NCBI GenBank assembly: GCA_021776795.1
Contig: JAJFFC010000030.1
Location: forward strand, 100,606-164,605
Direction: 5' to 3'
DNA from: Planctomycetota bacterium
Lineage (GTDB): Bacteria > Planctomycetota > UBA1135
DNA length: 64,000 bases
Both the position numbers and the translations under genes were made by a program. The number at the start of each line of letters is the position of its first letter. Within the stretch, counting starts at the first letter, position 1. This document shows positions 1 to 64,000 of the stretch, one piece after another. The notes below the pieces were generated by a model that saw only the letters and a program-made list of their open reading frames with translations, did not search any database and had not been told where the DNA came from.

Positions 1-309
1 AAAAAGCCCGATGAAGGGGTCTTCAATCTCTCGCTCGTCGTAGAAGGGGCCAGCTAGGGCCATTTCTCCACTGACGGCAAGCTCGCCGATGCGCGCTAGG
101 TGGGCGGCCTGAAGTGCCTGGGAGTCTGCCTCCGCAACCTCATCAAAATAGTTCGGCCCGCGGTAGATCATGCCGAACCAATACTGCTGCATGGTCATTT
201 CGACTTCCGCCCCGGCTGCCGGTTTGGGCTCGGCTTCCGAGGTCTTTGGCGGCACTTGGCAGGCCGCCAGGAAGGGGAGTAGGAGTACGGTGGCGAGGAG
301 CAAACGCAT
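1..309 (-). CDS. YCII-related lipoprotein (3' end cut by the window edge)
   Basis: The reading frame starts at the ATG at 307-309 on the minus strand and runs off the left edge after 103 residues. The first 17 residues form a lipoprotein signal with a lipobox LAAC, so the mature protein is probably lipid-anchored in the cell envelope. A low-complexity linker (about residues 21-35) precedes a stretch containing the pattern GPN....EADSQALQAAHLARIGELA..GEMALAGPF, split here for length, which is typical of the YCII-related fold. YCII domains are small ferredoxin-like folds of mostly unknown function. The C-terminus lies outside the window. It is divergent from the lipid kinase, with 30 bases between the two starts. 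Confidence 0.7.
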   Translation of the reverse strand, partial: MRLLLATVLLLPFLAACQVPPKTSEAEPKPAAGAEVEMTMQQYWFGMIYRGPNYFDEVAEADSQALQAAHLARIGELAVSGEMALAGPFYDEREIEDPFIGLF

Positions 310-339
310 CGTTTCTCCATGCTAGCGTAGACCCGGTAA

Positions 340-1263
340 ATGGAGCCTTCCTCCCACGTGACCTTTATTGTGAACCCGGTTGCCGGAGCCGGTCGCAGTG
401 GTCGACAGTGGGCAAGCCGGGAAAGCCTCGTGCGCGAATATTTTCCGCAGGCGGATATTCAATTCACGCATGCGCGCGGAGACGCGATTGGTTTAGCGGC
501 TTCCGCTGCTCAGCGTGGGCAAGAGTTGGTGGTGGCGGTTGGCGGTGACGGCACGCTGAATGAAGTGGTGAATGGTTTGATGACCGTAGTGGAAGGCAGC
601 CGACCGTGTTTGGGTTTGCTCCCCAGTGGCAGTGGCGGCGATTTTGCTCGTGGGCAGGGCGTACCGAGTGATACCGACGGGGCCTTGGCTTTGCTTGCCG
701 AGGGGCCAGCGCGAAGGATAGATGTCGGGCAGCTGCAATGCGGCGCCCAGGCGCCGCGCTTCTTTCTCAATGCCGCCGATGCTGGCGTGGGTGCGCGCGT
801 GATTGAGCGCATGCAGCGTGGGCGTCGCTGGCTTCCGCCACGTGGGAGCTATCTGTGGCAATCGGTGTGCGGGTTACTGGCGTGGCGCAATCCCGAAGTT
901 TGTTTCCAGGCCGACGACGGTCCCGAAGAGCGGGTGAAGATCAAGGCCTTGGTGTTGGCGAATAACGCCTACTTCGGCAGTGGCATGTGCATCGCCCCGG
1001 ATGCCAAAGTGGATAGCGGCGAGCTGGCCTTTGTCGTGTTTGGCGATTTGGGGCGACTTGAGGCGGTGCGGCGCTTGGGGGAAACCTATGCTGGCAAGCC
1101 GATTGAGCACAAACGCATTACCTATCGCACCTGCCGCAAGCTCAAGGTGACGAGTGCCTCTCCGGTCCCGGTCGAAGCCGATGGCGAGCTGATGGGTTAT
1201 CTGCCCTGGACGGCCGAGGTCCTGCCCGGAGCGTTGCGCATGATGCTTCCGCCGAAAGCTTAA
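340..1263 (+). CDS. Diacylglycerol/sphingosine-type lipid kinase (YegS/DagK family)
   Basis: The 307-residue cytoplasmic protein carries the hallmarks of the DAGK catalytic family. A nucleotide-binding start is at residues 9-18 (FIVNPVAGAG), and the GGDGT motif is near residue 68, followed by LNEVVNG. The usual LPLGTGNDFAR motif appears as LPSGSGGDFARG near residue 93, with the central Asn replaced by Gly. Family members phosphorylate diacylglycerol or related lipids using ATP, feeding phospholipid turnover; the real substrate cannot be read from the sequence. Length is normal for the family. The stop overlaps the convergent glycosyltransferase stop by four bases. Confidence 0.88.
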   Translation: MEPSSHVTFIVNPVAGAGRSGRQWASRESLVREYFPQADIQFTHARGDAIGLAASAAQRGQELVVAVGGDGTLNEVVNGLMTVVEGSRPCLGLLPSGSGGDFARGQGVPSDTDGALALLAEGPARRIDVGQLQCGAQAPRFFLNAADAGVGARVIERMQRGRRWLPPRGSYLWQSVCGLLAWRNPEVCFQADDGPEERVKIKALVLANNAYFGSGMCIAPDAKVDSGELAFVVFGDLGRLEAVRRLGETYAGKPIEHKRITYRTCRKLKVTSASPVPVEADGELMGYLPWTAEVLPGALRMMLPPKA

Positions 1264-2279
1264 GCGACGAACCATGCATCGACTCCTTCGTGGCGGCCTG
1301 CTTGCTGGAGTGCTTGGCGAATCATCGTCCGTGATTCTGCATTGGCCACGGAACAAAGCAGGGGCAGGGGCGGATTGAGTTGCCCGAGTTCTTCCAAGGC
1401 AATCACCGGCGCTTGGCCGATGACTTGGCCGATGCGCGCCGGGTGCACTTCGACAATGGTGTGGCATTGCCGTTGCTGTTTTTCCAAGGCGCGGCGCAGC
1501 TGCTTACCGGTGCGTCCGTAACCCAGTAGGTGGTACTGCTCATGGTCGCGCAGTGGCCCAGCTGCTAAATGGGAAGCGCGGCAGCGGGTGAAGGACTCTT
1601 GGCTGTAGGCCGGTGATTGCTGAGACAAACTTTGGGCATCTAGGCGCCAAGAATGCAGCACCTTGGGCGCGACCCCTAGAGTGTGGCCCGCGGCGAACAT
1701 CCGCAGCAGCAAATCCCAATCTTCTGGCCAATCTACCTCTTGCCAAGCCTGTTCGCGCAGAACTTCCTGGCGCAAAAGGAGAGTTGGATGCCCGAGAGGC
1801 ATTTCCAAATAGCGTTCGTGCGCGATTTGTTCTGGACTGCGGTCTTGATTGAGCCAGCGTTCATACGCCAATCTCCCGTCACCCACTTTGCGCCGGGGGA
1901 AATAGCGCACCCAGCTGCCTACGCCACTCCAGCTCGGGTTTTGCTCCAGCGCTTGCCGTTGCAAAGCGAGGCGATCGCAATGCATGAGGTCATCGGCGTC
2001 GAACAGGGCAATGAGCTCCCCCTGGCAGCGTTCCAACCCCAGGTTCCGTGCCCCAATCACGCCTAAACCACCTGTCTGGAGCAAAGTAAAGCGCGAATCC
2101 TCTGCAGCGAAACGGCGCACGACCTCGGCGCTTTGATCTTGGGATCCATCGTCGACGACCACGCATTCCCAAGAAGAAAAACGCTGCCGCGCCACACTTC
2201 GCAGTGCGGCGGGCAGCGTTGCTTGAGCGTCGCGCGCGGCGATTAAAACCGAGACGCGCGGCTTTTGCTCAGGTGACAT
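1260..2279 (-). CDS. Family 2 glycosyltransferase with C-terminal Rossmann-like extension
   Basis: Residues 8-200 form a GT-A glycosyltransferase domain: an SVLIAARD start, DDGS at 43-46 for nucleotide-sugar binding, and the metal-binding DADD at 94-97. It probably transfers a sugar from a nucleotide donor to an envelope or exopolysaccharide acceptor. From about residue 251 there is an extra segment of about 90 residues starting LLGYGRTGKQ, with a VEVHPARIGQ strand and a PVIALEEL motif. That arrangement resembles the Rossmann-like N-terminal half of PglD-type sugar acyltransferases. The start overlaps the end of the upstream OPT gene by 11 bases, suggesting translational coupling. Donor and acceptor are unknown. 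Confidence 0.85.
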   Translation of the reverse strand: MSPEQKPRVSVLIAARDAQATLPAALRSVARQRFSSWECVVVDDGSQDQSAEVVRRFAAEDSRFTLLQTGGLGVIGARNLGLERCQGELIALFDADDLMHCDRLALQRQALEQNPSWSGVGSWVRYFPRRKVGDGRLAYERWLNQDRSPEQIAHERYLEMPLGHPTLLLRQEVLREQAWQEVDWPEDWDLLLRMFAAGHTLGVAPKVLHSWRLDAQSLSQQSPAYSQESFTRCRASHLAAGPLRDHEQYHLLGYGRTGKQLRRALEKQQRQCHTIVEVHPARIGQVIGQAPVIALEELGQLNPPLPLLCSVANAESRTMIRQALQQAGRHEGVDAWFVA

Positions 2280-4338
2280 TCGCGAACAACAGCGTGTTCA
2301 AGATGGCGACAATCACGCCAATGATGGACACACCGGCAATCACACCCGCAGACACTGGCACTAGGTAGTTGTCAGCAGATTCTTTGCCCTTGTTATTCCA
2401 AACTTCCGCGATGATCGCGCCAATCAGCATGGCCAATGGGTAGTAGAAAGGCAACACCATGCCAAGACCGATACCAGTCGCCGAGGGCAGCCACTTCTTG
2501 AACTGCGGCAGGAACTTCTCGAGCAAGATGATCAGCGTGCCCAAGCCGAGGCCATAGTAGATGGCGGTACGGTGCATTGGGTGCATGTTCTCCAGGCCCA
2601 GTTCGAAGACTTGGGCCACCGCCTTCCATGCCTGCGCGGCTGGCGCCGGGAACTCAGGCTGTTGCAGGGTGCCGTCGGCCAAAGTCTTGGGCACCATCGC
2701 CCAAACATCGGGAACGAGAAGGTAGAAGCCGAACACCGTCGCAGCGGTACCGACGAAGATTCCCAAGAACTGAGCAATGAACTGGCGCTTCGGGTTCGCG
2801 CCGAGCAGGTAGCCCGACTTCAAGTCGGTGAGCAAGTCTGCTGAGGAGCTCGCGGCTCCTGCGGTAATGCCGGCCGACATCAAGTTCGCCGTGGTCGACT
2901 GCGGCATGAGCACACCAAAGGTCAGCTGCATGATTTTGCCCATGGCACCCGTTGGGGTGATGTCCGATTCGCCCGTCGCGCGGCAAGCGACTAGCGCGAG
3001 CAGGAAGGTCAAAAGCACGGCAATCAAGCCGTACTTAATCGGGATGCCAAAGGCGTAGTGAGCGGTGCCGACGACGCCGGTTCCAGCGATAAGGAACCCC
3101 CACAAGAACCAGTTGCCAGGGACTTCAGCCGGGGCCTCATTGCTCTGGTCCTTTCCGCCACCACCCGCGAACCCCTTGATGGCGCGCACAATCGTTTTCC
3201 ATTGGAACGCGAAACTTAGCAAGCCAGAAGCCACCATGATCGGAACGCCGAACCAGATGCCGATCTCCTTCCAGGCCCGACCTGGGTGTGTGGTACCCCA
3301 AATCTTGTTTCCCTTGAGGTCGGTCGCTTCCATGCCCATACCCATGGGGCCGAGCACATAGGCCAACACCAGTCCGCCAATCGCCATCCACAGGCAAATG
3401 CGCAAGCCAACCAGCATGCCGGCGGCAATCATGATGGGATCGCTATCGAGCTTGATGGTCCAATCGGAGGGCAGGGCCTCTCGCGTAACAGCGCCAGTTT
3501 CCCGGTCGATGACCTCGCCATTGGTGGGCAAGATGGAGTCGAAGGGTTTGGTCGTGGAAGGCAACAGCGGCACATTGTTGGTCAACTCCTGGCCCGCATC
3601 ATTGGTCATGGGCTCCTTCGTGACCGGGTCAAGCACCTGCTTGCTGACCACATTCAAGCTGATGAGAATTTTCCAGCCTGCCGACGTAAGGGCCGCCCAC
3701 ATCAGGACGCGCGCCTTCTTGAGCGCCGTGGCGCCTTCGGAATAAAGCGATTGCAGGGTTGCCGCCGCCGCCGTTCCGGAAGGGAACTTCAGGCGCTCGC
3801 TATTGATCATGTTGCGCTTCATCGGAATGGCCAAGACCACACCGAGCATGGCGAGGAAGAAGGTCCACACCACATAGACCCAAAGCGGCTGATGCAAGCC
3901 ATCAGGGTTGTCCACGGTTTGCGACAGCATCAGCAAAGCCGCCAGCGCCGAAACAAAGGTACCGCCGGTCGAATACCCGGCGGCAGAGGCCGTCGACTGC
4001 ATGCAGTTGTTCTCGAGGATGGTCATCGGCGTTTTCGCCAACTTCATCGCGAGCATGACTTGCCACAGCGCATAACTCAGAATGCACGCCGTCAAGGCGA
4101 CCCCGAGGTGCCAGCCTGTCTTGAGGCCGATATATAAGTTCGTAAAGGATAAGAAGAATCCGAGGAAACTACCCATCAGAACCGCGCGCAGCGTCAGTTG
4201 TGGGGCATCTTCTCCGCGATAGGCCTTGGCGTACCACTCTTCTTCGCTGAACTTCGCGACCTCATCGGGTGGAATGTCGAGCGGGGCGTTTTTTTCCACC
4301 TCTTCGGCGGTGAGTGGCGGCCTTTGGAACCATGTCAT
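2269..4338 (-). CDS. OPT family oligopeptide transporter
   Basis: A 689-residue polytopic membrane protein of the OPT (oligopeptide transporter) family, which imports peptides or metal-peptide conjugates using ion gradients. The N-terminal cytoplasmic segment (about 50 residues) leads into TLRAVLMGSFLGFFLSFTN and YIGLKTGW, the conserved first helices of the family. Later parts include ENNCMQSTASAAGYSTGG and SGTAAAATLQSLYSEG, both family signatures for the pore. A soluble loop of about 90 residues containing the NVPLLPSTTKPFDSILP stretch lies between helices. Length is usual for prokaryotic OPT proteins. Its start is divergent from the sulfatase-like gene. It shares the window's left part with a POT transporter and an M20 dipeptidase, consistent with peptide feeding. 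Confidence 0.92.
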   Translation of the reverse strand: MTWFQRPPLTAEEVEKNAPLDIPPDEVAKFSEEEWYAKAYRGEDAPQLTLRAVLMGSFLGFFLSFTNLYIGLKTGWHLGVALTACILSYALWQVMLAMKLAKTPMTILENNCMQSTASAAGYSTGGTFVSALAALLMLSQTVDNPDGLHQPLWVYVVWTFFLAMLGVVLAIPMKRNMINSERLKFPSGTAAAATLQSLYSEGATALKKARVLMWAALTSAGWKILISLNVVSKQVLDPVTKEPMTNDAGQELTNNVPLLPSTTKPFDSILPTNGEVIDRETGAVTREALPSDWTIKLDSDPIMIAAGMLVGLRICLWMAIGGLVLAYVLGPMGMGMEATDLKGNKIWGTTHPGRAWKEIGIWFGVPIMVASGLLSFAFQWKTIVRAIKGFAGGGGKDQSNEAPAEVPGNWFLWGFLIAGTGVVGTAHYAFGIPIKYGLIAVLLTFLLALVACRATGESDITPTGAMGKIMQLTFGVLMPQSTTANLMSAGITAGAASSSADLLTDLKSGYLLGANPKRQFIAQFLGIFVGTAATVFGFYLLVPDVWAMVPKTLADGTLQQPEFPAPAAQAWKAVAQVFELGLENMHPMHRTAIYYGLGLGTLIILLEKFLPQFKKWLPSATGIGLGMVLPFYYPLAMLIGAIIAEVWNNKGKESADNYLVPVSAGVIAGVSIIGVIVAILNTLLFANVT

Positions 4339-4394
4339 GTTTGGATTTTAGGGTAGACTGGCCTCCACGGGCTAGCCCTCCCGATCCGACTTTG

Positions 4395-6377
4395 ATGACC
4401 CCCACGCCATCCCTCTCGAGGCTGCTCACAGAGGCATTGTTTGCCTTTTGTGTGGCCACCCTAATCCTAGCCCTGTTGTATCCAGGGCAATCGGGCGTCG
4501 ACCTTGGCACGCTCTTTCTATTCTCCTTTGTCACAAACGCACCCTTGTTTGCCCTGGGGGTGCTTGCCGCGGCACTGCTGCGCCGGGTGACCGGGAAAGC
4601 CTTTCCGGCCTTAGGTCTCATGATTGGCCTGGGGGTTCCGCTCTCGGCCATGGCTGGCACTTTGTGGTTCCTCAAGAGCGGTCATGCTAAAGCCATGCTG
4701 GAAGGCGGCGGCGTGGTGCTCTTCCTGTTTGGCCTGGCTGGATTGTTGTGGCGTCCTAAGTTTGCACTCCCGAACAAGATTTGTGTGGCAGGATCCCTCG
4801 TCGGCTTACTGGGCGCCGCATTGCTGCTCGCGGGTGTCGGTCGCCAAGAAGTTCCCGGCATTGCCGATGACATGATTCCGCGGGCGGCCCTTCCTGGCGA
4901 AGAGCCACTCGCCGAAGCCACCACGCTTCCAGATGTGGTGTTGATTTCCATCGACACTTTGCGTGCCGATGCCGTGCTTTTCGAGGACGTTGCCACACCC
5001 AACCTCGATCGCCTGCGCGAAGGTAGCCGTTGGTCGCCCTATGGTTTAGCCGCCACGCCTTCGACGCTCCCCAGTCACATCACCATGATGACCGGGGAAA
5101 GCCCGTTCAAGCATGGCACCTACACCAACCTTGGCATTCTGACTCCAGAGCCCGATACTCTCGCGAGTGTGTTTGCCGAAGCGGGCTATCGCACGGCCGG
5201 AACGGCGGCGAACGGTTTGTTGTCTCCCCAGAATGGCTTCGCCCGCGGTTTTGAAAGTCTAATCAATGTCGGCACCGGCAAAGATGGTTCAGAGAATCTC
5301 AAGCAATTGGGTACAAGTAGCCGGCGCAACAACTGGATTTCAGCATTTGCGAGCGATCGCTTTTGCATGTCCTTGACGACCATGATTATTGATCGCCGTT
5401 GGGCACTGAAGGAAGAATGGAAATCTCTGAGCGCTTTGGCCTTAGCGCCCAAAGTAGAGATGGTAGCTTCGGAGCACTTGCGCCAACTTCACGAAGGCGC
5501 GCGCCCCTACTTTTACTTTCTGCACTTCATGGCGCCGCACGCTCCGTATGATGCACTTCCGCCCTTCCGTGGGCAGCTGAGTCGTGATTTGCCGATTCCG
5601 GAGTACCTGAAAGGTATCAGCCTGGATTCCAATGATCTCACCCACATCGTGGGCCGCAACCTACGCGCTGGTCATCCGCAAGCGCAACAGGGATTGGATT
5701 TAGCGCGCGCCCGCTACCACGAAGAGTTGATGATGGTCGACGACGCACTTGGTCGGTTGTTTGGCCAGATTGAAGCCACGGGGCGGCCCACCATCATGCT
5801 CTTCACCAGTGATCACGGCGAGGCATTCGGGGAAAACCAATTCATGCGCCATGGCAATAATGTGTTTGCTCCTGCAATCCGTATTCCCTTCATGCTAACG
5901 GGGCCAGGGATTGAACCTGGCCAGTTCACGGTGACGCCGCGCTTGGCGGACATCCCCTTGACCTTGCTGCGCGCGGCAGGACTGCCAGTGAAGTCTTTCC
6001 AGGAAGGGCGCGATCTCTTGGCACAAGAGAGCCTTAGCAAAACACCCTTTTTTGCGGTGCATGAGAACCGCTTTGCGGTTTACCACGACGGCTACAAAAT
6101 GACCTTTATCTGGAATGCCAACGATGGCCCAGCAAGTGCTTTGGAGCCCCTCAACCTATTCCGCATCGAAGAGGGCGAAGCCGGGTTGCGGGAAGAGGAA
6201 AACTTGCTTGACCGTCCTGATATGGCCGAGGTCATGGCAAGGCTCACGAAGCTGGCGGAAGGTGCACGCGATGGCTCCACCCCGACGGTGCGTCGGGAGT
6301 TCTCCAAGCAAGATTTATTGAAGCTTGCGGAACTAGGCTATGCCTTCACCGACGAAGGCAATGCCGTCGACGATTGA
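4395..6377 (+). CDS. Membrane-anchored sulfatase-like hydrolase (alkaline phosphatase superfamily)
   Basis: The ATG at 4395 is preferred over the earlier in-frame ATG at 4314, because it avoids the divergent OPT start and begins directly before the first membrane helix; this gives 660 residues. Residues 10-165 contain about five hydrophobic helices. The periplasmic sulfatase fold follows: VVLISIDTLRAD near residue 181 (metal-binding Asp), a nucleophile region TPSTLPSH near residue 220, and SDHGEAFGE near residue 472. The nucleophile region has no Cys or Ser in a C/S-x-P-S-R context, so this is not a classic formylglycine sulfatase; a Thr or Ser nucleophile as in phosphotransferases such as LtaS is more likely. 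Substrate unknown. Confidence 0.82.
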   Translation: MTPTPSLSRLLTEALFAFCVATLILALLYPGQSGVDLGTLFLFSFVTNAPLFALGVLAAALLRRVTGKAFPALGLMIGLGVPLSAMAGTLWFLKSGHAKAMLEGGGVVLFLFGLAGLLWRPKFALPNKICVAGSLVGLLGAALLLAGVGRQEVPGIADDMIPRAALPGEEPLAEATTLPDVVLISIDTLRADAVLFEDVATPNLDRLREGSRWSPYGLAATPSTLPSHITMMTGESPFKHGTYTNLGILTPEPDTLASVFAEAGYRTAGTAANGLLSPQNGFARGFESLINVGTGKDGSENLKQLGTSSRRNNWISAFASDRFCMSLTTMIIDRRWALKEEWKSLSALALAPKVEMVASEHLRQLHEGARPYFYFLHFMAPHAPYDALPPFRGQLSRDLPIPEYLKGISLDSNDLTHIVGRNLRAGHPQAQQGLDLARARYHEELMMVDDALGRLFGQIEATGRPTIMLFTSDHGEAFGENQFMRHGNNVFAPAIRIPFMLTGPGIEPGQFTVTPRLADIPLTLLRAAGLPVKSFQEGRDLLAQESLSKTPFFAVHENRFAVYHDGYKMTFIWNANDGPASALEPLNLFRIEEGEAGLREEENLLDRPDMAEVMARLTKLAEGARDGSTPTVRREFSKQDLLKLAELGYAFTDEGNAVDD

Positions 6378-6383
6378 TGCGGT

Positions 6384-6830
6384 CTACTTGGCGCGCGGAA
6401 CGCACAACACCGGCATCTTGGCGTGGCGCAACACGGCTTCCGCAACAGAGCCCAACACCAAGCGCCGGAATCCGGTGCGCCCGTGCGTGCTCATGATGAT
6501 CAAGTCGCAGCCGTGCTCATTGGCGTAATCGGCAATGGCCTCGCCAAAGTCAGTGGCCAAGGTGGTATCGCATTGGACGTTGACATCGTCGCCTAGAAGT
6601 GGGCGACGCTTCTCCAGCTCGGACTTGGCCAACTCGACCAAAGCCGGAGTCTCGGGGTCATCGAGTGGCGGGGCCAACGGGGCACCATGTGGTGCCACCT
6701 GAAGATTCTCCACCACATTGAGCAATGTGATTCGAGCGCCCTTATCGCGCGCGGTTTCCTGCGCGAGCGTGAAGGTGCGATGGGACTCCTCAGAGAGGTC
6801 GGTCGGGACCAGGATGTGAGTAACCTTCAT
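6384..6830 (-). CDS. Universal stress protein (UspA family)
   Basis: A 148-residue single-domain protein starting MKVTHILVPTDLSEES, the usual first strand and Asp of the Usp fold. Near its end it has GRTGFRRLVLGSV, which matches the ATP-binding pattern G-2X-G-9X-G(S/T). It is followed by AEAVLRHAKMPVLCVP, the final helix and strand, so it should be an ATP-binding Usp. These proteins help cells survive starvation or respiratory stress, usually as dimers in the cytoplasm. The gene lies four bases downstream of the POT transporter and is probably co-transcribed with it. It ends six bases from the convergent sulfatase-like gene. Confidence 0.92.
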   Translation of the reverse strand: MKVTHILVPTDLSEESHRTFTLAQETARDKGARITLLNVVENLQVAPHGAPLAPPLDDPETPALVELAKSELEKRRPLLGDDVNVQCDTTLATDFGEAIADYANEHGCDLIIMSTHGRTGFRRLVLGSVAEAVLRHAKMPVLCVPRAK

Positions 6831-6834
6831 GTCT

Positions 6835-8991
6835 TCAGGATAGCTTGGCGTCGTAGCGGCGCACGCCGTAGTCGTAGATTAGAAGTAGAACACCCGAGCC
6901 GACGCCAATCAGGGCGAAAATTGCCCACATGGAGTAGGGCTCGTACTTGTCCCAGAGGTGCTGCTTGAACTCCATTTCCGACATTCCTTCCTCGGCGGCG
7001 GCCATCTCAAACACGCGGCTTCGTTGGAAGGTCGAGGCAATGTATTTGTCACCAGCCTCTTCGCCGCCCTCGGCGTCTTTGGTGGCCGCTTCCTCGAGGA
7101 GGCGCTGTCGCAGATCCTCTAGACCAGCGGGGGGCACATGCTTTTGCTCTTCCAAGACCGCCGCAAACTCTTCTGCCGTGGCCGGGAGACTGTCGGCATT
7201 GATGAGCCAAAGCGTGACTGCGGCAATGTCGACTTGTTGTCCATGCTCGAACAGCAGGCCTTCGAGGGGATCGAGGCCCTCACGTTCCTTGGCACTGATG
7301 TCGTCGCGCGTTGGGGCCACGACCGACCACAGCGGCGCTAGGCGATCTTGCAGTGCTGGTAGATCCACCTCTTCCGGCATGCCGGGCAAGAGCAGCATGA
7401 GGTTGGCGTCGAATGCCGGAATGCCAAGGTTGCTGGAGAGGCGCCTTGGGTAAGCCTTGGCATCTTTGAGCTTGGCCAAAGCCTCGCTTTCCTCTGGGTC
7501 CGTTTGCAGTATGGCCAACGCTTGTTGCCGAGCTTCTGCGACTGCGGCCGCGGAATCTTCGGGGGCGTAAAGCGCAGCAAGAACTTCGATTTCGGTGCTG
7601 TCGTCTAGACCCTGAATGGCATCGGCGATTTCATCTTCGGTGAGCAAGGCCGCGATTTCCGTCCGGCTGCGGTTCTCGGAGAGTTCCTGCATCGAAAGGT
7701 TGACCTTGTCACCACCGTTTTCATAAAGACTCCCGGCAACTAGGCTGCCGATAATCCAGCCAATGCCGGTCGTGGCGTTGGCGAAGCCCAGGAAAAGGCC
7801 TTCCTTACCTTTGGGCGCAATCTCGTTCATGTAACGCAGCTTGGTCGGGCTTGCGACCATTTCGCCGATGGAGAAGAGGCCAATCGCGAACAGCGTCCAC
7901 CATCCGTTCATGGACATGCCGAGCATGTAGATGGTGATGGCGGAGAGGAAAATGCCAATCACCATGACCGGAAGGCTCTTGAACTTGCCAGTGATGAACC
8001 CGAATAAGAAGGCGAAAATCATGATCATGGCTGCATCCAGGTTGATCATCATTTCCTGAGGGAAGTTGCCGTTGTCTTGGACCGGCACCCAAGAATCGGG
8101 AAGAATCGACTGCAAGGAAGCCACGATGGCGCGCGAGTCGACCCAGTCGTTGATGAAGTTGGGCAGGATGTCGAACAGCTGATAGAACATCAGCCAGAAG
8201 CCAGCAAAGGACATGGTGAAGAAGAACACTCGTGGGCGGAAAAACTCCTTCACGGTATCTCCGAGGACATGCTTGGCGTTTTTGCCGTGATAGCCCTCAC
8301 CCTCTTTGCGCTTAGGCTCTTTGAAGAAGAACAGCGGCAGGAAGTTCAGCGCGATGGCCACTGCGCAGACCACGAACACCCACTTCCACTCCATTTGGCG
8401 CAGGAAGGCGGCAGCCAGGGGTCCAATGAAGCCACCAATGTTGACCATCTGATAGAAGATGCCCCATCCAAAGGAACCGCTTCCCTTGGGCATGGCATTG
8501 GCAATCAAGCCCTGAACGCCGGGCTTAAAGATGGCGGTGCCCAGTGCCAGCAAAATGGCGCCGGCAAAGAAGATGGGGTAGGTGTACTCGCCGCCCGCTG
8601 CGCCGCCCATTTCGGCGATGCTACCGCCGTTCGCCACGGCTGCGATTTCAATCGCCCAGCCCATGACCAGGTAGCCCATGATCTTGACCACCGTGCTGAT
8701 GGCGATGTTGAGCTTGTAGCCGTAGCGGTCAGCGAAGCCACCAGTGAAGATCGGCACAAAGCTTTGCACCATCGCCCATACGGCAAAAATGAGGCCTTTT
8801 TGCTCGTGACTTAGTTGCGGGCCGCCATTTTCATAGGCGAGCACCATATAGATAGGGAGAACGGTGCGTAGACCGTAATAAGAAAAGCGCTCGACGACCT
8901 CGATCCAATTCGCCCACCAGAAGGTTTTCGGGAATTGGCGCAGCTGCTCAAGAATACCGGTCGCGGGAGGGGCAGGTGTCTGGTCGCTCAT
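6835..8991 (-). CDS. POT/PTR family proton-dependent peptide transporter with large soluble insert
   Basis: A 718-residue MFS transporter of the proton-coupled oligopeptide family. Near the N-terminus it has ERFSYYGLRTVLPIYM, matching the ExxER-type and PTR2 signature region, and KPGVQGLIANA plus FYQMVNIGGFIGP follow. Family members are usually 450-600 residues. The excess is explained by about 258 residues (about 423-680) inserted before the last helix: charged, Ala/Glu-rich, predicted soluble, with no recognisable motif. A final helix (MWAIFALIGVGSGVLLLIY) closes the protein. It is divergent from the M20 dipeptidase gene with 74 bases between them, so imported peptides and their hydrolysis may be co-regulated. 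Confidence 0.88.
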   Translation of the reverse strand: MSDQTPAPPATGILEQLRQFPKTFWWANWIEVVERFSYYGLRTVLPIYMVLAYENGGPQLSHEQKGLIFAVWAMVQSFVPIFTGGFADRYGYKLNIAISTVVKIMGYLVMGWAIEIAAVANGGSIAEMGGAAGGEYTYPIFFAGAILLALGTAIFKPGVQGLIANAMPKGSGSFGWGIFYQMVNIGGFIGPLAAAFLRQMEWKWVFVVCAVAIALNFLPLFFFKEPKRKEGEGYHGKNAKHVLGDTVKEFFRPRVFFFTMSFAGFWLMFYQLFDILPNFINDWVDSRAIVASLQSILPDSWVPVQDNGNFPQEMMINLDAAMIMIFAFLFGFITGKFKSLPVMVIGIFLSAITIYMLGMSMNGWWTLFAIGLFSIGEMVASPTKLRYMNEIAPKGKEGLFLGFANATTGIGWIIGSLVAGSLYENGGDKVNLSMQELSENRSRTEIAALLTEDEIADAIQGLDDSTEIEVLAALYAPEDSAAAVAEARQQALAILQTDPEESEALAKLKDAKAYPRRLSSNLGIPAFDANLMLLLPGMPEEVDLPALQDRLAPLWSVVAPTRDDISAKEREGLDPLEGLLFEHGQQVDIAAVTLWLINADSLPATAEEFAAVLEEQKHVPPAGLEDLRQRLLEEAATKDAEGGEEAGDKYIASTFQRSRVFEMAAAEEGMSEMEFKQHLWDKYEPYSMWAIFALIGVGSGVLLLIYDYGVRRYDAKLS

Positions 8992-9065
8992 GAAGCGGCC
9001 ACGTTAGCAGAGTCCGCGCGCTCTGGGACGCCCGAATTGGCCCATCGCGGCCCTATCCTAGAGCT

Positions 9066-10505
9066 ATGGAAAACGCCGCCGCCGCCCTCGATTTGGCCGC
9101 CGTCAAAGATCACGTCGACCGCATTTGGAATCAAGAGATTGTTCCGCAGTTGGTTGAGTACATCGCCATCCCGAACAAATCCCCATTGTTCGATAAGCAA
9201 TGGCAAGAGCATGGCTACATGGACCAGGCGGTCGAGTTGATTGCCGCTTGGTGCCGTGACCGCAAAATCGCGGGCTTGTCGCTCGAAGTGGTGCGCCTGC
9301 CCAACCGTACGCCGTTGATTTTTATGGAGATCCCGGCCTTTGGCACCGCGCAAGATGGCGACACGGTTCTGCTCTATGGCCACCTGGACAAGCAGCCGGA
9401 AATGACCGGTTGGCGCGAAGACCTCGGCCCGTGGAAGCCGGTGCTCGAAGGCGACAAGTTGTATGGCCGCGGCGGCGCCGATGACGGCTACGCAGCCTTT
9501 GCTTCGCTGACGGCTTTAGAAGCCGTGCAGAAGTTCGGCGGTAGCCACAAACGTTGCGTGGTCATCATCGAAGCATGCGAGGAAAGCGGCTCGGTGGATT
9601 TGCCGTTCTACATCGACCACTTGGCCGACCGCATTGGCGAGGTGAGCTTGGTCGTGTGCTTGGATTCGGGCGCCGGCGATTACGAGCGCCTTTGGAGCAC
9701 GACTTCTTTGCGCGGCATGATTGCCGGTGACTTGCGCGTAGACATTCTGCGTGAAGGTGTGCACTCCGGAGATGCCAGCGGCGTGGTGCCTTCCTCTTTC
9801 CGCATCATGCGCGCTTTGTTGGAGCGCATCGAAAGCGTGGCCAGCGGCGAGATGTTGGTCGATGCTCTACATGTCGAGATTCCGCAACAGCGCCGCGAAC
9901 AAGCAGGCGTCGTGGCCAAAGTTTTGGGCGATACGGTGTATAGCGCCTATCCCTTTGTGGAAGGCTCCGAGCCTATGGCTTCGGACCTTGCCGAGTTGGT
10001 GTTGAACCGCACCTGGCGCCCGACCCTAAGTGTGACCGGAGCTGGTGGCTTTCCCGCACTCGAAGATTCCGGCAATGTGCTGCGCCCCTTCTCCGCGCTC
10101 AAATTGAGCTTCCGTTTGCCGCCAACGGCAGACTGCAAAGTTTGCGAAGACGCCATTCGCAGGGTGATTGAGACCGATGTCCCTTATGGCGCCAAAGTCA
10201 CTTTTGTGGCCGAGAAGGGCGCGAATGGCTGGAATGCACCGCCTTTGGCGCCTTGGCTCGAACAAGCTACCGATGCCGCTTCTAAGGCCTTCTTTGGCCA
10301 AGCACCGGCCTATATGGGCGAGGGCGGCTCGATTCCTTTTATGGGAATGCTGGGCGAAAAGTTCCCACAAGCGCAGTTCATGATCACCGGCGTCCTCGGT
10401 CCTGCATCGAATGCCCACGGTCCCAATGAGTTCCTGCACATTCCCATGGGCAAAGGATTGACCGCTTGTGTGGCCAAGGTCATCGACGATCACGCCAACC
10501 GCTAA
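9066..10505 (+). CDS. M20 family metallopeptidase (dipeptidase-like)
   Basis: A 479-residue zinc peptidase. Metal and catalytic motifs are all visible: LLYGHLDKQ (His near residue 105) with its following acid, GRGGADDGYA (bridging Asp near 139), EACEESGS (catalytic Glu pair near 170) and a C-terminal SNAHGPNEF His ligand. The spacing and the HLDKQPEMTGW pattern match the CNDP/dipeptidase branch of M20 rather than succinyl-diaminopimelate desuccinylase. No signal peptide is seen, so it acts in the cytoplasm, probably hydrolysing dipeptides delivered by the divergent POT transporter. A strong terminator follows the stop codon. Confidence 0.92.
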   Translation: MENAAAALDLAAVKDHVDRIWNQEIVPQLVEYIAIPNKSPLFDKQWQEHGYMDQAVELIAAWCRDRKIAGLSLEVVRLPNRTPLIFMEIPAFGTAQDGDTVLLYGHLDKQPEMTGWREDLGPWKPVLEGDKLYGRGGADDGYAAFASLTALEAVQKFGGSHKRCVVIIEACEESGSVDLPFYIDHLADRIGEVSLVVCLDSGAGDYERLWSTTSLRGMIAGDLRVDILREGVHSGDASGVVPSSFRIMRALLERIESVASGEMLVDALHVEIPQQRREQAGVVAKVLGDTVYSAYPFVEGSEPMASDLAELVLNRTWRPTLSVTGAGGFPALEDSGNVLRPFSALKLSFRLPPTADCKVCEDAIRRVIETDVPYGAKVTFVAEKGANGWNAPPLAPWLEQATDAASKAFFGQAPAYMGEGGSIPFMGMLGEKFPQAQFMITGVLGPASNAHGPNEFLHIPMGKGLTACVAKVIDDHANR

Positions 10506-10519
10506 GTCCGCCGCAAAAG

Positions 10520-10558
10520 AAAAGCCCTGCGCTTCCGACTGGGAAGCGCAGGGCTTTT
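10520..10558. terminator. Strong bidirectional intrinsic terminator
   Basis: A perfect 17-base-pair stem (AAAAGCCCTGCGCTTCC with its complement) and a 5-base loop lie between two convergent genes. The A-run on one side and T-run on the other let it stop transcription from both the M20 peptidase and the thioredoxin-like gene. Confidence 0.93.
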
Positions 10559-10574
10559 GCTTGGGTAGTGCGCC

Positions 10575-11588
10575 TTAGCGTGAGACGACGGAGGCGACCT
10601 CCACCAACTTGCTCGCGCGTTTGCCAACCGCGTTGCCAGCATTTTCACTTGCGAAATCAGCCAGCTTCTTTTTGGCCTTTTCATCTTTCGGGCTGTCATA
10701 AAGTTTGGACTCGATCTTGGCCAAGTCTTTGGCAGCTTTGATGATTTCCTGCATCTCTTCTGCTTCGAGCTTGGCTTGAATCTCCGCGACCTTTGCGGCC
10801 ATGGCCTCATTTCCCTTCACGCTCTTGCTAAGCGTCTTGAGCTTGGCTTCGGCGTCCATTGGGTAGCCGTTCTCCAACATCCAGGTACTACGAGCCAGTT
10901 GGCTATCGAGGTTTTCCTGGATAGTGATCAGGGCGATTTCCGCAGCTTCGATGACAGCATCGGGCTCTTTGCTTCCTGGCTTGGCCTTGGCCTTTTCGGC
11001 GGCGACCATAGCTTTCGCGAGGTTGCCCTTGGCCATTTCGGAATAAGCCTTGGCGACAGCCTTGGGCGTTCCTTCTGGTGCACCACTGGCCTCCTTCAAC
11101 ATGCGCTCCAGCTCATCTTCGATCTTGCCCTTCATGCTGTTGGAGTTGCCCTTAAGGACAACCTTGCCTTCGGCATCGAGCAGAGCAAAGGCTGGCAATC
11201 CATTGCCGCCAGAGCTGAACAGATAGTCACTGGTCCAGATGGCTTGGTTGCCAAGCCACTTGGCCTTCAACGCCACGTTGACCGCTTGCTCTGGAGTTGC
11301 GTTTTGCGAGTGCACCAACACCACCTGAATGGCGTCGCCGTATTCTTCTTGTAGCTTAATGGCCGCCGGCACGGACGACCCAACACAATACGGTCAGTTG
11401 ATGCCCCAGAAGTCGACCAGGACGGGCTTTCCGCGCAGGTCAGCTTGGCTCTTGACGCCCTGGGTATTGAAGCTCTTCTCACCGAAGGTGTAGTTCGGTG
11501 CATCGCCGATTTGGACCCCGCCTTGGGCGAGGGCTGAGGAAGATAGGACGGCCGCAGCGACAGCCGTGGTGATTGGGTGGAAGCGCAT
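10575..11588 (-). CDS. Thioredoxin-like secreted protein with in-frame TGA at the redox motif; candidate selenoprotein
   Basis: Read as one gene with TGA as selenocysteine, this gives 337 residues. The ATG at 11586-11588 begins a signal peptide (residues 1-22, ending SSSALAQ). A TlpA-like thioredoxin fold follows: strand KPVLVDFWGIN, then TGA at 11394-11396 (residue 65), then PYC. The stop therefore replaces the first Cys of a C-P-Y-C active site. The same frame continues without break through VVLVHSQN and the cis-Pro loop GNGLPAFALLD to a normal stop. The last 200 residues are helical and Lys/Ala-rich. It lies 17 bases downstream of thiE. A hairpin just after the TGA fits a bacterial SECIS. 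The alternative is a pseudogene from a single TGC-to-TGA change. Confidence 0.75.
11361..11380 (-). promoter_or_regulatory. SECIS-like hairpin downstream of the in-frame TGA
   Basis: On the mRNA strand, bases 14-33 after the TGA fold as a lower stem of five pairs (GGUCG with CGGCC, one G-U), a single bulged U on the 5' side, an upper stem of three pairs (CCG with CGG) and a UGC loop. A bulged U three pairs below a short apical loop with a G in its first two bases is the layout recognised by SelB in the E. coli fdhF SECIS. The loop starts 23 bases after the TGA, inside the range known for bacteria. Folding was done by eye. Confidence 0.55.
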
Positions 11589-11605
11589 GGTGTCTATGAT
11601 ACTCG

Positions 11606-12223
11606 TCAAAGTCGTAATCTGGCAGCCACTTCTTCGGGCCTTTCTGATCCGCAAATGGCACTAGAAACCGCCACACCCACGCGGCTGCCCAGGAGCTCGC
11701 GATTCTCGGTGGTGATACCGCCGATGGCGAGCAGGGGGAGGCGGCAGAACAGGCTGGCAGAGAGCACCGCATCAGGTCCTAGGCCGGCGGTGTAGCCCTT
11801 GGTGGCGGTGGGAAAAGCAGGGCCAAAGCCGAGATAGTCGGCCCAGCCACTATCCTGAGCCGCTTCCATCTGCTCCAGGCTGTGGGTAGACAAGCCAATT
11901 AGCTTGTTTTTGCCTAGGAGTTGCCGCACTTCGCGCGGGGGAAGGTCGTCTTGGCCGACATGAACGCCATCGGCATCACAGGCCAGGGCGACGTCGACCT
12001 GATCGTTGATGATCAGCGGCACACCGGCTTGTCGGCAGCGTGGAGCCACCTCAAGTGCCCAATCCAGAAACGGGGCAGTCGCGAGTTCTTTCTCGCGCAG
12101 CTGGACCAAATCAACGCCACCTTGGAGCGCGCGGTCCAGGACCTCAAGCGGCTCGAGCCGGCATAAGGAGCGGCTCAAGAGCAGGCAGAGGTGAAAACGG
12201 CTGGGGGACAAGGGCGCGGTCAT
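11606..12223 (-). CDS. thiE: Thiamine phosphate synthase
   Basis: A 205-residue TIM-barrel enzyme that joins the thiazole phosphate and HMP pyrophosphate to form thiamine phosphate. Motifs run in the normal order: VDLVQLREKEL (pyrophosphate and pyrimidine binding), LIINDQVDVALACDADGVH and VGQDDLP (Mg-binding Asp residues), GLSTHS, FGPAFPTATK and AIGGIT near the C-terminus. The length is typical of ThiE. No other thiamine genes lie nearby. The downstream thioredoxin-like gene begins 17 bases after its stop, so the two are probably transcribed together. TenI-like paralogues are the main alternative. Confidence 0.88.
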   Translation of the reverse strand: MTAPLSPSRFHLCLLLSRSLCRLEPLEVLDRALQGGVDLVQLREKELATAPFLDWALEVAPRCRQAGVPLIINDQVDVALACDADGVHVGQDDLPPREVRQLLGKNKLIGLSTHSLEQMEAAQDSGWADYLGFGPAFPTATKGYTAGLGPDAVLSASLFCRLPLLAIGGITTENRELLGSRVGVAVSSAICGSERPEEVAARLRL

Positions 12224-12253
12224 GCGCCCTACAGAATAGAAGCTGGGGTTCTA

Positions 12254-12285
12254 GGCCGCGCAGAAGACCAGGGGAATGCGCGGCC
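12254..12285. repeat. Inverted repeat between thiE and the zinc-ribbon gene
   Basis: Eight-base perfect arms (GGCCGCGC and GCGCGGCC) around a 16-base loop, just after the zinc-ribbon stop codon on the minus strand. There is no T-run, so it may be a Rho-assisted terminator or an mRNA-stabilising hairpin. Confidence 0.4.
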
Positions 12286-12291
12286 GAAAAC

Positions 12292-12498
12292 TCAAGAAAC
12301 GCGCTTCGAGCCCTTTTTACGGGCGTCTTTATCCGCCTGCAGGCTGCGCAGGAAGGCACGCTTGTCGGCGGAACTGAACAGACGCACTTTCGCGCCGCAG
12401 CTCACGCAGAAACTGGCTTCTAGGCTTTGGAGGTACCGCACGTAGTCGGTGCAACGGGGGCAGTACTTCTTGTCTTTGTAGTAATCGGTCTGTGGCAT
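12292..12498 (-). CDS. Small zinc-ribbon protein
   Basis: The frame is open from a GTG at 12501, but the ATG one codon later (MPQTDYYKDKK) is taken as start, giving 68 residues. Two CxxC knuckles (CPRC and CVSC) about 20 residues apart should bind one zinc ion. The tail is rich in Lys and Arg (RKKGSKR), which could contact nucleic acid. No specific family is recognised and the function is unknown. It stands alone between queG and thiE on the same strand, with about 175 bases of apparently non-coding sequence upstream. Confidence 0.6.
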   Translation of the reverse strand: MPQTDYYKDKKYCPRCTDYVRYLQSLEASFCVSCGAKVRLFSSADKRAFLRSLQADKDARKKGSKRVS

Positions 12499-12675
12499 CA
12501 CAAACGGAATGGAGGAGGTGGAGGTGAAGGAAAGATCGGCCCGAGGGCTTGACTAACGCTACCCCCAGATACGCTGCCGGGCACCAAGAATTGGGTGTAT
12601 TTTTGGAGAATATGGCCCCCAAAACTGGCGAATACAAGGAATTCGCTTTGTGGACACACCTGTCCTAGGCGACGG

Positions 12676-13806
12676 CTAGCTGCCCAGTTCGCGCCTAATT
12701 TCTAGGAGAACAGTGTCATCCTGTTCTTTCTCTAGGACGCGTTCGAGCGCCCGTTGCTCCCCAATTTTTGATAAAGCCCAGACCGCGTGGCTGCGAACCA
12801 GGGGTTCGGGGTGTTCGCGGGCGGCCCATTCCAAATCCGCCGCGCCACGACCCAAATTGCCGAGAACGACGCAGGCGTTGCGCAACAAACCGGCCCAGCC
12901 GGGGCGTCGCAGTGGGGAACCTGTGAATAGCTTGTGGAAAACGGGCTCCTCGACGTGGAGAAGCTGTTCCAAAGTTGTGAATTCCAATGCTGGGTGCAAT
13001 CCCCAGTCTTCGCTGAAGTCCAAATCACGTGGGCTAAAAGGGCACACCTCTAGGCACAGATCGCAGCCGAAGACCCAGTCCCCCATGGCCTCGCGCCACT
13101 GCAGCGGAATCTCACCACGATTCTCAATCGTGAGATAGGACAGGCAACGGCGGGCGTCGAGCTGATAAGGAGTGGGGAAAGCCTGGGTCGGGCAAATATC
13201 TAGGCAGCGAGTGCAGCTGCCACAGGTGGCTTTGCGCGCGGGGGGTGGCGCCCAATGGGGCAGCACGACGTCGACCAGAAGCTCTCCCAACATGACCCAT
13301 GGCCCATGCTCGGGGTGCAGGAACAAAGTGTTTTTGCCCCTCCAGCCCAGTCCTGCACGCAAGGCCCATTCGCGCTCGAGGACAGGGGCGGCATCGACGG
13401 TGGCGCGGTAGCGGGTGGCGATTCCTTGCGCACGCAGCCGCTTGCCGAGTCGCTCTAGGCGCTTGCCCATGAGTTGGTGGTAATCGCGCCCTAGTGCATA
13501 GCGCGCCACGCGGCCCCCTCCAGCAAAGCCACCGCTTGGTCGGTGATAGGGCAGGGCGAACAGCAAGGCGCCCTCGGTCCAGGGTTTCCACGAACGTAAA
13601 TCAGGACCCAAGGCCACCGCGCGCTCGAGATACCTCATGCTGCCTTGATAGCCCGCATCTAGCCAGGATTGCAGGCGAGTTTGGAGCGCGCTGTCGTGCT
13701 CAGGCAGCGGATTCGCGGGAAGGCAGCCGCGCAGCACGAGACCGACCTCCTCCGCCACTGCGGAGAGGGTTTGTACCTCGCTAGGAATGGGTTCCATGTT
13801 GGGCAT
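12676..13806 (-). CDS. queG: Epoxyqueuosine reductase
   Basis: QueG performs the last step of queuosine synthesis, reducing epoxyqueuosine in tRNA (position 34 of GUN anticodons) with cobalamin and two 4Fe-4S clusters. The 376-residue protein has TVDAAPVLERE with the likely proton donor Asp138, then AGLGWRGKNTL, a first cluster motif with Cys195, 198, 201 and 205, Cys221, and a second with Cys248, 251 and 255 (CDLCLEVCP). A HEAT-like C-terminal region that grips tRNA ends the protein. Length and motif spacing match the family closely. It is divergent from the alpha-2-macroglobulin-like gene. Confidence 0.95.
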   Translation of the reverse strand: MPNMEPIPSEVQTLSAVAEEVGLVLRGCLPANPLPEHDSALQTRLQSWLDAGYQGSMRYLERAVALGPDLRSWKPWTEGALLFALPYHRPSGGFAGGGRVARYALGRDYHQLMGKRLERLGKRLRAQGIATRYRATVDAAPVLEREWALRAGLGWRGKNTLFLHPEHGPWVMLGELLVDVVLPHWAPPPARKATCGSCTRCLDICPTQAFPTPYQLDARRCLSYLTIENRGEIPLQWREAMGDWVFGCDLCLEVCPFSPRDLDFSEDWGLHPALEFTTLEQLLHVEEPVFHKLFTGSPLRRPGWAGLLRNACVVLGNLGRGAADLEWAAREHPEPLVRSHAVWALSKIGEQRALERVLEKEQDDTVLLEIRRELGS

Positions 13807-13909
13807 TATCCGAGAGTTGGGGGTAGGAAAAAGCCAAAGAACCGAAGCTTGGTATCGTCATAGGGGAAGGTCCATGAACCTCATGGCCGTCTTCTCGTTG
13901 CTTTGACCG

Positions 13910-16900
13910 ATGAAACGCTTTTTCGCGCCCCTGCTCCTTGCTTTATGTTTCCTCCTGCCGACGCCCGCCGCGGCGCAATCTGGCATCCAGGACACGCCCG
14001 CTGTGCCGACGGCTTTACGCCAGGCGCTCCTTTCCGGAGATACCACCGCCGCCCTGCAGCTGATTGATCAACTACAAAGTGCCGGCGGTGAGGGCACCGA
14101 TTTCTGGGCATATCTGCGTGGTGTCGTCTTGGAGCAAGAAGGCGACGATCAGGCTGCGGCCGACGCCTTCCAAGCTTTCGCGCGCGACTACCCCGAAAGT
14201 GCATGGCGACGCAAGGCAGCCTTTCATCAGGCCGATGCTCTTTCTTGCTTGGGCAATTGGCAAGCAGCGGAGGCAATCATTGAAGCCGAGGTCAAGGCGT
14301 TGCGCGGGGGCGAGCGCCAAGCAGCCTTGGCGCAGATTTATCTCGAACGCGCAGAAGAGTTGTCGGCACGGCGTGAAGGTTCGGCTTCGTTAGAGCCGCG
14401 CAACCTGGACCGCGCCTTAACGCTATATCGCCAAGCATTGGCCCTGGACTTGCCGCATGATCTGCGCGCCAAAACTTTGGGCCGCGTGGCTTGGTGTGAA
14501 CAAGAGGCAGAACGTTGGCAAGGTGCTGCAGCTTCTTATGTGACTTATCTCAAGGTCAACCCCGATGACGAGCAAGCGCAGTTGGATTTAGGGGAGTGCT
14601 ATTTGCGTAGCGGCAACAAGAGCGAAGCTCGCCAAGTGCTCGAGGACGTGGCCGCCGCCACCGAAGACAGCGAAGTGCAAGCCATGGCCATGTTCATGAT
14701 TGGCCGCGCCTTTGGAGATCGCGCGGAAGAACGGCGGATGGCAGTAGGCGCGTTCCGTCGCTATCTCGAAGCGCATCCTCGGCATACGAAGAGCAGTGCT
14801 GCGCGATTCAATGTCGCACGCCTGCTCGACCACGCCGGAGATTTGGGCGACAGCCTCGACGCCTATCGAGATTTCTTAGTCGCGCCAAAGCCAGAAAGTC
14901 AAGAGATTGAAATTTTGGAGCAAGATCTATCCCTGCGTCGGCGTGCGCTGATGCACATGGCTTCGGTGCAAACGCGTTTAGGTAGGCACCAAGATGCGGC
15001 TGAAACCTATGGCCGTTATGTCACTCTCTACCCGGATGGGCCGGAATGGGCACAGGCGCAAGAGGGGATGGTGAGCGAGGAGTATGCGGTCGGGCGCAAT
15101 GCCTTGCAGCAAAAGCAATGGGATTTGGCGCGCACTAGCTTCACCGCCTTTGCCGCCGCGCATCCGTTGGATCAGCGCAGCAGGGAAGCGGCTTTCTTGT
15201 TGGGTGACATCAACCGCCTGGAAGCCAAGGACAAAGATACCGAAGACCCGGAACGCGTGCGCTTGCTTGGCCAATCTGTTCAGCATTGGAGTCGTTTGGC
15301 AGACAAGTTCCCTGGATCGCCGATCGCATCTCGAGCGCTGTATACCAGCGGCATGGTGTATGAGTTCGACCTGCACGATGTCGAAGCTGCCGTGGAGCAG
15401 TATCGGCGCTGCGATTTTGGCGATTACGCCTATCAAGCGCGGATGCGTTTGGCCGAAATGACTGAGGAGTCGCTTGCCGTGCACACGCCGCGTAGCTGGC
15501 GAACCGACGAGGCAGCACGCCTCAAAGTCGACGCCCGTAATTTGGAAGAGGTCAAGGTTCAGGTGTATGCCTTGGATCTCGAAACCTACTTCCGTAAAGA
15601 GCTGAGGCTCAAAGGTGTGTCCAATCTCGACCTCGACCTGATTGCGGCAGATTTGGAGTACACCTATCGCTTCGATGGGTATCAGCGGTACAAGCCCTTG
15701 GAATCGGAAATCGCGCTGCCAGTCGAGGGTCCAGGAGTCTGGGCGGTTGCCGTCAGCACCGAAGACCAACGTGCCACCACCTTGGTGATACGCAGTGACC
15801 TGGATGTCATTCTGAAGGCTTCCACGGTGGATTTGATTGTCTTTGCCGAAGACCTACGCACGCTGGAACCGGTTCCTGGCGCCACGGTTTTGGTCGCCTT
15901 CCCGCGAGGCGGCGCCGATGGCATGCCACGCATGGTGGAGTTCGTTTGTGGCGAAGATGGCGTCGGTCGCCTGGACCTCAGCGAGCTAGATCTGAACGAC
16001 CCTTCCAACCCAAGGGTTTTGGTCAAAGAGGAACGCGGACTGGCCGCGACTTGGGCAGGCACTTCAGGGCTTTCGGCGCCGCGTTCCTTGCAGCCGCTGT
16101 CGGTATTGGACAGCGATCGCTCGGTCTATGCACCCGGAGCTTCGATTTCTTATCGCGCGATTTTGCGTGATGCACAAGATGGTGCTTGGACCTTCACCCC
16201 AGGCAAGGATTACACGGTGACGTGGCGCGAGCCAGGTGGCCGGGTGCTGTGGAAGGAAAGCAAGACTCTCGATGCCTTTGGCACGCTACATGGCACTCGC
16301 ACTCTCGATGAATCTTCTCCTTTGGGCACTTATCAAATCATCGTGATGGACCGCGACCGCGAAGTGGTGCGGCGCCATGTGCAGGTGCAACGCGTGGAGT
16401 TGCCCAAGATGGAACTCACTTTGGAAAGCGACCGCCCGGTGTATTACCGCGGAGAAGAGATCGAGATCACCTTCCGAGCGCAACGCTTCTATGGCGCGCC
16501 GATTGCGAACACCGCCCTCACCTTGAATACGCCGGACGGTCGCGAGCATCGCTTGCGCACCAACCAAGATGGCGAACTGACTTGGACTTTCGATACGCGC
16601 AGCATGGCACGGAGCGGGCGCCTGGTCTTTAATGCCACCATGCCCAGCGAAGGCGCGTCGACCAGCCACTTTGTGGTGCTCTCCGCCACCGGTTATCGCG
16701 CTTCCTTGCGTTTCGACAAAAACTTGCCGATTGCTGGCCGCTCAGTGCAGGTTGCCCTGCAAACGAATCTTGCCGATGGCAGCCCAGCCTCTCGCAGCAT
16801 GAGTTGGGAACTACAGCGGCGCGATGCCTTTGGCCTTTATGTTCCGGTGGAAGGGCAGAATGGCCAAGCCACGACCGATGACGAGGGATTGGCTTCTTGG

Positions 16901-19900
16901 TCGCTGAGCCCCGAACGCGGTGGCAACTACCGCATGCGCGCTTATGGCGAAGATCGTTTTGGCAATCCGATTGTCACCGCGACCGATGTCTTTGTCTCGG
17001 GCGAAGAGGACCCTCAGAAGTTGCGCTTGTTGAGCGACCTGCGTGAACTCGATGCCGGCAGCATGATGGAACTCGAGGTCCTGAACCGCGCTGCCCCAGG
17101 CTTGGCCTTAGTCACGGTCGAAGGTGGCAAGATTCTGGAATACCACCTGCTGGAAGTGCCTGCTGGCGTCAGCAGTCTCAAGCTTCCCGTGGCCACCTCT
17201 TGGTTCCCGAATGTTTCCGTCGCGATCGCGATGATGGATGACAATCAGTTGTGGCAATCGGCTCATGATTTCCAGATCGAGCGGGGCTTGCAGATTTCGA
17301 TGACGGCTGCCAAGGACATTGTGATGCCCGGCGAGGAAGCCGAAATCACGATTGAAGTGCGTGACCAATTGGGCAATCCGGTGAAAGCTTCGCTGAGTCT
17401 TTCCGCTGTCGATGCCGGACTACTCGCCCAGTATCCCCGTGGCTTAGTCGACTTGGACCAGCTGCCGGCGCAGCTGGCTTGGCGAAGCGCTTCATTGCAA
17501 ACCAACTCCAGTTGTTCTTTCGAATATTCTGGCGTGACGGTGCAATTGGCAGAGGAATTGCTTGCAGAGTTGGAGTTGCAGCAAGCCGAAGAAAAATGGG
17601 CTGAGGGCAGCGATCGAGCTCGTCAAGAGTTGGCTCGCCGCGCGATGCCTCCACCCGCATCCCCATCCACGCCCACGACTCCTGGCGTCATCGCTGGCGG
17701 CCGTTTCCGGGGGGCGGAAGACATGGATGCCTTTGAGCCAGTGGAAGAGATGGAGCTCTCGGAACTTGGTTTCCTCGACGTCGGCGGCGGAGCAGGTGGC
17801 AAATCTGGCGGCCGCGGTGGACGAGGTGGCAAGCGAGGCAAAGCGCGCCTGACTCAAGAGGAAACTCTCGGCCCGGACTCTTCCTTGGCTTACTGGTCGG
17901 CCACGGTGCAGGCCGATGCGCAAGGCCAGGCGGTGGTGCGTTTTGAAATGCCCCAGCGCAGCACGCGCTGGACCTTGGACTGCCGCGGCGTCAGCCAAGA
18001 GGGTTCGCTTGGACAAAGCTCTTTGGAACTCGTGAGCCGCGCAGATTTCTTCGTTGACCTCAGTACTCCGGCGCGATTGCTCGAGGGCGATCGCCCTGGA
18101 TTCCTTGCCACCGTGCATAACCTCAGCGGTCATGCTGGCGAGGTCGAGTTGGAATTGGTGGTCGACGCCGGTGCGCGCCAAGTGGCCAAGCACCAAGTTC
18201 AGATGCCTGCAAACGGAGAGGTACGCGTCATGCTGCATCTTCCCGCTGCCTTGGAAGGAACGAAAGCCGAAGAGGCCGAGCTGCGTTTGTTGGCAACTGC
18301 CTTCTTGGAGGGGGACGCGGAAAGTCCGATTGAACTGCAAGCTTCCTTGCAGCGCCGTCTGCCGATGCAGCCTTGGGGCTTGCCTCGTGTGGATCAAGAA
18401 AGCGGTGTGCTGCAAGGCGCAGGCACCTTAGTGGCCTTGAACTTGCCGAAGGGGCACTACAGTCCAGAGGCGACCTTGCGCATTGACCTCGGTAATAGTG
18501 TCGACACGGTGTTGGTGCGCGAAGCGATTGCCGGCTCGGCTGCCGCCATCGGCCGCTTAAGCACGATTGGTAGCCATCTCATGCCACAAGACTCCACTGT
18601 GCTTGGTCTTGCCACTGAGTTGCAAGGGCGTTTGGCTGTTGCCCAACACTTGGCGCAACTGGAATCCCAAGACGATCGCATGGGAGACCCTATGGCATTG
18701 CGCAGTTTGGCTAGCCGCGACTTATCGATTTTGCTTTCGCTACAAAAGTCCGATGGTGGTTGGGCATGGAGTGGCAGTCGTCGCGAATCGTTTGCCGAGT
18801 CGAGTGCGGCAGCGACAGTCGCCTTGGAAATGGCTCGCAAGCAAGGTCTGGATGTACCTAGTGGTGCCCTGGCGAAGGCCCGGGTGTATCTTAAGCAAGC
18901 CTTGAGCCAAAACCCCAACAATGCCGAAGTCACCGCGCAGCTTTTGGATGCGTTATCGCTCTCCGGCAACGCGGATTTCGGCGTCGCCAATCGCCTGCAC
19001 CGTGATCGCAATCGCTTGTCGTCGGCAGCCTTGGCGCACTTGGCGCGCGCACTTCACCGTCTGAAGAGTACGCCCATGGCCGATGAAATCTTGACCACCA
19101 TGCTCGCTCGTCGTCAGTCGGGCGAAACGCCTTGGAGCGGGAAAGGTGGCGCGGGCCGTTATCGCGCCGATGTCGCGATGGATGCTCTGGCCTTGCTCGC
19201 CGTGATGGAAGTCCGGCCACAAGACAGCGTGGTCGCAACTTTGGAGCAATCGTTGTGGGCCAATCGCCCGTGGCCACAAGGTGGCCCTCATGGCAAGGCG
19301 CTGGTGGCTCTCGCCGCTGCACGCCAAGGCCAAGCCGATGCCCGCAATGTGCGCGTGATGATCAGCATCAATGGGGGAGAAGAGCAAGAGTATTCCCTCA
19401 ATGCCGGCCGTCAGCTGCAACTCTCGACTCCACTGCTCAACGCCACGACCGCGCAAGTGCGGATGTCGGTGAAGGGACAGGGGGCACCTGCCTTCCGCGT
19501 GAGTCTCGAGGGCTTTGACAACAATCCGCAATCACAAGACGTCGGCGGACTTTCCTTTCACCGCGCTTATATGCTGGCACCTGAGCCGATGTACGACGGC
19601 CGTGCGATTCGCACCGGCTTTGGCGTGACCAAGGGCTTAGAAAGTTGGCGCAATACCGTGACCTCTTTGGATTATGGTGGCGTCGCGACGCTGGAAGTCT
19701 TCTATCGCACCGATCGTGGTCTTGGGCGCGAGGTCAACCAAGACTTCTTGGTTCTGGAAATTCCTCTGCCCGCGGGAGCGCAAGTGGTCGAGTCTGGATT
19801 GCAAGGCGATTACTTTGACTATCAAGTCCACGATGGCGTCGCCGTCTTTACGCTTGGGCGTCCAGAGCGCTCCGGAATGATACGTATCCCCTTGCGTGGT

Positions 19901-21775
19901 TTGGTTCCAGGCGAGTACCGATTGCTACCTCCGGTGTTGGCCGATGCCTATGACCCGAGTCACGCCGCGGTCGGCGAGGCCATGAATTTGACCGTGCTGG
20001 ATCCAGGTTTGGCGCGCAGTGATGAATACCGCGCAACTCCCGATGAGTTGTACTACACCGGAATTGCTGCCTTCGATCGCGCAGACTACGACACTGCTTG
20101 GACCATGCTGCGAGCTCTGGAGGAAATGACCACCGGAACTCTACGTGTGGATCAACTGCGCGAGTCGACCCGGCGCCTCCTCACCATGGCCTTGGCCCGT
20201 GAAGATGCTTCGGCGGCGGTCAACGCCTTTGAAGTCATCAAGGAGCGCTTCAGCGACGTCGTTATTGGTTTCGATGAGATCACCGAAGTTGCCGACAGCT
20301 ACCGTGAGCTAGCTGAGTTTGAACGCGCGGCGCGAATTTATCTGGCGATTGCCAGCGAGACCTTCGGCAAAGACTTGAAGGTGGTGGGCGTGCTGGAAGA
20401 TTTGCAGGACTTCCATGGCTCGGACGAACTCATGCTGCGCTTGTGGCAGGAGTATCCAGACTACCCAGCAGTGGTGGAAACGGGCCTGACTTTGGCCGAC
20501 CGTTTGCTGCAGAAGGCTCCTTCGGCACATCAAGATGCCAGTCTGCGTGGCGCACGTCGCGATCGTGCCGTGTTGCTGTTCGAGTCTGTGCAGCAGTTAA
20601 ACCACTTCCTCGCGCTGTATCCGCAGAACCCTTTGGCTGGCGATGCCGCCTTGAACTTGGTCAGCGCATACCTTGCGCTAGAGGATTACGAAACCGCAGC
20701 AACCTTGGGCGCGGAAATGGCCGAACGCTTCCCCGAACCAAAGTTCGCCGACGCCTTTACCTACACCCAAGCGGTGGCAGAGTGGTACCAAGGCAACGAC
20801 ACCAAGGCAGAAACCCTTCTGCAACGCATCGCTGATGCGGAATACCTGCGTGAAGACGGTGGCATCAATGTTTCGGAGAACCGCGACTTAGCTTGGTACA
20901 TCTTGGCGCAGATTCACCACGCCCGTCGAGACTTTAGCGGAGCTGCTGGGTACTACGATCGCGTCGATCGTGTCTTCGCCGACGCTGCCCAAGTGCTTTC
21001 GGGATTCCGCCGTCGCGCTTTGGCTGTCGACGAGATCACCGAAGTGCGTCCAGGGGAAACCGCCATGGTGCCGCTGCACTTCCGCAACCTGGAAGAGGTT
21101 GAGCTGTTGGTCTATCCCGTGGACTTGATGACTCTCTATCTTCGAGAGCGCAGTCTCTCCGGCATCACCGAGGTCAACCTTGCCGGTATCCATCCATTAG
21201 TGGAGCGCACGGTGACTTTGGAAGATGATGGCTCGATGCGCACCCAAGACGTGGAGGTTGCTCTCGACCTTCCCGAAAGCGGCGCCTATCTAGTGATTTG
21301 TCGCGCCAACTCCCTGCACGCTTCGGGCATGGTGCTGGTTTCTGACATGGAGCTAGAAGTCGCCGCCGCCCCAGTGCAGGGGAATGTGCGCGTGCAAGCG
21401 ATTGACCGCGGCGACGGCAGCTACCTCGGCGATGTCGATATCCGTGTCATCGGCGATCACAGCGGACGCCTGGTCCGCGGCCGCACTGACCGCCGTGGTT
21501 TGTTCAGTTCCAATGATGTGTTTGGCGCCGCCACGGTCATCGCGCGTTTCGGTCCTCGGGACTACGCCTTCTACCGCGGTTCGCCTTCGCTTCCCCCGGC
21601 CTTTGCCAATGATCTTCTGCCGGATCAGAGCGCTGGCGTAGAAATGTTGGGTTCGGAGGCCTACTTTGATAACGTCATGCGCTTCAATGGCGTGCAGCAG
21701 GAATCGCGGGCGAAAAATCTGCAAGAGCAGCAGCAAGGCGTTTATCTCGGCGTTTCAGTCGACAAGGTGAAATAG
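13910..21775 (+). CDS. Giant alpha-2-macroglobulin-like protein with TPR arrays at both ends
   Basis: A 2621-residue secreted protein starting with a signal peptide (MKRFFAPLLLALCFLLP, cleavage after AAAQ). Order of parts: TPR repeats (about 30-520), macroglobulin (MG) beta domains (about 530-1240), a Gly/Pro-rich linker (about 1245-1315), the A2M signature region (SSLAYWSATVQADAQGQ... with WTLDCRG), an alpha/alpha toroid-like thioester domain (about 1520-1830), a receptor-like beta domain, more TPRs (about 2040-2350), and a last MG-like domain. The Cys-x-Glu-Gln thioester is absent; the equivalent stretch reads IAGSAAAIGRLST. It therefore resembles the YfaS type that lacks covalent trapping. 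Likely a periplasmic protease trap or envelope scaffold. Confidence 0.85.
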   Translation: MKRFFAPLLLALCFLLPTPAAAQSGIQDTPAVPTALRQALLSGDTTAALQLIDQLQSAGGEGTDFWAYLRGVVLEQEGDDQAAADAFQAFARDYPESAWRRKAAFHQADALSCLGNWQAAEAIIEAEVKALRGGERQAALAQIYLERAEELSARREGSASLEPRNLDRALTLYRQALALDLPHDLRAKTLGRVAWCEQEAERWQGAAASYVTYLKVNPDDEQAQLDLGECYLRSGNKSEARQVLEDVAAATEDSEVQAMAMFMIGRAFGDRAEERRMAVGAFRRYLEAHPRHTKSSAARFNVARLLDHAGDLGDSLDAYRDFLVAPKPESQEIEILEQDLSLRRRALMHMASVQTRLGRHQDAAETYGRYVTLYPDGPEWAQAQEGMVSEEYAVGRNALQQKQWDLARTSFTAFAAAHPLDQRSREAAFLLGDINRLEAKDKDTEDPERVRLLGQSVQHWSRLADKFPGSPIASRALYTSGMVYEFDLHDVEAAVEQYRRCDFGDYAYQARMRLAEMTEESLAVHTPRSWRTDEAARLKVDARNLEEVKVQVYALDLETYFRKELRLKGVSNLDLDLIAADLEYTYRFDGYQRYKPLESEIALPVEGPGVWAVAVSTEDQRATTLVIRSDLDVILKASTVDLIVFAEDLRTLEPVPGATVLVAFPRGGADGMPRMVEFVCGEDGVGRLDLSELDLNDPSNPRVLVKEERGLAATWAGTSGLSAPRSLQPLSVLDSDRSVYAPGASISYRAILRDAQDGAWTFTPGKDYTVTWREPGGRVLWKESKTLDAFGTLHGTRTLDESSPLGTYQIIVMDRDREVVRRHVQVQRVELPKMELTLESDRPVYYRGEEIEITFRAQRFYGAPIANTALTLNTPDGREHRLRTNQDGELTWTFDTRSMARSGRLVFNATMPSEGASTSHFVVLSATGYRASLRFDKNLPIAGRSVQVALQTNLADGSPASRSMSWELQRRDAFGLYVPVEGQNGQATTDDEGLASWSLSPERGGNYRMRAYGEDRFGNPIVTATDVFVSGEEDPQKLRLLSDLRELDAGSMMELEVLNRAAPGLALVTVEGGKILEYHLLEVPAGVSSLKLPVATSWFPNVSVAIAMMDDNQLWQSAHDFQIERGLQISMTAAKDIVMPGEEAEITIEVRDQLGNPVKASLSLSAVDAGLLAQYPRGLVDLDQLPAQLAWRSASLQTNSSCSFEYSGVTVQLAEELLAELELQQAEEKWAEGSDRARQELARRAMPPPASPSTPTTPGVIAGGRFRGAEDMDAFEPVEEMELSELGFLDVGGGAGGKSGGRGGRGGKRGKARLTQEETLGPDSSLAYWSATVQADAQGQAVVRFEMPQRSTRWTLDCRGVSQEGSLGQSSLELVSRADFFVDLSTPARLLEGDRPGFLATVHNLSGHAGEVELELVVDAGARQVAKHQVQMPANGEVRVMLHLPAALEGTKAEEAELRLLATAFLEGDAESPIELQASLQRRLPMQPWGLPRVDQESGVLQGAGTLVALNLPKGHYSPEATLRIDLGNSVDTVLVREAIAGSAAAIGRLSTIGSHLMPQDSTVLGLATELQGRLAVAQHLAQLESQDDRMGDPMALRSLASRDLSILLSLQKSDGGWAWSGSRRESFAESSAAATVALEMARKQGLDVPSGALAKARVYLKQALSQNPNNAEVTAQLLDALSLSGNADFGVANRLHRDRNRLSSAALAHLARALHRLKSTPMADEILTTMLARRQSGETPWSGKGGAGRYRADVAMDALALLAVMEVRPQDSVVATLEQSLWANRPWPQGGPHGKALVALAAARQGQADARNVRVMISINGGEEQEYSLNAGRQLQLSTPLLNATTAQVRMSVKGQGAPAFRVSLEGFDNNPQSQDVGGLSFHRAYMLAPEPMYDGRAIRTGFGVTKGLESWRNTVTSLDYGGVATLEVFYRTDRGLGREVNQDFLVLEIPLPAGAQVVESGLQGDYFDYQVHDGVAVFTLGRPERSGMIRIPLRGLVPGEYRLLPPVLADAYDPSHAAVGEAMNLTVLDPGLARSDEYRATPDELYYTGIAAFDRADYDTAWTMLRALEEMTTGTLRVDQLRESTRRLLTMALAREDASAAVNAFEVIKERFSDVVIGFDEITEVADSYRELAEFERAARIYLAIASETFGKDLKVVGVLEDLQDFHGSDELMLRLWQEYPDYPAVVETGLTLADRLLQKAPSAHQDASLRGARRDRAVLLFESVQQLNHFLALYPQNPLAGDAALNLVSAYLALEDYETAATLGAEMAERFPEPKFADAFTYTQAVAEWYQGNDTKAETLLQRIADAEYLREDGGINVSENRDLAWYILAQIHHARRDFSGAAGYYDRVDRVFADAAQVLSGFRRRALAVDEITEVRPGETAMVPLHFRNLEEVELLVYPVDLMTLYLRERSLSGITEVNLAGIHPLVERTVTLEDDGSMRTQDVEVALDLPESGAYLVICRANSLHASGMVLVSDMELEVAAAPVQGNVRVQAIDRGDGSYLGDVDIRVIGDHSGRLVRGRTDRRGLFSSNDVFGAATVIARFGPRDYAFYRGSPSLPPAFANDLLPDQSAGVEMLGSEAYFDNVMRFNGVQQESRAKNLQEQQQGVYLGVSVDKVK

Positions 21776-21811
21776 CTGCAACCACAGGGCGTCGGGTATG
21801 GTCAAAAGGCC

Positions 21812-23491
21812 ATGCTCGACGCTCTCCTCTGCTGCGCACCTCTCTTGATTGCTCCCTGCCAAGAGGCAGAAGCTGCAGCTCCGCCGGTGGTGGAGTCGCC
21901 GACACCGGATTTAGAGCCACTTGAGGTCGTGGCGCGGGTGTGGATTCCTTCTCCCGCGGCATTGGTCGACGGCTTCGTCGGTGAGACTGGCCTGCTCGAT
22001 GGTTTGTGGGAATCCCCGTTGTGGGAATTGGCACAAGACAACCCTGGCTTTCCCTTGGCGAAGATGGCGTGGACCAACTTTTTGGCACCGGTGGATGGGC
22101 AACTAAACGCCTTTTTAGATGCCTTTGCTGGCGATGGCCTGACCCTAATCGGCGCTCGCCGTGGTGATGGTCCTGTGGGTTACGGCTTCGTTGCCGCCGC
22201 CCAAGATGCCGACACCGCCATGGAATGTCTGCAGCCGATGTTCAACCTCGCCGGCGTGAAGAACGCGCAAATCCGTGGCGAGCGTTGGAGCCTGATGTGG
22301 AAGCAAGCTGGCCTTGCGCGCAACGGGAACTACTTCACTTACGCAGGGAGTGAAGCCAGCGCCTTGAGATTGGCTGCGGAACTCGCTGCGGAAGAGGACT
22401 CCAAGCGTGGAGTCGAGAGCGTCCTTGCAGCCAACCCGAGTGCCACGGCATGCGCTTGGTTCGACTCCGCCGTGTTCCAGCAGAACAAGCAAAATCCGCT
22501 ACCACAAGATGCCGGCGCGAGTTTGTTGGGTGCCGATTGGCACCAGGCATTGCTTGAGGCAGAAAACTTAGGGGTGGCGTTGTTTGCCAATGCCGATGGC
22601 TTGCGCTTGCGCCTCGAGGTCGAGGCTTCGCAAAGCTTGCGCGAAAGCCACGCGCCATTCTTTCCTGCGGTGTCGAGCCTTCCTCTGCCGGTGCTGGAGA
22701 ACACCATGGCAACCATGATCATGCCGCGCGATCTCGGAACTTGGTGGAACGCACGCGACCTCTATATGAGTGAAGGCGCCGTGGCCAACACCGTCGAGGG
22801 CGACGCCAACATGGCGCTCCTATTCGGCCGCGATCCTGGCAGCGAAATCTTCGCCCAACTAGAGCCGGTCATGGCCATAGTGGTGCGCCAACTCCCTGCC
22901 GATGAAGCGCGGAACCTCGAAGTGGAATATCCCGCGGCGGCTCTACGCTTGAAGAAACAGGAAGGCGCAGCGGAAGACCTCGGCGCGGCTTTTGCCAATG
23001 CCTTCCAAGCTGCTGTGGTCTTCGCCAACTTCTCCGATGGCGCCATGGGCGCCGAGTTGCTGGCCCTAGATGTCGAGCGCGTTCCCCGTGGCAAGCTCTA
23101 CACCGGTCGCTATCCCAAACTTGCCGAGGGCGCAATGGCTCCTGCCCGCCACAACCTATCCTTGGCACTATTACTCGCCGATGATGGAGAGATTTGGTTG
23201 AGCTCCTCGGTGGGCTTGCTCAAAGAGATTGCCTCTGCGCCGCGCCAAGAGTACTCCGTCGATGGCATCGCCATGGAAATCGAAATGGAGCCGGTGGTGG
23301 CCTTGTTGCGTCGCGACCGCGATGTCCTGATTGCGAACCGTTTACTCGAAGAAGGCGGCGATGAGCAAGCTGCAGAACAGTTCGTGGACTTGGCCCTAGA
23401 AGCCATGTCCTACTTCCAAAATGTCACCATGCATAGTCGTTTGCAAAATGGTCGACTGCAGTTGGAAGTGGCGACCCAAATCGAACTTTAA
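21812..23491 (+). CDS. Large secreted protein of unknown function (DUF3352-like)
   Basis: A 559-residue protein with a short hydrophobic N-terminus (MLDALLCCAPLLIAP) that may be a signal sequence. The body has the feel of DUF3352-like planctomycete proteins: repeats of the type LTLIGARRGDGPVGYGFVAA and a long alternating alpha/beta region ending in VTMHSRLQNGRLQLEVATQIEL. No catalytic motif is seen. It follows the alpha-2-macroglobulin-like gene by 36 bases and precedes DUF1800 by four, so the three probably form one operon. The family assignment is weak and the role unknown. Confidence 0.6.
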   Translation: MLDALLCCAPLLIAPCQEAEAAAPPVVESPTPDLEPLEVVARVWIPSPAALVDGFVGETGLLDGLWESPLWELAQDNPGFPLAKMAWTNFLAPVDGQLNAFLDAFAGDGLTLIGARRGDGPVGYGFVAAAQDADTAMECLQPMFNLAGVKNAQIRGERWSLMWKQAGLARNGNYFTYAGSEASALRLAAELAAEEDSKRGVESVLAANPSATACAWFDSAVFQQNKQNPLPQDAGASLLGADWHQALLEAENLGVALFANADGLRLRLEVEASQSLRESHAPFFPAVSSLPLPVLENTMATMIMPRDLGTWWNARDLYMSEGAVANTVEGDANMALLFGRDPGSEIFAQLEPVMAIVVRQLPADEARNLEVEYPAAALRLKKQEGAAEDLGAAFANAFQAAVVFANFSDGAMGAELLALDVERVPRGKLYTGRYPKLAEGAMAPARHNLSLALLLADDGEIWLSSSVGLLKEIASAPRQEYSVDGIAMEIEMEPVVALLRRDRDVLIANRLLEEGGDEQAAEQFVDLALEAMSYFQNVTMHSRLQNGRLQLEVATQIEL

Positions 23492-23495
23492 AGCC

Positions 23496-24848
23496 ATGGC
23501 GCCTTTGCCGCGAAGCCCAGAAGAACATCTCGAGACCTATCAGCCAGAGCTCGGCCATGGTCCTTGGAATGTTGGCTTAGCCGCTCACTTCTTGCGCCGC
23601 GCGGTTGGGGGCGGACGCCCGGGCCAGGCGGCAAAGGCGGTCGAAGATGGCGAACCTGCTCCGCTGCTTAGGGCTGTGTTTTCTCCGCGGGATGCCAAGC
23701 GCCGCCAGCAAGAACAGCGCTGGGCGCGCCATGGCCGAGCCCTTGCCTTGGGCGATCGCCATCCATGGGCTGCAGGATGGCTGATGCGCATTCTTGCCGA
23801 TGACCGCGCCCCCGGCATGCGCCTGACCTTGTTCTGGCATAGCCACTTTGCCAATGCGATTAGCAAAGTGCGCGAGTTGTCGTGGATGGAACAACAGCAG
23901 CAGAGCTTTTTGGCTTACGGCGAAGGCCCTTTTCTTGAGCTGGCCAAAGCGATGCTGCGCGACCCCGCCATGTTGCGCTTTCTCGACGGCGATGCCAATC
24001 GCCGCGGCTTGCCCAACGAGAATCTTGCGCGCGAGTTCCTGGAGTTGTTCACTCTCGGCGTGGGGCCTTACACCGAAACCGATGTGCAAGAAGCGGCACG
24101 AGCATTGACCGGCCGCACCGTTCGCCGCGGTGCCTATCACGCCGAACCCTTGCATCATGACCGCGAAAAGAAGATCGTCTTGGGCAAAGTCATTCAAGAT
24201 GGCGATGACCTCGCCGAAGTGTGCGTTGCCCACCCCGCCTGCCCGCGCTTTCTGGTTCGCCAGCTTTGGCAGTTTTATGTGTCACCTTCCATGCCCGAAG
24301 GGGTGGAAGAGCTGCTCGCTGCACGCTGGCGTGAGCATTCCCTGGATATGACTTGGCTGTTGCGCACGATGCTTTCCAGTCGCGCCTTCTTTGCCCCCGA
24401 GGCAGTGCAATCTTTGGTCGCCTCGCCAGTTGATTTTGTGGTGAGCACCATTCGCACTCTTGGCTCACGCCCGCAGCTAAGCGCGGTGGAGAACGCCTGC
24501 GCTGCGATGGGCCAAGCACTTGGAGAGCCTCCCGGCGTGCAAGGCTGGGCCGGAGGCGAATCTTGGATTCACACCTCGGCCTGGTTGGAGCGCACGCGCT
24601 TTGCCGAGAACGTCGCCTATGGTCGCCAAGACTTTTTGCGCGATGCCAAGAAACTTCCTGCGCCACAAGGCAAGTCCAGCAAGGAGCTGCTCGACGACTT
24701 GCTTCAACGCTTCTTGCCGTCTGGATTGGCGCCTGCCCGCCGCGCTTCGCTACTGGCGCAACTGGAAGCCGAATCGCTTCATGGAGAGCAAGCACTCGCC
24801 AAGGCCGGCTATGCAGTGCTTTCCCTTCCTGAATACCATCTGTTTTAA
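23496..24848 (+). CDS. DUF1800 family protein
   Basis: The ATG at 23496, four bases after the previous stop, is chosen over the upstream ATG at 23421 that would overlap the preceding gene; it gives 450 residues. The helical protein has the family hallmarks HLLRRA-like HFLRRAVGG near the start, LFWHSHFA, and NENLAREFLELFTLGVG. DUF1800 proteins are common in Planctomycetota and Bacteroidota and almost always sit beside a DUF1501 gene. They are thought to work at the cell surface, but no activity is established. No clear signal peptide is visible here. It ends one base from the convergent FG-GAP gene, which separates it from its DUF1501 partner. Confidence 0.87.
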   Translation: MAPLPRSPEEHLETYQPELGHGPWNVGLAAHFLRRAVGGGRPGQAAKAVEDGEPAPLLRAVFSPRDAKRRQQEQRWARHGRALALGDRHPWAAGWLMRILADDRAPGMRLTLFWHSHFANAISKVRELSWMEQQQQSFLAYGEGPFLELAKAMLRDPAMLRFLDGDANRRGLPNENLAREFLELFTLGVGPYTETDVQEAARALTGRTVRRGAYHAEPLHHDREKKIVLGKVIQDGDDLAEVCVAHPACPRFLVRQLWQFYVSPSMPEGVEELLAARWREHSLDMTWLLRTMLSSRAFFAPEAVQSLVASPVDFVVSTIRTLGSRPQLSAVENACAAMGQALGEPPGVQGWAGGESWIHTSAWLERTRFAENVAYGRQDFLRDAKKLPAPQGKSSKELLDDLLQRFLPSGLAPARRASLLAQLEAESLHGEQALAKAGYAVLSLPEYHLF

Positions 24849-24849
24849 G

Positions 24850-26472
24850 TTAAGGAACGATAGCAATTCCTACGGGAATGCTGCTCCTTCTTGGAGGGCC
24901 ACTGAGGAGGAAATCCACCCCGGCGGCATAGATGGTTTTGCCAACCAATCCGCTAGAAAGGCCTGCCGGGAAAGTCATGCTTGCCGAGGCCCGAGCTTGA
25001 GCATCGAGGGTCCCATGCATGTTTGTGGTGGCCATCGGATAACTGCCTACGGCAGAAGCGCGCAATAGAGGCCCATCATCCAGCGGGACTTCCACTCCAA
25101 TTCTGGTCGGTCCACGTCCAGTGCTCGATAAGAGGATCCGGTAGAGATTGCCCGACGTTCTCTCGGGAAACCGAAGTTCGAGAGAAATGGTTCCGCCGAG
25201 AGCAGCAGAGACTTCCACCTCACTAGAGTGAATCATGGAATAAAAGGACAGCGCCTCCACGATTCCAGAATTGGCAATCCCTTGGATGTCGGCTTTAGGA
25301 ACGGCACCAAGAATTTCCGGAACGCCGTCTTGATTCAGATCTCCTGCGAGGGAGAAATTAGCCACCTTGTCCGTCGTCCAGGAAGATTTCCATTTGAATA
25401 GTGGCCAGTAGTCCCGCCCAGAATGGATAAACAGTTGGCCGTTATTGACCAACATGATGTCGTCGTAGCCGTCTTCGTTTTGATCACCACAGGGAAGACC
25501 GGAATCCACTCTGTCGTCCCATCGATGCAAAAGAGAGCCATCCTTTCCGGAGTAGGCGTCTAGAACCCCACTTTCCGTGCGATCACTGCCGAGGAGTAGG
25601 TCCGGGTAGCCATCTGCATTGAGATCGCCAGCGCCGTGAACAAAGCGGGCGTAATAATCATCCGCAGTGGTGCCGTCCCATTGAAACAGCATGCTGCCGT
25701 CTGCGCCGGAGAAGGCATAGGCGGAGCCTGCAAAGCGGATTCCGCCTGGGCTCGCTTCGTGCGCACCAATGAGAATGTCTGGATAACCATCCAGGTTGAT
25801 GTCTCCAATGCCGGCAAGTGACCGACCTAATAAATCATAGGCGCCGTAGCCATGCCACTCTTGCAATCTAGAGCTATCGAGTCCGGAATAGAGGTAAGCC
25901 GACCCGGCTTGCTGTAGGCCTCCGGGAGAATTGTTCAGGGATTCGCCAACGAGCAAATCGGGGACGCCGTCCAGGTTGATGTCTCCAGGTCCAGCAAGGC
26001 TGCCGGAATCTTCTGCGCGAAAAATACCCTGCACCGGAAAGCTGCGAATCTGGATTCCGGTTGCACCTGAGTAAGCACGGATTTCTGGGCCCGGAAAGGA
26101 ATCGTCTCCAATGACGAAATCTGGGATGCCGTCAAAATCAATATCTCCGCCTAGCGGAACGATGATTTGACCAAAGTGTTGGTTGGCGGCAGATCCTCTC
26201 AAGTCATAGATGGTGGAGCCATCGATGCCGGAGATTAATACGACGGCGCCCGTTTCATCGAATGCGCCAGAGTGGCGCGGGGCGCCCAACAAAAAGTCTG
26301 GCACACCGTCGAGATTGACATCGCCAAGAGCAGCAAGGCTGCTCCCAAGCTCCTCATACCGTTGGCTGCCAATCCACTGGTATTGAGATTTCACAGAACC
26401 TCCTGCGGGCTGGTCTACTTGCGCGACCGCGGAAAGAGTGAGTGTTAGAACGGAGAGAGAGGAGAGAATCAT
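24850..26472 (-). CDS. Secreted FG-GAP repeat (integrin-like beta-propeller) protein
   Basis: A 540-residue protein with a signal peptide (MILSSLSVLTLTLSAVAQ). About seven repeats of the FG-GAP type follow, each with a GD(V/I)NLDGxPDxLxGA calcium-binding loop, for example GDVNLDGVPDFLLGA, GDINLDGYPDILIGA and GDLNADGYPDLLLGS. They should form a seven-bladed propeller outside the cytoplasm. The last 110 residues are a separate beta domain resembling the C-terminus of the subtilase at 59873. The gene looks less GC-rich than its neighbours and lies in reverse orientation between DUF1800 and DUF1501, suggesting a later insertion. Ligand unknown. Confidence 0.87.
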   Translation of the reverse strand: MILSSLSVLTLTLSAVAQVDQPAGGSVKSQYQWIGSQRYEELGSSLAALGDVNLDGVPDFLLGAPRHSGAFDETGAVVLISGIDGSTIYDLRGSAANQHFGQIIVPLGGDIDFDGIPDFVIGDDSFPGPEIRAYSGATGIQIRSFPVQGIFRAEDSGSLAGPGDINLDGVPDLLVGESLNNSPGGLQQAGSAYLYSGLDSSRLQEWHGYGAYDLLGRSLAGIGDINLDGYPDILIGAHEASPGGIRFAGSAYAFSGADGSMLFQWDGTTADDYYARFVHGAGDLNADGYPDLLLGSDRTESGVLDAYSGKDGSLLHRWDDRVDSGLPCGDQNEDGYDDIMLVNNGQLFIHSGRDYWPLFKWKSSWTTDKVANFSLAGDLNQDGVPEILGAVPKADIQGIANSGIVEALSFYSMIHSSEVEVSAALGGTISLELRFPERTSGNLYRILLSSTGRGPTRIGVEVPLDDGPLLRASAVGSYPMATTNMHGTLDAQARASASMTFPAGLSSGLVGKTIYAAGVDFLLSGPPRRSSIPVGIAIVP

Positions 26473-26640
26473 GATGAGAAGATTTCAATAGACCTATGGA
26501 TAGTAACAAGAATAGAGGATTTGGCTCAATTTCCCCGATTAGACGCAACTCGGTGGCAGCGTGTAGGGTCCAATAGTCATGTCTGCCCTCCTCCCATGCC
26601 TCTGGGCAGTGATCGCTTCTGAATTTCCTAGGGAATCGAC

Positions 26641-27888
26641 ATGAATCCTTCACGTCGCCGCTTTCTGCAACTGTCTGCTCTTGCGAGCGGAAGTTTGCTT
26701 CTGTCCCCGCAACTTGTCGCCCAGGCCATGCGCCCGACGACTGGCGATCGGCGCTTGGTGCTGTTGTTCTTGGAAGGCGGTAACGATGGCCTGAACACGG
26801 TGGTTCCTTTCGAAGATGACCTCTATCACCGCGCGCGCCCGAAGCTGGCCTTGCGCCCCAGTGCGAATCTTCACCTGAATGATTCCCTGGCCTTGCATCC
26901 AGAACTCGCACCCTGGATGCCGCTGTTCCAGGACGGCAAGTTGAGTGTTGTGCAAGGCGTCGGCTATGACCGCCCGAACTTGTCGCATTTTGTTTCGCGA
27001 GACATTTGGCACAGTGGTCAGCGTGAAATCTGGAAAGACGAAAGCACCGCCAGTCGTGTGGTCGCCACGGGTTGGGTCGGCCGAGCGACTGCAAGCATGC
27101 AGCACACCCTGCCTCCGGTAGCGCTTGGCGCTTCGGAAGCACCGCTATTGCTGAAGGGCCCTGAGCGCGACGGCTTAACCGTGCGCAATCTTGGCAGCAT
27201 GACGATGGGGGAGAACCCACTGCGCCCAGAAGTCGCGCCGCCCACGGTGCAAGATGACATGCCGGCCATGGACATGCCGAAGGCGACTGGCCCACTGGCG
27301 CGTTTGGCGGCCACCGCCGAAGACGCGATGGCCACAGCGCAACGCTTACGCGAAGCCGCGTCGAAGATTCCTGCTGGTAAGAACTACCCCAACACGGGCT
27401 TGAGTGCACGCCTTAGCGAAATGGCGCGCTTGGTGCGCATCGAGCAAGGTCCACCCGTGTTGTGGACCCGCCTCGGTGGCTTTGACACCCACGCACTCCA
27501 AAGCGGAACTCACAGTGCCTTGTTGCGGGAACTTTCGCGCAGCACCTCGGCCTTCGTCGAAGATCTCGCCACCGACGGCAGCTTGGACCGCACCTTAGTT
27601 TTGGTGTATTCCGAGTTCGGCCGCCGCGTCGCTGAAAACGGTTCGCTCGGTACTGACCACGGCACTGCCGGTCCGGTGTTCGCCCTCGGTGGCGGACTCC
27701 AAGGCGGCGTGCTTGGTGGCGCACCTGATTTGCGCGCATTGCAGCAGGACAACCTGGTGGTGGAGCGGGATTTCCGCGCCCTCTTCTCCGAAGTGCTTGC
27801 GGACTGGCTGGGATGGCCCAGTGCAGGACTTTTCGACGGCGCGTACGCCGACGGCAAGTCCCGCATGGGCCTTTTGGCTTTACCCTAA
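26641..27888 (+). CDS. DUF1501 family protein with Tat signal
   Basis: A 415-residue protein whose N-terminus carries a twin-arginine motif (SRRRFLQ) and a hydrophobic stretch, so it is exported folded. The domain is related to the alkaline phosphatase/sulfatase superfamily: LVLLFLEGGNDGLNTVVP near the start, HPELAPWMPLF, GVGYDRPNLSHF, LGGFDTHALQ and EFGRRVAENGSLGTDHG, where the Asp/His pairs could bind metal. DUF1501 usually forms a two-gene unit with DUF1800; here they are divided by the FG-GAP gene. Biochemical role is not established. A hairpin downstream may end transcription. Confidence 0.9.
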   Translation: MNPSRRRFLQLSALASGSLLLSPQLVAQAMRPTTGDRRLVLLFLEGGNDGLNTVVPFEDDLYHRARPKLALRPSANLHLNDSLALHPELAPWMPLFQDGKLSVVQGVGYDRPNLSHFVSRDIWHSGQREIWKDESTASRVVATGWVGRATASMQHTLPPVALGASEAPLLLKGPERDGLTVRNLGSMTMGENPLRPEVAPPTVQDDMPAMDMPKATGPLARLAATAEDAMATAQRLREAASKIPAGKNYPNTGLSARLSEMARLVRIEQGPPVLWTRLGGFDTHALQSGTHSALLRELSRSTSAFVEDLATDGSLDRTLVLVYSEFGRRVAENGSLGTDHGTAGPVFALGGGLQGGVLGGAPDLRALQQDNLVVERDFRALFSEVLADWLGWPSAGLFDGAYADGKSRMGLLALP

Positions 27889-27912
27889 AAAAGCCGAAGG
27901 CATAGAGAGAGA

Positions 27913-27954
27913 GCCTGCCCGGGGTCGGTTTTCCCCCTCCTCCCCCGAGCAGGC
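27913..27954. terminator. Probable hairpin terminator after DUF1501
   Basis: Arms GCCTGC-C-CGGGG and CCCCCG-A-GCAGGC enclose a T/C-rich loop 24 bases after the DUF1501 stop. A second imperfect hairpin (27974-27999, GAGCTAGGT with ACCTAACTC) follows. No T-run is present, so termination is likely but not certain; a leader structure for the next gene is also possible. Confidence 0.45.
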
Positions 27955-28162
27955 ACCTCTAGATGAGATAGCCGAGCTAGGTGGCTGAATACCTAACTCG
28001 CCATAGGAAATGCAAACGGCGTGCCAAAGGGCGAAACCCATTTCCTTGGCTTCTGTGTGCTTTCCTGCTCTGGCCTTGTGCGTGAACGCACGACCCATTC
28101 CTAAGGTAGAATAGGCCCTTGCCACATCCGCCTCAGACCCAGGTGGAGGGGCAAAAACCGGC

Positions 28163-31100
28163 ATGAACATCGATTTCGAGGAGCAATTCGGCGTCAACGC
28201 CGGCTATGTGGAGTCCCTTTACGAGCAGTGGCGCGCCGAACCGAGTTCGGTAGACGGCGAGTGGGCAGCTTGGTTTACCCAGGCCGACGCGACCAGCGCG
28301 GCATCGGGATCGAGCTCTGCAGCGCAAACCGCCACCGCCGCTCCGAGGGAAGCGGCTACGGCTCCAGAGGCCAACGAGGTTGACGCCGAAGCCCTGCGCG
28401 GAGTGCCGGCGCGCATCGCGGCGAACATGAACGCGAGTTTGTCAGTGCCGACGGCGACCTCGATACGCACGATTCCGGTCAAGGTGCTCGAAGAAAACCG
28501 GAAAATCATCAATGCGCATATGCGCGACCGCGCTCTGGGCAAAGCTTCGTATACGCACTTCATTGCCTACGCCATGGTCAAGGCCGTGGCCGAAATGCCC
28601 AATGTGCAGTCCTACTTTATTGAGAAGGATGGCAAGCCGTGGCGGATGACGCCGCAGAAGGTGAACATCGGGATGGCGATTGATGTGGGGCAAAAGGGGC
28701 AGCGCAGTTTGGTCGTGCCGAGCATTAAAGATGCAGCCAGTCTGGATTTCAAGCAGTTCTTCGATGCCTACCAAGACATCGTGGCGCGTGGGCGGAATGG
28801 CAAGTTGACCGCCGCCGATTTTGCCGGCACCACCTTTAGCCTGACCAACCCCGGCGGCTTCGGCACCGAGGCCAGTGTGCCACGCCTGATGCAAGGCCAA
28901 GGTTTGATTTTGGCGACGGGCGGCATTGGTGTGCCGGTGCAGGCACGCAGCATGAACCCCTCGATGCTCGCGGAAATCGCGATGAGCCCGGTCATGACCA
29001 TCACCAGCACTTACGACCACCGTACGGTCCAAGGTGCGGAGTCGGGTTTGCTGCTAAAGCGCATTGAAGAACTGCTCGAAGGCGCCGATGGCTTCTGGCA
29101 GGACATCTTCTCGGTGTTGCGTGTGCCTTGGTCGCCAGCGCGGATGGACGAGGACCATCACGATGCCCGTAATGATGACAGTGCTTCGCAACAGGCCAAG
29201 GTTTGGCAGTTAATTAGCGCATACCGCACCCGCGGTTGCCAGCTCGCGGACTTGGATCCGCTGGAGTACCACCCGGACATGCTGCCGTCGCTCGATCCGA
29301 GCTGGTACGGCTTCACGATTTGGGATTTGGACCGCGAATTCCTGACCGACGGCATGTGTGGCAAGGCTTCGATGACCTTGCGCGAGATCCTGGAAGTCTT
29401 GCGTGAGACTTACTGTCGGCGCTGGACGTTGGAATACATGCACATCGTCAAGCGCGAGCGCAAGCATTGGCTTCGTGCGCGCGTGGAGTTGCGGCGCAAT
29501 GAAGATGTGTTTGACTTTGAGCACCGCAAGCGCATTTTGTCGCGCTTGGTCAGGGCGGAGAACTTTGAGCAGTTCCTGCACACGCGCTACCCAGGCAATA
29601 AGCGCTTCTCGCTAGAGGGCGCAGACACGCTCATCCCCACCTTGGCGGAAATCGTAGACCGTGCAGCGGGCACTGGGGTCAAGCGCGTGATCATTGGCAT
29701 GGCGCACCGTGGCCGCCTCAATGTCCTCGCCAACATCCTGAACAAGTCTTACCGCAAGGTCTTTGGCGAGTTTGAAGGGGTTCTGCTTCCTGGAGAGCAG
29801 GAAGGCTCCGGCGATGTGAAGTATCACTTGGGCCAACGCGGCACCTACACCACCCCAGATGGCCAAGAAGTGGAGATCATTCTCGCGGCCAACCCCAGCC
29901 ACCTCGAAGCAGTGGATCCGGTGGTTTGCGGGCAGGTGCGGGCTTATCAGGACCTCGACCAAGATCTTGAGCGCAAGGAAACCTTGGGCATCTTGGTCCA
30001 CGGCGACGCTGCCTTCACCGGCCAAGGTGTGGTCGCGGAGACGCTACAGATGTCCGAGCTTCCGGCCTACCACACTGGTGGCACCATCCATGTCGTGGTG
30101 AATAACCAGATTGGATTCACCGCTGGGCCGAAGGATTTGTACAGCACCTACTACTGCACCGACATTGCCAAGGTGGTGCAAGCCCCGGTGCTGCACGCCA
30201 ACGGCGATGCCCCCGAGGCGGTTATGCGCGCCACTCATGTCGCCGTGGATTACCAACGCGAGTTTGGTGCCGACGTCGTCCTTGATATGGTCTGTTACCG
30301 CCGTCGCGGTCACAACGAAGGCGACGAGCCGATGTACACGCAACCGTTGCTGTATCAGCGCATCGCCAATCACCCGACCGTCCGCCGCTGGTACACTTCA
30401 TTGCTGATTCGCCGCGGCATGATGACGCGCGAAGAATGCAATGCGATTGGAGAAGAGTTCGACGCCGAGTTGCGGGCTGCGCTAGAGGCTTCGCGCGAAC
30501 AGGCGCAAGAGTTAAAGCAGGGCGAAGAGCTCGTGATTTCTGTGCCCCCAGAGCCTTGGTCCGACGACGACTATGCGGAAGAGAGCATGTCCTCGATGGA
30601 GCCGGCGACGGCGGAAAGTTTGCTCGCTCTCGTTGAGCGCTGCAACGCCATGCCGGAAGGGCATGTGGTCCACCCCAACTTGTTGCGTCAACTCAAGCGC
30701 CGCGAGGAAATGGTGCGTGGCGACCGCGATCTCGATTGGGGTTGCGCCGAGAATCTAGCTTGGGGCACTTTGGTCGAAGCTGGTGTTGGTCTACGTTTGG
30801 CTGGCCAGGACGCTGGTCGCGGCACCTTCTCGCATCGTCATGCGGTGATCCGCGATCAGCGGACGGCGCAAGACTATGTCCCTCTCGCCGATCTCCGCGA
30901 GGGCGTGCATGTCGAGGTGCGTGATTCTCTCCTCAGTGAAGAGGCGGCCTTGGCCTTTGAATACGGCTACGGCCTTGCCGACCAACAAGACATGGTGGTT
31001 TGGGAGGCCCAGTTTGGCGACTTTGCCAATGGTGCGCAGATTCCCATCGACCAGTTCCTGACTTCAGGAGCCGCGAAGTGGGGCCAGCAAGTCGCAATGA

Positions 31101-31768
31101 CCCTGCTCCTTCCTCATGGTTATGACGGCCAAGGTCCGGAGCATTCCAATGCACGCCCCGAACGCTTCTTGCAGCTAGCCGCAGAGGGCAACTTCACGAT
31201 TGCCAACTGTTCGACTTCCGCCCAGTACTTCCATCTACTGCGTCGCCAAGGCCAAGTGGTGGCTACCGCTGCCGCAGACGACACGCTTCGTCGCCCCTTG
31301 ATCGTGTTCACACCCAAATCCTTGTTGCGCGACCCACGCGCGGCGAGTCCCTTGGAAGATTTCCTTAGCGATGGCTTCCAGAGCGTGATTGTCGAAGACA
31401 CTGCCGATACTCCGCGGCGCATTGTCTTCTGCAGCGGCAAGGTCGCCCATGACCTCGCGGATTACCGCCGCGAACACGGCCATCAAGATGTCGTTCTCGC
31501 CCGCCTCGAACAGCTGTATCCCTTCCCGCGTGCTGCGGTGGCCACGTTGATTGAGCGCTACCCCGAGGCAGAGTTGCTGTGGTGCCAGGAAGAACCGCGC
31601 AACATGGGTCCATGGGCTTCGATGTTGCAACGCTTCCGCGACTTGCACTGGAAGATTCGCTTCGCCGGTCGCACTTCTGCCGCAAGCCCGGCCACGGGTA
31701 GCTACAAGCGCCACCAAGCCGAACAGGCCAAGCTTCTGGCCGACGCCTTCGCGCCGTTGGAAGACTAA
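28163..31768 (+). CDS. kgd: Fused 2-oxoglutarate dehydrogenase E1/E2 (Kgd/OdhA type)
   Basis: This 1201-residue enzyme runs the oxoglutarate step of the TCA cycle. Residues 1-42 (FGVNAGYVESLYEQW...) match the E1 N-terminal helix, followed by an Ala-rich linker (about 45-75). A succinyltransferase (E2) catalytic domain spans about 85-325, with His286 in DHRTVQGAESG. The thiamine diphosphate E1 domain fills the rest: GMAHRGRLNVLANI, LGQRGTYTT, HGDAAFTGQGVV and VNNQIGFT. There is no lipoyl domain, as in the actinobacterial Kgd/OdhA. Such proteins rely on a separate lipoylated E2 (usually AceF) and E3; none lies in the window. Length matches M. smegmatis Kgd (about 1227). Confidence 0.94.
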   Translation: MNIDFEEQFGVNAGYVESLYEQWRAEPSSVDGEWAAWFTQADATSAASGSSSAAQTATAAPREAATAPEANEVDAEALRGVPARIAANMNASLSVPTATSIRTIPVKVLEENRKIINAHMRDRALGKASYTHFIAYAMVKAVAEMPNVQSYFIEKDGKPWRMTPQKVNIGMAIDVGQKGQRSLVVPSIKDAASLDFKQFFDAYQDIVARGRNGKLTAADFAGTTFSLTNPGGFGTEASVPRLMQGQGLILATGGIGVPVQARSMNPSMLAEIAMSPVMTITSTYDHRTVQGAESGLLLKRIEELLEGADGFWQDIFSVLRVPWSPARMDEDHHDARNDDSASQQAKVWQLISAYRTRGCQLADLDPLEYHPDMLPSLDPSWYGFTIWDLDREFLTDGMCGKASMTLREILEVLRETYCRRWTLEYMHIVKRERKHWLRARVELRRNEDVFDFEHRKRILSRLVRAENFEQFLHTRYPGNKRFSLEGADTLIPTLAEIVDRAAGTGVKRVIIGMAHRGRLNVLANILNKSYRKVFGEFEGVLLPGEQEGSGDVKYHLGQRGTYTTPDGQEVEIILAANPSHLEAVDPVVCGQVRAYQDLDQDLERKETLGILVHGDAAFTGQGVVAETLQMSELPAYHTGGTIHVVVNNQIGFTAGPKDLYSTYYCTDIAKVVQAPVLHANGDAPEAVMRATHVAVDYQREFGADVVLDMVCYRRRGHNEGDEPMYTQPLLYQRIANHPTVRRWYTSLLIRRGMMTREECNAIGEEFDAELRAALEASREQAQELKQGEELVISVPPEPWSDDDYAEESMSSMEPATAESLLALVERCNAMPEGHVVHPNLLRQLKRREEMVRGDRDLDWGCAENLAWGTLVEAGVGLRLAGQDAGRGTFSHRHAVIRDQRTAQDYVPLADLREGVHVEVRDSLLSEEAALAFEYGYGLADQQDMVVWEAQFGDFANGAQIPIDQFLTSGAAKWGQQVAMTLLLPHGYDGQGPEHSNARPERFLQLAAEGNFTIANCSTSAQYFHLLRRQGQVVATAAADDTLRRPLIVFTPKSLLRDPRAASPLEDFLSDGFQSVIVEDTADTPRRIVFCSGKVAHDLADYRREHGHQDVVLARLEQLYPFPRAAVATLIERYPEAELLWCQEEPRNMGPWASMLQRFRDLHWKIRFAGRTSAASPATGSYKRHQAEQAKLLADAFAPLED

Positions 31769-31802
31769 GCACGCATCCACTGGCCGATGTTAGGCTGGCG
31801 AG

Positions 31803-32453
31803 GTGAGCCGTATTCTCGTGGTGCATTGGAAGCCGGAAGAGGCAGGTAGTGGCCTGGCCTTGTTGCGCAAGGCAGGGCACGAGGTCGAGGTCATCAGCCT
31901 TGAGCGTTTGCCGTCTCATGGCCGCCATTTTGCCCATTGGTTTCGGACCACCAAAGCGACGTCGAGTATTCCGATCGTATTTGTTGGTGGCGTGGAAGAA
32001 AAGGTGGCCATCGCCCGAGACTTATTGCCCGACGCCTTGTGCTGTTCCTGGTCACGGATTCGCGACGGAGATCAAGTGCTGCAGCTAGGCGGTCCGGCTG
32101 ATTTACACCCCATCCTTGGCGCGGATTTACCAAGTCGCGTGGAAGTGATCCGAACCGAAGATGAGGACCTTTCTCTGTTGAGTGGCATCGACACGGTGCT
32201 GTTGTTCTCCGCTTGGCTGTTGGAGTTGAAGCAGTGGTTCCCTCAAGCTGCCAAACTGGTCGCCCCCAGGCGAGCCCTTTGGATTTGTTGGCCGAAGAAA
32301 TCTTCAGGGATGGAAAGCAACGTGAGCAAATCGGCAGTGATGGCTTATGCGCGCGCCGTAGGTTGGTCCGATTTGAAGATTTGCCGCGTTGACGACACCT
32401 GGTCCGGACATATGTTCCGTCCAAAGCGCAACCCTAAGGTTCGCGGGCGCTAG
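31803..32453 (+). CDS. DUF3052 protein with degenerate receiver-like N-terminus
   Basis: The start is a GTG at 31803 and the product 216 residues. The N-terminal 85 residues (RILVVHWKPEEAGSGLALLRKAGHEVEV) look like a response-regulator fold, but the phosphorylatable acidic pocket is missing: the first strand ends in HW rather than paired Asp. The C-terminal half contains LWICWPKKSSGM, VGWSDLKICRVDDTWSG and MFRPKR, the DUF3052 signature. DUF3052 proteins are small and of unknown function. The gene lies 34 bases after kgd and nine bases before the next gene, so it may belong to the same transcript. Confidence 0.7.
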   Translation: MSRILVVHWKPEEAGSGLALLRKAGHEVEVISLERLPSHGRHFAHWFRTTKATSSIPIVFVGGVEEKVAIARDLLPDALCCSWSRIRDGDQVLQLGGPADLHPILGADLPSRVEVIRTEDEDLSLLSGIDTVLLFSAWLLELKQWFPQAAKLVAPRRALWICWPKKSSGMESNVSKSAVMAYARAVGWSDLKICRVDDTWSGHMFRPKRNPKVRGR

Positions 32454-32461
32454 GAGAGTTC

Positions 32462-35080
32462 ATGTTGTCACGCCCCCTGCAACTACTTGCGCTTTTTATT
32501 CTCTTGGCCTTGGGGCTGTGGTGGGTCTTTAGCGGCCCGAGTACGCCCCCTTTGCAAGGCACTAATCCTGACGCGGCGAAGGTAGAGCAGGAGATTGCCG
32601 CGGGAACCCTGTCGCCTGAAGCGCTCGGGGGGGCATCCTCGGTGGTCTCTGAGATTGAGCGCGAAAAAATCCTGCAGGGCGCTTTAGAGCGCGCGGAAAT
32701 AGATACCAGTGCCAAGGGTGCCCAGGTGACCGTGCTCACGATTGCACGTGACGGTGGTTTGCCGCTGGCGAATACCGAGGTTTGGTTGCTTTCCGATGCG
32801 GGAGAATCTCTGGCCGAGCTACGCGAGATGGGAGATCTCTATGAAGCGATTTTGGAACGACTTTCGGAGAAGGGCAAAACCTGGTTCTCCGATGCCGAAG
32901 GCAAGGTGCAGATGACGATTCCAGAGGGCAGGTTTTATTTGGTAGCCAGGTCCGGCGAGCTATATGCAGAGCTTTATCGCAACCACGCCGAAGACGGACA
33001 GATCTTTTGGTTGCAGCTTCACCAAGATCATGACTTGCGGGTGCGAGTCATCGATGAACGCGGCGAACCCTTAGCCAATTTCCCCTTGGCTTTAGATTTC
33101 GAGCATGCCGATTGGACGCAACGACTAGCCCAATTCTCTTCCGATGCCAATGGACTCGCTGTACTCGATCACGTAGAGGCGCGGATTCCCTCCCAAGATG
33201 CTGGAACTCGGCTGATTGTTCGTGCGGAAGCACCTTTCCGCGAAGCGCCGGAGATTGCCTTGGACTTGGAAGACTTTCCCGACGAGTTTCTTTATCAAGT
33301 TCCTCCTTACGCTTCGGTCACCTTGGTTCCGATGCGTGCCGATGGCGAAGAAGGCTGGAGGGAAGAGACTTTCCTCCAGCGCCATCAGGAGCAACAAGAT
33401 CAATGGAGCGAAGTCTTTGGCGCCGATGCTCGCCCAGACATGGGGATGGGCCGTGTTACCGCTTTCCGCGGCGAAGCAGACTATCCCTTCGTCGGCCTTG
33501 GTCTCGAGCTAGATGCGGGCGTGCAATTTGGAATCGGTAGGCTTCCCACGGTGAAGACCTTTGCTGGGCCATTTCGCTCTGGAGAGAACCTCCGTGTTGA
33601 GGTGCAAGAAGTGCACGCAAGCCCACTCTTGGTGTTGCGTGCTGTGAACGAGGCAGGCGAACCCTTTGCTCATGCCGACGTCGACTTGCATTTCCGCTTG
33701 ACCGGTGCGAATTTTCGTTATCAGTTGAGTGAGCGCATCCATCTCGATGCCGATGGCCGCGGAGAATGCCCGATTACGATTGGTCAAGGCGAAGGTGTTT
33801 CCGGATCGATGGTGATCGACCTGAGCCTTCCGGTAGTATCGCCAGACCTTCGCGCCAAAATCGAGATTGAGCAGGAGCTTGCTCCGGGACCATACGACGC
33901 CGGCGAAGTGATCTTCTCCAAGGGTCCGGTGTTGTGCTCCGGTCAGGTCGTGAACCGAGCGGGCGAGCCTGTGCATGGTGTTCGCCTGCGCTTGATGCAT
34001 CAGACGGCAGGCGGCTTCTGGCAGACGCTGAACCGCCAGGTTTATCCGGTAAATGAACAAGCTCAGTTTTCCATCCACGGCGAATCAGCCACTGAAGATC
34101 TTCTTTTGGTCGCACGCCATCCGTCGTATCCGCATCAAGAGATGGAAGTGAGAGCAGGAAGTCAGGGAGTTTCCTTTGTGATGGAGGAGGGCTATCGGGT
34201 TTCCGGCCAAGTGCGTTTCGATGCCGCAGTCAACCCGACGAATCTCCGGGTGTTCTTGGCCACCGCGGATATTCCCGCCGCCGGCTTTGACCGCTATTGG
34301 GAGCTGCCAGCTGCCACACTGCAGCAGGACGGTAGCTTTTCCGTGTTGACCTTAGACCCAAATGCGCGTCAAGTTCTGTTGATTGATGAAGAGAGCAGCG
34401 CCATCTTGGCCAGCGTTCCCGATGTCATCCCATGGTCGGCATCCTCGAACGGAGACCCTCGCCTCCAATCCTGGGATTTGCGCGATCAGGTTTTTCGCTA
34501 CTTCTTACGCTTCCGTGACTCCGAAGATTTACCGGTCAACGGGGTCGACCTGACGATTCAAAGTGTGAAGTCTTTGGCATCCGGCTCGAATGCTCAGGCA
34601 ACTTTTCACCGCGGCTTTGGAGAGCTTTACCTGCCCGAACGGCAACTCTCCTTCTTTGCGGTGGGGAGTGGTACGACTTCCCTGAATGGCACTTGCCCTC
34701 AGCCGGGTGAATATGCCTTTACTTTGGACAAGGGAATTTCGGTAGAAGTGCAATTGAATCCTTATCCAAAGCTTCAGAACAATCAGCGCTTGGAGCTGGT
34801 GCTGGACCTCGCTAGCAATCCTGAGAGATCCGCCAGTTACTGGATGCATAATTTCGATGCTGACGGCAAAATTACGGTCGCAGTCCCGGATCCTGGAGAG
34901 TATCAGGCTTACTTGAGAGTGCATCTTCGCCAGGAAAACGGAAGCATGGTCACCTTCGACTTCCCCGAGTCGGGTCCAAAACCAATCTGGACGATCGACC
35001 AGCAGTCGACCGTCCAGAGTTTTGTGTTAGATCTCGACGTAGCGGCGTTACAAGCCGCGATTGACGAACGCCTGAACTAG
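32462..35080 (+). CDS. Large membrane-anchored protein with Ig-like/carboxypeptidase-regulatory-like domains
   Basis: An 872-residue protein with a good ribosome site (GGAGAG) and a single N-terminal membrane helix (LQLLALFILLALGLWWVF), so the bulk should be periplasmic or surface-exposed. The rest is beta-rich, with repeats of the kind VRVIDERGEPLANFPLAL, LRAVNEAGEPFAHADVDL and VVNRAGEPVHGVRLRL: short strand-turn units with a GEP turn typical of carboxypeptidase-regulatory-like (Ig-fold) domains. At least four such modules are visible. No enzyme motif is seen. The stop overlaps the convergent WD40 gene stop. Structural or adhesive role is likely but unproven. Confidence 0.65.
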   Translation: MLSRPLQLLALFILLALGLWWVFSGPSTPPLQGTNPDAAKVEQEIAAGTLSPEALGGASSVVSEIEREKILQGALERAEIDTSAKGAQVTVLTIARDGGLPLANTEVWLLSDAGESLAELREMGDLYEAILERLSEKGKTWFSDAEGKVQMTIPEGRFYLVARSGELYAELYRNHAEDGQIFWLQLHQDHDLRVRVIDERGEPLANFPLALDFEHADWTQRLAQFSSDANGLAVLDHVEARIPSQDAGTRLIVRAEAPFREAPEIALDLEDFPDEFLYQVPPYASVTLVPMRADGEEGWREETFLQRHQEQQDQWSEVFGADARPDMGMGRVTAFRGEADYPFVGLGLELDAGVQFGIGRLPTVKTFAGPFRSGENLRVEVQEVHASPLLVLRAVNEAGEPFAHADVDLHFRLTGANFRYQLSERIHLDADGRGECPITIGQGEGVSGSMVIDLSLPVVSPDLRAKIEIEQELAPGPYDAGEVIFSKGPVLCSGQVVNRAGEPVHGVRLRLMHQTAGGFWQTLNRQVYPVNEQAQFSIHGESATEDLLLVARHPSYPHQEMEVRAGSQGVSFVMEEGYRVSGQVRFDAAVNPTNLRVFLATADIPAAGFDRYWELPAATLQQDGSFSVLTLDPNARQVLLIDEESSAILASVPDVIPWSASSNGDPRLQSWDLRDQVFRYFLRFRDSEDLPVNGVDLTIQSVKSLASGSNAQATFHRGFGELYLPERQLSFFAVGSGTTSLNGTCPQPGEYAFTLDKGISVEVQLNPYPKLQNNQRLELVLDLASNPERSASYWMHNFDADGKITVAVPDPGEYQAYLRVHLRQENGSMVTFDFPESGPKPIWTIDQQSTVQSFVLDLDVAALQAAIDERLN

Positions 35081-36096
35081 TGGTGGGCTACGGTCATCCA
35101 GCCGGAGCTGGAGCCATAGGCATAGCGTTGGCTGCTGGCGTGATAATCCAAGCTGCTGACGCGCGGTCCGCGACCAAGGTCGATCGTGGCCACTTCCACA
35201 GGAGTGAAGACTTCGGAAACCCGGATGATGCCACTGAGGTCGCTGCTCATGAGCAAGCTTCCGCCAGCAACCCATTCCAATCCAGTGACGCCTTCCTGCT
35301 GAATGCTGTGGTCATTCACAAAGGCACCCGTGTGGTAATCCCAAATCTTAATCGAAGAGTCGACGAGAGCTTCACCACCACCCGTAGCCAAGTGGATGTT
35401 GTCCGGGTGAAACTCCAGTTCCGAGACCGAACCCAGGTGCGCGCCAAGGCTGCGCACCAACAAGCCAGTGCTGGTTTCCCAAAGGTTCACGACGCCATCA
35501 TTGGCGCCCGTGGCAAAGGTCAGGCCATCAGGAGAAAAGGCGACGGACTGAATAGGAGAGCCATGTGTGACCGACAGGAGGACTGCGCCGCTTACCGGGT
35601 CGGAAAGAGTGGCGATGCCATCTTCAGAGCCAGTCAAAACTTGGGTTCCGGAAGGGGACCAAGTCAAGGAGGTGACAAACTCCGTGGTCGGCGCAGAGTT
35701 CACCGGCGAGGTGCTTCCTGCCTGGAAGAAATCTGCACCCCCAACGACCACGCCGGACCAACCCAGAATGTTGTAGGCCGCAGCGAGGTCGGTGCCACTC
35801 GGGCTAAAGCCAAGCGAGGTCATGCCCATGCCCGAGCTTCCGCTTAAGGTGGTGATTAAGGAGCCGGTTGCAGCATTGCGGACAAAAATCTCACGCGAGA
35901 ATTCATAACCGTAGGCGACGAAGCGCCCATTTGGTGAAAATGCGACCGTGCTGACGCTGCCGACGACGCCCTGGTCTTGAATCGACCAATCCACCTGAGC
36001 GGAATATTGTGCGGCGCCTGCCGTTGTCGAGAGGATGGCGGCGCAGAGTCCTGCGCAAAGGCCAGAGAAAAGAGAGGGGAGCTTATGATGATCCAT
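35077..36096 (-). CDS. Exported WD40-like beta-propeller protein
   Basis: The ATG at 36096 (MDHHKLPSLFSGL) is preferred to the in-frame TTG at 36102, giving 339 residues. A hydrophobic segment ending in TTAGAAQ looks like a signal peptide. Repeats of VAFSPNGRFVAYG, LGFSPSGTDLAAAY, LTWSPSGTQVLTGS, VAFSPDGLTFATG and LEFHPDNIHLATG follow, about 40 residues apart, which is the WD40 pattern and suggests a seven-bladed propeller. Such proteins act as scaffolds. It lies 42 bases downstream of nothing on its own strand other than hipA's end region, and ends overlapping the convergent large membrane protein. Confidence 0.8.
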   Translation of the reverse strand: MDHHKLPSLFSGLCAGLCAAILSTTAGAAQYSAQVDWSIQDQGVVGSVSTVAFSPNGRFVAYGYEFSREIFVRNAATGSLITTLSGSSGMGMTSLGFSPSGTDLAAAYNILGWSGVVVGGADFFQAGSTSPVNSAPTTEFVTSLTWSPSGTQVLTGSEDGIATLSDPVSGAVLLSVTHGSPIQSVAFSPDGLTFATGANDGVVNLWETSTGLLVRSLGAHLGSVSELEFHPDNIHLATGGGEALVDSSIKIWDYHTGAFVNDHSIQQEGVTGLEWVAGGSLLMSSDLSGIIRVSEVFTPVEVATIDLGRGPRVSSLDYHASSQRYAYGSSSGWMTVAHH

Positions 36097-36137
36097 GGCC
36101 AACTTTACGCTGCAACCAGGAGCCAGTTAGCCTGAAT

Positions 36138-37442
36138 CTACGGGCAAATTTGCAGGCGCAAGCTCGCTTGGATGGCGCGCCATGGATTCTCAGCGACTCC
36201 TGCCTCTGTCGCGAAGTGCGGCCAACGCTGCACCGCCTCGTGGACTTCGGAGAGAATCGCAGAATCGCGACCGCGTTTCATCGACACCGAACGCGCGCAC
36301 TCGGCAAAGTCTTCGGCAACGAAGCCAGAAGTTTTGCCATTCACGCTCATTTGGTGGCGATTGGTCCAGGCGCCGTCGGGGTTATAGCTATAGGTGACAT
36401 CATAAGCCGGGGATAAACGCCACTCGCCTTCACGGCTCATCAAGAACGCAATATTTTTGGTGTGGTCATCTTGGTTGCGCGCCAACACGTTGAATACCAT
36501 GCGCCGAAACTGCTGCTCCACTTGAGCCATGGGCAAGCCTAAATGGCGCATCAAGAGCATGGTTTGCTCATAACTATGCGCCCCAGCCTGATTGAAATCA
36601 AAATGCCCGAGTGCACAAAGGGACTGCATGTGCAAACGATTGCCGCTCGGCGTGCGATCAAAGCGCCGGGTCATGAAGTGGTGCCGACCACCTTCAGAAA
36701 ATACACGGCAGGCGCTCATGTCGATACCAGCTGCCACAGCCATGTGGTGATACGCGAGTTCAATTAAGCCATAGCCCTGGGGTTGATCGAGTTCGCGATC
36801 GCGATTGCCGCGTACGCCGTCAAACTTCAACACCCACGGCTCAAAGCCGGCGGCGACATCGGCCTCGCCGGAGCGCACCTCTTTGGTTTTGGGGTTCCAA
36901 GCGATGACCGCTTTGGCGCGGGCTCCACCCGCCGAAGTGCCGACACGAAGGATATGGCGCACTCCTTGGGCATGGTCGTGGCCGGCGAGTTTCGCTTGGA
37001 AGCCTTCGCGTTGGTGCAAGATGCCATCGGCAAGTTCGACTAGGGCAGCCACGTCGAGAGCCTCAGACTGGGTGGCGCTGCGGTCGTAGACCGGGCGAAA
37101 TTCCAAGGCGCCCATGCCGCGGCTGCCGGTGTAACACAGGCGTTCGACCGGATGAAAACTCTGCGGGCTGCGGCCTTGCGAGGCGAGCCAAGCATCGATG
37201 AGCGCATTGCCGAAGCGATCGGGGAGGACATCGGCAAGCATGCCAGGTAGTCCATGAAAGCTTTCACGCGGCAGGGCGGGGAAAGAATAAATCGCCGAGG
37301 ACAGCGGCATATGAATGGGCGCAACCTCAATTCCGCTGGCGCGAAATTCTGGCGTGTATTCAAAGAAGCCGAGCTCCTGCGCTTCATCCCAGCGGATGGC
37401 GCCAATGCGGGTGCCCCAAAGCTCGACGCCGGCAACGGTCAT
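36138..37442 (-). CDS. hipA: HipA-like serine/threonine kinase
   Basis: A 434-residue HipA-fold kinase. The N-terminal couple-HipA part (VAGVELWGTRIGAIRWDE) is followed by the kinase lobes: a P-loop-like VGTSAGGARAKAVIAW, a RRFDR stretch, the catalytic loop VLARNQDDHTKNIAFLM (Asp and Asn for ATP-Mg), and LSPAYDVTYS in place of DFG. All catalytic residues are present, so it should be active. In E. coli HipA phosphorylates glutamyl-tRNA synthetase to stop growth; HipT and other relatives use other targets. It overlaps the upstream HTH gene by four bases, the standard antitoxin-toxin layout. Confidence 0.9.
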   Translation of the reverse strand: MTVAGVELWGTRIGAIRWDEAQELGFFEYTPEFRASGIEVAPIHMPLSSAIYSFPALPRESFHGLPGMLADVLPDRFGNALIDAWLASQGRSPQSFHPVERLCYTGSRGMGALEFRPVYDRSATQSEALDVAALVELADGILHQREGFQAKLAGHDHAQGVRHILRVGTSAGGARAKAVIAWNPKTKEVRSGEADVAAGFEPWVLKFDGVRGNRDRELDQPQGYGLIELAYHHMAVAAGIDMSACRVFSEGGRHHFMTRRFDRTPSGNRLHMQSLCALGHFDFNQAGAHSYEQTMLLMRHLGLPMAQVEQQFRRMVFNVLARNQDDHTKNIAFLMSREGEWRLSPAYDVTYSYNPDGAWTNRHQMSVNGKTSGFVAEDFAECARSVSMKRGRDSAILSEVHEAVQRWPHFATEAGVAENPWRAIQASLRLQICP

Positions 37443-37813
37443 GATTCATCTCCCCAAGACCAGTCCCCATCTTTGGAGTCAACTTGCTCTGGCTTGCGTG
37501 GACCACGTGCGCGTTGGCGGGTGCCGCCGCGACGGGAGAGAGCGTCGATGGGGCTCAACGATGGCTCGGGCAAAAGGCCGCTGAGGTTGTCGAGTAAACC
37601 AAGCACGCGCAGAATGCGGATGACCGCCACGAATTGAGTTGAGGCACCAGCTTCCAGGCGCTTGACCGTGCTCAAGGAAAGGCCAGCCTCTTCCGCTAAT
37701 GCAGACTGGGTGAGGTTGCGGTTGAGTCGTTCGCGGGCCAGCCGTTGGCCTAGCTCAGACAGGACCGATTCATCGTCTCCCCACAGCCCGTTTGTAGTTG
37801 GTATTTGAGCCAT
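37439..37813 (-). CDS. hipB: HipB-like antitoxin / XRE-family repressor
   Basis: The ATG at 37811-37813 gives 124 residues; an ATG at 37822 and a TTG at 37843 in the same frame are alternatives. Residues of about 15-75 form a Cro/C1 helix-turn-helix: LGQRLARERLNRNLTQSALAEEAGLSLSTVKRLEAG. The C-terminal tail is disordered and acidic/basic (QRARGPRKPEQ...DWSWGDES). It should bind DNA as a dimer, autoregulate hipBA and neutralise HipA. Four-base overlap with hipA couples translation. A perfect 7-base inverted repeat over its start region (37804-37844) is the probable operator, shared with the divergent cyanophycin-cycle gene. Confidence 0.85.
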   Translation of the reverse strand: MAQIPTTNGLWGDDESVLSELGQRLARERLNRNLTQSALAEEAGLSLSTVKRLEAGASTQFVAVIRILRVLGLLDNLSGLLPEPSLSPIDALSRRGGTRQRARGPRKPEQVDSKDGDWSWGDES

Positions 37814-37825
37814 AAATCCCATAAT
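37798..37825 (+). promoter_or_regulatory. Possible promoter for the iadA-cph genes
   Basis: TTGGTA (37798-37803) and CATAAT (37820-37825) are spaced 16 bases apart, resembling a sigma-70 -35/-10 pair, about 74 bases before the iadA ATG. It overlaps the palindromic operator. Read by eye only. Confidence 0.3.
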
Positions 37826-37844
37826 AGGGGAGTAATAGCTCAAA
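37804..37844. promoter_or_regulatory. Palindromic operator candidate between hipBA and iadA
   Basis: Perfect arms TTTGAGC (37804-37810) and GCTCAAA (37838-37844) flank a centre that itself holds the smaller palindrome TCCC-N7-GGGA. It covers the hipB start codon. Location and symmetry fit an autoregulated HipB operator. Confidence 0.5.
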
Positions 37845-37898
37845 GGCGAGTCTTTGTGGAAAGAATCGGCGTGCCTTGCCGTGAGCTACAATAGGGGG

Positions 37899-39029
37899 AT
37901 GCTGACCCTCCTGCAGAACGCCGAACTCTACACCCCAGAAGCTCTGGGACGCTGCGACCTGCTGCTCGGCGGCGGCAAGGTCGTGGCCATTGTGGCGGCA
38001 GGCGAAGGCCCAGCCCAAGCGTCGGGGCAGGCGGTGCAGATGCTCGATCTTCAGGGGCAGCGCGTGATTCCTGGCTTGGTCGACATCCATGCCCACATCA
38101 CCGGCGGAGGTGGTGAAGACGGGGCCTCGACCAAAGTGCCGGCACCGCTGTTCGCAAGTTACGCCGCAGCTGGGGTGACTTCCGTGGTCGGTCTATTGGG
38201 CACCGACGATGTCACCCGCTCCACCGCCGAAGTTTTGGCCGGAGTGCGCGGCTTGCGCGAGCAAGGTTTGTCGGCTTGGTGTTGGACAGGCGGCTATCAC
38301 TTACCGGCCACCACACTGACCGGTTCGGTGCGTGGAGACATTGTCCACCTCGATGCGGTGATTGGCGCCGGAGAAATTGCCATTAGCGATCACCGCTCGA
38401 GTCAGCCCACGGTTCAGGAGTTGTTGCGAGTCGCCAGTGATTGTCATGTCGGTGGCTTGATTGCGCGCAAAGCGGGCGTGTTGCACTTGCACCTTGGTGA
38501 CGGCGAACGCGGATTGGATTTGATCCGGCAGATGCTCGACATCAGCGAATTGCCTGCGCGCGTGTTCCAGCCAACTCATGTGAACCGCTCCAAGTCCTTG
38601 TTTGAGGAAGCCCTCGATTTGGCCAAGCGCGGTTGCCATATCGATGTCACGGCATTCCCCGTGGTCGAGGGCGAAGATGGCTATTCCGCCGCCGAAGCCG
38701 TGCAGCGTTATTTGGCCTGTGGCTTGCCTGCGGAGCGGATTAGCGTTTCTAGCGATGGCGGCGGCTGCTTGCCGGTGTTTAACGACCAAGGCGAGATGAT
38801 CAAAATGGATGTTGGCACCAGCGCAGCTCTGATGGAGGCGATTGCCACTTTGGTGGCGAACGGGCGAACTCTGGAGAAGGTGCTTCCCGCCTTCACCAGC
38901 AACCCGGCGCAGCATTTGCGACTTGCCGGCAAGGGCGAACTTACCCCAGGGGCCGACGCCGACCTAGTGCTGCTGAGCGACACCGTCACCGTGGAACGCA
39001 CCATGGCTGGCGGGCGTTGGTTAAACTAG
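37899..39029 (+). CDS. iadA: Isoaspartyl dipeptidase
   Basis: The ATG at 37899 follows AGGGGG directly and is taken as start (376 residues); the frame is open to 37854 without a better start. It is an amidohydrolase with the metal-binding HAH (about residue 64) in VDIHAHITGGGGEDG, the family-specific GGGGEDG loop, LHLHLGDGERGL, PTHVNRSKSLFEEAL and SVSSDGGGCLPVF, all typical of IadA. The enzyme cleaves beta-aspartyl dipeptides. Its place two genes before cyanophycinase says its main substrate is beta-Asp-Arg from cyanophycin, giving free aspartate and arginine. Confidence 0.92.
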   Translation: MLTLLQNAELYTPEALGRCDLLLGGGKVVAIVAAGEGPAQASGQAVQMLDLQGQRVIPGLVDIHAHITGGGGEDGASTKVPAPLFASYAAAGVTSVVGLLGTDDVTRSTAEVLAGVRGLREQGLSAWCWTGGYHLPATTLTGSVRGDIVHLDAVIGAGEIAISDHRSSQPTVQELLRVASDCHVGGLIARKAGVLHLHLGDGERGLDLIRQMLDISELPARVFQPTHVNRSKSLFEEALDLAKRGCHIDVTAFPVVEGEDGYSAAEAVQRYLACGLPAERISVSSDGGGCLPVFNDQGEMIKMDVGTSAALMEAIATLVANGRTLEKVLPAFTSNPAQHLRLAGKGELTPGADADLVLLSDTVTVERTMAGGRWLN

Positions 39030-39032
39030 TTC

Positions 39033-39883
39033 GTGTCTATTTCACGGATTGTTGCCCTTTTCGCGGTCTTAGCGCTTGCTCGCAAAGGTATTCCTTTGAA
39101 GAGTGGCCCGATGCGAGTCACCTAGTCACCGAGGAAGAGCCGCCGCAAGTCCCGGTGGAGCTTTCGCAGGGAATGAGAGCTGCCAATGATTTTGAAGACT
39201 CCTTTTCGCTGAGCGCTCTTGAAGGAGATCCAAAGGCCACTCCAGCAACTTTACCGACGCATGTCCAAGAAGCCTACAGCCGATTTGTGGCATGGAGCTC
39301 GGGCAACCGAGAGGGCTTGGAAAAGCTGGAGGACTACATCGGCGATGTTCCCTTTATGGTCATCAGCAGGACCGACTTCCCACTCCTGTTGGAACTCTAT
39401 CGAGATCAGCCTGAGGTGCGAGAGGCATGGTTTCACTTGGCGCAGATGCAGTGGAATCTAGGCACCGACGTTTTACACGACCTGGTTCCTGCAGAGATTT
39501 GGCAAGCGCTGGCGGAGGATGAAGCCGTCACCCTAGAAGAAAGGCGACGCTGGAATGCCAAGTATCCGATTGACCGCGGCGCGATTTACCCGCGGTTGGC
39601 CAGAGGCATGAAGGACTGGATGGGCTTTTGGCCCACTGCATCGGCTAAACGCCTAGACCAGCGCTTTCCCGAAGGCTTGCCCATCGAGGAGAACCAGCGC
39701 TTGGTCAAGATGATGGAAAGGCTCCTTGCCGAGCCCACTCCAGGGCATGGCGAACCAGGGCTTTCGGCAGAGGATTTAGCCTGGCTCAAGACCACCGAGT
39801 GCTACCTCGATTTGCTCCCCGCCATGCAATGCTTCGGCACCGATAGCTGGCTGCCGTGGATGGTGCCTGAAGACGGCAAGTAG
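39033..39883 (+). CDS. Predicted lipoprotein in the cyanophycin locus, with an apparent frameshift in the signal peptide
   Basis: A GTG at 39033, three bases after the iadA stop, starts a good signal core (VSISRIVALFAVLAL) that would run into a stop at 39121. The long body lies one frame away and begins with a lipobox (LSAC at 39068-39079, then SQRYSFEEW). A one-base change between about 39053 and 39070 would join them into one lipoprotein of about 283 residues. The body has no recognised domain; it is helical, Trp/Glu-rich, with VMISRTDFPLLLEL and FHLAQMQWNLGTDVLHD. It sits between iadA and cphB on the same strand. A sequencing error is as likely as a real mutation. Confidence 0.55.
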
Positions 39884-39884
39884 C

Positions 39885-39925
39885 TTCGGGGAGGGGGCCT
39901 AGGCACTGCTAGAATTCCCCCCGAA
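39885..39925. repeat. Hairpin directly upstream of cphB
   Basis: Arms TTCGGGG and CCCCGAA enclose a 27-base loop, ending five bases before the cphB start codon. It could lower or time cphB translation, or act as a weak terminator between the lipoprotein and cphB. Confidence 0.35.
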
Positions 39926-39929
39926 CATC

Positions 39930-40742
39930 ATGTCTCGCGGCTACATCATCCCCATTGGAGGGGCCGAGGAAAAAGACCTCGATCCATCCATTCTGCGCCG
40001 ATTCGTTCAGACTTGCGGTGGCGAGTCTGCCCGTCTGGCGGTCATCCCCACAGCTTCTCAGCTGGCCACGACTGGCCCGCGCTACGTAGAGCTGTTTCAA
40101 GAACTTGGCGCGGCCCATGCCATCAGCCTGCCCTTCGAAGATCGCGCCGATTGCGAGAAGGAAGAGTGGCTGGAAGAGCTGCGCACCGCCACCGGCGTGT
40201 TCATCACCGGCGGCAATCAGTTGCGCCTGTCGACCACGATTGGCGGCACTTCGGTTTCGGAAATCTTGCGCGTGCGCAATGAGGAAGAAGGCCTCACGGT
40301 GGGAGGGACTTCCGCCGGCGCCTCGATTCTGTCCGAGCACATGATTGGCTACGGCGATGAAGGCACCACCCCGCGCTGCGACATGCTCGCGCTCGCGCCA
40401 GGCTTTGGCCTGACCCACGCCGCCATCATTGACCAGCATTTTCAGCAGCGCAATCGACTCGGCCGCCTGCTCACAGCCCTGGCCTTCAACCCGCGCCCAA
40501 TCGGCATTGGCCTCGACGAAGACACTGCCGCCTTTATCGATCCGGAGGACAATCTCGAGGTCGTCGGCAGCGGTGCTTTGACGATTCTCGATCCTTCCGA
40601 AATGGAGTTTTCGAGCATGGATTCTGCGCGGCGCCACGAACCGTTGGCCATTCTCGGGATGAAGCTCCATATCTTGACCGAGGGTTGTACCTTTGACATT
40701 CCTAGCCGCACTGCGAAACACCCCTCCATCGCTAACCCCTAA
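39930..40742 (+). CDS. cphB: Cyanophycinase
   Basis: A 270-residue peptidase of family S51 that cuts cyanophycin (a poly-Asp backbone carrying Arg) from its end, releasing beta-Asp-Arg dipeptides. The start (GYIIPIGGAEEK), the TGVFITGGNQLRLS loop and the nucleophile elbow VGGTSAGASILSE (catalytic Ser near residue 127) are all present, as is TPRCDMLALAPGFGLTHAAIIDQHFQQRNRLGRL. No signal peptide, so it acts inside the cell on stored granules. It is six bases upstream of cphA and two genes after iadA, so synthesis and breakdown genes share one cluster. Confidence 0.95.
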   Translation: MSRGYIIPIGGAEEKDLDPSILRRFVQTCGGESARLAVIPTASQLATTGPRYVELFQELGAAHAISLPFEDRADCEKEEWLEELRTATGVFITGGNQLRLSTTIGGTSVSEILRVRNEEEGLTVGGTSAGASILSEHMIGYGDEGTTPRCDMLALAPGFGLTHAAIIDQHFQQRNRLGRLLTALAFNPRPIGIGLDEDTAAFIDPEDNLEVVGSGALTILDPSEMEFSSMDSARRHEPLAILGMKLHILTEGCTFDIPSRTAKHPSIANP

Positions 40743-40748
40743 GCTCCC

Positions 40749-43562
40749 ATGAAGATTCTCGATCGCTCCGTCTACCTCGGCCCTAGCCTTTACGCGCATT
40801 TTCCGGTCATTCGGCTCACGGTAGATCTCGGAGAACTCGAGGAATGGCCATCTGCGCGCCTTGGCGAGACTTTCATCGGCCGTCTCTTGGAAGCGCTCCC
40901 TGGCCTGGAGACTCATGGTTGCAGCTATCGCGAAGCTGGCGGCTTTGTACGCCGCATGCGCGAAGACGAAGGCACCTGGCTTGGTCATATTTTTGAGCAT
41001 GTGGTGATTGAGCTGCAGCAAATGGCTGGCTCCGATGTCACCTTCGGCAAGACTCGTGGCAACGGCAACTTTGGACAATACGATGTGGTGTATCAATACG
41101 AGCAAGAAGAGGTCGGCCTCGAAGCCGCCGATGTCGCTCGTCGTTTGCTGTTTCACCTGCTTCCGGAAGAGGCGCGCGAAGAAGCCGGGATTGAGCGGGA
41201 GGAAGACTTCAACTGGGAAGAAGAGCACGATCAGTTCATTCGCTTTTCGCAGCGGCGCGCCTTGGGTCCGAGCACGGCATCCTTGGTCAAAGCTGCAGAA
41301 GAACGCAACATTCCTTGGTTGCGCTTGAATCGTTACAGCTTGGTGCAACTTGGTCACGGGTGTCACCAGAAGCGCATTCAAGCCACAATTACCTCCGAGA
41401 CAAGGCACATCGGCGTCGAGATTGCAAGCGACAAAGAAGAAACCAACAAGTTGCTCGCCGACTTGGGTCTTCCGGTAGCACGCCAAGTCTTGGTGTACTC
41501 CAAGCGTGAAGCCGTGCGGGGCGCCCGCCGCGTGGGTTACCCGGTGGTGGTGAAGCCGCTGAATGCCAACCACGGTCGTGGGGTTTCGATCAACCTGGAA
41601 GATGACGATGCCGTCGTCATTGCTTTCGAGAATGCGCGCAAGCACAGCCGCTCGGTGATTATCGAAAGCTTCTTGTCCGGCTTTGACCACCGCTTGTTGG
41701 TGGTCGATGGCAACTTGGTTGCGGCAAGTAAACGCGTGCCGGGACATGTCGTCGGCGATGGCAAGCACACCATCGAAGAGTTGGTGGAGATTACCAACCA
41801 AGATCCGCGCCGGGGCATCGGCCACGAAAAGGTGCTGACGCGTTTGGAGCTGGATTACCAAGCCATGCGTTTGCTTGAGCTCCTTGGGTACAGCGAAACT
41901 TCCGTGCCTGCCGAGGGCGAGGTGGTTTACCTGCGCTCTACTGGCAACCTTTCTACCGGCGGCACCGCGATCGATGTCACCGACATCATCCATCCGGTCA
42001 ACAAAGTCATGGCCGAGCGCGCCGCGCGGGCGATTGGCCTTGATGTTTGCGGCGTGGATTTCCTCACCGAAGACATTAGTGTCTCGCACAAAGTTGGCGG
42101 CGGCGGCATTTGCGAAGTCAACGCCGCACCGGGCTTCCGCATGCATGTGGCGCCGAGTGAAGGCACTCCGCGCGATGTTGCCGGCCCGGTGATGGACATG
42201 CTGTTCCCGTCTGGATCGCCCTCGCGCGTACCGATTGCGAGCATCACCGGTACCAACGGTAAGACCACGACTGCGCGCATGACCGCGCACATCTTCAAGA
42301 TGACTGGCCGCGTGCCAGGTCTCACCACGACCGACGGCGTGTACATCGATGGTCACCTCACCGTCAGTGGTGACATGACCGGTCCCGCCAGCGCGCGCAT
42401 TGTGCTGCGGGACCCCAAGGTCGAAGTGGCGGTCATGGAAACCGCACGCGGTGGCATGTTGCGCCGCGGTTTGGCCTATCGCCACTGCGATGTCGGCGCG
42501 GTCTTGAATGTGCAAGCCGACCACCTCGGTCTCAAAGGAGTGGAAACGCTCGAAGATTTGGCCAAGGTCAAGCGCATTGTCGCTGAGATTGCCAAAGACA
42601 CCGCTGTGCTCAATGCCGACGATGCATTATGCCTGCAAATGGCTGGGCACACCAAGGCCGAGCACCTCTGCTATGTGACCATGAATCAGCGCCACCCGTT
42701 GGTGAAGGATCATATTCGTGCAGGTGGTCGTGCCATCGTGCTCGAGCAAGGAATGGGCGGCAACATGTTGGCGCTTTATGACAACGGTCAACACATTCCG
42801 TTGTTGTGGTCGCACCTCATCCCCGCCACTCTCGATGGCCGTGCTCTGCACAACGTGCAGAACGCGATGTTCGCCGCCGCCGTCACCTTCTCCATGGGAG
42901 TCGGCCTGGAGGACATCCGCCACGGCCTGCGCACCTTCGACACCAGTTTCTTCCAAGCGCCGGGCCGTATGAACATCTTCCATGATCATCCATTCAAGGT
43001 CATTATGGACTATGCCCACAACCCGGCTGCAGTCAAAGCCATGGTCGATTTGGTCGGCCGCCTAGATGTCGAGGGCAAGACGCGCGTGGTATTGGCCGCT
43101 CCTGGCGACCGCCGCGATGAGGACATTCAAGAAATCGCGCGCCTGTGTGCCGGTAAGTTTGACCACTACATTTGCCGTCGCGACGACGGCTTGCGCGGGC
43201 GCTCTTCCGACGAAGTCCCGATGATGCTGCGCGAAACGCTTCTCGCCGAGGGTGTGCCCGCCGATGCCATCGAACTCGTCCCCGAAGAGGTGCGTGCGGT
43301 GCAACATGGATTGGAGGGCTCCCGCCGCGATGACCTGCTCTTGGTCTTTGCCGATGCGATTGGCCGTACTTGGAAGCAAATCCAAGATTTCCAATCCGAC
43401 GAATCTCCAGAACAAGAAGGTGCTCCGAATACGCCCCACGCCGTGGACCTCTCCGACTTTCTCGACTCTTCAGGCCTGAAAGAACTTGGCCTCGACGGCG
43501 AAATGGAATTGGTGCGCGATGAGCGCGGGGTTCGCGTCGCGGTCATCGAAGAAGCGGATTAG
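40749..43562 (+). CDS. cphA: Cyanophycin synthetase
   Basis: A 937-residue enzyme that adds Asp and Arg alternately to a growing cyanophycin chain, using ATP at two sites. Parts in order: the N domain (to about 165) with GTWLGHIFEHVVIELQQMAGSD, an ATP-grasp domain (about 210-480) with VVKPLNANHGRGV and DVCGVDFLTEDI...GICEVNAAPG, and a Mur-ligase-like domain (from about 490) with the P-loop GTNGKTTT near residue 500. FMDYAHNP-type motif IMDYAHNPAAVKAM and GDRRDEDI follow. It is slightly longer than the usual 870-900, owing to an acidic C-terminal tail of about 50 residues. Four bases separate it from the next synthetase-like gene. Confidence 0.95.
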   Translation: MKILDRSVYLGPSLYAHFPVIRLTVDLGELEEWPSARLGETFIGRLLEALPGLETHGCSYREAGGFVRRMREDEGTWLGHIFEHVVIELQQMAGSDVTFGKTRGNGNFGQYDVVYQYEQEEVGLEAADVARRLLFHLLPEEAREEAGIEREEDFNWEEEHDQFIRFSQRRALGPSTASLVKAAEERNIPWLRLNRYSLVQLGHGCHQKRIQATITSETRHIGVEIASDKEETNKLLADLGLPVARQVLVYSKREAVRGARRVGYPVVVKPLNANHGRGVSINLEDDDAVVIAFENARKHSRSVIIESFLSGFDHRLLVVDGNLVAASKRVPGHVVGDGKHTIEELVEITNQDPRRGIGHEKVLTRLELDYQAMRLLELLGYSETSVPAEGEVVYLRSTGNLSTGGTAIDVTDIIHPVNKVMAERAARAIGLDVCGVDFLTEDISVSHKVGGGGICEVNAAPGFRMHVAPSEGTPRDVAGPVMDMLFPSGSPSRVPIASITGTNGKTTTARMTAHIFKMTGRVPGLTTTDGVYIDGHLTVSGDMTGPASARIVLRDPKVEVAVMETARGGMLRRGLAYRHCDVGAVLNVQADHLGLKGVETLEDLAKVKRIVAEIAKDTAVLNADDALCLQMAGHTKAEHLCYVTMNQRHPLVKDHIRAGGRAIVLEQGMGGNMLALYDNGQHIPLLWSHLIPATLDGRALHNVQNAMFAAAVTFSMGVGLEDIRHGLRTFDTSFFQAPGRMNIFHDHPFKVIMDYAHNPAAVKAMVDLVGRLDVEGKTRVVLAAPGDRRDEDIQEIARLCAGKFDHYICRRDDGLRGRSSDEVPMMLRETLLAEGVPADAIELVPEEVRAVQHGLEGSRRDDLLLVFADAIGRTWKQIQDFQSDESPEQEGAPNTPHAVDLSDFLDSSGLKELGLDGEMELVRDERGVRVAVIEEAD

Positions 43563-43565
43563 GTT

Positions 43566-45299
43566 ATGACCGAAACCCAAGCGGAACAAGAACTCCATGG
43601 TCTGCAGGATTCCCGGCGATTGACTGGGCCCAATGTCCTCGCCGATTTCCCTGGTGCGGTGATTGATGCCGCAGTCACGGCTGAGGAAGCTCCGCTACTT
43701 GCCGCCGCTTGGGAAGTCGCACTACATGCGTTGCTCGAGAAGTTGCGTTGGCCGTCTACGCGCACCGCCGTGCGTCATTTCCCAGGCGGGGTGAGCCTCC
43801 TGGTCGAAGGCCCGATGGACGCACTCTATGCCGCGACCGAAATCAATGAATGGGCTTGGGCCCAAGCCGTTTCGGCGCAGGAGCGTGGAGAGTTACCACT
43901 CGCGGCGGAAAGTGTGGCGGCAGCAGTGCCTCAAGCTGCCCCAGCCCTCAAGGCAAGCTGGCGTGAAGAAGCTAACCCGCCGCTGTTGCGTCTGCAGCGA
44001 GCCGCAGAGCGCCATGGTGTCGTGTTTCTGACTGACGACGATCACGCCTCTGTCGGCCTGGGTGCCCACGCAAAGAAATGGCCCGTCGATTCTCTGCCCG
44101 AAGCAGGCGACGTCAATTGGGAGCATCATGGCCGGATTCCGGTAGCCATGATTACCGGCACCAACGGCAAGACCACCACCGTGCGCATCCTGCGAGAAAT
44201 GGTGCTGGCTGCTGACAAGGTCCCCGGATTGAGCTCTACTGACTGGCTGATGGTCGGCAATGAAATCCTCGACCGCGGCGATTGGTCCGGTCCAGGAGGA
44301 GCGCGCAACATCTTGCGTGACCCGCGAACCGAAATCGCACTTTTGGAAACCGCACGCGGCGGCATGTTGCGGCGCGGGTTAGCTTTGCCCGCCGGCGAGG
44401 CCGACGTCGCCCTGGTCACGAACATCGCCGAAGATCATCTTGGCGAATGGGGGATCCAAGACTTGGACATGTTGGCGGACACCAAATTCATCATCCGTCA
44501 CGCCGGTAAACGCTTGGTGCTCAATGCCGACGACGCCTGCTCGGTCGCGCGCATGGAGCAATGCACCGTTCCACCGACCTGGTTTTCTTTAGATGCCGAG
44601 AGCGAGCTGCTGCAGCGCCATCGTGCTGCGGGGGGCCATGCCGCGTGGCTACAAGATGGACAGCTTTGGTGGCAGGCCGAGGGCGATGCGCGGGCCCTGA
44701 TTGCTGTGACCGAGGTTCCCGTGACCATGGCTGGCGCCGCGGCCCACAATATTGCCAATGCACTCGCCGCCGTTGCCGTGGCCTTTGCGCTTGGCCTTCC
44801 TGAAGACGCCATCTTGAAAGGCCTGCGTAACTTCCGCAGTGATCCCAAAGACAATCCCGGTCGCCTCAATCGGTTTGCCATTGACGGCGCCACGGTGCTG
44901 GTCGACTTTGCGCATAACCCACATGGCTTGGCCGCGTTGTTTGCCATGGCGAAAGCCATGCCGGCCAAGCGTCGGTTGGTGACCATCGGTCAAGCTGGCG
45001 ACCGCAGCGATGAAGCCATTCGTGAAATTGCTCTTGCTGCCTGGCGCAGTGGCGCGGATCGGATTGTGATTAAGGAGCAGCCGACCCATTTGCGTGGACG
45101 CGAGCTCGGCGAGATCCCGCGCATGTTGCACCAAACTTTGCTCGAAGCTGGTTGCCCAGAGGATCGCATCGGCCATGCTGATAGTGAACTGGAGGCCGCG
45201 AAGCAGGCTCTGGAGTGGGCCCAAGAGGGCGACTTGCTCCTATTACTCACTCTCGACCAGCGCGAAGAAGTCCTAGAGCTTCTGCGCAGCCAGTCTTAA
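43566..45299 (+). CDS. Second cyanophycin synthetase-like Mur ligase lacking ATP-grasp
   Basis: A 577-residue protein with only the Mur-ligase half of CphA: P-loop GTNGKTTTVRI near residue 197, the GGMLRRGLA motif shared with CphA, VLVTNIAEDHLGEWGI, and VDFAHNPHGLAALFAM with QAGDRSDEAIREIA. About 190 N-terminal residues replace the N and ATP-grasp domains; they contain VEGPMDALYAATEINEWAWA and SVGLGAHAKKWPVDSLP. It starts four bases after cphA. Known CphA2 proteins keep ATP-grasp and lose the Mur domain, so this is the reverse. It may extend the cyanophycin chain with one amino acid or modify it; the substrate is unknown. Confidence 0.8.
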   Translation: MTETQAEQELHGLQDSRRLTGPNVLADFPGAVIDAAVTAEEAPLLAAAWEVALHALLEKLRWPSTRTAVRHFPGGVSLLVEGPMDALYAATEINEWAWAQAVSAQERGELPLAAESVAAAVPQAAPALKASWREEANPPLLRLQRAAERHGVVFLTDDDHASVGLGAHAKKWPVDSLPEAGDVNWEHHGRIPVAMITGTNGKTTTVRILREMVLAADKVPGLSSTDWLMVGNEILDRGDWSGPGGARNILRDPRTEIALLETARGGMLRRGLALPAGEADVALVTNIAEDHLGEWGIQDLDMLADTKFIIRHAGKRLVLNADDACSVARMEQCTVPPTWFSLDAESELLQRHRAAGGHAAWLQDGQLWWQAEGDARALIAVTEVPVTMAGAAAHNIANALAAVAVAFALGLPEDAILKGLRNFRSDPKDNPGRLNRFAIDGATVLVDFAHNPHGLAALFAMAKAMPAKRRLVTIGQAGDRSDEAIREIALAAWRSGADRIVIKEQPTHLRGRELGEIPRMLHQTLLEAGCPEDRIGHADSELEAAKQALEWAQEGDLLLLLTLDQREEVLELLRSQS

Positions 45300-45307
45300 G
45301 GGGGGCG

Positions 45308-45778
45308 GTGTACCACCTCACCCGTACCGTCCGCATCGACACGGACATGGATTGTGCCTGGGAATTCATCAGCACGCCGCGCAATCTGAACGTGATTACG
45401 CCGCCCGATTTGCAGTTCGAATTGCCTGCTGACCTGCCGGAGGACATGCGTGAGGGCATGCTCGTGACCTATGGCGTGGCTTTGCCGCTGCTTGGCAAGA
45501 CCACTTGGGTTTCTGAGCTCAAGCACATTGAGGTGGGGCGGAGCTTCGTCGATGAGCAGCGCGCCGGCCCCTACAAGTTCTGGTACCACTATCATCAGAT
45601 TGCTCCAACCGCGGATGGGCAAGGCGTCGAGTTCTACGACCGCGTCGATTACGCCCTTCCCTTTGGCCCCTTTGGCCGCCTGGCGCACCGCTTGTATGTC
45701 CGCCCCACCCTCGAACGCATCTTCGCCTTCCGCGAGCAGCGCCTCCGCGAGCTGCTCGAGGGAGAGCCAGGCGCCTAG
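45308..45778 (+). CDS. SRPBCC-family ligand-binding protein
   Basis: The GTG at 45308, with GGGGGGC just upstream, gives a 156-residue protein; the open frame extends to 45215 but overlaps the previous gene. It begins HLTRTVRIDTDMDCAWEFIS, the first strand of a START/SRPBCC (Bet v 1-like) fold, and contains NLNVITPPDLQFEL and VEFYDRVDYALPFGPFGRLAHRLYVRPTLERIFAFREQRL, a pattern common in the bacterial cyclase/dehydrase-like group. These folds bind hydrophobic ligands or lipids. It lies eight bases after the second synthetase, but nothing else links it to cyanophycin. Confidence 0.8.
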   Translation: MYHLTRTVRIDTDMDCAWEFISTPRNLNVITPPDLQFELPADLPEDMREGMLVTYGVALPLLGKTTWVSELKHIEVGRSFVDEQRAGPYKFWYHYHQIAPTADGQGVEFYDRVDYALPFGPFGRLAHRLYVRPTLERIFAFREQRLRELLEGEPGA

Positions 45779-45836
45779 GGCAGAAAAAGCGGAAATCTCT
45801 GCAACCGCGGAGCCCGCTGGCGCCGTAAACCCCGGC

Positions 45837-46319
45837 ATGGAGGGCAACCTGCCCGAGGAGATCCCGTTCCTGCGTGCCTTCCTGCACCGCCTCGTAGTCG
45901 GCTGCCCGACTCTCGAGGTCGATGACCTCCAGCAACAAACCATGGACCGCGTTCTTCAGTATCAGCACCGTTACGACCCTGCGCGGCCGTTGCGGCCATG
46001 GGTGCAGTCGATTGCCTTCCGCATCTTTCTTGATGCGCGTAAGGCTTCCTTGCGCGAACCGACCACATTGGCCACGGAATCTGTCCCTGCACCTCCGCAA
46101 GATGCTGTGGCGCCCTCAGTCTCTAGCGAAGATGTGCAACGCTTGCTGGCACAGCTTCCCGATGTGCAGCAGGACATCATGCGCCGCTTCTATCTCCAAG
46201 AACATTCGGTGCAGGAGATTGCCGACGCCACCCAGCTTTCGCCGGGAACGGTGAAATCCCATCTTCATCGGGCTCGTCTGCAGTTGGCGCGCAACCATCA
46301 AGCCGAGGCCTGGCAATGA
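45837..46319 (+). CDS. ECF-like RNA polymerase sigma factor
   Basis: The ATG at 45837 gives 160 residues; the frame stays open upstream through the SRPBCC gene, so an earlier start cannot be excluded. Region 2 is visible as FLRAFLHRLVVGCPTLEVDDLQQQT and PWVQSIAFRIFLDARKA. Region 4 ends the protein: LLAQLPDVQQDIMRRFYLQ, then a helix-turn-helix EIADATQLSPGTVKSHLHRARLQL. It should direct polymerase to a small regulon under envelope stress or a similar signal. The next gene overlaps by four bases (ATGA) and looks like its membrane partner. Confidence 0.88.
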   Translation: MEGNLPEEIPFLRAFLHRLVVGCPTLEVDDLQQQTMDRVLQYQHRYDPARPLRPWVQSIAFRIFLDARKASLREPTTLATESVPAPPQDAVAPSVSSEDVQRLLAQLPDVQQDIMRRFYLQEHSVQEIADATQLSPGTVKSHLHRARLQLARNHQAEAWQ

Positions 46320-46750
46320 GTTCCGCCGCCCAATCCCTACTTGCCGAAGCGCAAGAGCTGTTGGATCAGCGCATGGATCCCCTCGACCATGCCGACTTTG
46401 CCGAACGCTTAGCTTCTTGCCCCGAAGCGCTGGAAGAAGTGATTGCCCTCCGCGCAGTGGACAAGTTGTTGACAGCACCCTTGCCAACCCGCATACCACG
46501 GCAATGGTGGCTGGCGCCGTTGGCATCGGCAGCGGCCTTGTTACTCATGCTGAACACCGGCGAGCCAGATATACCGCCAGCCATTCTTGAACCAGAGCTG
46601 ATCGTGCAGGCGCCCAAGCCAGAAGAAATCGTCGCCACTCCGGCGGTGCTCCACTTCACGCAAAGTACCGAGAGCACCACCCTCAGCCCGCCAACCACTG
46701 GCGATGTGCTGTCCCTTTCCATCACCTCGAGTCGGACCATCCGCCCCTGA
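46316..46750 (+). CDS. Probable small membrane anti-sigma-like protein
   Basis: The ATGA overlap with the sigma-factor gene implies translational coupling. The 144-residue product has a soluble head (residues 1-60, with CPEALEEVIALRAVDKLL), one membrane helix (WWLAPLASAAALLLML) and a short Pro-rich outer tail. That is the layout of anti-sigma factors, but the zinc-binding HxxxCxxC motif of the common ZAS class is missing. The assignment rests on position and topology. It is followed four bases later by a secreted protein gene. Confidence 0.6.
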   Translation: MSSAAQSLLAEAQELLDQRMDPLDHADFAERLASCPEALEEVIALRAVDKLLTAPLPTRIPRQWWLAPLASAAALLLMLNTGEPDIPPAILEPELIVQAPKPEEIVATPAVLHFTQSTESTTLSPPTTGDVLSLSITSSRTIRP

Positions 46751-46753
46751 ATC

Positions 46754-47929
46754 ATGTTGTTGACCACCCTCCTACTTGCCCTGCCTGTCGCACCTGTGAT
46801 TGAGCTACAGGACCCTGGCACTTCTTTAGAAAACGCCGTCCAGCGCGAACTTCGCCTGTATGACATTGGCGATTTGATCAATCCGTCCACAGCCATGCGC
46901 AAGCAAATTGAGCGCGATTTTTTGGCTTCGACCTTAGAACTTGCACTGATCTCGGAATCGGAAGACCTCGGCGCGGCGGAGCGATTTGCCCTCGAGGTGA
47001 CCAAGCGCGCCATGGAAGTCGAAGAGCAGAAGCGGAAACATGATTTGTTCCTGGAAGACGTTTTGGCGGCAAACCGTGAAGAGCGTGATTTCTTTGCACA
47101 AATAGGAGACAACCGTCAGTACGCCTTCGATAGCGAAGAGGACCTACAGGCTGCGATTGAAACCTATATGGTTCCGGCCTTCACCAACAGCGGTGGCAGT
47201 CTGAAATTTGATATCCACCAAGGCCGTCCGGTGTTGCTGGGCTACCTCAGCGTTGATCAATCGAACTGGCTACAAGCCTTTCTGAAGTATCAGCGCGTGG
47301 AACAATCGTGGATGGCCAACATCAGCGTGACCGTGCTGGCACCTAATCAGAATTCTGCAGAGCTTCCCGAATCTTTCCGTTCCGCCAAGGTGGTTTCCAA
47401 CACCAACGACATCCTGCAGCAACTCGATCAACTGAAAAGCCAAGGATGGGAGCAATTATCTTCACCCAAACTCATGCTGTGGCCTTGGCACAAGGGAGAT
47501 TTGTCGATTTTGAATCAAGTCAGCTACGTCAGCGGATTCACGATTGAGGTGGTGGAGCCGGGCAACCGCAAAATTGCCGACCCGCAGATCGATGTATTGC
47601 AGGAGGGATTGCTACTGGGCTGCCACGTTCGCCAGGTCGATGCCGGAAGTTACGGCTTACATCTAGAAATTGATTACTCGGAACTGAAGCGGCCAATCCG
47701 CACCGAGAAGTTGATTGGTGAAGAGTTCCCTGCCGAGCTGAATTTGGAAATCAGCATGCCGGATGTGCGCACGACCACCATGGAAGCCGATGCGCGCATG
47801 ACCGATGGCTCCGGATTAATCCTTGGCGCACCCTCCTCCGATGGCGGGCGGCCATTAATCTTGCTGGTCGAATTCAACCGTATCCAGCCAGAAGGTGTGG
47901 AGACGGCTGGCCCTTCGGGCCCACGCTAG
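46754..47929 (+). CDS. Secreted protein, weakly secretin-like C-terminus
   Basis: A 391-residue protein with a short signal peptide (MLLTTLLLALPVAPV). The first third is helical and charged. The middle region alternates strands, and the last 80 residues (GCHVRQVDAGSYGLHLEIDY, MPDVRTTTMEADARMTDGSGLILGAP, PLILLVEF) recall the end of secretin/GspD-type beta domains, where a V.T.V..DG..L.LGG pattern is common. It is probably co-transcribed with the sigma factor and its partner, perhaps as an envelope sensor or target. No firm family call is possible. Confidence 0.5.
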   Translation: MLLTTLLLALPVAPVIELQDPGTSLENAVQRELRLYDIGDLINPSTAMRKQIERDFLASTLELALISESEDLGAAERFALEVTKRAMEVEEQKRKHDLFLEDVLAANREERDFFAQIGDNRQYAFDSEEDLQAAIETYMVPAFTNSGGSLKFDIHQGRPVLLGYLSVDQSNWLQAFLKYQRVEQSWMANISVTVLAPNQNSAELPESFRSAKVVSNTNDILQQLDQLKSQGWEQLSSPKLMLWPWHKGDLSILNQVSYVSGFTIEVVEPGNRKIADPQIDVLQEGLLLGCHVRQVDAGSYGLHLEIDYSELKRPIRTEKLIGEEFPAELNLEISMPDVRTTTMEADARMTDGSGLILGAPSSDGGRPLILLVEFNRIQPEGVETAGPSGPR

Positions 47930-49143
47930 GGGTAAGGGCGATAGGTCTTCAAGCCAAGTTCGCTCGGATCGATGACTCGGGCTTCCGCGGCAGATTGATA
48001 GGCCGCCATCATTAAACGCACCACTTCGACGCCATCGGCAAACTGCAGTTTTGGCGCCGTGCCGTGCAAGAAGGCTTGGCTGAAGTGGCGATTTTCCCCG
48101 GCGTAACCGTATTGCGCGGGCTCGTTGGGGGAGATGGGCATGAGGCCTTGCTCGGCATTTTGCTTTTCCACGAGATCCTCGCCAGCTTCACCGGTCACTT
48201 CGCGCGAGAAGAAAGCTTCCACGCCAGTGCGGCTCATGTCGATTTCGAGTGAGTATTCGGGGCCAAGCAAGGAGAAGTTGTGGCGCAATCCGGCTCCCAC
48301 AAAACACCAAGAGCTGGTGGTTTCACTGAGCAAGATTTGGCCATCTTCGGTGCGCCAATGAATGGTGGCGCGGGCGAAGTCTTCGCTGGGGAAGGCCGCC
48401 CAATCTAAGCCCGGGAAACGTTCGGCGAGTTGCGCCGCGAATGCAGGTTGCGTCCACTTCAGGTTTGCGGTGGTGGCATTGACCGCGATGGGAGTAAGAC
48501 TGGAGCGCGCGGCGCCGGGTTCGGTGAGGAGCCAACGTGCGGCTTCGATGGAGTGGCACATCATGTCGAGCAAGACACCGCCGCCCGCAACCGAGGGTTC
48601 CCAGAACCACCGCGAATGGGGGCCACCATGCTCTTCTGCGGCGCGGGCGAGGTAGGGTCGACCTGCGAGCGAAGATCCGCGGCGCCACAACACCTCTTTG
48701 CCGCGCGCCAACGCTGGCGCGAACAACATGTCTTCCAGGTATCCGGTGGCCACGCCCAGGTCTGCGGCGATGGATTCCACTTCGAGAGCTTCGGCCAAAG
48801 TGCGGGCGAGTGGCTTCTCCAGGCAGATCCCGCGCAAGGGCTTCTTGCGTTTGGTGGCACCGGCGTGAATCTCTTGCATGGTGCTGACGCGAGTGTCATT
48901 GCGCGCGCAGATCCAGATGGCGTCGACGTCTTCGCAGGCGGCCATTTCCTCGGTGCTGGCGAAGGCGCGTGCCTTGGGTCCTACGCCAAGCTCGCGCGCT
49001 AAGGCTGCGGTGGCTTCGGCCGATTCTTGCGTGGCACTCGACACGCCGACGACCTCGACATCGCGGACTTCGACCAAAGATTGAATGTGAAAACGGCTGA
49101 TGAAACCGCCGCCGACAAAGGCGATGCGCAGGGTGTCACTCAT
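47926..49143 (-). CDS. Gfo/Idh/MocA family NAD(P)-dependent oxidoreductase
   Basis: A 405-residue dehydrogenase. The N-terminal Rossmann fold starts IAFVGGGFISRFHIQSL (GxGxxG-type) and includes IWICARNDTRVS and GICLEKPLARTLAEAL, the EKP motif holding the catalytic Lys. The C-terminal alpha/beta domain follows, with GGGVLLDMMCHSIEAARWLL supplying the conserved His. Members oxidise sugars, including disaccharides, at C3 or elsewhere. Its operon with an MFS transporter and a DUF1080 3-keto-glycoside hydrolase suggests that it makes or reduces 3-keto sugars. It is six bases after the transporter gene. Confidence 0.92.
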   Translation of the reverse strand: MSDTLRIAFVGGGFISRFHIQSLVEVRDVEVVGVSSATQESAEATAALARELGVGPKARAFASTEEMAACEDVDAIWICARNDTRVSTMQEIHAGATKRKKPLRGICLEKPLARTLAEALEVESIAADLGVATGYLEDMLFAPALARGKEVLWRRGSSLAGRPYLARAAEEHGGPHSRWFWEPSVAGGGVLLDMMCHSIEAARWLLTEPGAARSSLTPIAVNATTANLKWTQPAFAAQLAERFPGLDWAAFPSEDFARATIHWRTEDGQILLSETTSSWCFVGAGLRHNFSLLGPEYSLEIDMSRTGVEAFFSREVTGEAGEDLVEKQNAEQGLMPISPNEPAQYGYAGENRHFSQAFLHGTAPKLQFADGVEVVRLMMAAYQSAAEARVIDPSELGLKTYRPYP

Positions 49144-49149
49144 GATGAT

Positions 49150-50412
49150 CTAGTACTGCTCTTGAGCTTCTTGAATGCGAGCTTTCGAGGGGTAGAAGGC
49201 GGCAAGCAAAACTAGGCAAGCCAGTGATGCCCACATCGGGACCGAGAACAACTTGGTGTGATTCATTTCGCCATCGATGGTGGCCCAATCGGCGACCCAA
49301 CCGGCAATTTTCGAACCGACAATCACGCCGATACCGACGATGACCAAGTTGTATAGGTTTTGTGCCGAGGCGCGCACATCTTCGGTAGTGTACTCGTCAA
49401 CAATCATAAAGCAGACGAAGATGAAGCAACCGAAGCACACCCCGTGAAGTGCCACACCCGCAAGCAGTGCGATGGTGGAATCGGACATGTAGGCAAACAA
49501 GGCCATGCGCGCGGCATAGGCGAGTAAACCAATCGACAGCACCGTGCGTTTGGACACATTTCGCAAGATCAAGGGGATCATGCCAATGACCACCACCTCG
49601 GTCATTTGTCCGATGGTCATGAAGCCTCCACCGCCAACGCCAAAGATGGCGGTGAAGAAGGCCGGCGGTTCGAGTTTGGCGTGCAGAAAGCCCTCGGTGT
49701 GCACAAAGTAGAACTGGTGAATGCAGCTGACCGGCACGGCCAACAAGAACAAGAGCAACAATGGCTGGCGCTTAATCTCACCGAGAGCTTCAAGTGCAGC
49801 ATTCTTCTCGCCAGCTTGGCTTGGCGGAGTGTGCGGCAAACTAAAGCAGAACAACCCCATTAACGCACCAAGAATGGCGCTGAGGCGGAAGGCGTCGGCC
49901 TTGCCTGCGACTTGCGCAGCCTTCACGCCAATCTCATCGAGACCTTCCGGGGTGTGCATGATGCCCAGCCAATGGCCCATGCCGATGCCCACCGCAATCC
50001 AACCGAAAGTGCCCCAAAGGCGCACCTTGCCGAAGTCGCGCTCGACGAACGGCAGGTGATGGAAGGCAAGAGAATTGGTTAATGGCATGGTTGGTGAATA
50101 AACCAGGCCATAGAGCAGGGAGAACACCAAGAACCCCTGGAAGCTATCAATCGTGGCCAGCTGCCAAATCAGCGCCGCGCCAATCAAGTGACTGACGCCA
50201 AGCATCCTCTCGGTGGCGAACCAGCGGTCGGCCATTTGCCCCGCGAGGAAGGGGCCGACGATGGCGCCCACCGCACCGGCCGCGAACATGTAGCCGATTT
50301 CATCGCCATTCATGCCGCGATGGTCACTCAAGAAGGACCAAAGGAACGGCAGCCACGCCCCCCAAATGGCGTACTGCAAAAACATCATCACGGAGAGGCG
50401 TGTCTTCAGCAT
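49150..50412 (-). CDS. MFS sugar/nucleoside transporter (NHS-like)
   Basis: A 420-residue, twelve-helix major facilitator. It begins KTRLSVMMFLQYAIWGAWLPFLW, the pattern of the nucleoside:proton symporter-like group, which in Planctomycetota and Bacteroidota often accompanies Gfo/Idh/MocA and DUF1080 genes. FVERDFGKVRLWGTFGWIAVGI in the central loop is another mark of the group. Substrate is probably a sugar, keto-sugar or nucleoside. It lies nine bases downstream of the DUF1080 gene and six bases upstream of the oxidoreductase, clearly one operon. Confidence 0.87.
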   Translation of the reverse strand: MLKTRLSVMMFLQYAIWGAWLPFLWSFLSDHRGMNGDEIGYMFAAGAVGAIVGPFLAGQMADRWFATERMLGVSHLIGAALIWQLATIDSFQGFLVFSLLYGLVYSPTMPLTNSLAFHHLPFVERDFGKVRLWGTFGWIAVGIGMGHWLGIMHTPEGLDEIGVKAAQVAGKADAFRLSAILGALMGLFCFSLPHTPPSQAGEKNAALEALGEIKRQPLLLLFLLAVPVSCIHQFYFVHTEGFLHAKLEPPAFFTAIFGVGGGGFMTIGQMTEVVVIGMIPLILRNVSKRTVLSIGLLAYAARMALFAYMSDSTIALLAGVALHGVCFGCFIFVCFMIVDEYTTEDVRASAQNLYNLVIVGIGVIVGSKIAGWVADWATIDGEMNHTKLFSVPMWASLACLVLLAAFYPSKARIQEAQEQY

Positions 50413-50421
50413 GGCTATGCC

Positions 50422-51036
50422 CTACAGCGGGGTCACGCGGATGTTGCGGAAGCGGACTCTGGAATTCGGGTCATGGTTTTGCAGGCCGATGTGCCCGCGT
50501 TCGCCACGCGAACCGATGAACTCGTTCACGCGCACGCCGTTGAGGTCGACGCTGTAGCGTTGGCCGCGCACCGTAATGCGATAGTGATTCCATTCGCCGG
50601 CCGGCTTGGAGGCAACCACATTGGGTCCTTGGAAGGAGTAGAGCGAACCGGTGATGTGAATGTCCTTTTCCGCAACGTCGCAGATTTGCACTTCATAGCC
50701 CTGATGCACCGCAACCCAGGGATCGCTGCCAGCTTCGGGGAAACGCAGAAACACGCCGGCGTTATCACTTTGATTCTCGGCCTTCCAATCCAGCTCGAGA
50801 CGGAAGTCGCCAAAGTCCTCGGCGCTGTACCACAACAAGCCCATGCCATCGATAGTGAGCAAGCTGTCGCCATCGACCGCGAAGGAACCATCGCCCGCCA
50901 TCACCCAACCTTCGGTCAGCGGGTCTCCGCCCTGCCACAACAACTGGCTATCGGCATCGGGCGTGCTTTGGTGTGGTGCCTGACAGGCCGCGAGCGGCAG
51001 CGTCAGGAGGAGTAGGGGGAGTGGGTTCAGGGACAT
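50422..51036 (-). CDS. DUF1080 (3-keto-disaccharide hydrolase-like) lipoprotein
   Basis: A 204-residue protein with a lipobox LAAC (MSLNPLPLLLLTLPLAAC). The rest is a concanavalin-like DUF1080 domain: GWVMAGDGSFAVDGDSLLT, LWYSAEDFGDFRLELDWKA, SDNAGVFLRFP, YEVQICDVA, GEWNHYRITVRGQRYSVDLNGVRVN and GHIGLQNHDPNSRVRFRNIRV. Some DUF1080 proteins are 3-keto-glycoside hydrolases. As a lipid-anchored protein it would release 3-keto sugars in the periplasm for the transporter encoded downstream. It is the first gene of the three-gene operon. Confidence 0.93.
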   Translation of the reverse strand: MSLNPLPLLLLTLPLAACQAPHQSTPDADSQLLWQGGDPLTEGWVMAGDGSFAVDGDSLLTIDGMGLLWYSAEDFGDFRLELDWKAENQSDNAGVFLRFPEAGSDPWVAVHQGYEVQICDVAEKDIHITGSLYSFQGPNVVASKPAGEWNHYRITVRGQRYSVDLNGVRVNEFIGSRGERGHIGLQNHDPNSRVRFRNIRVTPL

Positions 51037-51099
51037 GACAAAACCGGGCCCCTAATGATAGGTAGCCCGGCAATGTCGGGAAGGGAGCTTTGGGTGCCC

Positions 51100-52719
51100 T
51101 TAGTTGTAAAGGCGAATCGAAACTTTGTTGGTCAACTCAGCGATTCCGGAGACACGCAAGCCTTGGAAATGCACTTCTGTGCCACTCATACTCGGATTCG
51201 ATGGCAATGGCAGCGTTTCCAGGGCACCGCCGGCACCGATCGGGAAGGGGCCAAAGACCTGAGTTGCACCACTCAGATTGAGTTCGGAAATGCCGAAGGC
51301 GGTGGGGCTTTGCCCTAGCGCAGGAGCCATGGCCAGCCACATTTGTGTGGCTCCACTAGGACTGGTCATTTCCACAGTGCCTCCGATCTTGGCGTCACCA
51401 AGGATATGTAGGGTTTGGTCCGCGGCGTCGAGGCACCAGGCGGTGCCGCCGCTGCCAAAGGTATTGGCGTGAACCGCTTTGGAGCCAGCAGCGAGGACAT
51501 CGCCGTCGGCGTCGATGGCGACGGAATACACCGACCCCGGTGTGGTGTACGCCATGGTTTGCGTGCCCGTGCGATCATAGGTTTGCAGCGTTGGCGTGAG
51601 CGAAAATTCATCGCCCCAAGTGCCAAAGGCTGCGGTTTCGCCATCGGCCGAGATGTCGCAGGAGCTTGCGCTCAGTTGGAAGGCGGTGCCAGGTGCGTCG
51701 AGCGAAGCGCTAAACAAGTCGGTGCTGGTAGTGGCATCGAACATGCCTACCTCGACGTGGTCATAGGCAGGGGAGTAGCGCTGCACTTCAAACGCGGCGG
51801 TATTGCCATCGGCGCTCAAGGCGCAGTGGCCCAGGAACTGGCTACCGGCGTGGGAGCGCGAGGCGATTTGCGACCATACGCCCGGAAGAGTTTCGCGCAC
51901 GACAAAGAGGCCGCTGAAGTTGCCATAGGCAAAGGTGGTGCCGTCGGCCGAGAAGGCATGACTGTCAAAGGTGCCGCCTAGGGATTGCGAATGCTGCAAG
52001 GCGCCGGTGCTGAGATCGTAGATTTCGCAAGTGCCGTTATAGAGGCCGAGGTAGAGGCGTTGGGCATTGGCATCGATGGCGCCAAAGCGGATGTTGGCGC
52101 TAGCGGGGACGTCGTAACTGGCGAAGCTGGAGCCATCGGGAGCGAATACACGAATGTGCTGTTGCCCACTGGCGTTGCTGACGGCAGCGACAATGCGATC
52201 GCCATGTTCGGAAACGCCAACCATGCCGGCGATGACATTGCCGGTGGTGGGCAAGTTGATCGTTGCCAGGGGGGTGCCGTCGGCATAGGAGGAAAAGGTT
52301 TGCAGCGTGCTTTGCCACACGCCGCCGCCGATGTCATAGGTGGTGAGCGCAGCCGCCATGGGGGCTCGCGAAGCCATGGCCACGCGAACGTTGTTGGCGT
52401 CTAGAACAGAGGCATCGAAGATGGGCGCAGCCGAGCCAGTGCCGTAGCAGGCAACACTTTCATTGTTCAGTTCTTTGCCCACGACCATGGCGGCGCCGGA
52501 ATCTCCCATGGCGACATTGGCGGCGATCCACGCTAGGCCATTGTCATCTTCCTGCCATCGCGGGCTGGAAACTAAGGACGCGGTGCCGGGGGATGTTTGC
52601 GCTCCATTTGCGCTGACCAGAAATACGCCTTCCGGGCGCACTTCCTGGACGGTGGCTTGGCTTGGCAGTTGGCCAGGTGCTTGCAGGGCCAAGAGGCATA
52701 TTGCGAGGGGAGATATCAT
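51100..52719 (-). CDS. Exported beta-propeller protein
   Basis: A 539-residue protein with a short signal peptide (MISPLAICLLALQAPG). The central 350 residues hold repeats of the sort IRFGAIDANAQRLYLGLYNGTC, DSHAFSADGTTFAYGN, CALSADGNTAAFEVQ, SCDISADGETAAFG and SVAIDADGDVLAAGSK, typical of WD40/YVTN-like propellers. The last 110 residues (GDAKIGGTVEMTSPSGATQMW... to the end at VSIRLYN) form a separate beta domain similar in layout to C-terminal domains of other secreted proteins here. It is divergent from corA with 57 bases between the starts. Role unknown. Confidence 0.72.
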   Translation of the reverse strand: MISPLAICLLALQAPGQLPSQATVQEVRPEGVFLVSANGAQTSPGTASLVSSPRWQEDDNGLAWIAANVAMGDSGAAMVVGKELNNESVACYGTGSAAPIFDASVLDANNVRVAMASRAPMAAALTTYDIGGGVWQSTLQTFSSYADGTPLATINLPTTGNVIAGMVGVSEHGDRIVAAVSNASGQQHIRVFAPDGSSFASYDVPASANIRFGAIDANAQRLYLGLYNGTCEIYDLSTGALQHSQSLGGTFDSHAFSADGTTFAYGNFSGLFVVRETLPGVWSQIASRSHAGSQFLGHCALSADGNTAAFEVQRYSPAYDHVEVGMFDATTSTDLFSASLDAPGTAFQLSASSCDISADGETAAFGTWGDEFSLTPTLQTYDRTGTQTMAYTTPGSVYSVAIDADGDVLAAGSKAVHANTFGSGGTAWCLDAADQTLHILGDAKIGGTVEMTSPSGATQMWLAMAPALGQSPTAFGISELNLSGATQVFGPFPIGAGGALETLPLPSNPSMSGTEVHFQGLRVSGIAELTNKVSIRLYN

Positions 52720-52776
52720 CCCTCCAACATACCAGGAGTTGCGAACGATGGCTTGCTACACTTTGCAGACTTTCTG

Positions 52777-53871
52777 ATGTCCATTTTCCGCCGCGCCTCT
52801 GTCCCCCCCGGGTCTCCGCCTGGCACGCTTGCTCCGACCCAAGGTGCAGACGTCGAGCCGGAGCTGATTCTGGCGCGGTACAACAGGGACCAGCTTGAGG
52901 AAAAGCGGCTTCATGGCAAGGAAGTTTCTTGGACAGCTGCCGAGCCGGGCATGATGACCTGGGCCGATTTGCGCGGCTTCGGCGATGGTTCAGTTCTGAC
53001 CAAGCTTGGCGAGGAATTTGGGCTCCACCAGCTGACCGTTTCCGACATTGCCAACCTCGGCCAGCGCCCCAAAGTAGAAGACTATGCCAACGGCATCTTT
53101 GTGGTCATGCGTGCGGTCGAGTTAGATCAAGACCAGCGCCTGACTTGGTCGCAGGTCAGCATGTTTTTTGACAGCAACGATGTCCTGACTTTTCAGGATA
53201 AGCCGCGCTCGTGGTTAGACAGCTTGCGTAGCCGTTTGCACAGCGGGCGCAAGGTGATCCGCGAAAGCCGCGCCGACTATCTGGCCTGTATGGTGATGGA
53301 CTCGGTCGTCGATAGCTATTTTCCCATGCTGGAACATTACAGCGATCGCCTAGAAGAGCATGAGGAATGCATTCTGGCCGAGCATTTCGACGACGACCTG
53401 CTTGGCGAACTTTACCTCACCAAACGCGACCTTGCCGCGTTCCGCAGATCTGTTTGGCCTCTGCGCGAAGCACTCGCCCACCTTTCTCGCGAGCCAGATG
53501 ATGTCCTAAGTGCCTCGGCGAAAATGTACCTCCGTGACACCATGGACCACTTGATGCAAGTCATCGATGTCCTGGAGAGTTACCGCGAACTCGCTTCCAG
53601 CTTGGTCGACGTGTACCTGTCCCTGGTAGGGCAGCGCACCAACGAAATCATGCGCGTTTTGACCATTGTCGCGACCGTGTTCATTCCCTTGACCTTTGTC
53701 GCGGGGATTTACGGCATGAATTTCGACACCAGCGCGGCCACCAATCTTCCTGAATTGGGATGGCGCTACGGCTACATCTTCTTCTGGATTCTGTGCCTAG
53801 TGATGACCGGCGGATTGATGCTTCTATTCCGTCGCCTGGGCTGGCTTGGCGGCAAGCAGCAAGCCAAATGA
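52777..53871 (+). CDS. corA: CorA family magnesium/cobalt transporter
   Basis: The ATG at 52777 (MSIFRRASV) is chosen over a frame start at 52597 that would overlap the divergent gene; it gives 364 residues. The cytoplasmic funnel (to about 300) contains GLHQLTVSDIANLGQRPKVEDYANGIFVVMRAV and MVMDSVVDSYFPMLEHYSDRLE. Two C-terminal helices flank the selectivity signature GMN (AGIYGMNFD). CorA is a pentameric channel for Mg2+ uptake. It overlaps the MscS-type gene by four bases (ATGA), so the two are translated together. Confidence 0.95.
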   Translation: MSIFRRASVPPGSPPGTLAPTQGADVEPELILARYNRDQLEEKRLHGKEVSWTAAEPGMMTWADLRGFGDGSVLTKLGEEFGLHQLTVSDIANLGQRPKVEDYANGIFVVMRAVELDQDQRLTWSQVSMFFDSNDVLTFQDKPRSWLDSLRSRLHSGRKVIRESRADYLACMVMDSVVDSYFPMLEHYSDRLEEHEECILAEHFDDDLLGELYLTKRDLAAFRRSVWPLREALAHLSREPDDVLSASAKMYLRDTMDHLMQVIDVLESYRELASSLVDVYLSLVGQRTNEIMRVLTIVATVFIPLTFVAGIYGMNFDTSAATNLPELGWRYGYIFFWILCLVMTGGLMLLFRRLGWLGGKQQAK

Positions 53872-56800
53872 AATTCGTTCTCCGATTGGTCTGGGTTTTT
53901 CTAGCGCTGGCCTCGCCGTCGCTTTCGCAGACGGACGCGGGGGTATTACGCGCCACGATTGAAGATGGTTTAGCGGCCACTTCGCAAGAGCCCCAATCCG
54001 TGGCTCATGCCAACTACCAAACGGCTCTTGCGGCCATCAACCGTGCGCGCGAATTGGATCAACAGGCCGTCGCCTTTCGCCAACTCGCCTTAGAGGCACC
54101 GGAAACTTTAGAGCAGCTGCGCGCAGAGCAGGCATCGGACGCGGGGTCGAATGCGCCGATGGATGCGGGGTCTTTATCCATAGAAGATCTGGAACGCGGC
54201 CACACTGATGCCCAGTCTCGCGCCTTGGCCTCAGCGGCGGCCTTGCAGAATTTGGAAGCCGAGCAGCGACTGCGCGCGATGCGTCGCGGGTACATCCCCG
54301 AGGAGCTCGGTGTTTTGGCGGTATTGCTTTCGCAAGTACAGCATGCGGAGCTGCGGGAAGGCACGACAGCGAATGTACCCAGTGAGAGAGCTCTGTTGCT
54401 GGCCAAGACCGAGGAATACCGAAGCCATATCGGTGCCTTGCAAGCGGAGCGTGCGAGTTATGAAGCCCGGCAGGCTCTGCTGCAGGTTCGGCTCGATGTG
54501 GCTCGGCGCCAAGCAGCGGTCGATGCCGACGAAGCTACGGCATGGCGAGTCTCCTGGGAACGCCGTCGGCAGGAGTTAGCGCGCGATACGGCCCTGGCTG
54601 TGGACCAGGTGATTGCCGAAAGCCTGACGAGTTTTCCCGAGCTTGTGCCCTTAGCTCAAGAGTGCGAAGAGCTCGCCGAACGAAGAACTGGTGAATTGGG
54701 CTTGCCGCAACGGTCTGCCATAGCCCACCAGGATTTGATCGAGGTCCGTGAAAACCTGAGTTCTCTCTCCTTTCGTAGTCGGGGCACCAAGCGTCGTATC
54801 ACTGCCGTCGGGCTCAATGAGGCTATGGGGCAAATCTTGCGTCGGGATCTGGAATGGTTGCCGCCGGATGCCCGCCTCAAGCAAAACGTAGAGCGCAATC
54901 GTCGCGAGCTCTCGACGGTGCAGCTCGAACTGGTCGAGGCGGAAGAGATTCGTGAGCGCACAGCTGGCGATGTTCTTTCCGTCCAGGCCTGGCTGGAGGC
55001 AGAAGGTCTAACCGAGGTCAATCAGGAAACCCGCGATCAAGCAGAGCGTCTGTTAAGCATGCGACGTGATTTGCGCGAATCCATTCACACGGATTTGATA
55101 GCACTCAGTGCCGTTTTGGTGGATCATCGCGCGGAACTCTCCAGCCTGCAGCAGGAAGTCAAAAGTTATCGCGAATATCTGTCCAGCAAAATCTTTTGGG
55201 TGCGCAGTGCCACGCTTTCGCTGACAGAAAGTATTCAGCAACTGCCGACAACCGCCAAGCAAATGCTTGCGGCATGGGATTGGGCCACGATCAAGCAGGG
55301 GGCGCGCTCGGCATTCCAGCAGCGGCCAATCCGATTGGTCCTGTTGTTGCTGTTGGGATTTGCCATGCTCGTGGGGCGCGGCCGATTGCTGCAAAGAATG
55401 GAGTCTTGCCATCAGGCCATTCGTTCCTATCGGACCGACCGAATTGGTCGCACCATCGAAGGTTTGCTCCTGACATTGGGGCTGGTTGCGCCGGGGCCAA
55501 TCTTGTTGTGGCTCTTTGGTACCGCTTTAGTGGGCAGCGAATCTGCGGCATTGCAGGCCATCGGTGAACGTTGGTGTACGGCGGCATGGCTATGGATGGT
55601 CCTAGGCGTATGGCGCATCATGATGGCAACAAACGGCATGGCCCAGTTGCATTTCCGTTGGCCAAGTCACCAACTCGTTTTGTGGCGTAAGGAATTGGTT
55701 TGGTTGCAACCCACCGCAGTTTTGTTGGCAACCTGCACCTTCTCGCCCATGGACTCTAGTCCAGATGGTTGGTCGGACACCATTGGCCGTTGGTGTTTCC
55801 TGTTATTGATGGCCAGTTACGCGCTCTTTGGTTGGCGCTTGCTGCGGGCCAGTGCCGAGGCATCGAAAGAGGCTCGTGCCAACGAAGGCATGACGTCGGC
55901 AGGAAGTTGGCTGCAACGCAGGGCGGCGCCGTTGTGGTTAACGCTTGCCTTGGGCATTCCTCTGGCCCTATTCCTGGCCACCATCCTGGGCTTCTTCTTT
56001 ACCGCTCTCGAGATCGATGCCCGCCTGCGTCAGACCGTCTTCTTCGGCATGGTTTTGGCGATTTTTTATGCCTTCTTATTGCGTTGGTTGGCCTCGACCA
56101 AGCGCAAGTTGGCCGTCACCCAAGCCCTGGCCCACCGCGCCAAACGACAGGAGCAGGGTGAGGTCGAAACTGGAGAAGGCCTACCGCCTGCGGTCGATGA
56201 CGAACATATCGACATTCCTTTGATTGATGCGCAAACACGGAAACTGTTCCGCAGTGGCATTTCCCTGGCCACCGTCATTGGCGTCTTCCTGATTTGGGCC
56301 GACGTCTTCCCTGCCCTGGAAAACCTCAACCAAATTCAGGTTTGGCCGAGCTTTGCCATGGTTGAGTCAAGCCCAGACTTGGCGAGCGTTCCTGGCCTTG
56401 CTGGCGATGCTGCCGCTAGCACAGAACCACCAGCTTCGGCTTCTACCGGCTTCCCGATTCCTTCCACTCTCTCGAGTGAAGGGGTAGAAGGCCCGATTTT
56501 GACGCTAGCCGAAGTTCTCATCGCCCTCATATTGTTGGTGGTGCTGATTGTGTTCAGCCGAAACCTCCCGGCTTTGGTGGAGCTGACCCTGCTGCAGAGA
56601 TTGCCGTTAGACAGTGGGATTCGTTATGCCATTAGCACGCTTCTTCGCTACGCCATTCTGCTGATTGGTCTAGGCGCAGTTTCTAATACCCTGGGGATTG
56701 GCTGGCAGCATGTGCAATGGCTCGTGGCCGCGTTGACCTTTGGTTTGGCCTTTGGTCTGCAAGAAATTTTTGCCAACTTCATCTCCGGCTTGATCATCTT

Positions 56801-57287
56801 GTTTGAACGGCCCATCCGCGTCGGTGATGTCATCACCGTGGGCAACATCGAAGGCCGAGTCACTCAATTGCGCATGCGCGCGACCACGATTTTGGACTGG
56901 AACCGACGCGAAATGCTGGTTCCCAACAAGGAGTTCATAACCCAACAGGTGGTGAACTGGAGTTTGAGCGACCCAATCAATCGCTTAATCATTCCCGTTG
57001 GGATTGCTTATGGCTCCGACGTTGGCTTGGCCCGGACCAAACTGATGGAATGCGCCGAGGCAGAGCCCTTGGTGCTCAAAGAACCCGAGCCTTATGCGAT
57101 TTTCCGCGGCTTCGGCGAAAGCTCTCTCGATTTTGAACTGAGGTTGTACATTCCCAATCGCGATGTCTGGCCGACAGTGATGGACTCGATGCATTCGCGC
57201 ATCGACGCCGCCTTCCGCAAGTCTGGCATCGAGATTGCCTTCCCACAGCGCGACCTGCATGTGCGAACCATGCCCAAGGAGTCCTAG
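53868..57287 (+). CDS. Large MscS-family mechanosensitive channel (MscK/MscM-like)
   Basis: The ATG at 53868 overlaps the corA stop and starts a signal peptide (MKFVLRLVWVFLALASP...SQ), giving 1139 residues, close to E. coli MscK (about 1120). A long periplasmic coiled-coil region (about 25-480, Glu/Arg/Leu-rich) is followed by about ten helices. The last part is the MscS core: LAFGLQEIFANFISGLIILFER, RPIRVGDVITVGNIEGRV, ATTILDWNRREMLVPN and SWS-like VVNWSLSDP. Such channels open under osmotic downshock and release solutes; MscK is also K+-responsive. It is the middle gene of corA-mscK-mgtC. Confidence 0.92.
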   Translation: MKFVLRLVWVFLALASPSLSQTDAGVLRATIEDGLAATSQEPQSVAHANYQTALAAINRARELDQQAVAFRQLALEAPETLEQLRAEQASDAGSNAPMDAGSLSIEDLERGHTDAQSRALASAAALQNLEAEQRLRAMRRGYIPEELGVLAVLLSQVQHAELREGTTANVPSERALLLAKTEEYRSHIGALQAERASYEARQALLQVRLDVARRQAAVDADEATAWRVSWERRRQELARDTALAVDQVIAESLTSFPELVPLAQECEELAERRTGELGLPQRSAIAHQDLIEVRENLSSLSFRSRGTKRRITAVGLNEAMGQILRRDLEWLPPDARLKQNVERNRRELSTVQLELVEAEEIRERTAGDVLSVQAWLEAEGLTEVNQETRDQAERLLSMRRDLRESIHTDLIALSAVLVDHRAELSSLQQEVKSYREYLSSKIFWVRSATLSLTESIQQLPTTAKQMLAAWDWATIKQGARSAFQQRPIRLVLLLLLGFAMLVGRGRLLQRMESCHQAIRSYRTDRIGRTIEGLLLTLGLVAPGPILLWLFGTALVGSESAALQAIGERWCTAAWLWMVLGVWRIMMATNGMAQLHFRWPSHQLVLWRKELVWLQPTAVLLATCTFSPMDSSPDGWSDTIGRWCFLLLMASYALFGWRLLRASAEASKEARANEGMTSAGSWLQRRAAPLWLTLALGIPLALFLATILGFFFTALEIDARLRQTVFFGMVLAIFYAFLLRWLASTKRKLAVTQALAHRAKRQEQGEVETGEGLPPAVDDEHIDIPLIDAQTRKLFRSGISLATVIGVFLIWADVFPALENLNQIQVWPSFAMVESSPDLASVPGLAGDAAASTEPPASASTGFPIPSTLSSEGVEGPILTLAEVLIALILLVVLIVFSRNLPALVELTLLQRLPLDSGIRYAISTLLRYAILLIGLGAVSNTLGIGWQHVQWLVAALTFGLAFGLQEIFANFISGLIILFERPIRVGDVITVGNIEGRVTQLRMRATTILDWNRREMLVPNKEFITQQVVNWSLSDPINRLIIPVGIAYGSDVGLARTKLMECAEAEPLVLKEPEPYAIFRGFGESSLDFELRLYIPNRDVWPTVMDSMHSRIDAAFRKSGIEIAFPQRDLHVRTMPKES

Positions 57288-57310
57288 TTGAGCCTGTCCT
57301 CACCTATCAC

Positions 57311-57712
57311 TTGGCTTCCCTGGTGGTCGCCTTTTTGTTGGCGCTGCCCGTGGCTTGGGATCGGGAGCAACTGAAGAACAGCCCCGGACTGCGCACCTTC
57401 CCGCTTGTAGCCATGGCCTCTTGTGCCTATGTCCTGGTGGTATCTTCCATCGCCGGCACCCATCCAAGTGCCATCTCGCGCATGATGCAAGGCTTGGCGA
57501 CGGGGATTGGCTTTATCGGCGGAGGAGCCATCCTCAAAGATGGTTCGTCCCTCCGCGGCACCGCCACGGCCGCAGGAATCTGGACCATGGGCGCAATTGG
57601 CAGTGCAGTGGCCTTCCGAAGGCTTGAAATCGCCATTCTGTTAGCACTGGTGACCTTTGCCACCTTGCGGTGGTTAAAGCCGTTTAAGATTCACGACGAA
57701 CCTGACTCTTGA
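57311..57712 (+). CDS. MgtC/SapB family membrane protein
   Basis: The product starts at a TTG (57311); no ATG or GTG is in frame upstream, so the true start could lie a little earlier. The 133 residues contain four helices with the MgtC signature: WDREQLKNSPGLRTFPLVAMASC (the GLERE...G.RT motif, with WDRE in place of LERE) and GLATGIGFIGGGAILKDGSSLRGTATAAGIWTMGAIGSA. MgtC proteins are linked to growth at low Mg2+ and to control of ATP synthase or P-type ATPases. Position after corA supports a Mg2+ role. It is shorter than MgtC, lacking the C-terminal ACT-like domain. Confidence 0.85.
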   Translation: MASLVVAFLLALPVAWDREQLKNSPGLRTFPLVAMASCAYVLVVSSIAGTHPSAISRMMQGLATGIGFIGGGAILKDGSSLRGTATAAGIWTMGAIGSAVAFRRLEIAILLALVTFATLRWLKPFKIHDEPDS

Positions 57713-57717
57713 GTCAG
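57702..57717. repeat. Short palindrome at the mgtC stop
   Basis: CTGACTC and GAGTCAG are separated by TT and span the mgtC stop codon, between two convergent genes. It could be a weak hairpin at the transcript end; no T-run. Confidence 0.25.
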
Positions 57718-57734
57718 TGGTGCGTGCTGGTCGC

Positions 57735-58607
57735 CTAAAGCACCACCACGTTACTCGCCAAGCAGGAGCTAGGCTCCACCGCTTGCACCGAGATGCCGCA
57801 GAAGCCCGCGGGAATCATCGTGTTCAAGGTCACGCTGCCACTGAGGTCGGCAGCAAACAGGCCAGCAATAGTTGGTGCAGCCAAATCGAGAATGGTTCCC
57901 GCGCAAGGTCCTCCGGGCAGGGTGAAGGAGCCCGCAGGTCCGTACAGCAAAATCACCGTGGCGAAGGGACTCGCGCCATCGACTTGAATGGTGTTGGTGC
58001 CAGGGCAGTTGCCAACCACGGTAAGTACAGGCCCCGGTGGTTGCGTGACAAAGCCGAAGTTGTCGATGGCGACGACATCGGAAATCGCACCGGAATCGCG
58101 AATCTCGAAACGAGCGATCGGCACTGCGGAGGTGATGGTGACCGTGGTTTCACTCCCTTGCACTGTGCCCAAGCTGACTCCACCGCCGTCGAAGATCTCG
58201 AGGATGTCTGCCCCAATGGCGCCATTGCTGGTGATGCCCACGAGTGCCGAGACTTCAAACACGGGAACACTAAAGGTGCCGCCGAGGACGAGCCCAGATC
58301 CGGCAGCTAAAAGGTTGACCGGGCTATGGGTGCCAGGCGGCGAGAAAGACTGCGCCAACAGAACTTCGTTGGCGTCGTTCGTGGTGGGCATGGTGAAGGT
58401 CACGCCGACCGAAGAAAACTCCGTCGTGAGTTGCGTTGTTTGCGAGGAAAACAGGGATGGCGCTGTGAGTGGCACATCATCGGCGGTGCCAAGCAGGCCA
58501 TCTGGGCCGGGGGTGGTCTCGAAGTCAATCAAGACCTGCGTTTGTGCATAGCTAGGTGTGGCTGCAAGCAGCGCAGCCGCCGAGAGGATCGTGAGGAGCC
58601 CTTTCAT
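57735..58607 (-). CDS. Secreted protein with C-terminal Cys-containing domain
   Basis: A 290-residue protein with a signal peptide (MKGLLTILSAAALLAATPSYAQ). The first domain (about 25-190) is beta-rich with ITSNGAIGADILEIFDGGGVSLG and VPIARFEIRDSGAISDVVAIDNFGF, like the sugar-binding-like outer layers of exported proteins (PEP-CTERM-type proteins have similar blocks). The last 95 residues, from CPGTNTIQVDGASPFATVILLYGPAG to VQAVEPSSCLASNVVVL, form an Ig-like domain with paired Cys also found in the divergent gene and in the gene at 62519. No sorting signal is seen. Function unknown. Confidence 0.68.
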   Translation of the reverse strand: MKGLLTILSAAALLAATPSYAQTQVLIDFETTPGPDGLLGTADDVPLTAPSLFSSQTTQLTTEFSSVGVTFTMPTTNDANEVLLAQSFSPPGTHSPVNLLAAGSGLVLGGTFSVPVFEVSALVGITSNGAIGADILEIFDGGGVSLGTVQGSETTVTITSAVPIARFEIRDSGAISDVVAIDNFGFVTQPPGPVLTVVGNCPGTNTIQVDGASPFATVILLYGPAGSFTLPGGPCAGTILDLAAPTIAGLFAADLSGSVTLNTMIPAGFCGISVQAVEPSSCLASNVVVL

Positions 58608-58695
58608 AGTCCCACTCTAGCCCAAAACGCGGTTTCGTCGGAAAATTCGTCTGCCGTGATGAAATCGTGATTCTCTGCTGCACACTAGAGGAACG

Positions 58696-59712
58696 ATGAA
58701 ATCGCAACTCCATCTCCTCACTCTTGCGCTTACCGCCGGTTTTGCCACCGCTGGGGCCACCTCTGCGCACGCGCAAAGCTGCGACTATTCTCTCAACGCC
58801 ACCTACCAAGTCACTTTCGATGCGGCTTGGAGTCAGCAAAACCATCCCACCGACTTTCCGGGCAACCCGCACTTCTCAGGTTTGATTGGCGGCACCCACC
58901 AAAGTAGCCACACTTTTTGGGAGCTTGGAGCGCTGGCAAGTCCGGGCATCGAAAGCATGGCTGAAACCGGTAGCAACACTTCCCTGACTTCAGAAGTGAA
59001 TAGTGCCATCAGTAATGGCACTGCCGAGTTCCTGTTGTCTGGCGGAAGCATTGGCACTTCGCCGGGGTCGGTTTCGATGACCTTCTCGGTCACTTCGGAC
59101 TTCCCTGCGGTCACCTTGGTTTCGATGATTGCACCAAGCCCCGATTGGTTCGTGGGCGTGGATGGCCTAGAGCTTTTCCAAAACGGAGCCTGGGCTGACC
59201 AAGTGGTCATCGACCTTGCCGCTTATGATTCCGGCACCGATAGCGGCACTCAGTACACATCGGCAAACTCGGACACCAATCCTGCCGATCCGATTTTTGA
59301 AATCACCGGCTATCCCTTCTTTGGTGTGTCACTTGGTACCTTTACCTTCACCAAGATTTCTTCGGAAGACATCGGCCTATGTGTCGATCCACTAATCTCT
59401 GGGCAAAGCGCCACCTTCCGAGTTGCGCATGGCACGCCCCAGGAAAATGTGGTCCTGATGTGGAGCACCTCCCTCGGCAGCACTGTCGCAAGTAGCGGCT
59501 CCTGGTGCGTGGATTTTGGGATCGATGTCGCGCTTGGCAACCCGCTGGCGCAGAGTTTGGCGCTTGGCCCCTTCGATACCAACGGCGATTTCCAGGTGAC
59601 GCGGCAGGTGCCGCCATCGGCATCTGGCTTGACCATCTATCTGCAGGCAGCGGAACAAAATGCTTGCCCAGATGCGCGCATGTCCAATATTGTTACCCAA
59701 GTAGTGCAGTAA
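58696..59712 (+). CDS. Secreted protein with C-terminal Cys-containing domain
   Basis: A 338-residue protein starting with a signal peptide (LLTLALTAGFATAGATSAHAQ) and a ribosome site GAGGAA. The first domain has SCDYSLNATYQVTFDAAWSQQNHP and FSGLIGGTHQSSHTFWELG, the spondin-N pattern (T-Y-x-V-x-F...W...HP...FS..IGGTH), followed by FLLSGGSIGTSPGSVSMTFSVT and DWFVGVDGLELFQ, also spondin-like. The C-terminal 110 residues repeat the Ig-like domain seen in its divergent neighbour (ending GLTIYLQAAEQNACPDARMSN). Spondin domains act in extracellular adhesion. A strong terminator lies downstream. Confidence 0.78.
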   Translation: MKSQLHLLTLALTAGFATAGATSAHAQSCDYSLNATYQVTFDAAWSQQNHPTDFPGNPHFSGLIGGTHQSSHTFWELGALASPGIESMAETGSNTSLTSEVNSAISNGTAEFLLSGGSIGTSPGSVSMTFSVTSDFPAVTLVSMIAPSPDWFVGVDGLELFQNGAWADQVVIDLAAYDSGTDSGTQYTSANSDTNPADPIFEITGYPFFGVSLGTFTFTKISSEDIGLCVDPLISGQSATFRVAHGTPQENVVLMWSTSLGSTVASSGSWCVDFGIDVALGNPLAQSLALGPFDTNGDFQVTRQVPPSASGLTIYLQAAEQNACPDARMSNIVTQVVQ

Positions 59713-59733
59713 TTCCCAGAATTTGGGTTTCCC

Positions 59734-59758
59734 GCGAATGGCCGTCTCTGCCATTCGC
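59734..59758. repeat. Perfect inverted repeat before the terminator
   Basis: GCGAATGGC and GCCATTCGC enclose a 7-base loop, 21 bases after the stop of the spondin-like gene. No T-run; it stands just upstream of an intrinsic terminator and may protect the mRNA end. Confidence 0.5.
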
Positions 59759-59768
59759 TACGGATACG

Positions 59769-59802
59769 ACGCTCTTGGGCTGAAAGGCTCAGGGGCGTTT
59801 TT
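59769..59802 (+). terminator. Intrinsic terminator after the spondin-like gene
   Basis: A 13-pair stem with several G-U pairs (starting ACGCTC and ending GGGGCGT), a GAAA-type loop and a run of five T residues. Classic Rho-independent form on the plus strand. Confidence 0.85.
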
Positions 59803-59872
59803 CGTATTGAAGCAGAAATAGGGCTATTCTGGACGAGCGCTCCCGTTCCCCGAATCCCTTCCGAATCCCGCC

Positions 59873-61747
59873 ATGAGTTTATCCATTGCCTTTCTACTTG
59901 CAGCCGCCTTCGCTACACCACAGGATGTCGACCAGGCTGTTCCTCAGCACGAGAAATTTCTCGAAGCCGAGCTTCACTACCTGATCGAAAACGCTCCCCA
60001 AGATGAGCGTATTCACGTCGACCTCATTTTCCGTACGCAACCTGACTTTGCTGCGATCAAGCAAGAGCTCGGCGCCATGGATCCGAAAGAGTTGCCTAGG
60101 GCTTTGCGCGATCGCGCGCTAGCGATTGTTCTTCCTGAGCAGGCCGAAGCCATGGCCATGCTGGTGCAGTTGCAGAAAGAAGGTCGCGCCGATCAGGTCA
60201 AGCCGCTGTGGCTGACCAATGTTGTTGGCGTGAACACCACGGCCGATGTGATTCTGGATCTCGCTGCCCTGGAAGACGTCGCCTATGTCCACTACGACCC
60301 GCCGCGGGAAGGCACCTTGCTTTCGACCACCACGGGGACACCGACGTGCGATCAGGAACAGATCAACTCGCCCTGGGCTTGGAAGCATATGAACGCATTG
60401 GGCCAAGGCATGGTGGTGGCGGTCATCGACACCGGTACTTGCTACACCCACCCGGACCTGGCAAATAACATTTGGGTGAACCCGGGGGAAGACCTCGGTG
60501 GCGATGGCATCGTTTGGGATGCCGCTGACATGAACGGCATCGACGACGACGGCAATGGCTTAGTCGACGATTTGATTGGTTGGGCTTTCGACTTCACCGC
60601 CTCAGTTGCCAACGATCCCATGGACCACAGCAACCACGGCACCCACACTTCGGGAACCGTTGCCGGCGATGGCACCGGTGGCATCCAGACAGGTGTGGCC
60701 CCTGGCGCCAAGATTATGCCGCTGCGGAACTCGACGCAGATTACGCATGAGATTGAAGTGTGGCAGTGCATGCAGTACGCCATGTTGATGGATGCCGATG
60801 TCATTTCCATGAGCCTCGGTTGGCTCCACCTTTGGAATCCGGATCGCGCCATGTGGCGCATGAGCTGCGACAACGTTCAGGCTGCCGGCACCATCATGGT
60901 GATTGCTGCAGGCAACGAAGGTGGCTGGACCACCTTCGACAACGTCCGCACCCCAGGTGATGTTCCTGGTGTGACCACCGTCGGCGCGACGGACTGCAAT
61001 GATGGCTTGGCAGGCTTCAGCTCGATTGGCCCGGTCGAATGGGCTGGCGTCGCTGGGTATAACGACCATCCCTATCCTCCAGGTTTGATTAAGCCTGACA
61101 TCAGCGCTCCTGGTTCCAACACCGAGTCCACCAACATCTGTAGTGGTTATCTGACCTTGTCCGGCACCTCGATGGCCACGCCACACGTCGCTGGTGCTGC
61201 TGCGGTGCTGCGCTCACTGCGACCAGACTTGACCGTTGCTGAAGTGAAGGCTGCCCTCATGGCCACCAGCCATGACCTCGGTGCTGCCGGCATGGACAAT
61301 CGCTTTGGCGCTGGCCGCCTCGACGTCCGCGCTTTGGTCGCTACCTATGCTCCATTGCGCGCCGACACCTACGAACTCAGCCAAAGCGCTGGTGGCGTCA
61401 TCAATCTTACGCTTGAAGGAACTGCCGCCCGCGCTGGCCAAGACTACTGGGTACTCGCATCGGCTTCCGGAAACACTCCTGGTGTGAGTTACCTCGGTGG
61501 TGTCACGCTTCCACTCAACCCAGATTCTGCGCACAACCAGTCCATCGTTCTGGCCAACACGCCGACCTTTAGCAACAGCAAGGGCGTGCTCGATGCTTCC
61601 GGCAATGGCACCACCACCATCAACGTGGCGGCTGGTTCACTACCGCTGAGCTTCGTCGGACGTTCGCTGTCTTTTGCTTACGGAACGCTTTCCGGCGGTA
61701 CGGTGGCTTACGCTTCTAACCCGGTCAACGTCGACATCCTGCCGTAG
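59873..61747 (+). CDS. Secreted subtilisin-like serine protease (S8)
   Basis: A 624-residue protease. A hydrophobic N-terminus (LSIAFLLAAAFATPQ) is the signal, followed by a propeptide of about 140 residues. The catalytic triad is Asp186 (VVAVIDTGTCYTHPDL), His255 (NHGTHTSGTVAG) and Ser433 (LSGTSMATPHVAGAAAVL); AAGNEGG supplies the oxyanion Asn. A DDDGNGLVDD insert looks like a calcium-binding loop. After the catalytic domain, about 135 residues of beta-domain end in ASNPVNVDILP, similar to the C-terminus of the FG-GAP protein. The stop is immediately followed, in the same frame, by the DsbA-like gene. Confidence 0.93.
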   Translation: MSLSIAFLLAAAFATPQDVDQAVPQHEKFLEAELHYLIENAPQDERIHVDLIFRTQPDFAAIKQELGAMDPKELPRALRDRALAIVLPEQAEAMAMLVQLQKEGRADQVKPLWLTNVVGVNTTADVILDLAALEDVAYVHYDPPREGTLLSTTTGTPTCDQEQINSPWAWKHMNALGQGMVVAVIDTGTCYTHPDLANNIWVNPGEDLGGDGIVWDAADMNGIDDDGNGLVDDLIGWAFDFTASVANDPMDHSNHGTHTSGTVAGDGTGGIQTGVAPGAKIMPLRNSTQITHEIEVWQCMQYAMLMDADVISMSLGWLHLWNPDRAMWRMSCDNVQAAGTIMVIAAGNEGGWTTFDNVRTPGDVPGVTTVGATDCNDGLAGFSSIGPVEWAGVAGYNDHPYPPGLIKPDISAPGSNTESTNICSGYLTLSGTSMATPHVAGAAAVLRSLRPDLTVAEVKAALMATSHDLGAAGMDNRFGAGRLDVRALVATYAPLRADTYELSQSAGGVINLTLEGTAARAGQDYWVLASASGNTPGVSYLGGVTLPLNPDSAHNQSIVLANTPTFSNSKGVLDASGNGTTTINVAAGSLPLSFVGRSLSFAYGTLSGGTVAYASNPVNVDILP

Positions 61748-62368
61748 TTGAACCTGCTCTACATCGCCGACCCCATGTGCAGTTGGTGCTGGGGATTCCG
61801 CGCGCAACTTGGTCTGATCGAAGAAGCCTTTCCGGGGCTGCCCGTGCGTATCGTGCTCGGCGGGCTTGCCTCGGATACCAAGGAACCCATGCCACCGGAC
61901 ATGCGTGCCTATGTGCAGCAGGCTTGGGATGCGGTGGAAGCAACCACCGGTGCCACCTTCAATCGGCAGTTCTGGGACGGGCGCAATCCAGATATCCGCC
62001 GCTCCACTTACCCGTCCTGCCGCGCCGTGGTGTTGGCGCGCCGGGAAGGCAAAGAACGCGCCATGTTCGACGCCATCCAACTTGCCTATTACCAAGAGGC
62101 GCGGAACCCGAGCAATGCCGATGTCTTGGCGGACTGCGCGAGTTCAGCAGGCTTGGCGATGTCGCGCGAAGATTTTCTAGAAGCACTCGACGCCCAAGAA
62201 ACGCAAGCCGAGCTGGAGCAGGACTTCACGCTGAGGCGTGCGCTCGAGGCCAACACTTTCCCCAGCCTTGCTCTGGCCGGAGATGACTTCCCAGGCGCTG
62301 GCGTCGTCGTCCATCGCGGCTGGGGTACCGCGGAACAACTTCTACCACAGATTTCCAAGCACCTGTAA
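61748..62368 (+). CDS. DsbA-family thioredoxin-like oxidoreductase
   Basis: The TTG at 61748 directly follows the protease stop, and is in the same frame. It matches the family N-terminus (LLYIADPMCSWCWGF), so it is taken as start, giving 206 residues. The CSWC motif sits at the start of the first helix; the cis-Pro loop is NTFPSLALAGDDF near the C-terminus, and the middle helical insert is FrnE/DsbA-like. There is no signal peptide, so it should be cytoplasmic. It may assist folding or act as a reductase. It follows the protease without spacing. Confidence 0.85.
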   Translation: MNLLYIADPMCSWCWGFRAQLGLIEEAFPGLPVRIVLGGLASDTKEPMPPDMRAYVQQAWDAVEATTGATFNRQFWDGRNPDIRRSTYPSCRAVVLARREGKERAMFDAIQLAYYQEARNPSNADVLADCASSAGLAMSREDFLEALDAQETQAELEQDFTLRRALEANTFPSLALAGDDFPGAGVVVHRGWGTAEQLLPQISKHL

Positions 62369-62378
62369 GGAGTGGTGC
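62367..62378. repeat. 12-base direct repeat, left copy
   Basis: AAGGAGTGGTGC overlaps the DsbA-like stop codon and recurs at 63607-63618, flanking the AT-richer gene at 62519. The GGAGTGGTGC part is the complement of a tRNA CCA end and following bases, matching the att-like copies at the right edge. Confidence 0.4.
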
Positions 62379-62518
62379 TCGCGCGAAAGGGTGAGAGTAA
62401 GAAACATACCCAGTGTTGAAAACCGTTTAGCAAGGCAGTTCATTACTTTCTAGGAAGGGGATCGCCCTGTGGTGTAAGGTAAAGGGGTAGATTTGAGACT
62501 AGCTTCAACGGCTCTGCC

Positions 62519-63577
62519 ATGCAACAGACTCTCCTTGCGGCCTTTATGGCCATTTCCATTTCGACGAACATCTCTGGTCAAGAGCTCAAGGTTCTTGACC
62601 TTGGCGGGAATTTGTTCTCCATTGACGCCAAAACGGCCGAATTGCAATTCATTGGCTCTGCTGGCTTACTTCCTCATTTCTGGAACGCAATGGCGATGGA
62701 TAGCCAGGGGAAAATGTATGGTGCATACGGTCGCTACTTCGCGCCATATACCATTTATGAGATTGATCCCAATACCGGGCAAGCAACTTTCGTGGTGCAA
62801 ACTAGTTTTATTGGAGTTCGAGGAATGGCCTTTGGGCCAGGAGACGTGCTTTACCTCACGAATGAAAGAGACGCACCTCTAATTGCCAGCCCAGTTGACT
62901 TGCATACGTTGGATTTATCTACTGGAGCCACATCCCTTATTGGTGAGCTGGATGCGGCTCGGGTTCAATGCCTAGACTTTTTTAACGGCGAACTTTTTGG
63001 CAATGACAGTGACAGAGGCCTTATCAAAATTGATATGAACACGGCATTAACCACGGATGTAAACCCCAATTCCTCAGAGCCCCCAACCCTAACCGTTTCT
63101 TTATGCTTCAGCGATAGCGGCGCCCTGTTTTATGTTGATTCTTCTCTTTGGATGATTGACCCGCAACAAGGAACATTTAGCCTCGTAAATCCCGCTCTCT
63201 TCCTACCTCTTTGGGCCGAGGCCGAGTTTATTGAAGGCCCTGAAGACCCATTTGCTCTGTGGGTCGGCGGTGAGACTGATGGACCAATGTCTGTGCATTT
63301 GTCAGGCGCTGAGCCAAATTCCAATGTTGCGGTCGCTTGGGAAAGGGGCGGCGGCGTTTCCGGCCCCACGGCAATCCCTGCTGGCTTTCCTTGCGCTGGA
63401 ACCGAATTCAATCTGACAAGTGGAATGCAGGTTCTTACTGTCCTCAACACGGACCTAAGCGGCGCAGCCAGCACCCCGCCTCAATTCGTCCCTGCCGGAG
63501 CAAAGCGTACCGTTCACCTGCAAGCGATTGACCTGACAAACTGCGAAACGAGCAATCGCATTTTGATTTCCTTTTGA
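62519..63577 (+). CDS. Secreted propeller-like protein with C-terminal Cys-containing domain
   Basis: A 352-residue protein with a signal peptide (QTLLAAFMAISISTNISGQ). The first 240 residues hold strand repeats such as LDLGGNLFSIDAKTAELQFIG, YEIDPNTGQATFVV and LHTLDLSTGATSLIGEL, like YVTN/NHL-type propellers (compare LYEIDPATGA..). The last 105 residues are the Ig-like domain ending VHLQAIDLTNCETSNRILISF, shared with the genes at 57735 and 58696. The gene is visibly more AT-rich than its neighbours, with codons such as ttatt and aaatt common, and lies between 12-base direct repeats near a tRNA fragment, which suggests acquisition. Confidence 0.72.
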   Translation: MQQTLLAAFMAISISTNISGQELKVLDLGGNLFSIDAKTAELQFIGSAGLLPHFWNAMAMDSQGKMYGAYGRYFAPYTIYEIDPNTGQATFVVQTSFIGVRGMAFGPGDVLYLTNERDAPLIASPVDLHTLDLSTGATSLIGELDAARVQCLDFFNGELFGNDSDRGLIKIDMNTALTTDVNPNSSEPPTLTVSLCFSDSGALFYVDSSLWMIDPQQGTFSLVNPALFLPLWAEAEFIEGPEDPFALWVGGETDGPMSVHLSGAEPNSNVAVAWERGGGVSGPTAIPAGFPCAGTEFNLTSGMQVLTVLNTDLSGAASTPPQFVPAGAKRTVHLQAIDLTNCETSNRILISF

Positions 63578-63608
63578 GCGCTAAGCAAATTTTGACCTTG
63601 CCTAGGAA

Positions 63609-63634
63609 GGAGTGGTGCACCCGAGAGGATTCGA
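63609..63634. repeat. 26-base direct repeat of a tRNA 3' end, copy 1
   Basis: Identical to 63731-63756; begins GGAGTGGTGCACCCGAG. Complement equals the T-arm, acceptor and CCA of a tRNA-Arg. Confidence 0.8.
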
Positions 63635-63699
63635 CGCGAAGCGAGGCTTGCGTCAGCGAGCCAACCGCCCGCCGGAGAATCGCTCGGGGCTAAACGACG

Positions 63700-63729
63700 C
63701 AGCCCCTCGCGCCTGCGCGAAAGGGGCTG
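63700..63729. repeat. Hairpin between the direct repeats
   Basis: CAGCCCCT and AGGGGCTG arms with an inner CGCG pair; sits just before the second repeat copy. On the minus strand it follows the tRNA fragment like a terminator, but without a long T-run. Confidence 0.5.
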
Positions 63730-63730
63730 G

Positions 63731-63756
63731 GGAGTGGTGCACCCGAGAGGATTCGA
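63731..63756. repeat. 26-base direct repeat of a tRNA 3' end, copy 2
   Basis: Identical to 63609-63634, and continuous with the longer tRNA-Arg fragment at 63735-63784. Confidence 0.8.
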
Positions 63757-63784
63757 GCCTCTGACCTTCGGTTTAGGAAACCGA
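63735..63784 (-). pseudogene. 3' part of tRNA-Arg (anticodon CCT), att-site-like
   Basis: On the minus strand this reads as a complete anticodon arm (5-pair stem, loop TTCCTAA with anticodon CCT), variable loop, T-arm (AGAGG/CCTCT with loop CTCGAAT), the 3' acceptor strand CGGGTGC, and ACCA. The matching 5' acceptor GCACCCG and D-arm are missing; the preceding bases are unrelated and AT-richer. This is the piece usually left or carried by an element that integrates into a tRNA gene. Confidence 0.75.
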
Positions 63785-64000
63785 CTTTGGGCTTATTCGT
63801 AAGTCATTGTACGGCAAGCCCTTGGACATGTAAGCCATTTTATCCAATGTGGTTGGGTAATAGTCTATTGACACCAATGGACAACCAATGATGACGATAG
63901 ATTAAACCCGTTTAGTCCAGTTTCAGCACAGTCTCGACGCCCTGGTTCCAATCTATTCATCCGCAGACGAGGACACTCGCGGCCACGTGTAACCCGATTC

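Follow-up and report, generated by a model that had tools for sequence, protein, structure and literature searches.

A candidate selenoprotein gene downstream of thiE

The window (the whole stretch of 64,000 nucleotides of planctomycete DNA that was analysed) contains on its minus strand a 337-residue frame, at 10575-11588, which by translation runs through one TGA, read as a residue, and holds no other stop. The original prediction had described two open frames in one reading frame, split by a single TGA at 11394-11396 that falls at the first active-site position of a UxxC motif and is followed by more than 260 residues. Translation bore this out: the TGA is U65 of a U-P-Y-C motif, preceded by the strand KPVLVDFWGIN and followed by 272 codons that start with PYC (product, with the TGA as a residue, M...KPVLVDFWGIN-U65-PYC...VVSR*), and the gene lies on the minus strand. 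The features of the locus are as follows.

10575-11588, minus strand: whole predicted selenoprotein gene, ATG to TAA, 337 residues (translation; relatives spanning the TGA)
11523-11588, minus strand: likely signal peptide, residues 1-22, with an AxA-type site (read by eye)
11394-11396, minus strand: TGA of codon 65 in U-P-Y-C, predicted to encode selenocysteine (aligned in one column with the TGA of 29 of 29 relatives)
11361-11380, minus strand: predicted bSECIS hairpin, 7-bp stem GGTCGTC/GGCGGCC, loop CGTGCC at 11368-11373 (folding and covariation)
11085-11510, minus strand: thioredoxin/redoxin-like domain, residues 27-168
11193-11195, minus strand: codon of Pro132, in GLP, where thioredoxins have the cis-Pro loop (an invariant residue of alignments A3, A4 and A6)
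10590-11066, minus strand: C-terminal helical domain of eight helices, residues 175-333 (predicted structure)
10520-10558, minus strand: terminator-like hairpin 3' of the gene, in the gap that separates it from the converging M20 peptidase gene

The ATG of this gene lies 17 bases past the stop of thiE (11606-12223), and its far end is marked by the terminator-like hairpin, which has a perfect 17-bp stem and a T-rich end (the 67 bases that contain it fold at -39 kcal/mol). The gene order queG - thiE - selenoprotein gene - converging M20 peptidase is kept in close relatives, and we found no hint of function in these neighbouring genes. The queG-like and thiE genes, both upstream of the selenoprotein gene, together occupy 11606-13806 on the minus strand. 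On the plus strand, 13910-21775 is an ORF of very large size, 2621 aa, in which alpha-2-macroglobulin and TPR domains are present.

The window holds 142 TGAs with at least 30 open codons before and at least 60 after them, eight of which are then followed by xxC; apart from the one in this gene, each of these eight is located within or opposite a larger ORF of a different frame. TGA also serves as an ordinary stop here, since 7 of the 37 main ORFs of the window (listed by hand) end in it, including thiE directly upstream.

The TGA is conserved at the same catalytic place among relatives

We searched 61 genomes, that of the window included, for homologues, and compared the best match of each of 30 genomes, again with our own among them. 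Matches at E <= 1e-3 were present in 53 of the 61, and 34 matches reached E <= 1e-20 (own gene included), 32 with a TGA and 2 without. In all 29 relatives (30 of 30 sequences with the window gene) the sole internal TGA falls in the same alignment column, in U-x-x-C, and none of the 29 has a TAA or TAG within the frame. These relatives, 31-54% identical to the window gene (the most distant 29% in a 22-row alignment), run through the TGA over nearly their whole length, and the frame across it is therefore not a matter of chance. Longer loci taken from named records, most of them from the same genomes as the 30, likewise carried one TGA in the motif (14 of 14). The private mutation that the original prediction had named as its possible undoing was thus not what we found; position 65, at which it had left Cys or TGA to be read in homologues, holds TGA in all 29 and aligns with Cys in five full-length proteins (P0015, P0025, P0029, P0031 and P0033), each encoded in one uninterrupted frame. 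P0034 is a full-length relative that lacks both active-site residues (FWGTQAAALDD) and keeps the rest of the protein.

A wider sample of the phylum covered 294 Planctomycetota genomes (own included), with the place of the TGA read in fetched loci only; thioredoxin-plus-helix relatives matched at E <= 1e-20 in 100 of them. Among the 150 matches listed, 119 held at least one TGA, 29 had no stop and 2 had TAA or TAG only; above 160 bits, 21 of the 23 matches listed held a TGA (own gene included). We also read 10 places in nine other genomes at which two or three family members adjoin each other, picked from the phylum match list with others (e.g. G121:C180) left out: a TGA form stands beside a Cys form in nine (L142-L150), and all three genes of the tenth (L151) have TGA. 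A second subfamily (L143-L147, L149, L150 and the first two L151 genes) shares a fixed stretch after its TGA, TGY GTG AAG GCG TTG CCT TC, which is perhaps a SECIS type of its own. No relative was found in plasmid records or in viral contigs. Judged by these sequence matches, the family behind the window gene is broad in Planctomycetota and poorly annotated, with scattered Cys forms.

The genome carries selenocysteine machinery and further TGA genes

A search for selenocysteine machinery had been proposed with the original prediction, and in this genome (3.26 Mb in 31 contigs, 89% complete) every component scored above its cut-off: selA at 440 bits (cut-off 268), selB at 273 bits (cut-off 242; the frame has 685 residues, and its match takes in the model's C-terminal end as well), selD at 288 bits (cut-off 125) and tRNA-Sec at 70.8 (cut-off 47; ARAGORN also calls a tRNA-SeC, anticodon tca). 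Contig C4 carries the genes for selA, selD and tRNA-Sec within 7 kb of one another. There is an in-frame TGA in selD too, at what we take to be the place where SelD often has Sec. Across the 61 genomes selA was matched in 59 (own included), over cut-off in 57. Both genomes with no selA match, G015 and G022, have selB and tRNA-Sec over cut-off, and G015 carries the TGA form; of the two with selA under cut-off, G010 and G019, both have tRNA-Sec over cut-off and G010 alone also has selB over cut-off. The missing or weak selA in these four is likely due to assembly gaps, in G015 because selB and tRNA-Sec are over cut-off there.

At least seven further genes of the same genome, outside the window, have an in-frame TGA at a redox-active position (L010, L089, L091, L104/L052, L105/L053, L109 and L152), which brings the count to at least eight with the window gene. 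The seven are SelD, a Bcp-like peroxiredoxin (TPGU), an AhpC-like peroxiredoxin (FVUPSE), two thioredoxin-plus-helix proteins (WUGPC), one with WUPPC and one with PGUGPC, the last four all being thioredoxin-like; the peroxiredoxin types and the catalytic places are presumably as named here. The count covers searches with Redoxin, AhpC-TSA, the window protein and the Sec machinery, and is a lower bound because few families were covered and the Redoxin and AhpC-TSA searches do not list the window gene itself. The organism looks selenoprotein-rich: its genes with TGA at a redox-active position, at least eight, exceed the six that PMC5029168 sets as the threshold for a 'selenoprotein-rich' organism, and the passage there on such organisms names three phyla, Planctomycetes not among them.

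A covarying hairpin follows the UGA

The predicted hairpin starts 13 bases after the UGA, and its 6-nt loop, CGUGCC, which hardly varies in the family, begins 20 bases after it (17 bases in L035 and L036, each one codon shorter). All seven stem pairs show two-sided compensatory change (as high in 1 of 500 shuffles); 88.1% of 210 pair cells are standard vs. 72.0% in shuffles (none of 500 as high), 24 cells are changed on both sides vs. 5.4 in shuffles (again 0/500), and the covariation score is 0.417 vs. 0.150 when shuffled and 0.048 to 0.163 with the partner slid. Two weaker measures of covariation give a less clear picture: as many further pair types arose in 19 of 500 shuffles, and a slide of the partner by +1 likewise left seven pairs with two-sided change, at 49.5% paired. 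The inner six pairs also emerged from RNAalifold without prompting. The hairpin is not accounted for by codon usage, because the mean stem length is 6.83 vs. 4.90 in synonymous shuffles (0/500 joint means above 6.0); individually, many sequences are no better than synonymous shuffles of themselves.

The strict register, with GTG in the loop, occurs in 25 of the 30 sequences; among 6000 synonymous shuffles 1.1% show it, and elsewhere in the same genes it appears at 8 of 8684 codon places. The loop Val is encoded by GTG in 30 of 30, a codon used for 212 of the 672 Val residues in the rest of these genes. The register is missed by L037-L039, which re-pair with a 7-base loop, L040, with a 3-base loop, and L049, with a short stem; L042 and L043 have only four contiguous pairs in the stem. 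A looser bSECIS rule, as worded in the relevant section of PMC13188914 (loop of 3-9 nt, stem of 4-16 bp, G in the first two loop bases, 16-37 nt from the UGA), holds for all 30 sequences, yet it holds as well for 62% of synonymous shuffles and for 66% of other positions; this rule has little power, and the covariation and register tests have power.

The hairpins of more distant family members differ. At the place of the loop GTG the Cys relatives L069 and L070 have GTC CCC and ATC, respectively, and L069 can form another G+C-rich hairpin. TGA forms of distant subfamilies (L052 of our own genome included) have GTC, ATC or others there, with other possible hairpins; because they too lack the GTG, its absence from the Cys relatives is a weak control. 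No Rfam match in the window passed its cut-off, and none was to a SECIS element; in the TGA region the sole match was a chance-level one to an lncRNA.

A thioredoxin-like domain joined to a helical domain

With a C placed at position 65, the protein matches PF08534 (Redoxin) at 35.8 bits (cut-off 26.6). The structure predicted for it is one compact domain that spans the TGA position and has a thioredoxin fold, in which the first long helix begins with the redox motif and the loop proline is conserved; the only stretch with pLDDT under 50 is residues 1-21, within the likely signal peptide. Its best structural matches (3eyt, 3lor, DsbE-like 3gl3 and ResA) are titled disulfide oxidoreductases or isomerases. 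Predicted alone, the C-terminal helical domain reaches a pLDDT of 95.5; it has no confident fold match in the PDB, which is not evidence of a new fold. The protein is likely an exported ResA/TlpA-like thioredoxin domain joined to this helical domain.

Predicted decoding and function

We predict that the UGA is read as selenocysteine because it occupies the same catalytic place in 29 of 29 relatives and is then followed by a conserved hairpin. The recoding proposed in the original prediction is supported on these grounds, and by the Sec machinery of the genome; from the sequence comparisons, UGA 65 is almost certainly decoded as selenocysteine. The best overall explanation, in which a thioredoxin-like gene has its UGA at the nucleophile of U-x-x-C decoded as Sec, probably under the direction of the hairpin, we hold to be very likely.

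In such a system, SelB with Sec-tRNA would read the hairpin and insert Sec65, and the N-terminal signal would direct the protein to the periplasm. There Sec65 may attack a disulfide, a peroxide or a sulfoxide as its oxidised substrate, the bond then being resolved by Cys68, as by the Cys of ResA/TlpA-type reductases, while the C-terminal helical domain would probably dock a partner. A role as a periplasmic thiol/selenol reductase is somewhat favoured, its basis being fold and motif only. Export, the enzymatic role and Sec itself are what we infer.

Alternative explanations

A TGT or TGC codon becomes TGA by one substitution, and Cys forms of the family exist; the TGA could then be a nonsense change of a Cys codon, or a sequencing error, in a decaying pseudogene that yields a truncated protein. 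This is exceedingly improbable and we rejected it on the conservation of the TGA, which all 29 relatives have in the same column with no in-frame TAA or TAG; the downstream frame is also conserved (a database neighbour is 91% identical over 265 residues), and the hairpin covaries. A genome-wide reassignment of TGA (as in codes 4 or 25) or a general suppressor would account for the open frame and for nothing further, and its likelihood is negligible: TGA acts as a stop in window genes (7/37 main ORFs, among them thiE 17 bases upstream), on which ground we rejected it, and the eight TGA genes read in this genome all have their TGA at redox-active positions.

The locus might instead encode two proteins, a short exported N-terminal peptide, terminated by the TGA, and a protein of 265 residues started anew at the loop GTG, with the hairpin regulating initiation. 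Two database pieces, P0002 and P0006, do start at that codon (VPAAIKLQ), and the GTG is fixed in 30 of 30 sequences; a SECIS loop, however, would need the fixed GTG equally. We consider this reading very unlikely and rejected it, since the split would cut the thioredoxin fold right past the active site, the predicted model is one compact domain across the TGA, and the Cys relatives P0015, P0025, P0029, P0031 and P0033 are uninterrupted; the second piece would, moreover, have neither signal peptide nor redox motif. A last alternative keeps the insertion of Sec and makes the enzyme peroxidase-like (redoxin/GPx-type) rather than a disulfide reductase. We regard this as unlikely, though far less so than the others: the titles of the best structural matches speak for disulfide oxidoreductases or isomerases, and a U-x-x-C motif with a nearby resolving Cys is the arrangement of TlpA/ResA.

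Annotation and known selenoproteins

Our database protein search scored the 7999 candidates sharing most words and found 46 proteins. The 13 closest, among the candidates so scored, are pieces of 265-270 residues with no domain assigned, named (if at all) 'hypothetical protein'; one of them is 91% identical over 265 residues, and P0002 and P0006 begin with VPAAIKLQ, at the valine of the SECIS loop. The expectation that ordinary gene finders would split or truncate this gene thus proved right, its closest database proteins being pieces that start after the UGA; ordinary annotation misses the gene, and the closest entries lack the active site.

Thioredoxin-fold UxxC proteins had been cited as a bacterial selenoprotein family when the gene was first flagged, and the literature agrees for the redoxin type: in the sections concerned, a 2026 review lists 'Redoxin family protein' (PF08534, UxxC) as a selenoprotein (PMC13188914), a 2022 review lists UxxC redoxin-type selenoproteins (PMC9312934), and the GOS study has 'Prx-like 3' (pfam08534, UxxC) with 68 selenoprotein sequences (PMC2398784). 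Compared by description only, the window protein shares with these the Pfam family (Redoxin above cut-off) and Sec as the first residue of the motif. PMC2398784 gives 2,608 Cys vs. 68 Sec sequences for Prx-like 3, a class whose Pfam match is marked weak (E > 0.001), and Cys homologues far outnumber selenoproteins overall in the parts of that study that treat them; the planctomycete family, in contrast, has a TGA majority among the matches listed. Neither the C-terminal helical domain nor the spread in Planctomycetota is mentioned for UxxC redoxin-type selenoproteins in the passages on them in PMC13188914 and PMC2398784. UxxC redoxin-type selenoproteins are already known, and the window gene adds a poorly annotated member.

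In contrast to ResA, TlpA and DsbE (CcmG), the window protein has Sec for Cys and an extra helical domain, and it scores below every NCBIfam cut-off listed (ResA, NF002854, 25.9 of 170 bits). The Omp28-related selenoprotein model NF045500, also UxxC and listed as GOS_C in the relevant part of PMC13188914, matches weakly (E 1.2e-4) over residues 57-130 only, at 21.6 bits where the cut-off is 200. Planctomycetes with Sec machinery and putative selenoproteins have been described, P1 and P2 from Porphyra (PMC4807772); they resemble our organism in their machinery, and the selenoprotein section there discusses other enzymes, formate and formylmethanofuran dehydrogenases. Our full-text searches of the literature, which covered main texts, brought up no paper on the thioredoxin-plus-helix family in Planctomycetota; the family may already stand in a supplementary table. 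The stem 'planctomycet' is absent from the main text of PMC13188914, PMC9312934, PMC5029168, PMC12013277 and PMC2398784.

Sec and Cys forms in the evolution of the family

The tree of the family has 56 rows (47 Sec, 8 Cys and 1 neither) and is rooted at the midpoint only; L072, in which no motif was found, was left out of it, L057, which holds an X, was left out of the structure and search alignments, and C-terminal fragments were left out of search profile A6. The Sec label changes seven times on this tree, with five of the changes forced by well-supported branches, and the Cys label six times, with at least five so forced. The labels cluster weakly: a value as low arose in 41 of the 500 shuffles made for Sec, in 21 of the 500 made for Cys and in 3 of the 200 made for all three states. 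Because of this weak clustering and the arbitrary midpoint root, we infer the direction from Sec to Cys rather than observe it; repeated loss of Sec is the simpler reading because Sec is so dominant in the tree.

One possible history is that Planctomycetota hold a large family of secreted thioredoxin-plus-helical proteins in which Sec is ancestral, which spread as a selenoprotein, lost Sec to Cys repeatedly and has been missed by annotation; we judge its chances to be evenly poised. If this reading is true, the family would often occur across the phylum in several copies or as Sec/Cys neighbour pairs, annotation would miss it through gene callers that take the GTG in the SECIS loop as a new start, and the order to which the window genome belongs would be a selenoprotein-rich lineage. 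Among the matches listed, Sec forms are more numerous than Cys forms (119 of 150 hold a TGA), which is opposite to the overall trend in the part of the GOS study that reports it (PMC2398784). Close Sec and Cys enzymes, some of them side by side in one genome, offer material for asking what Sec buys.
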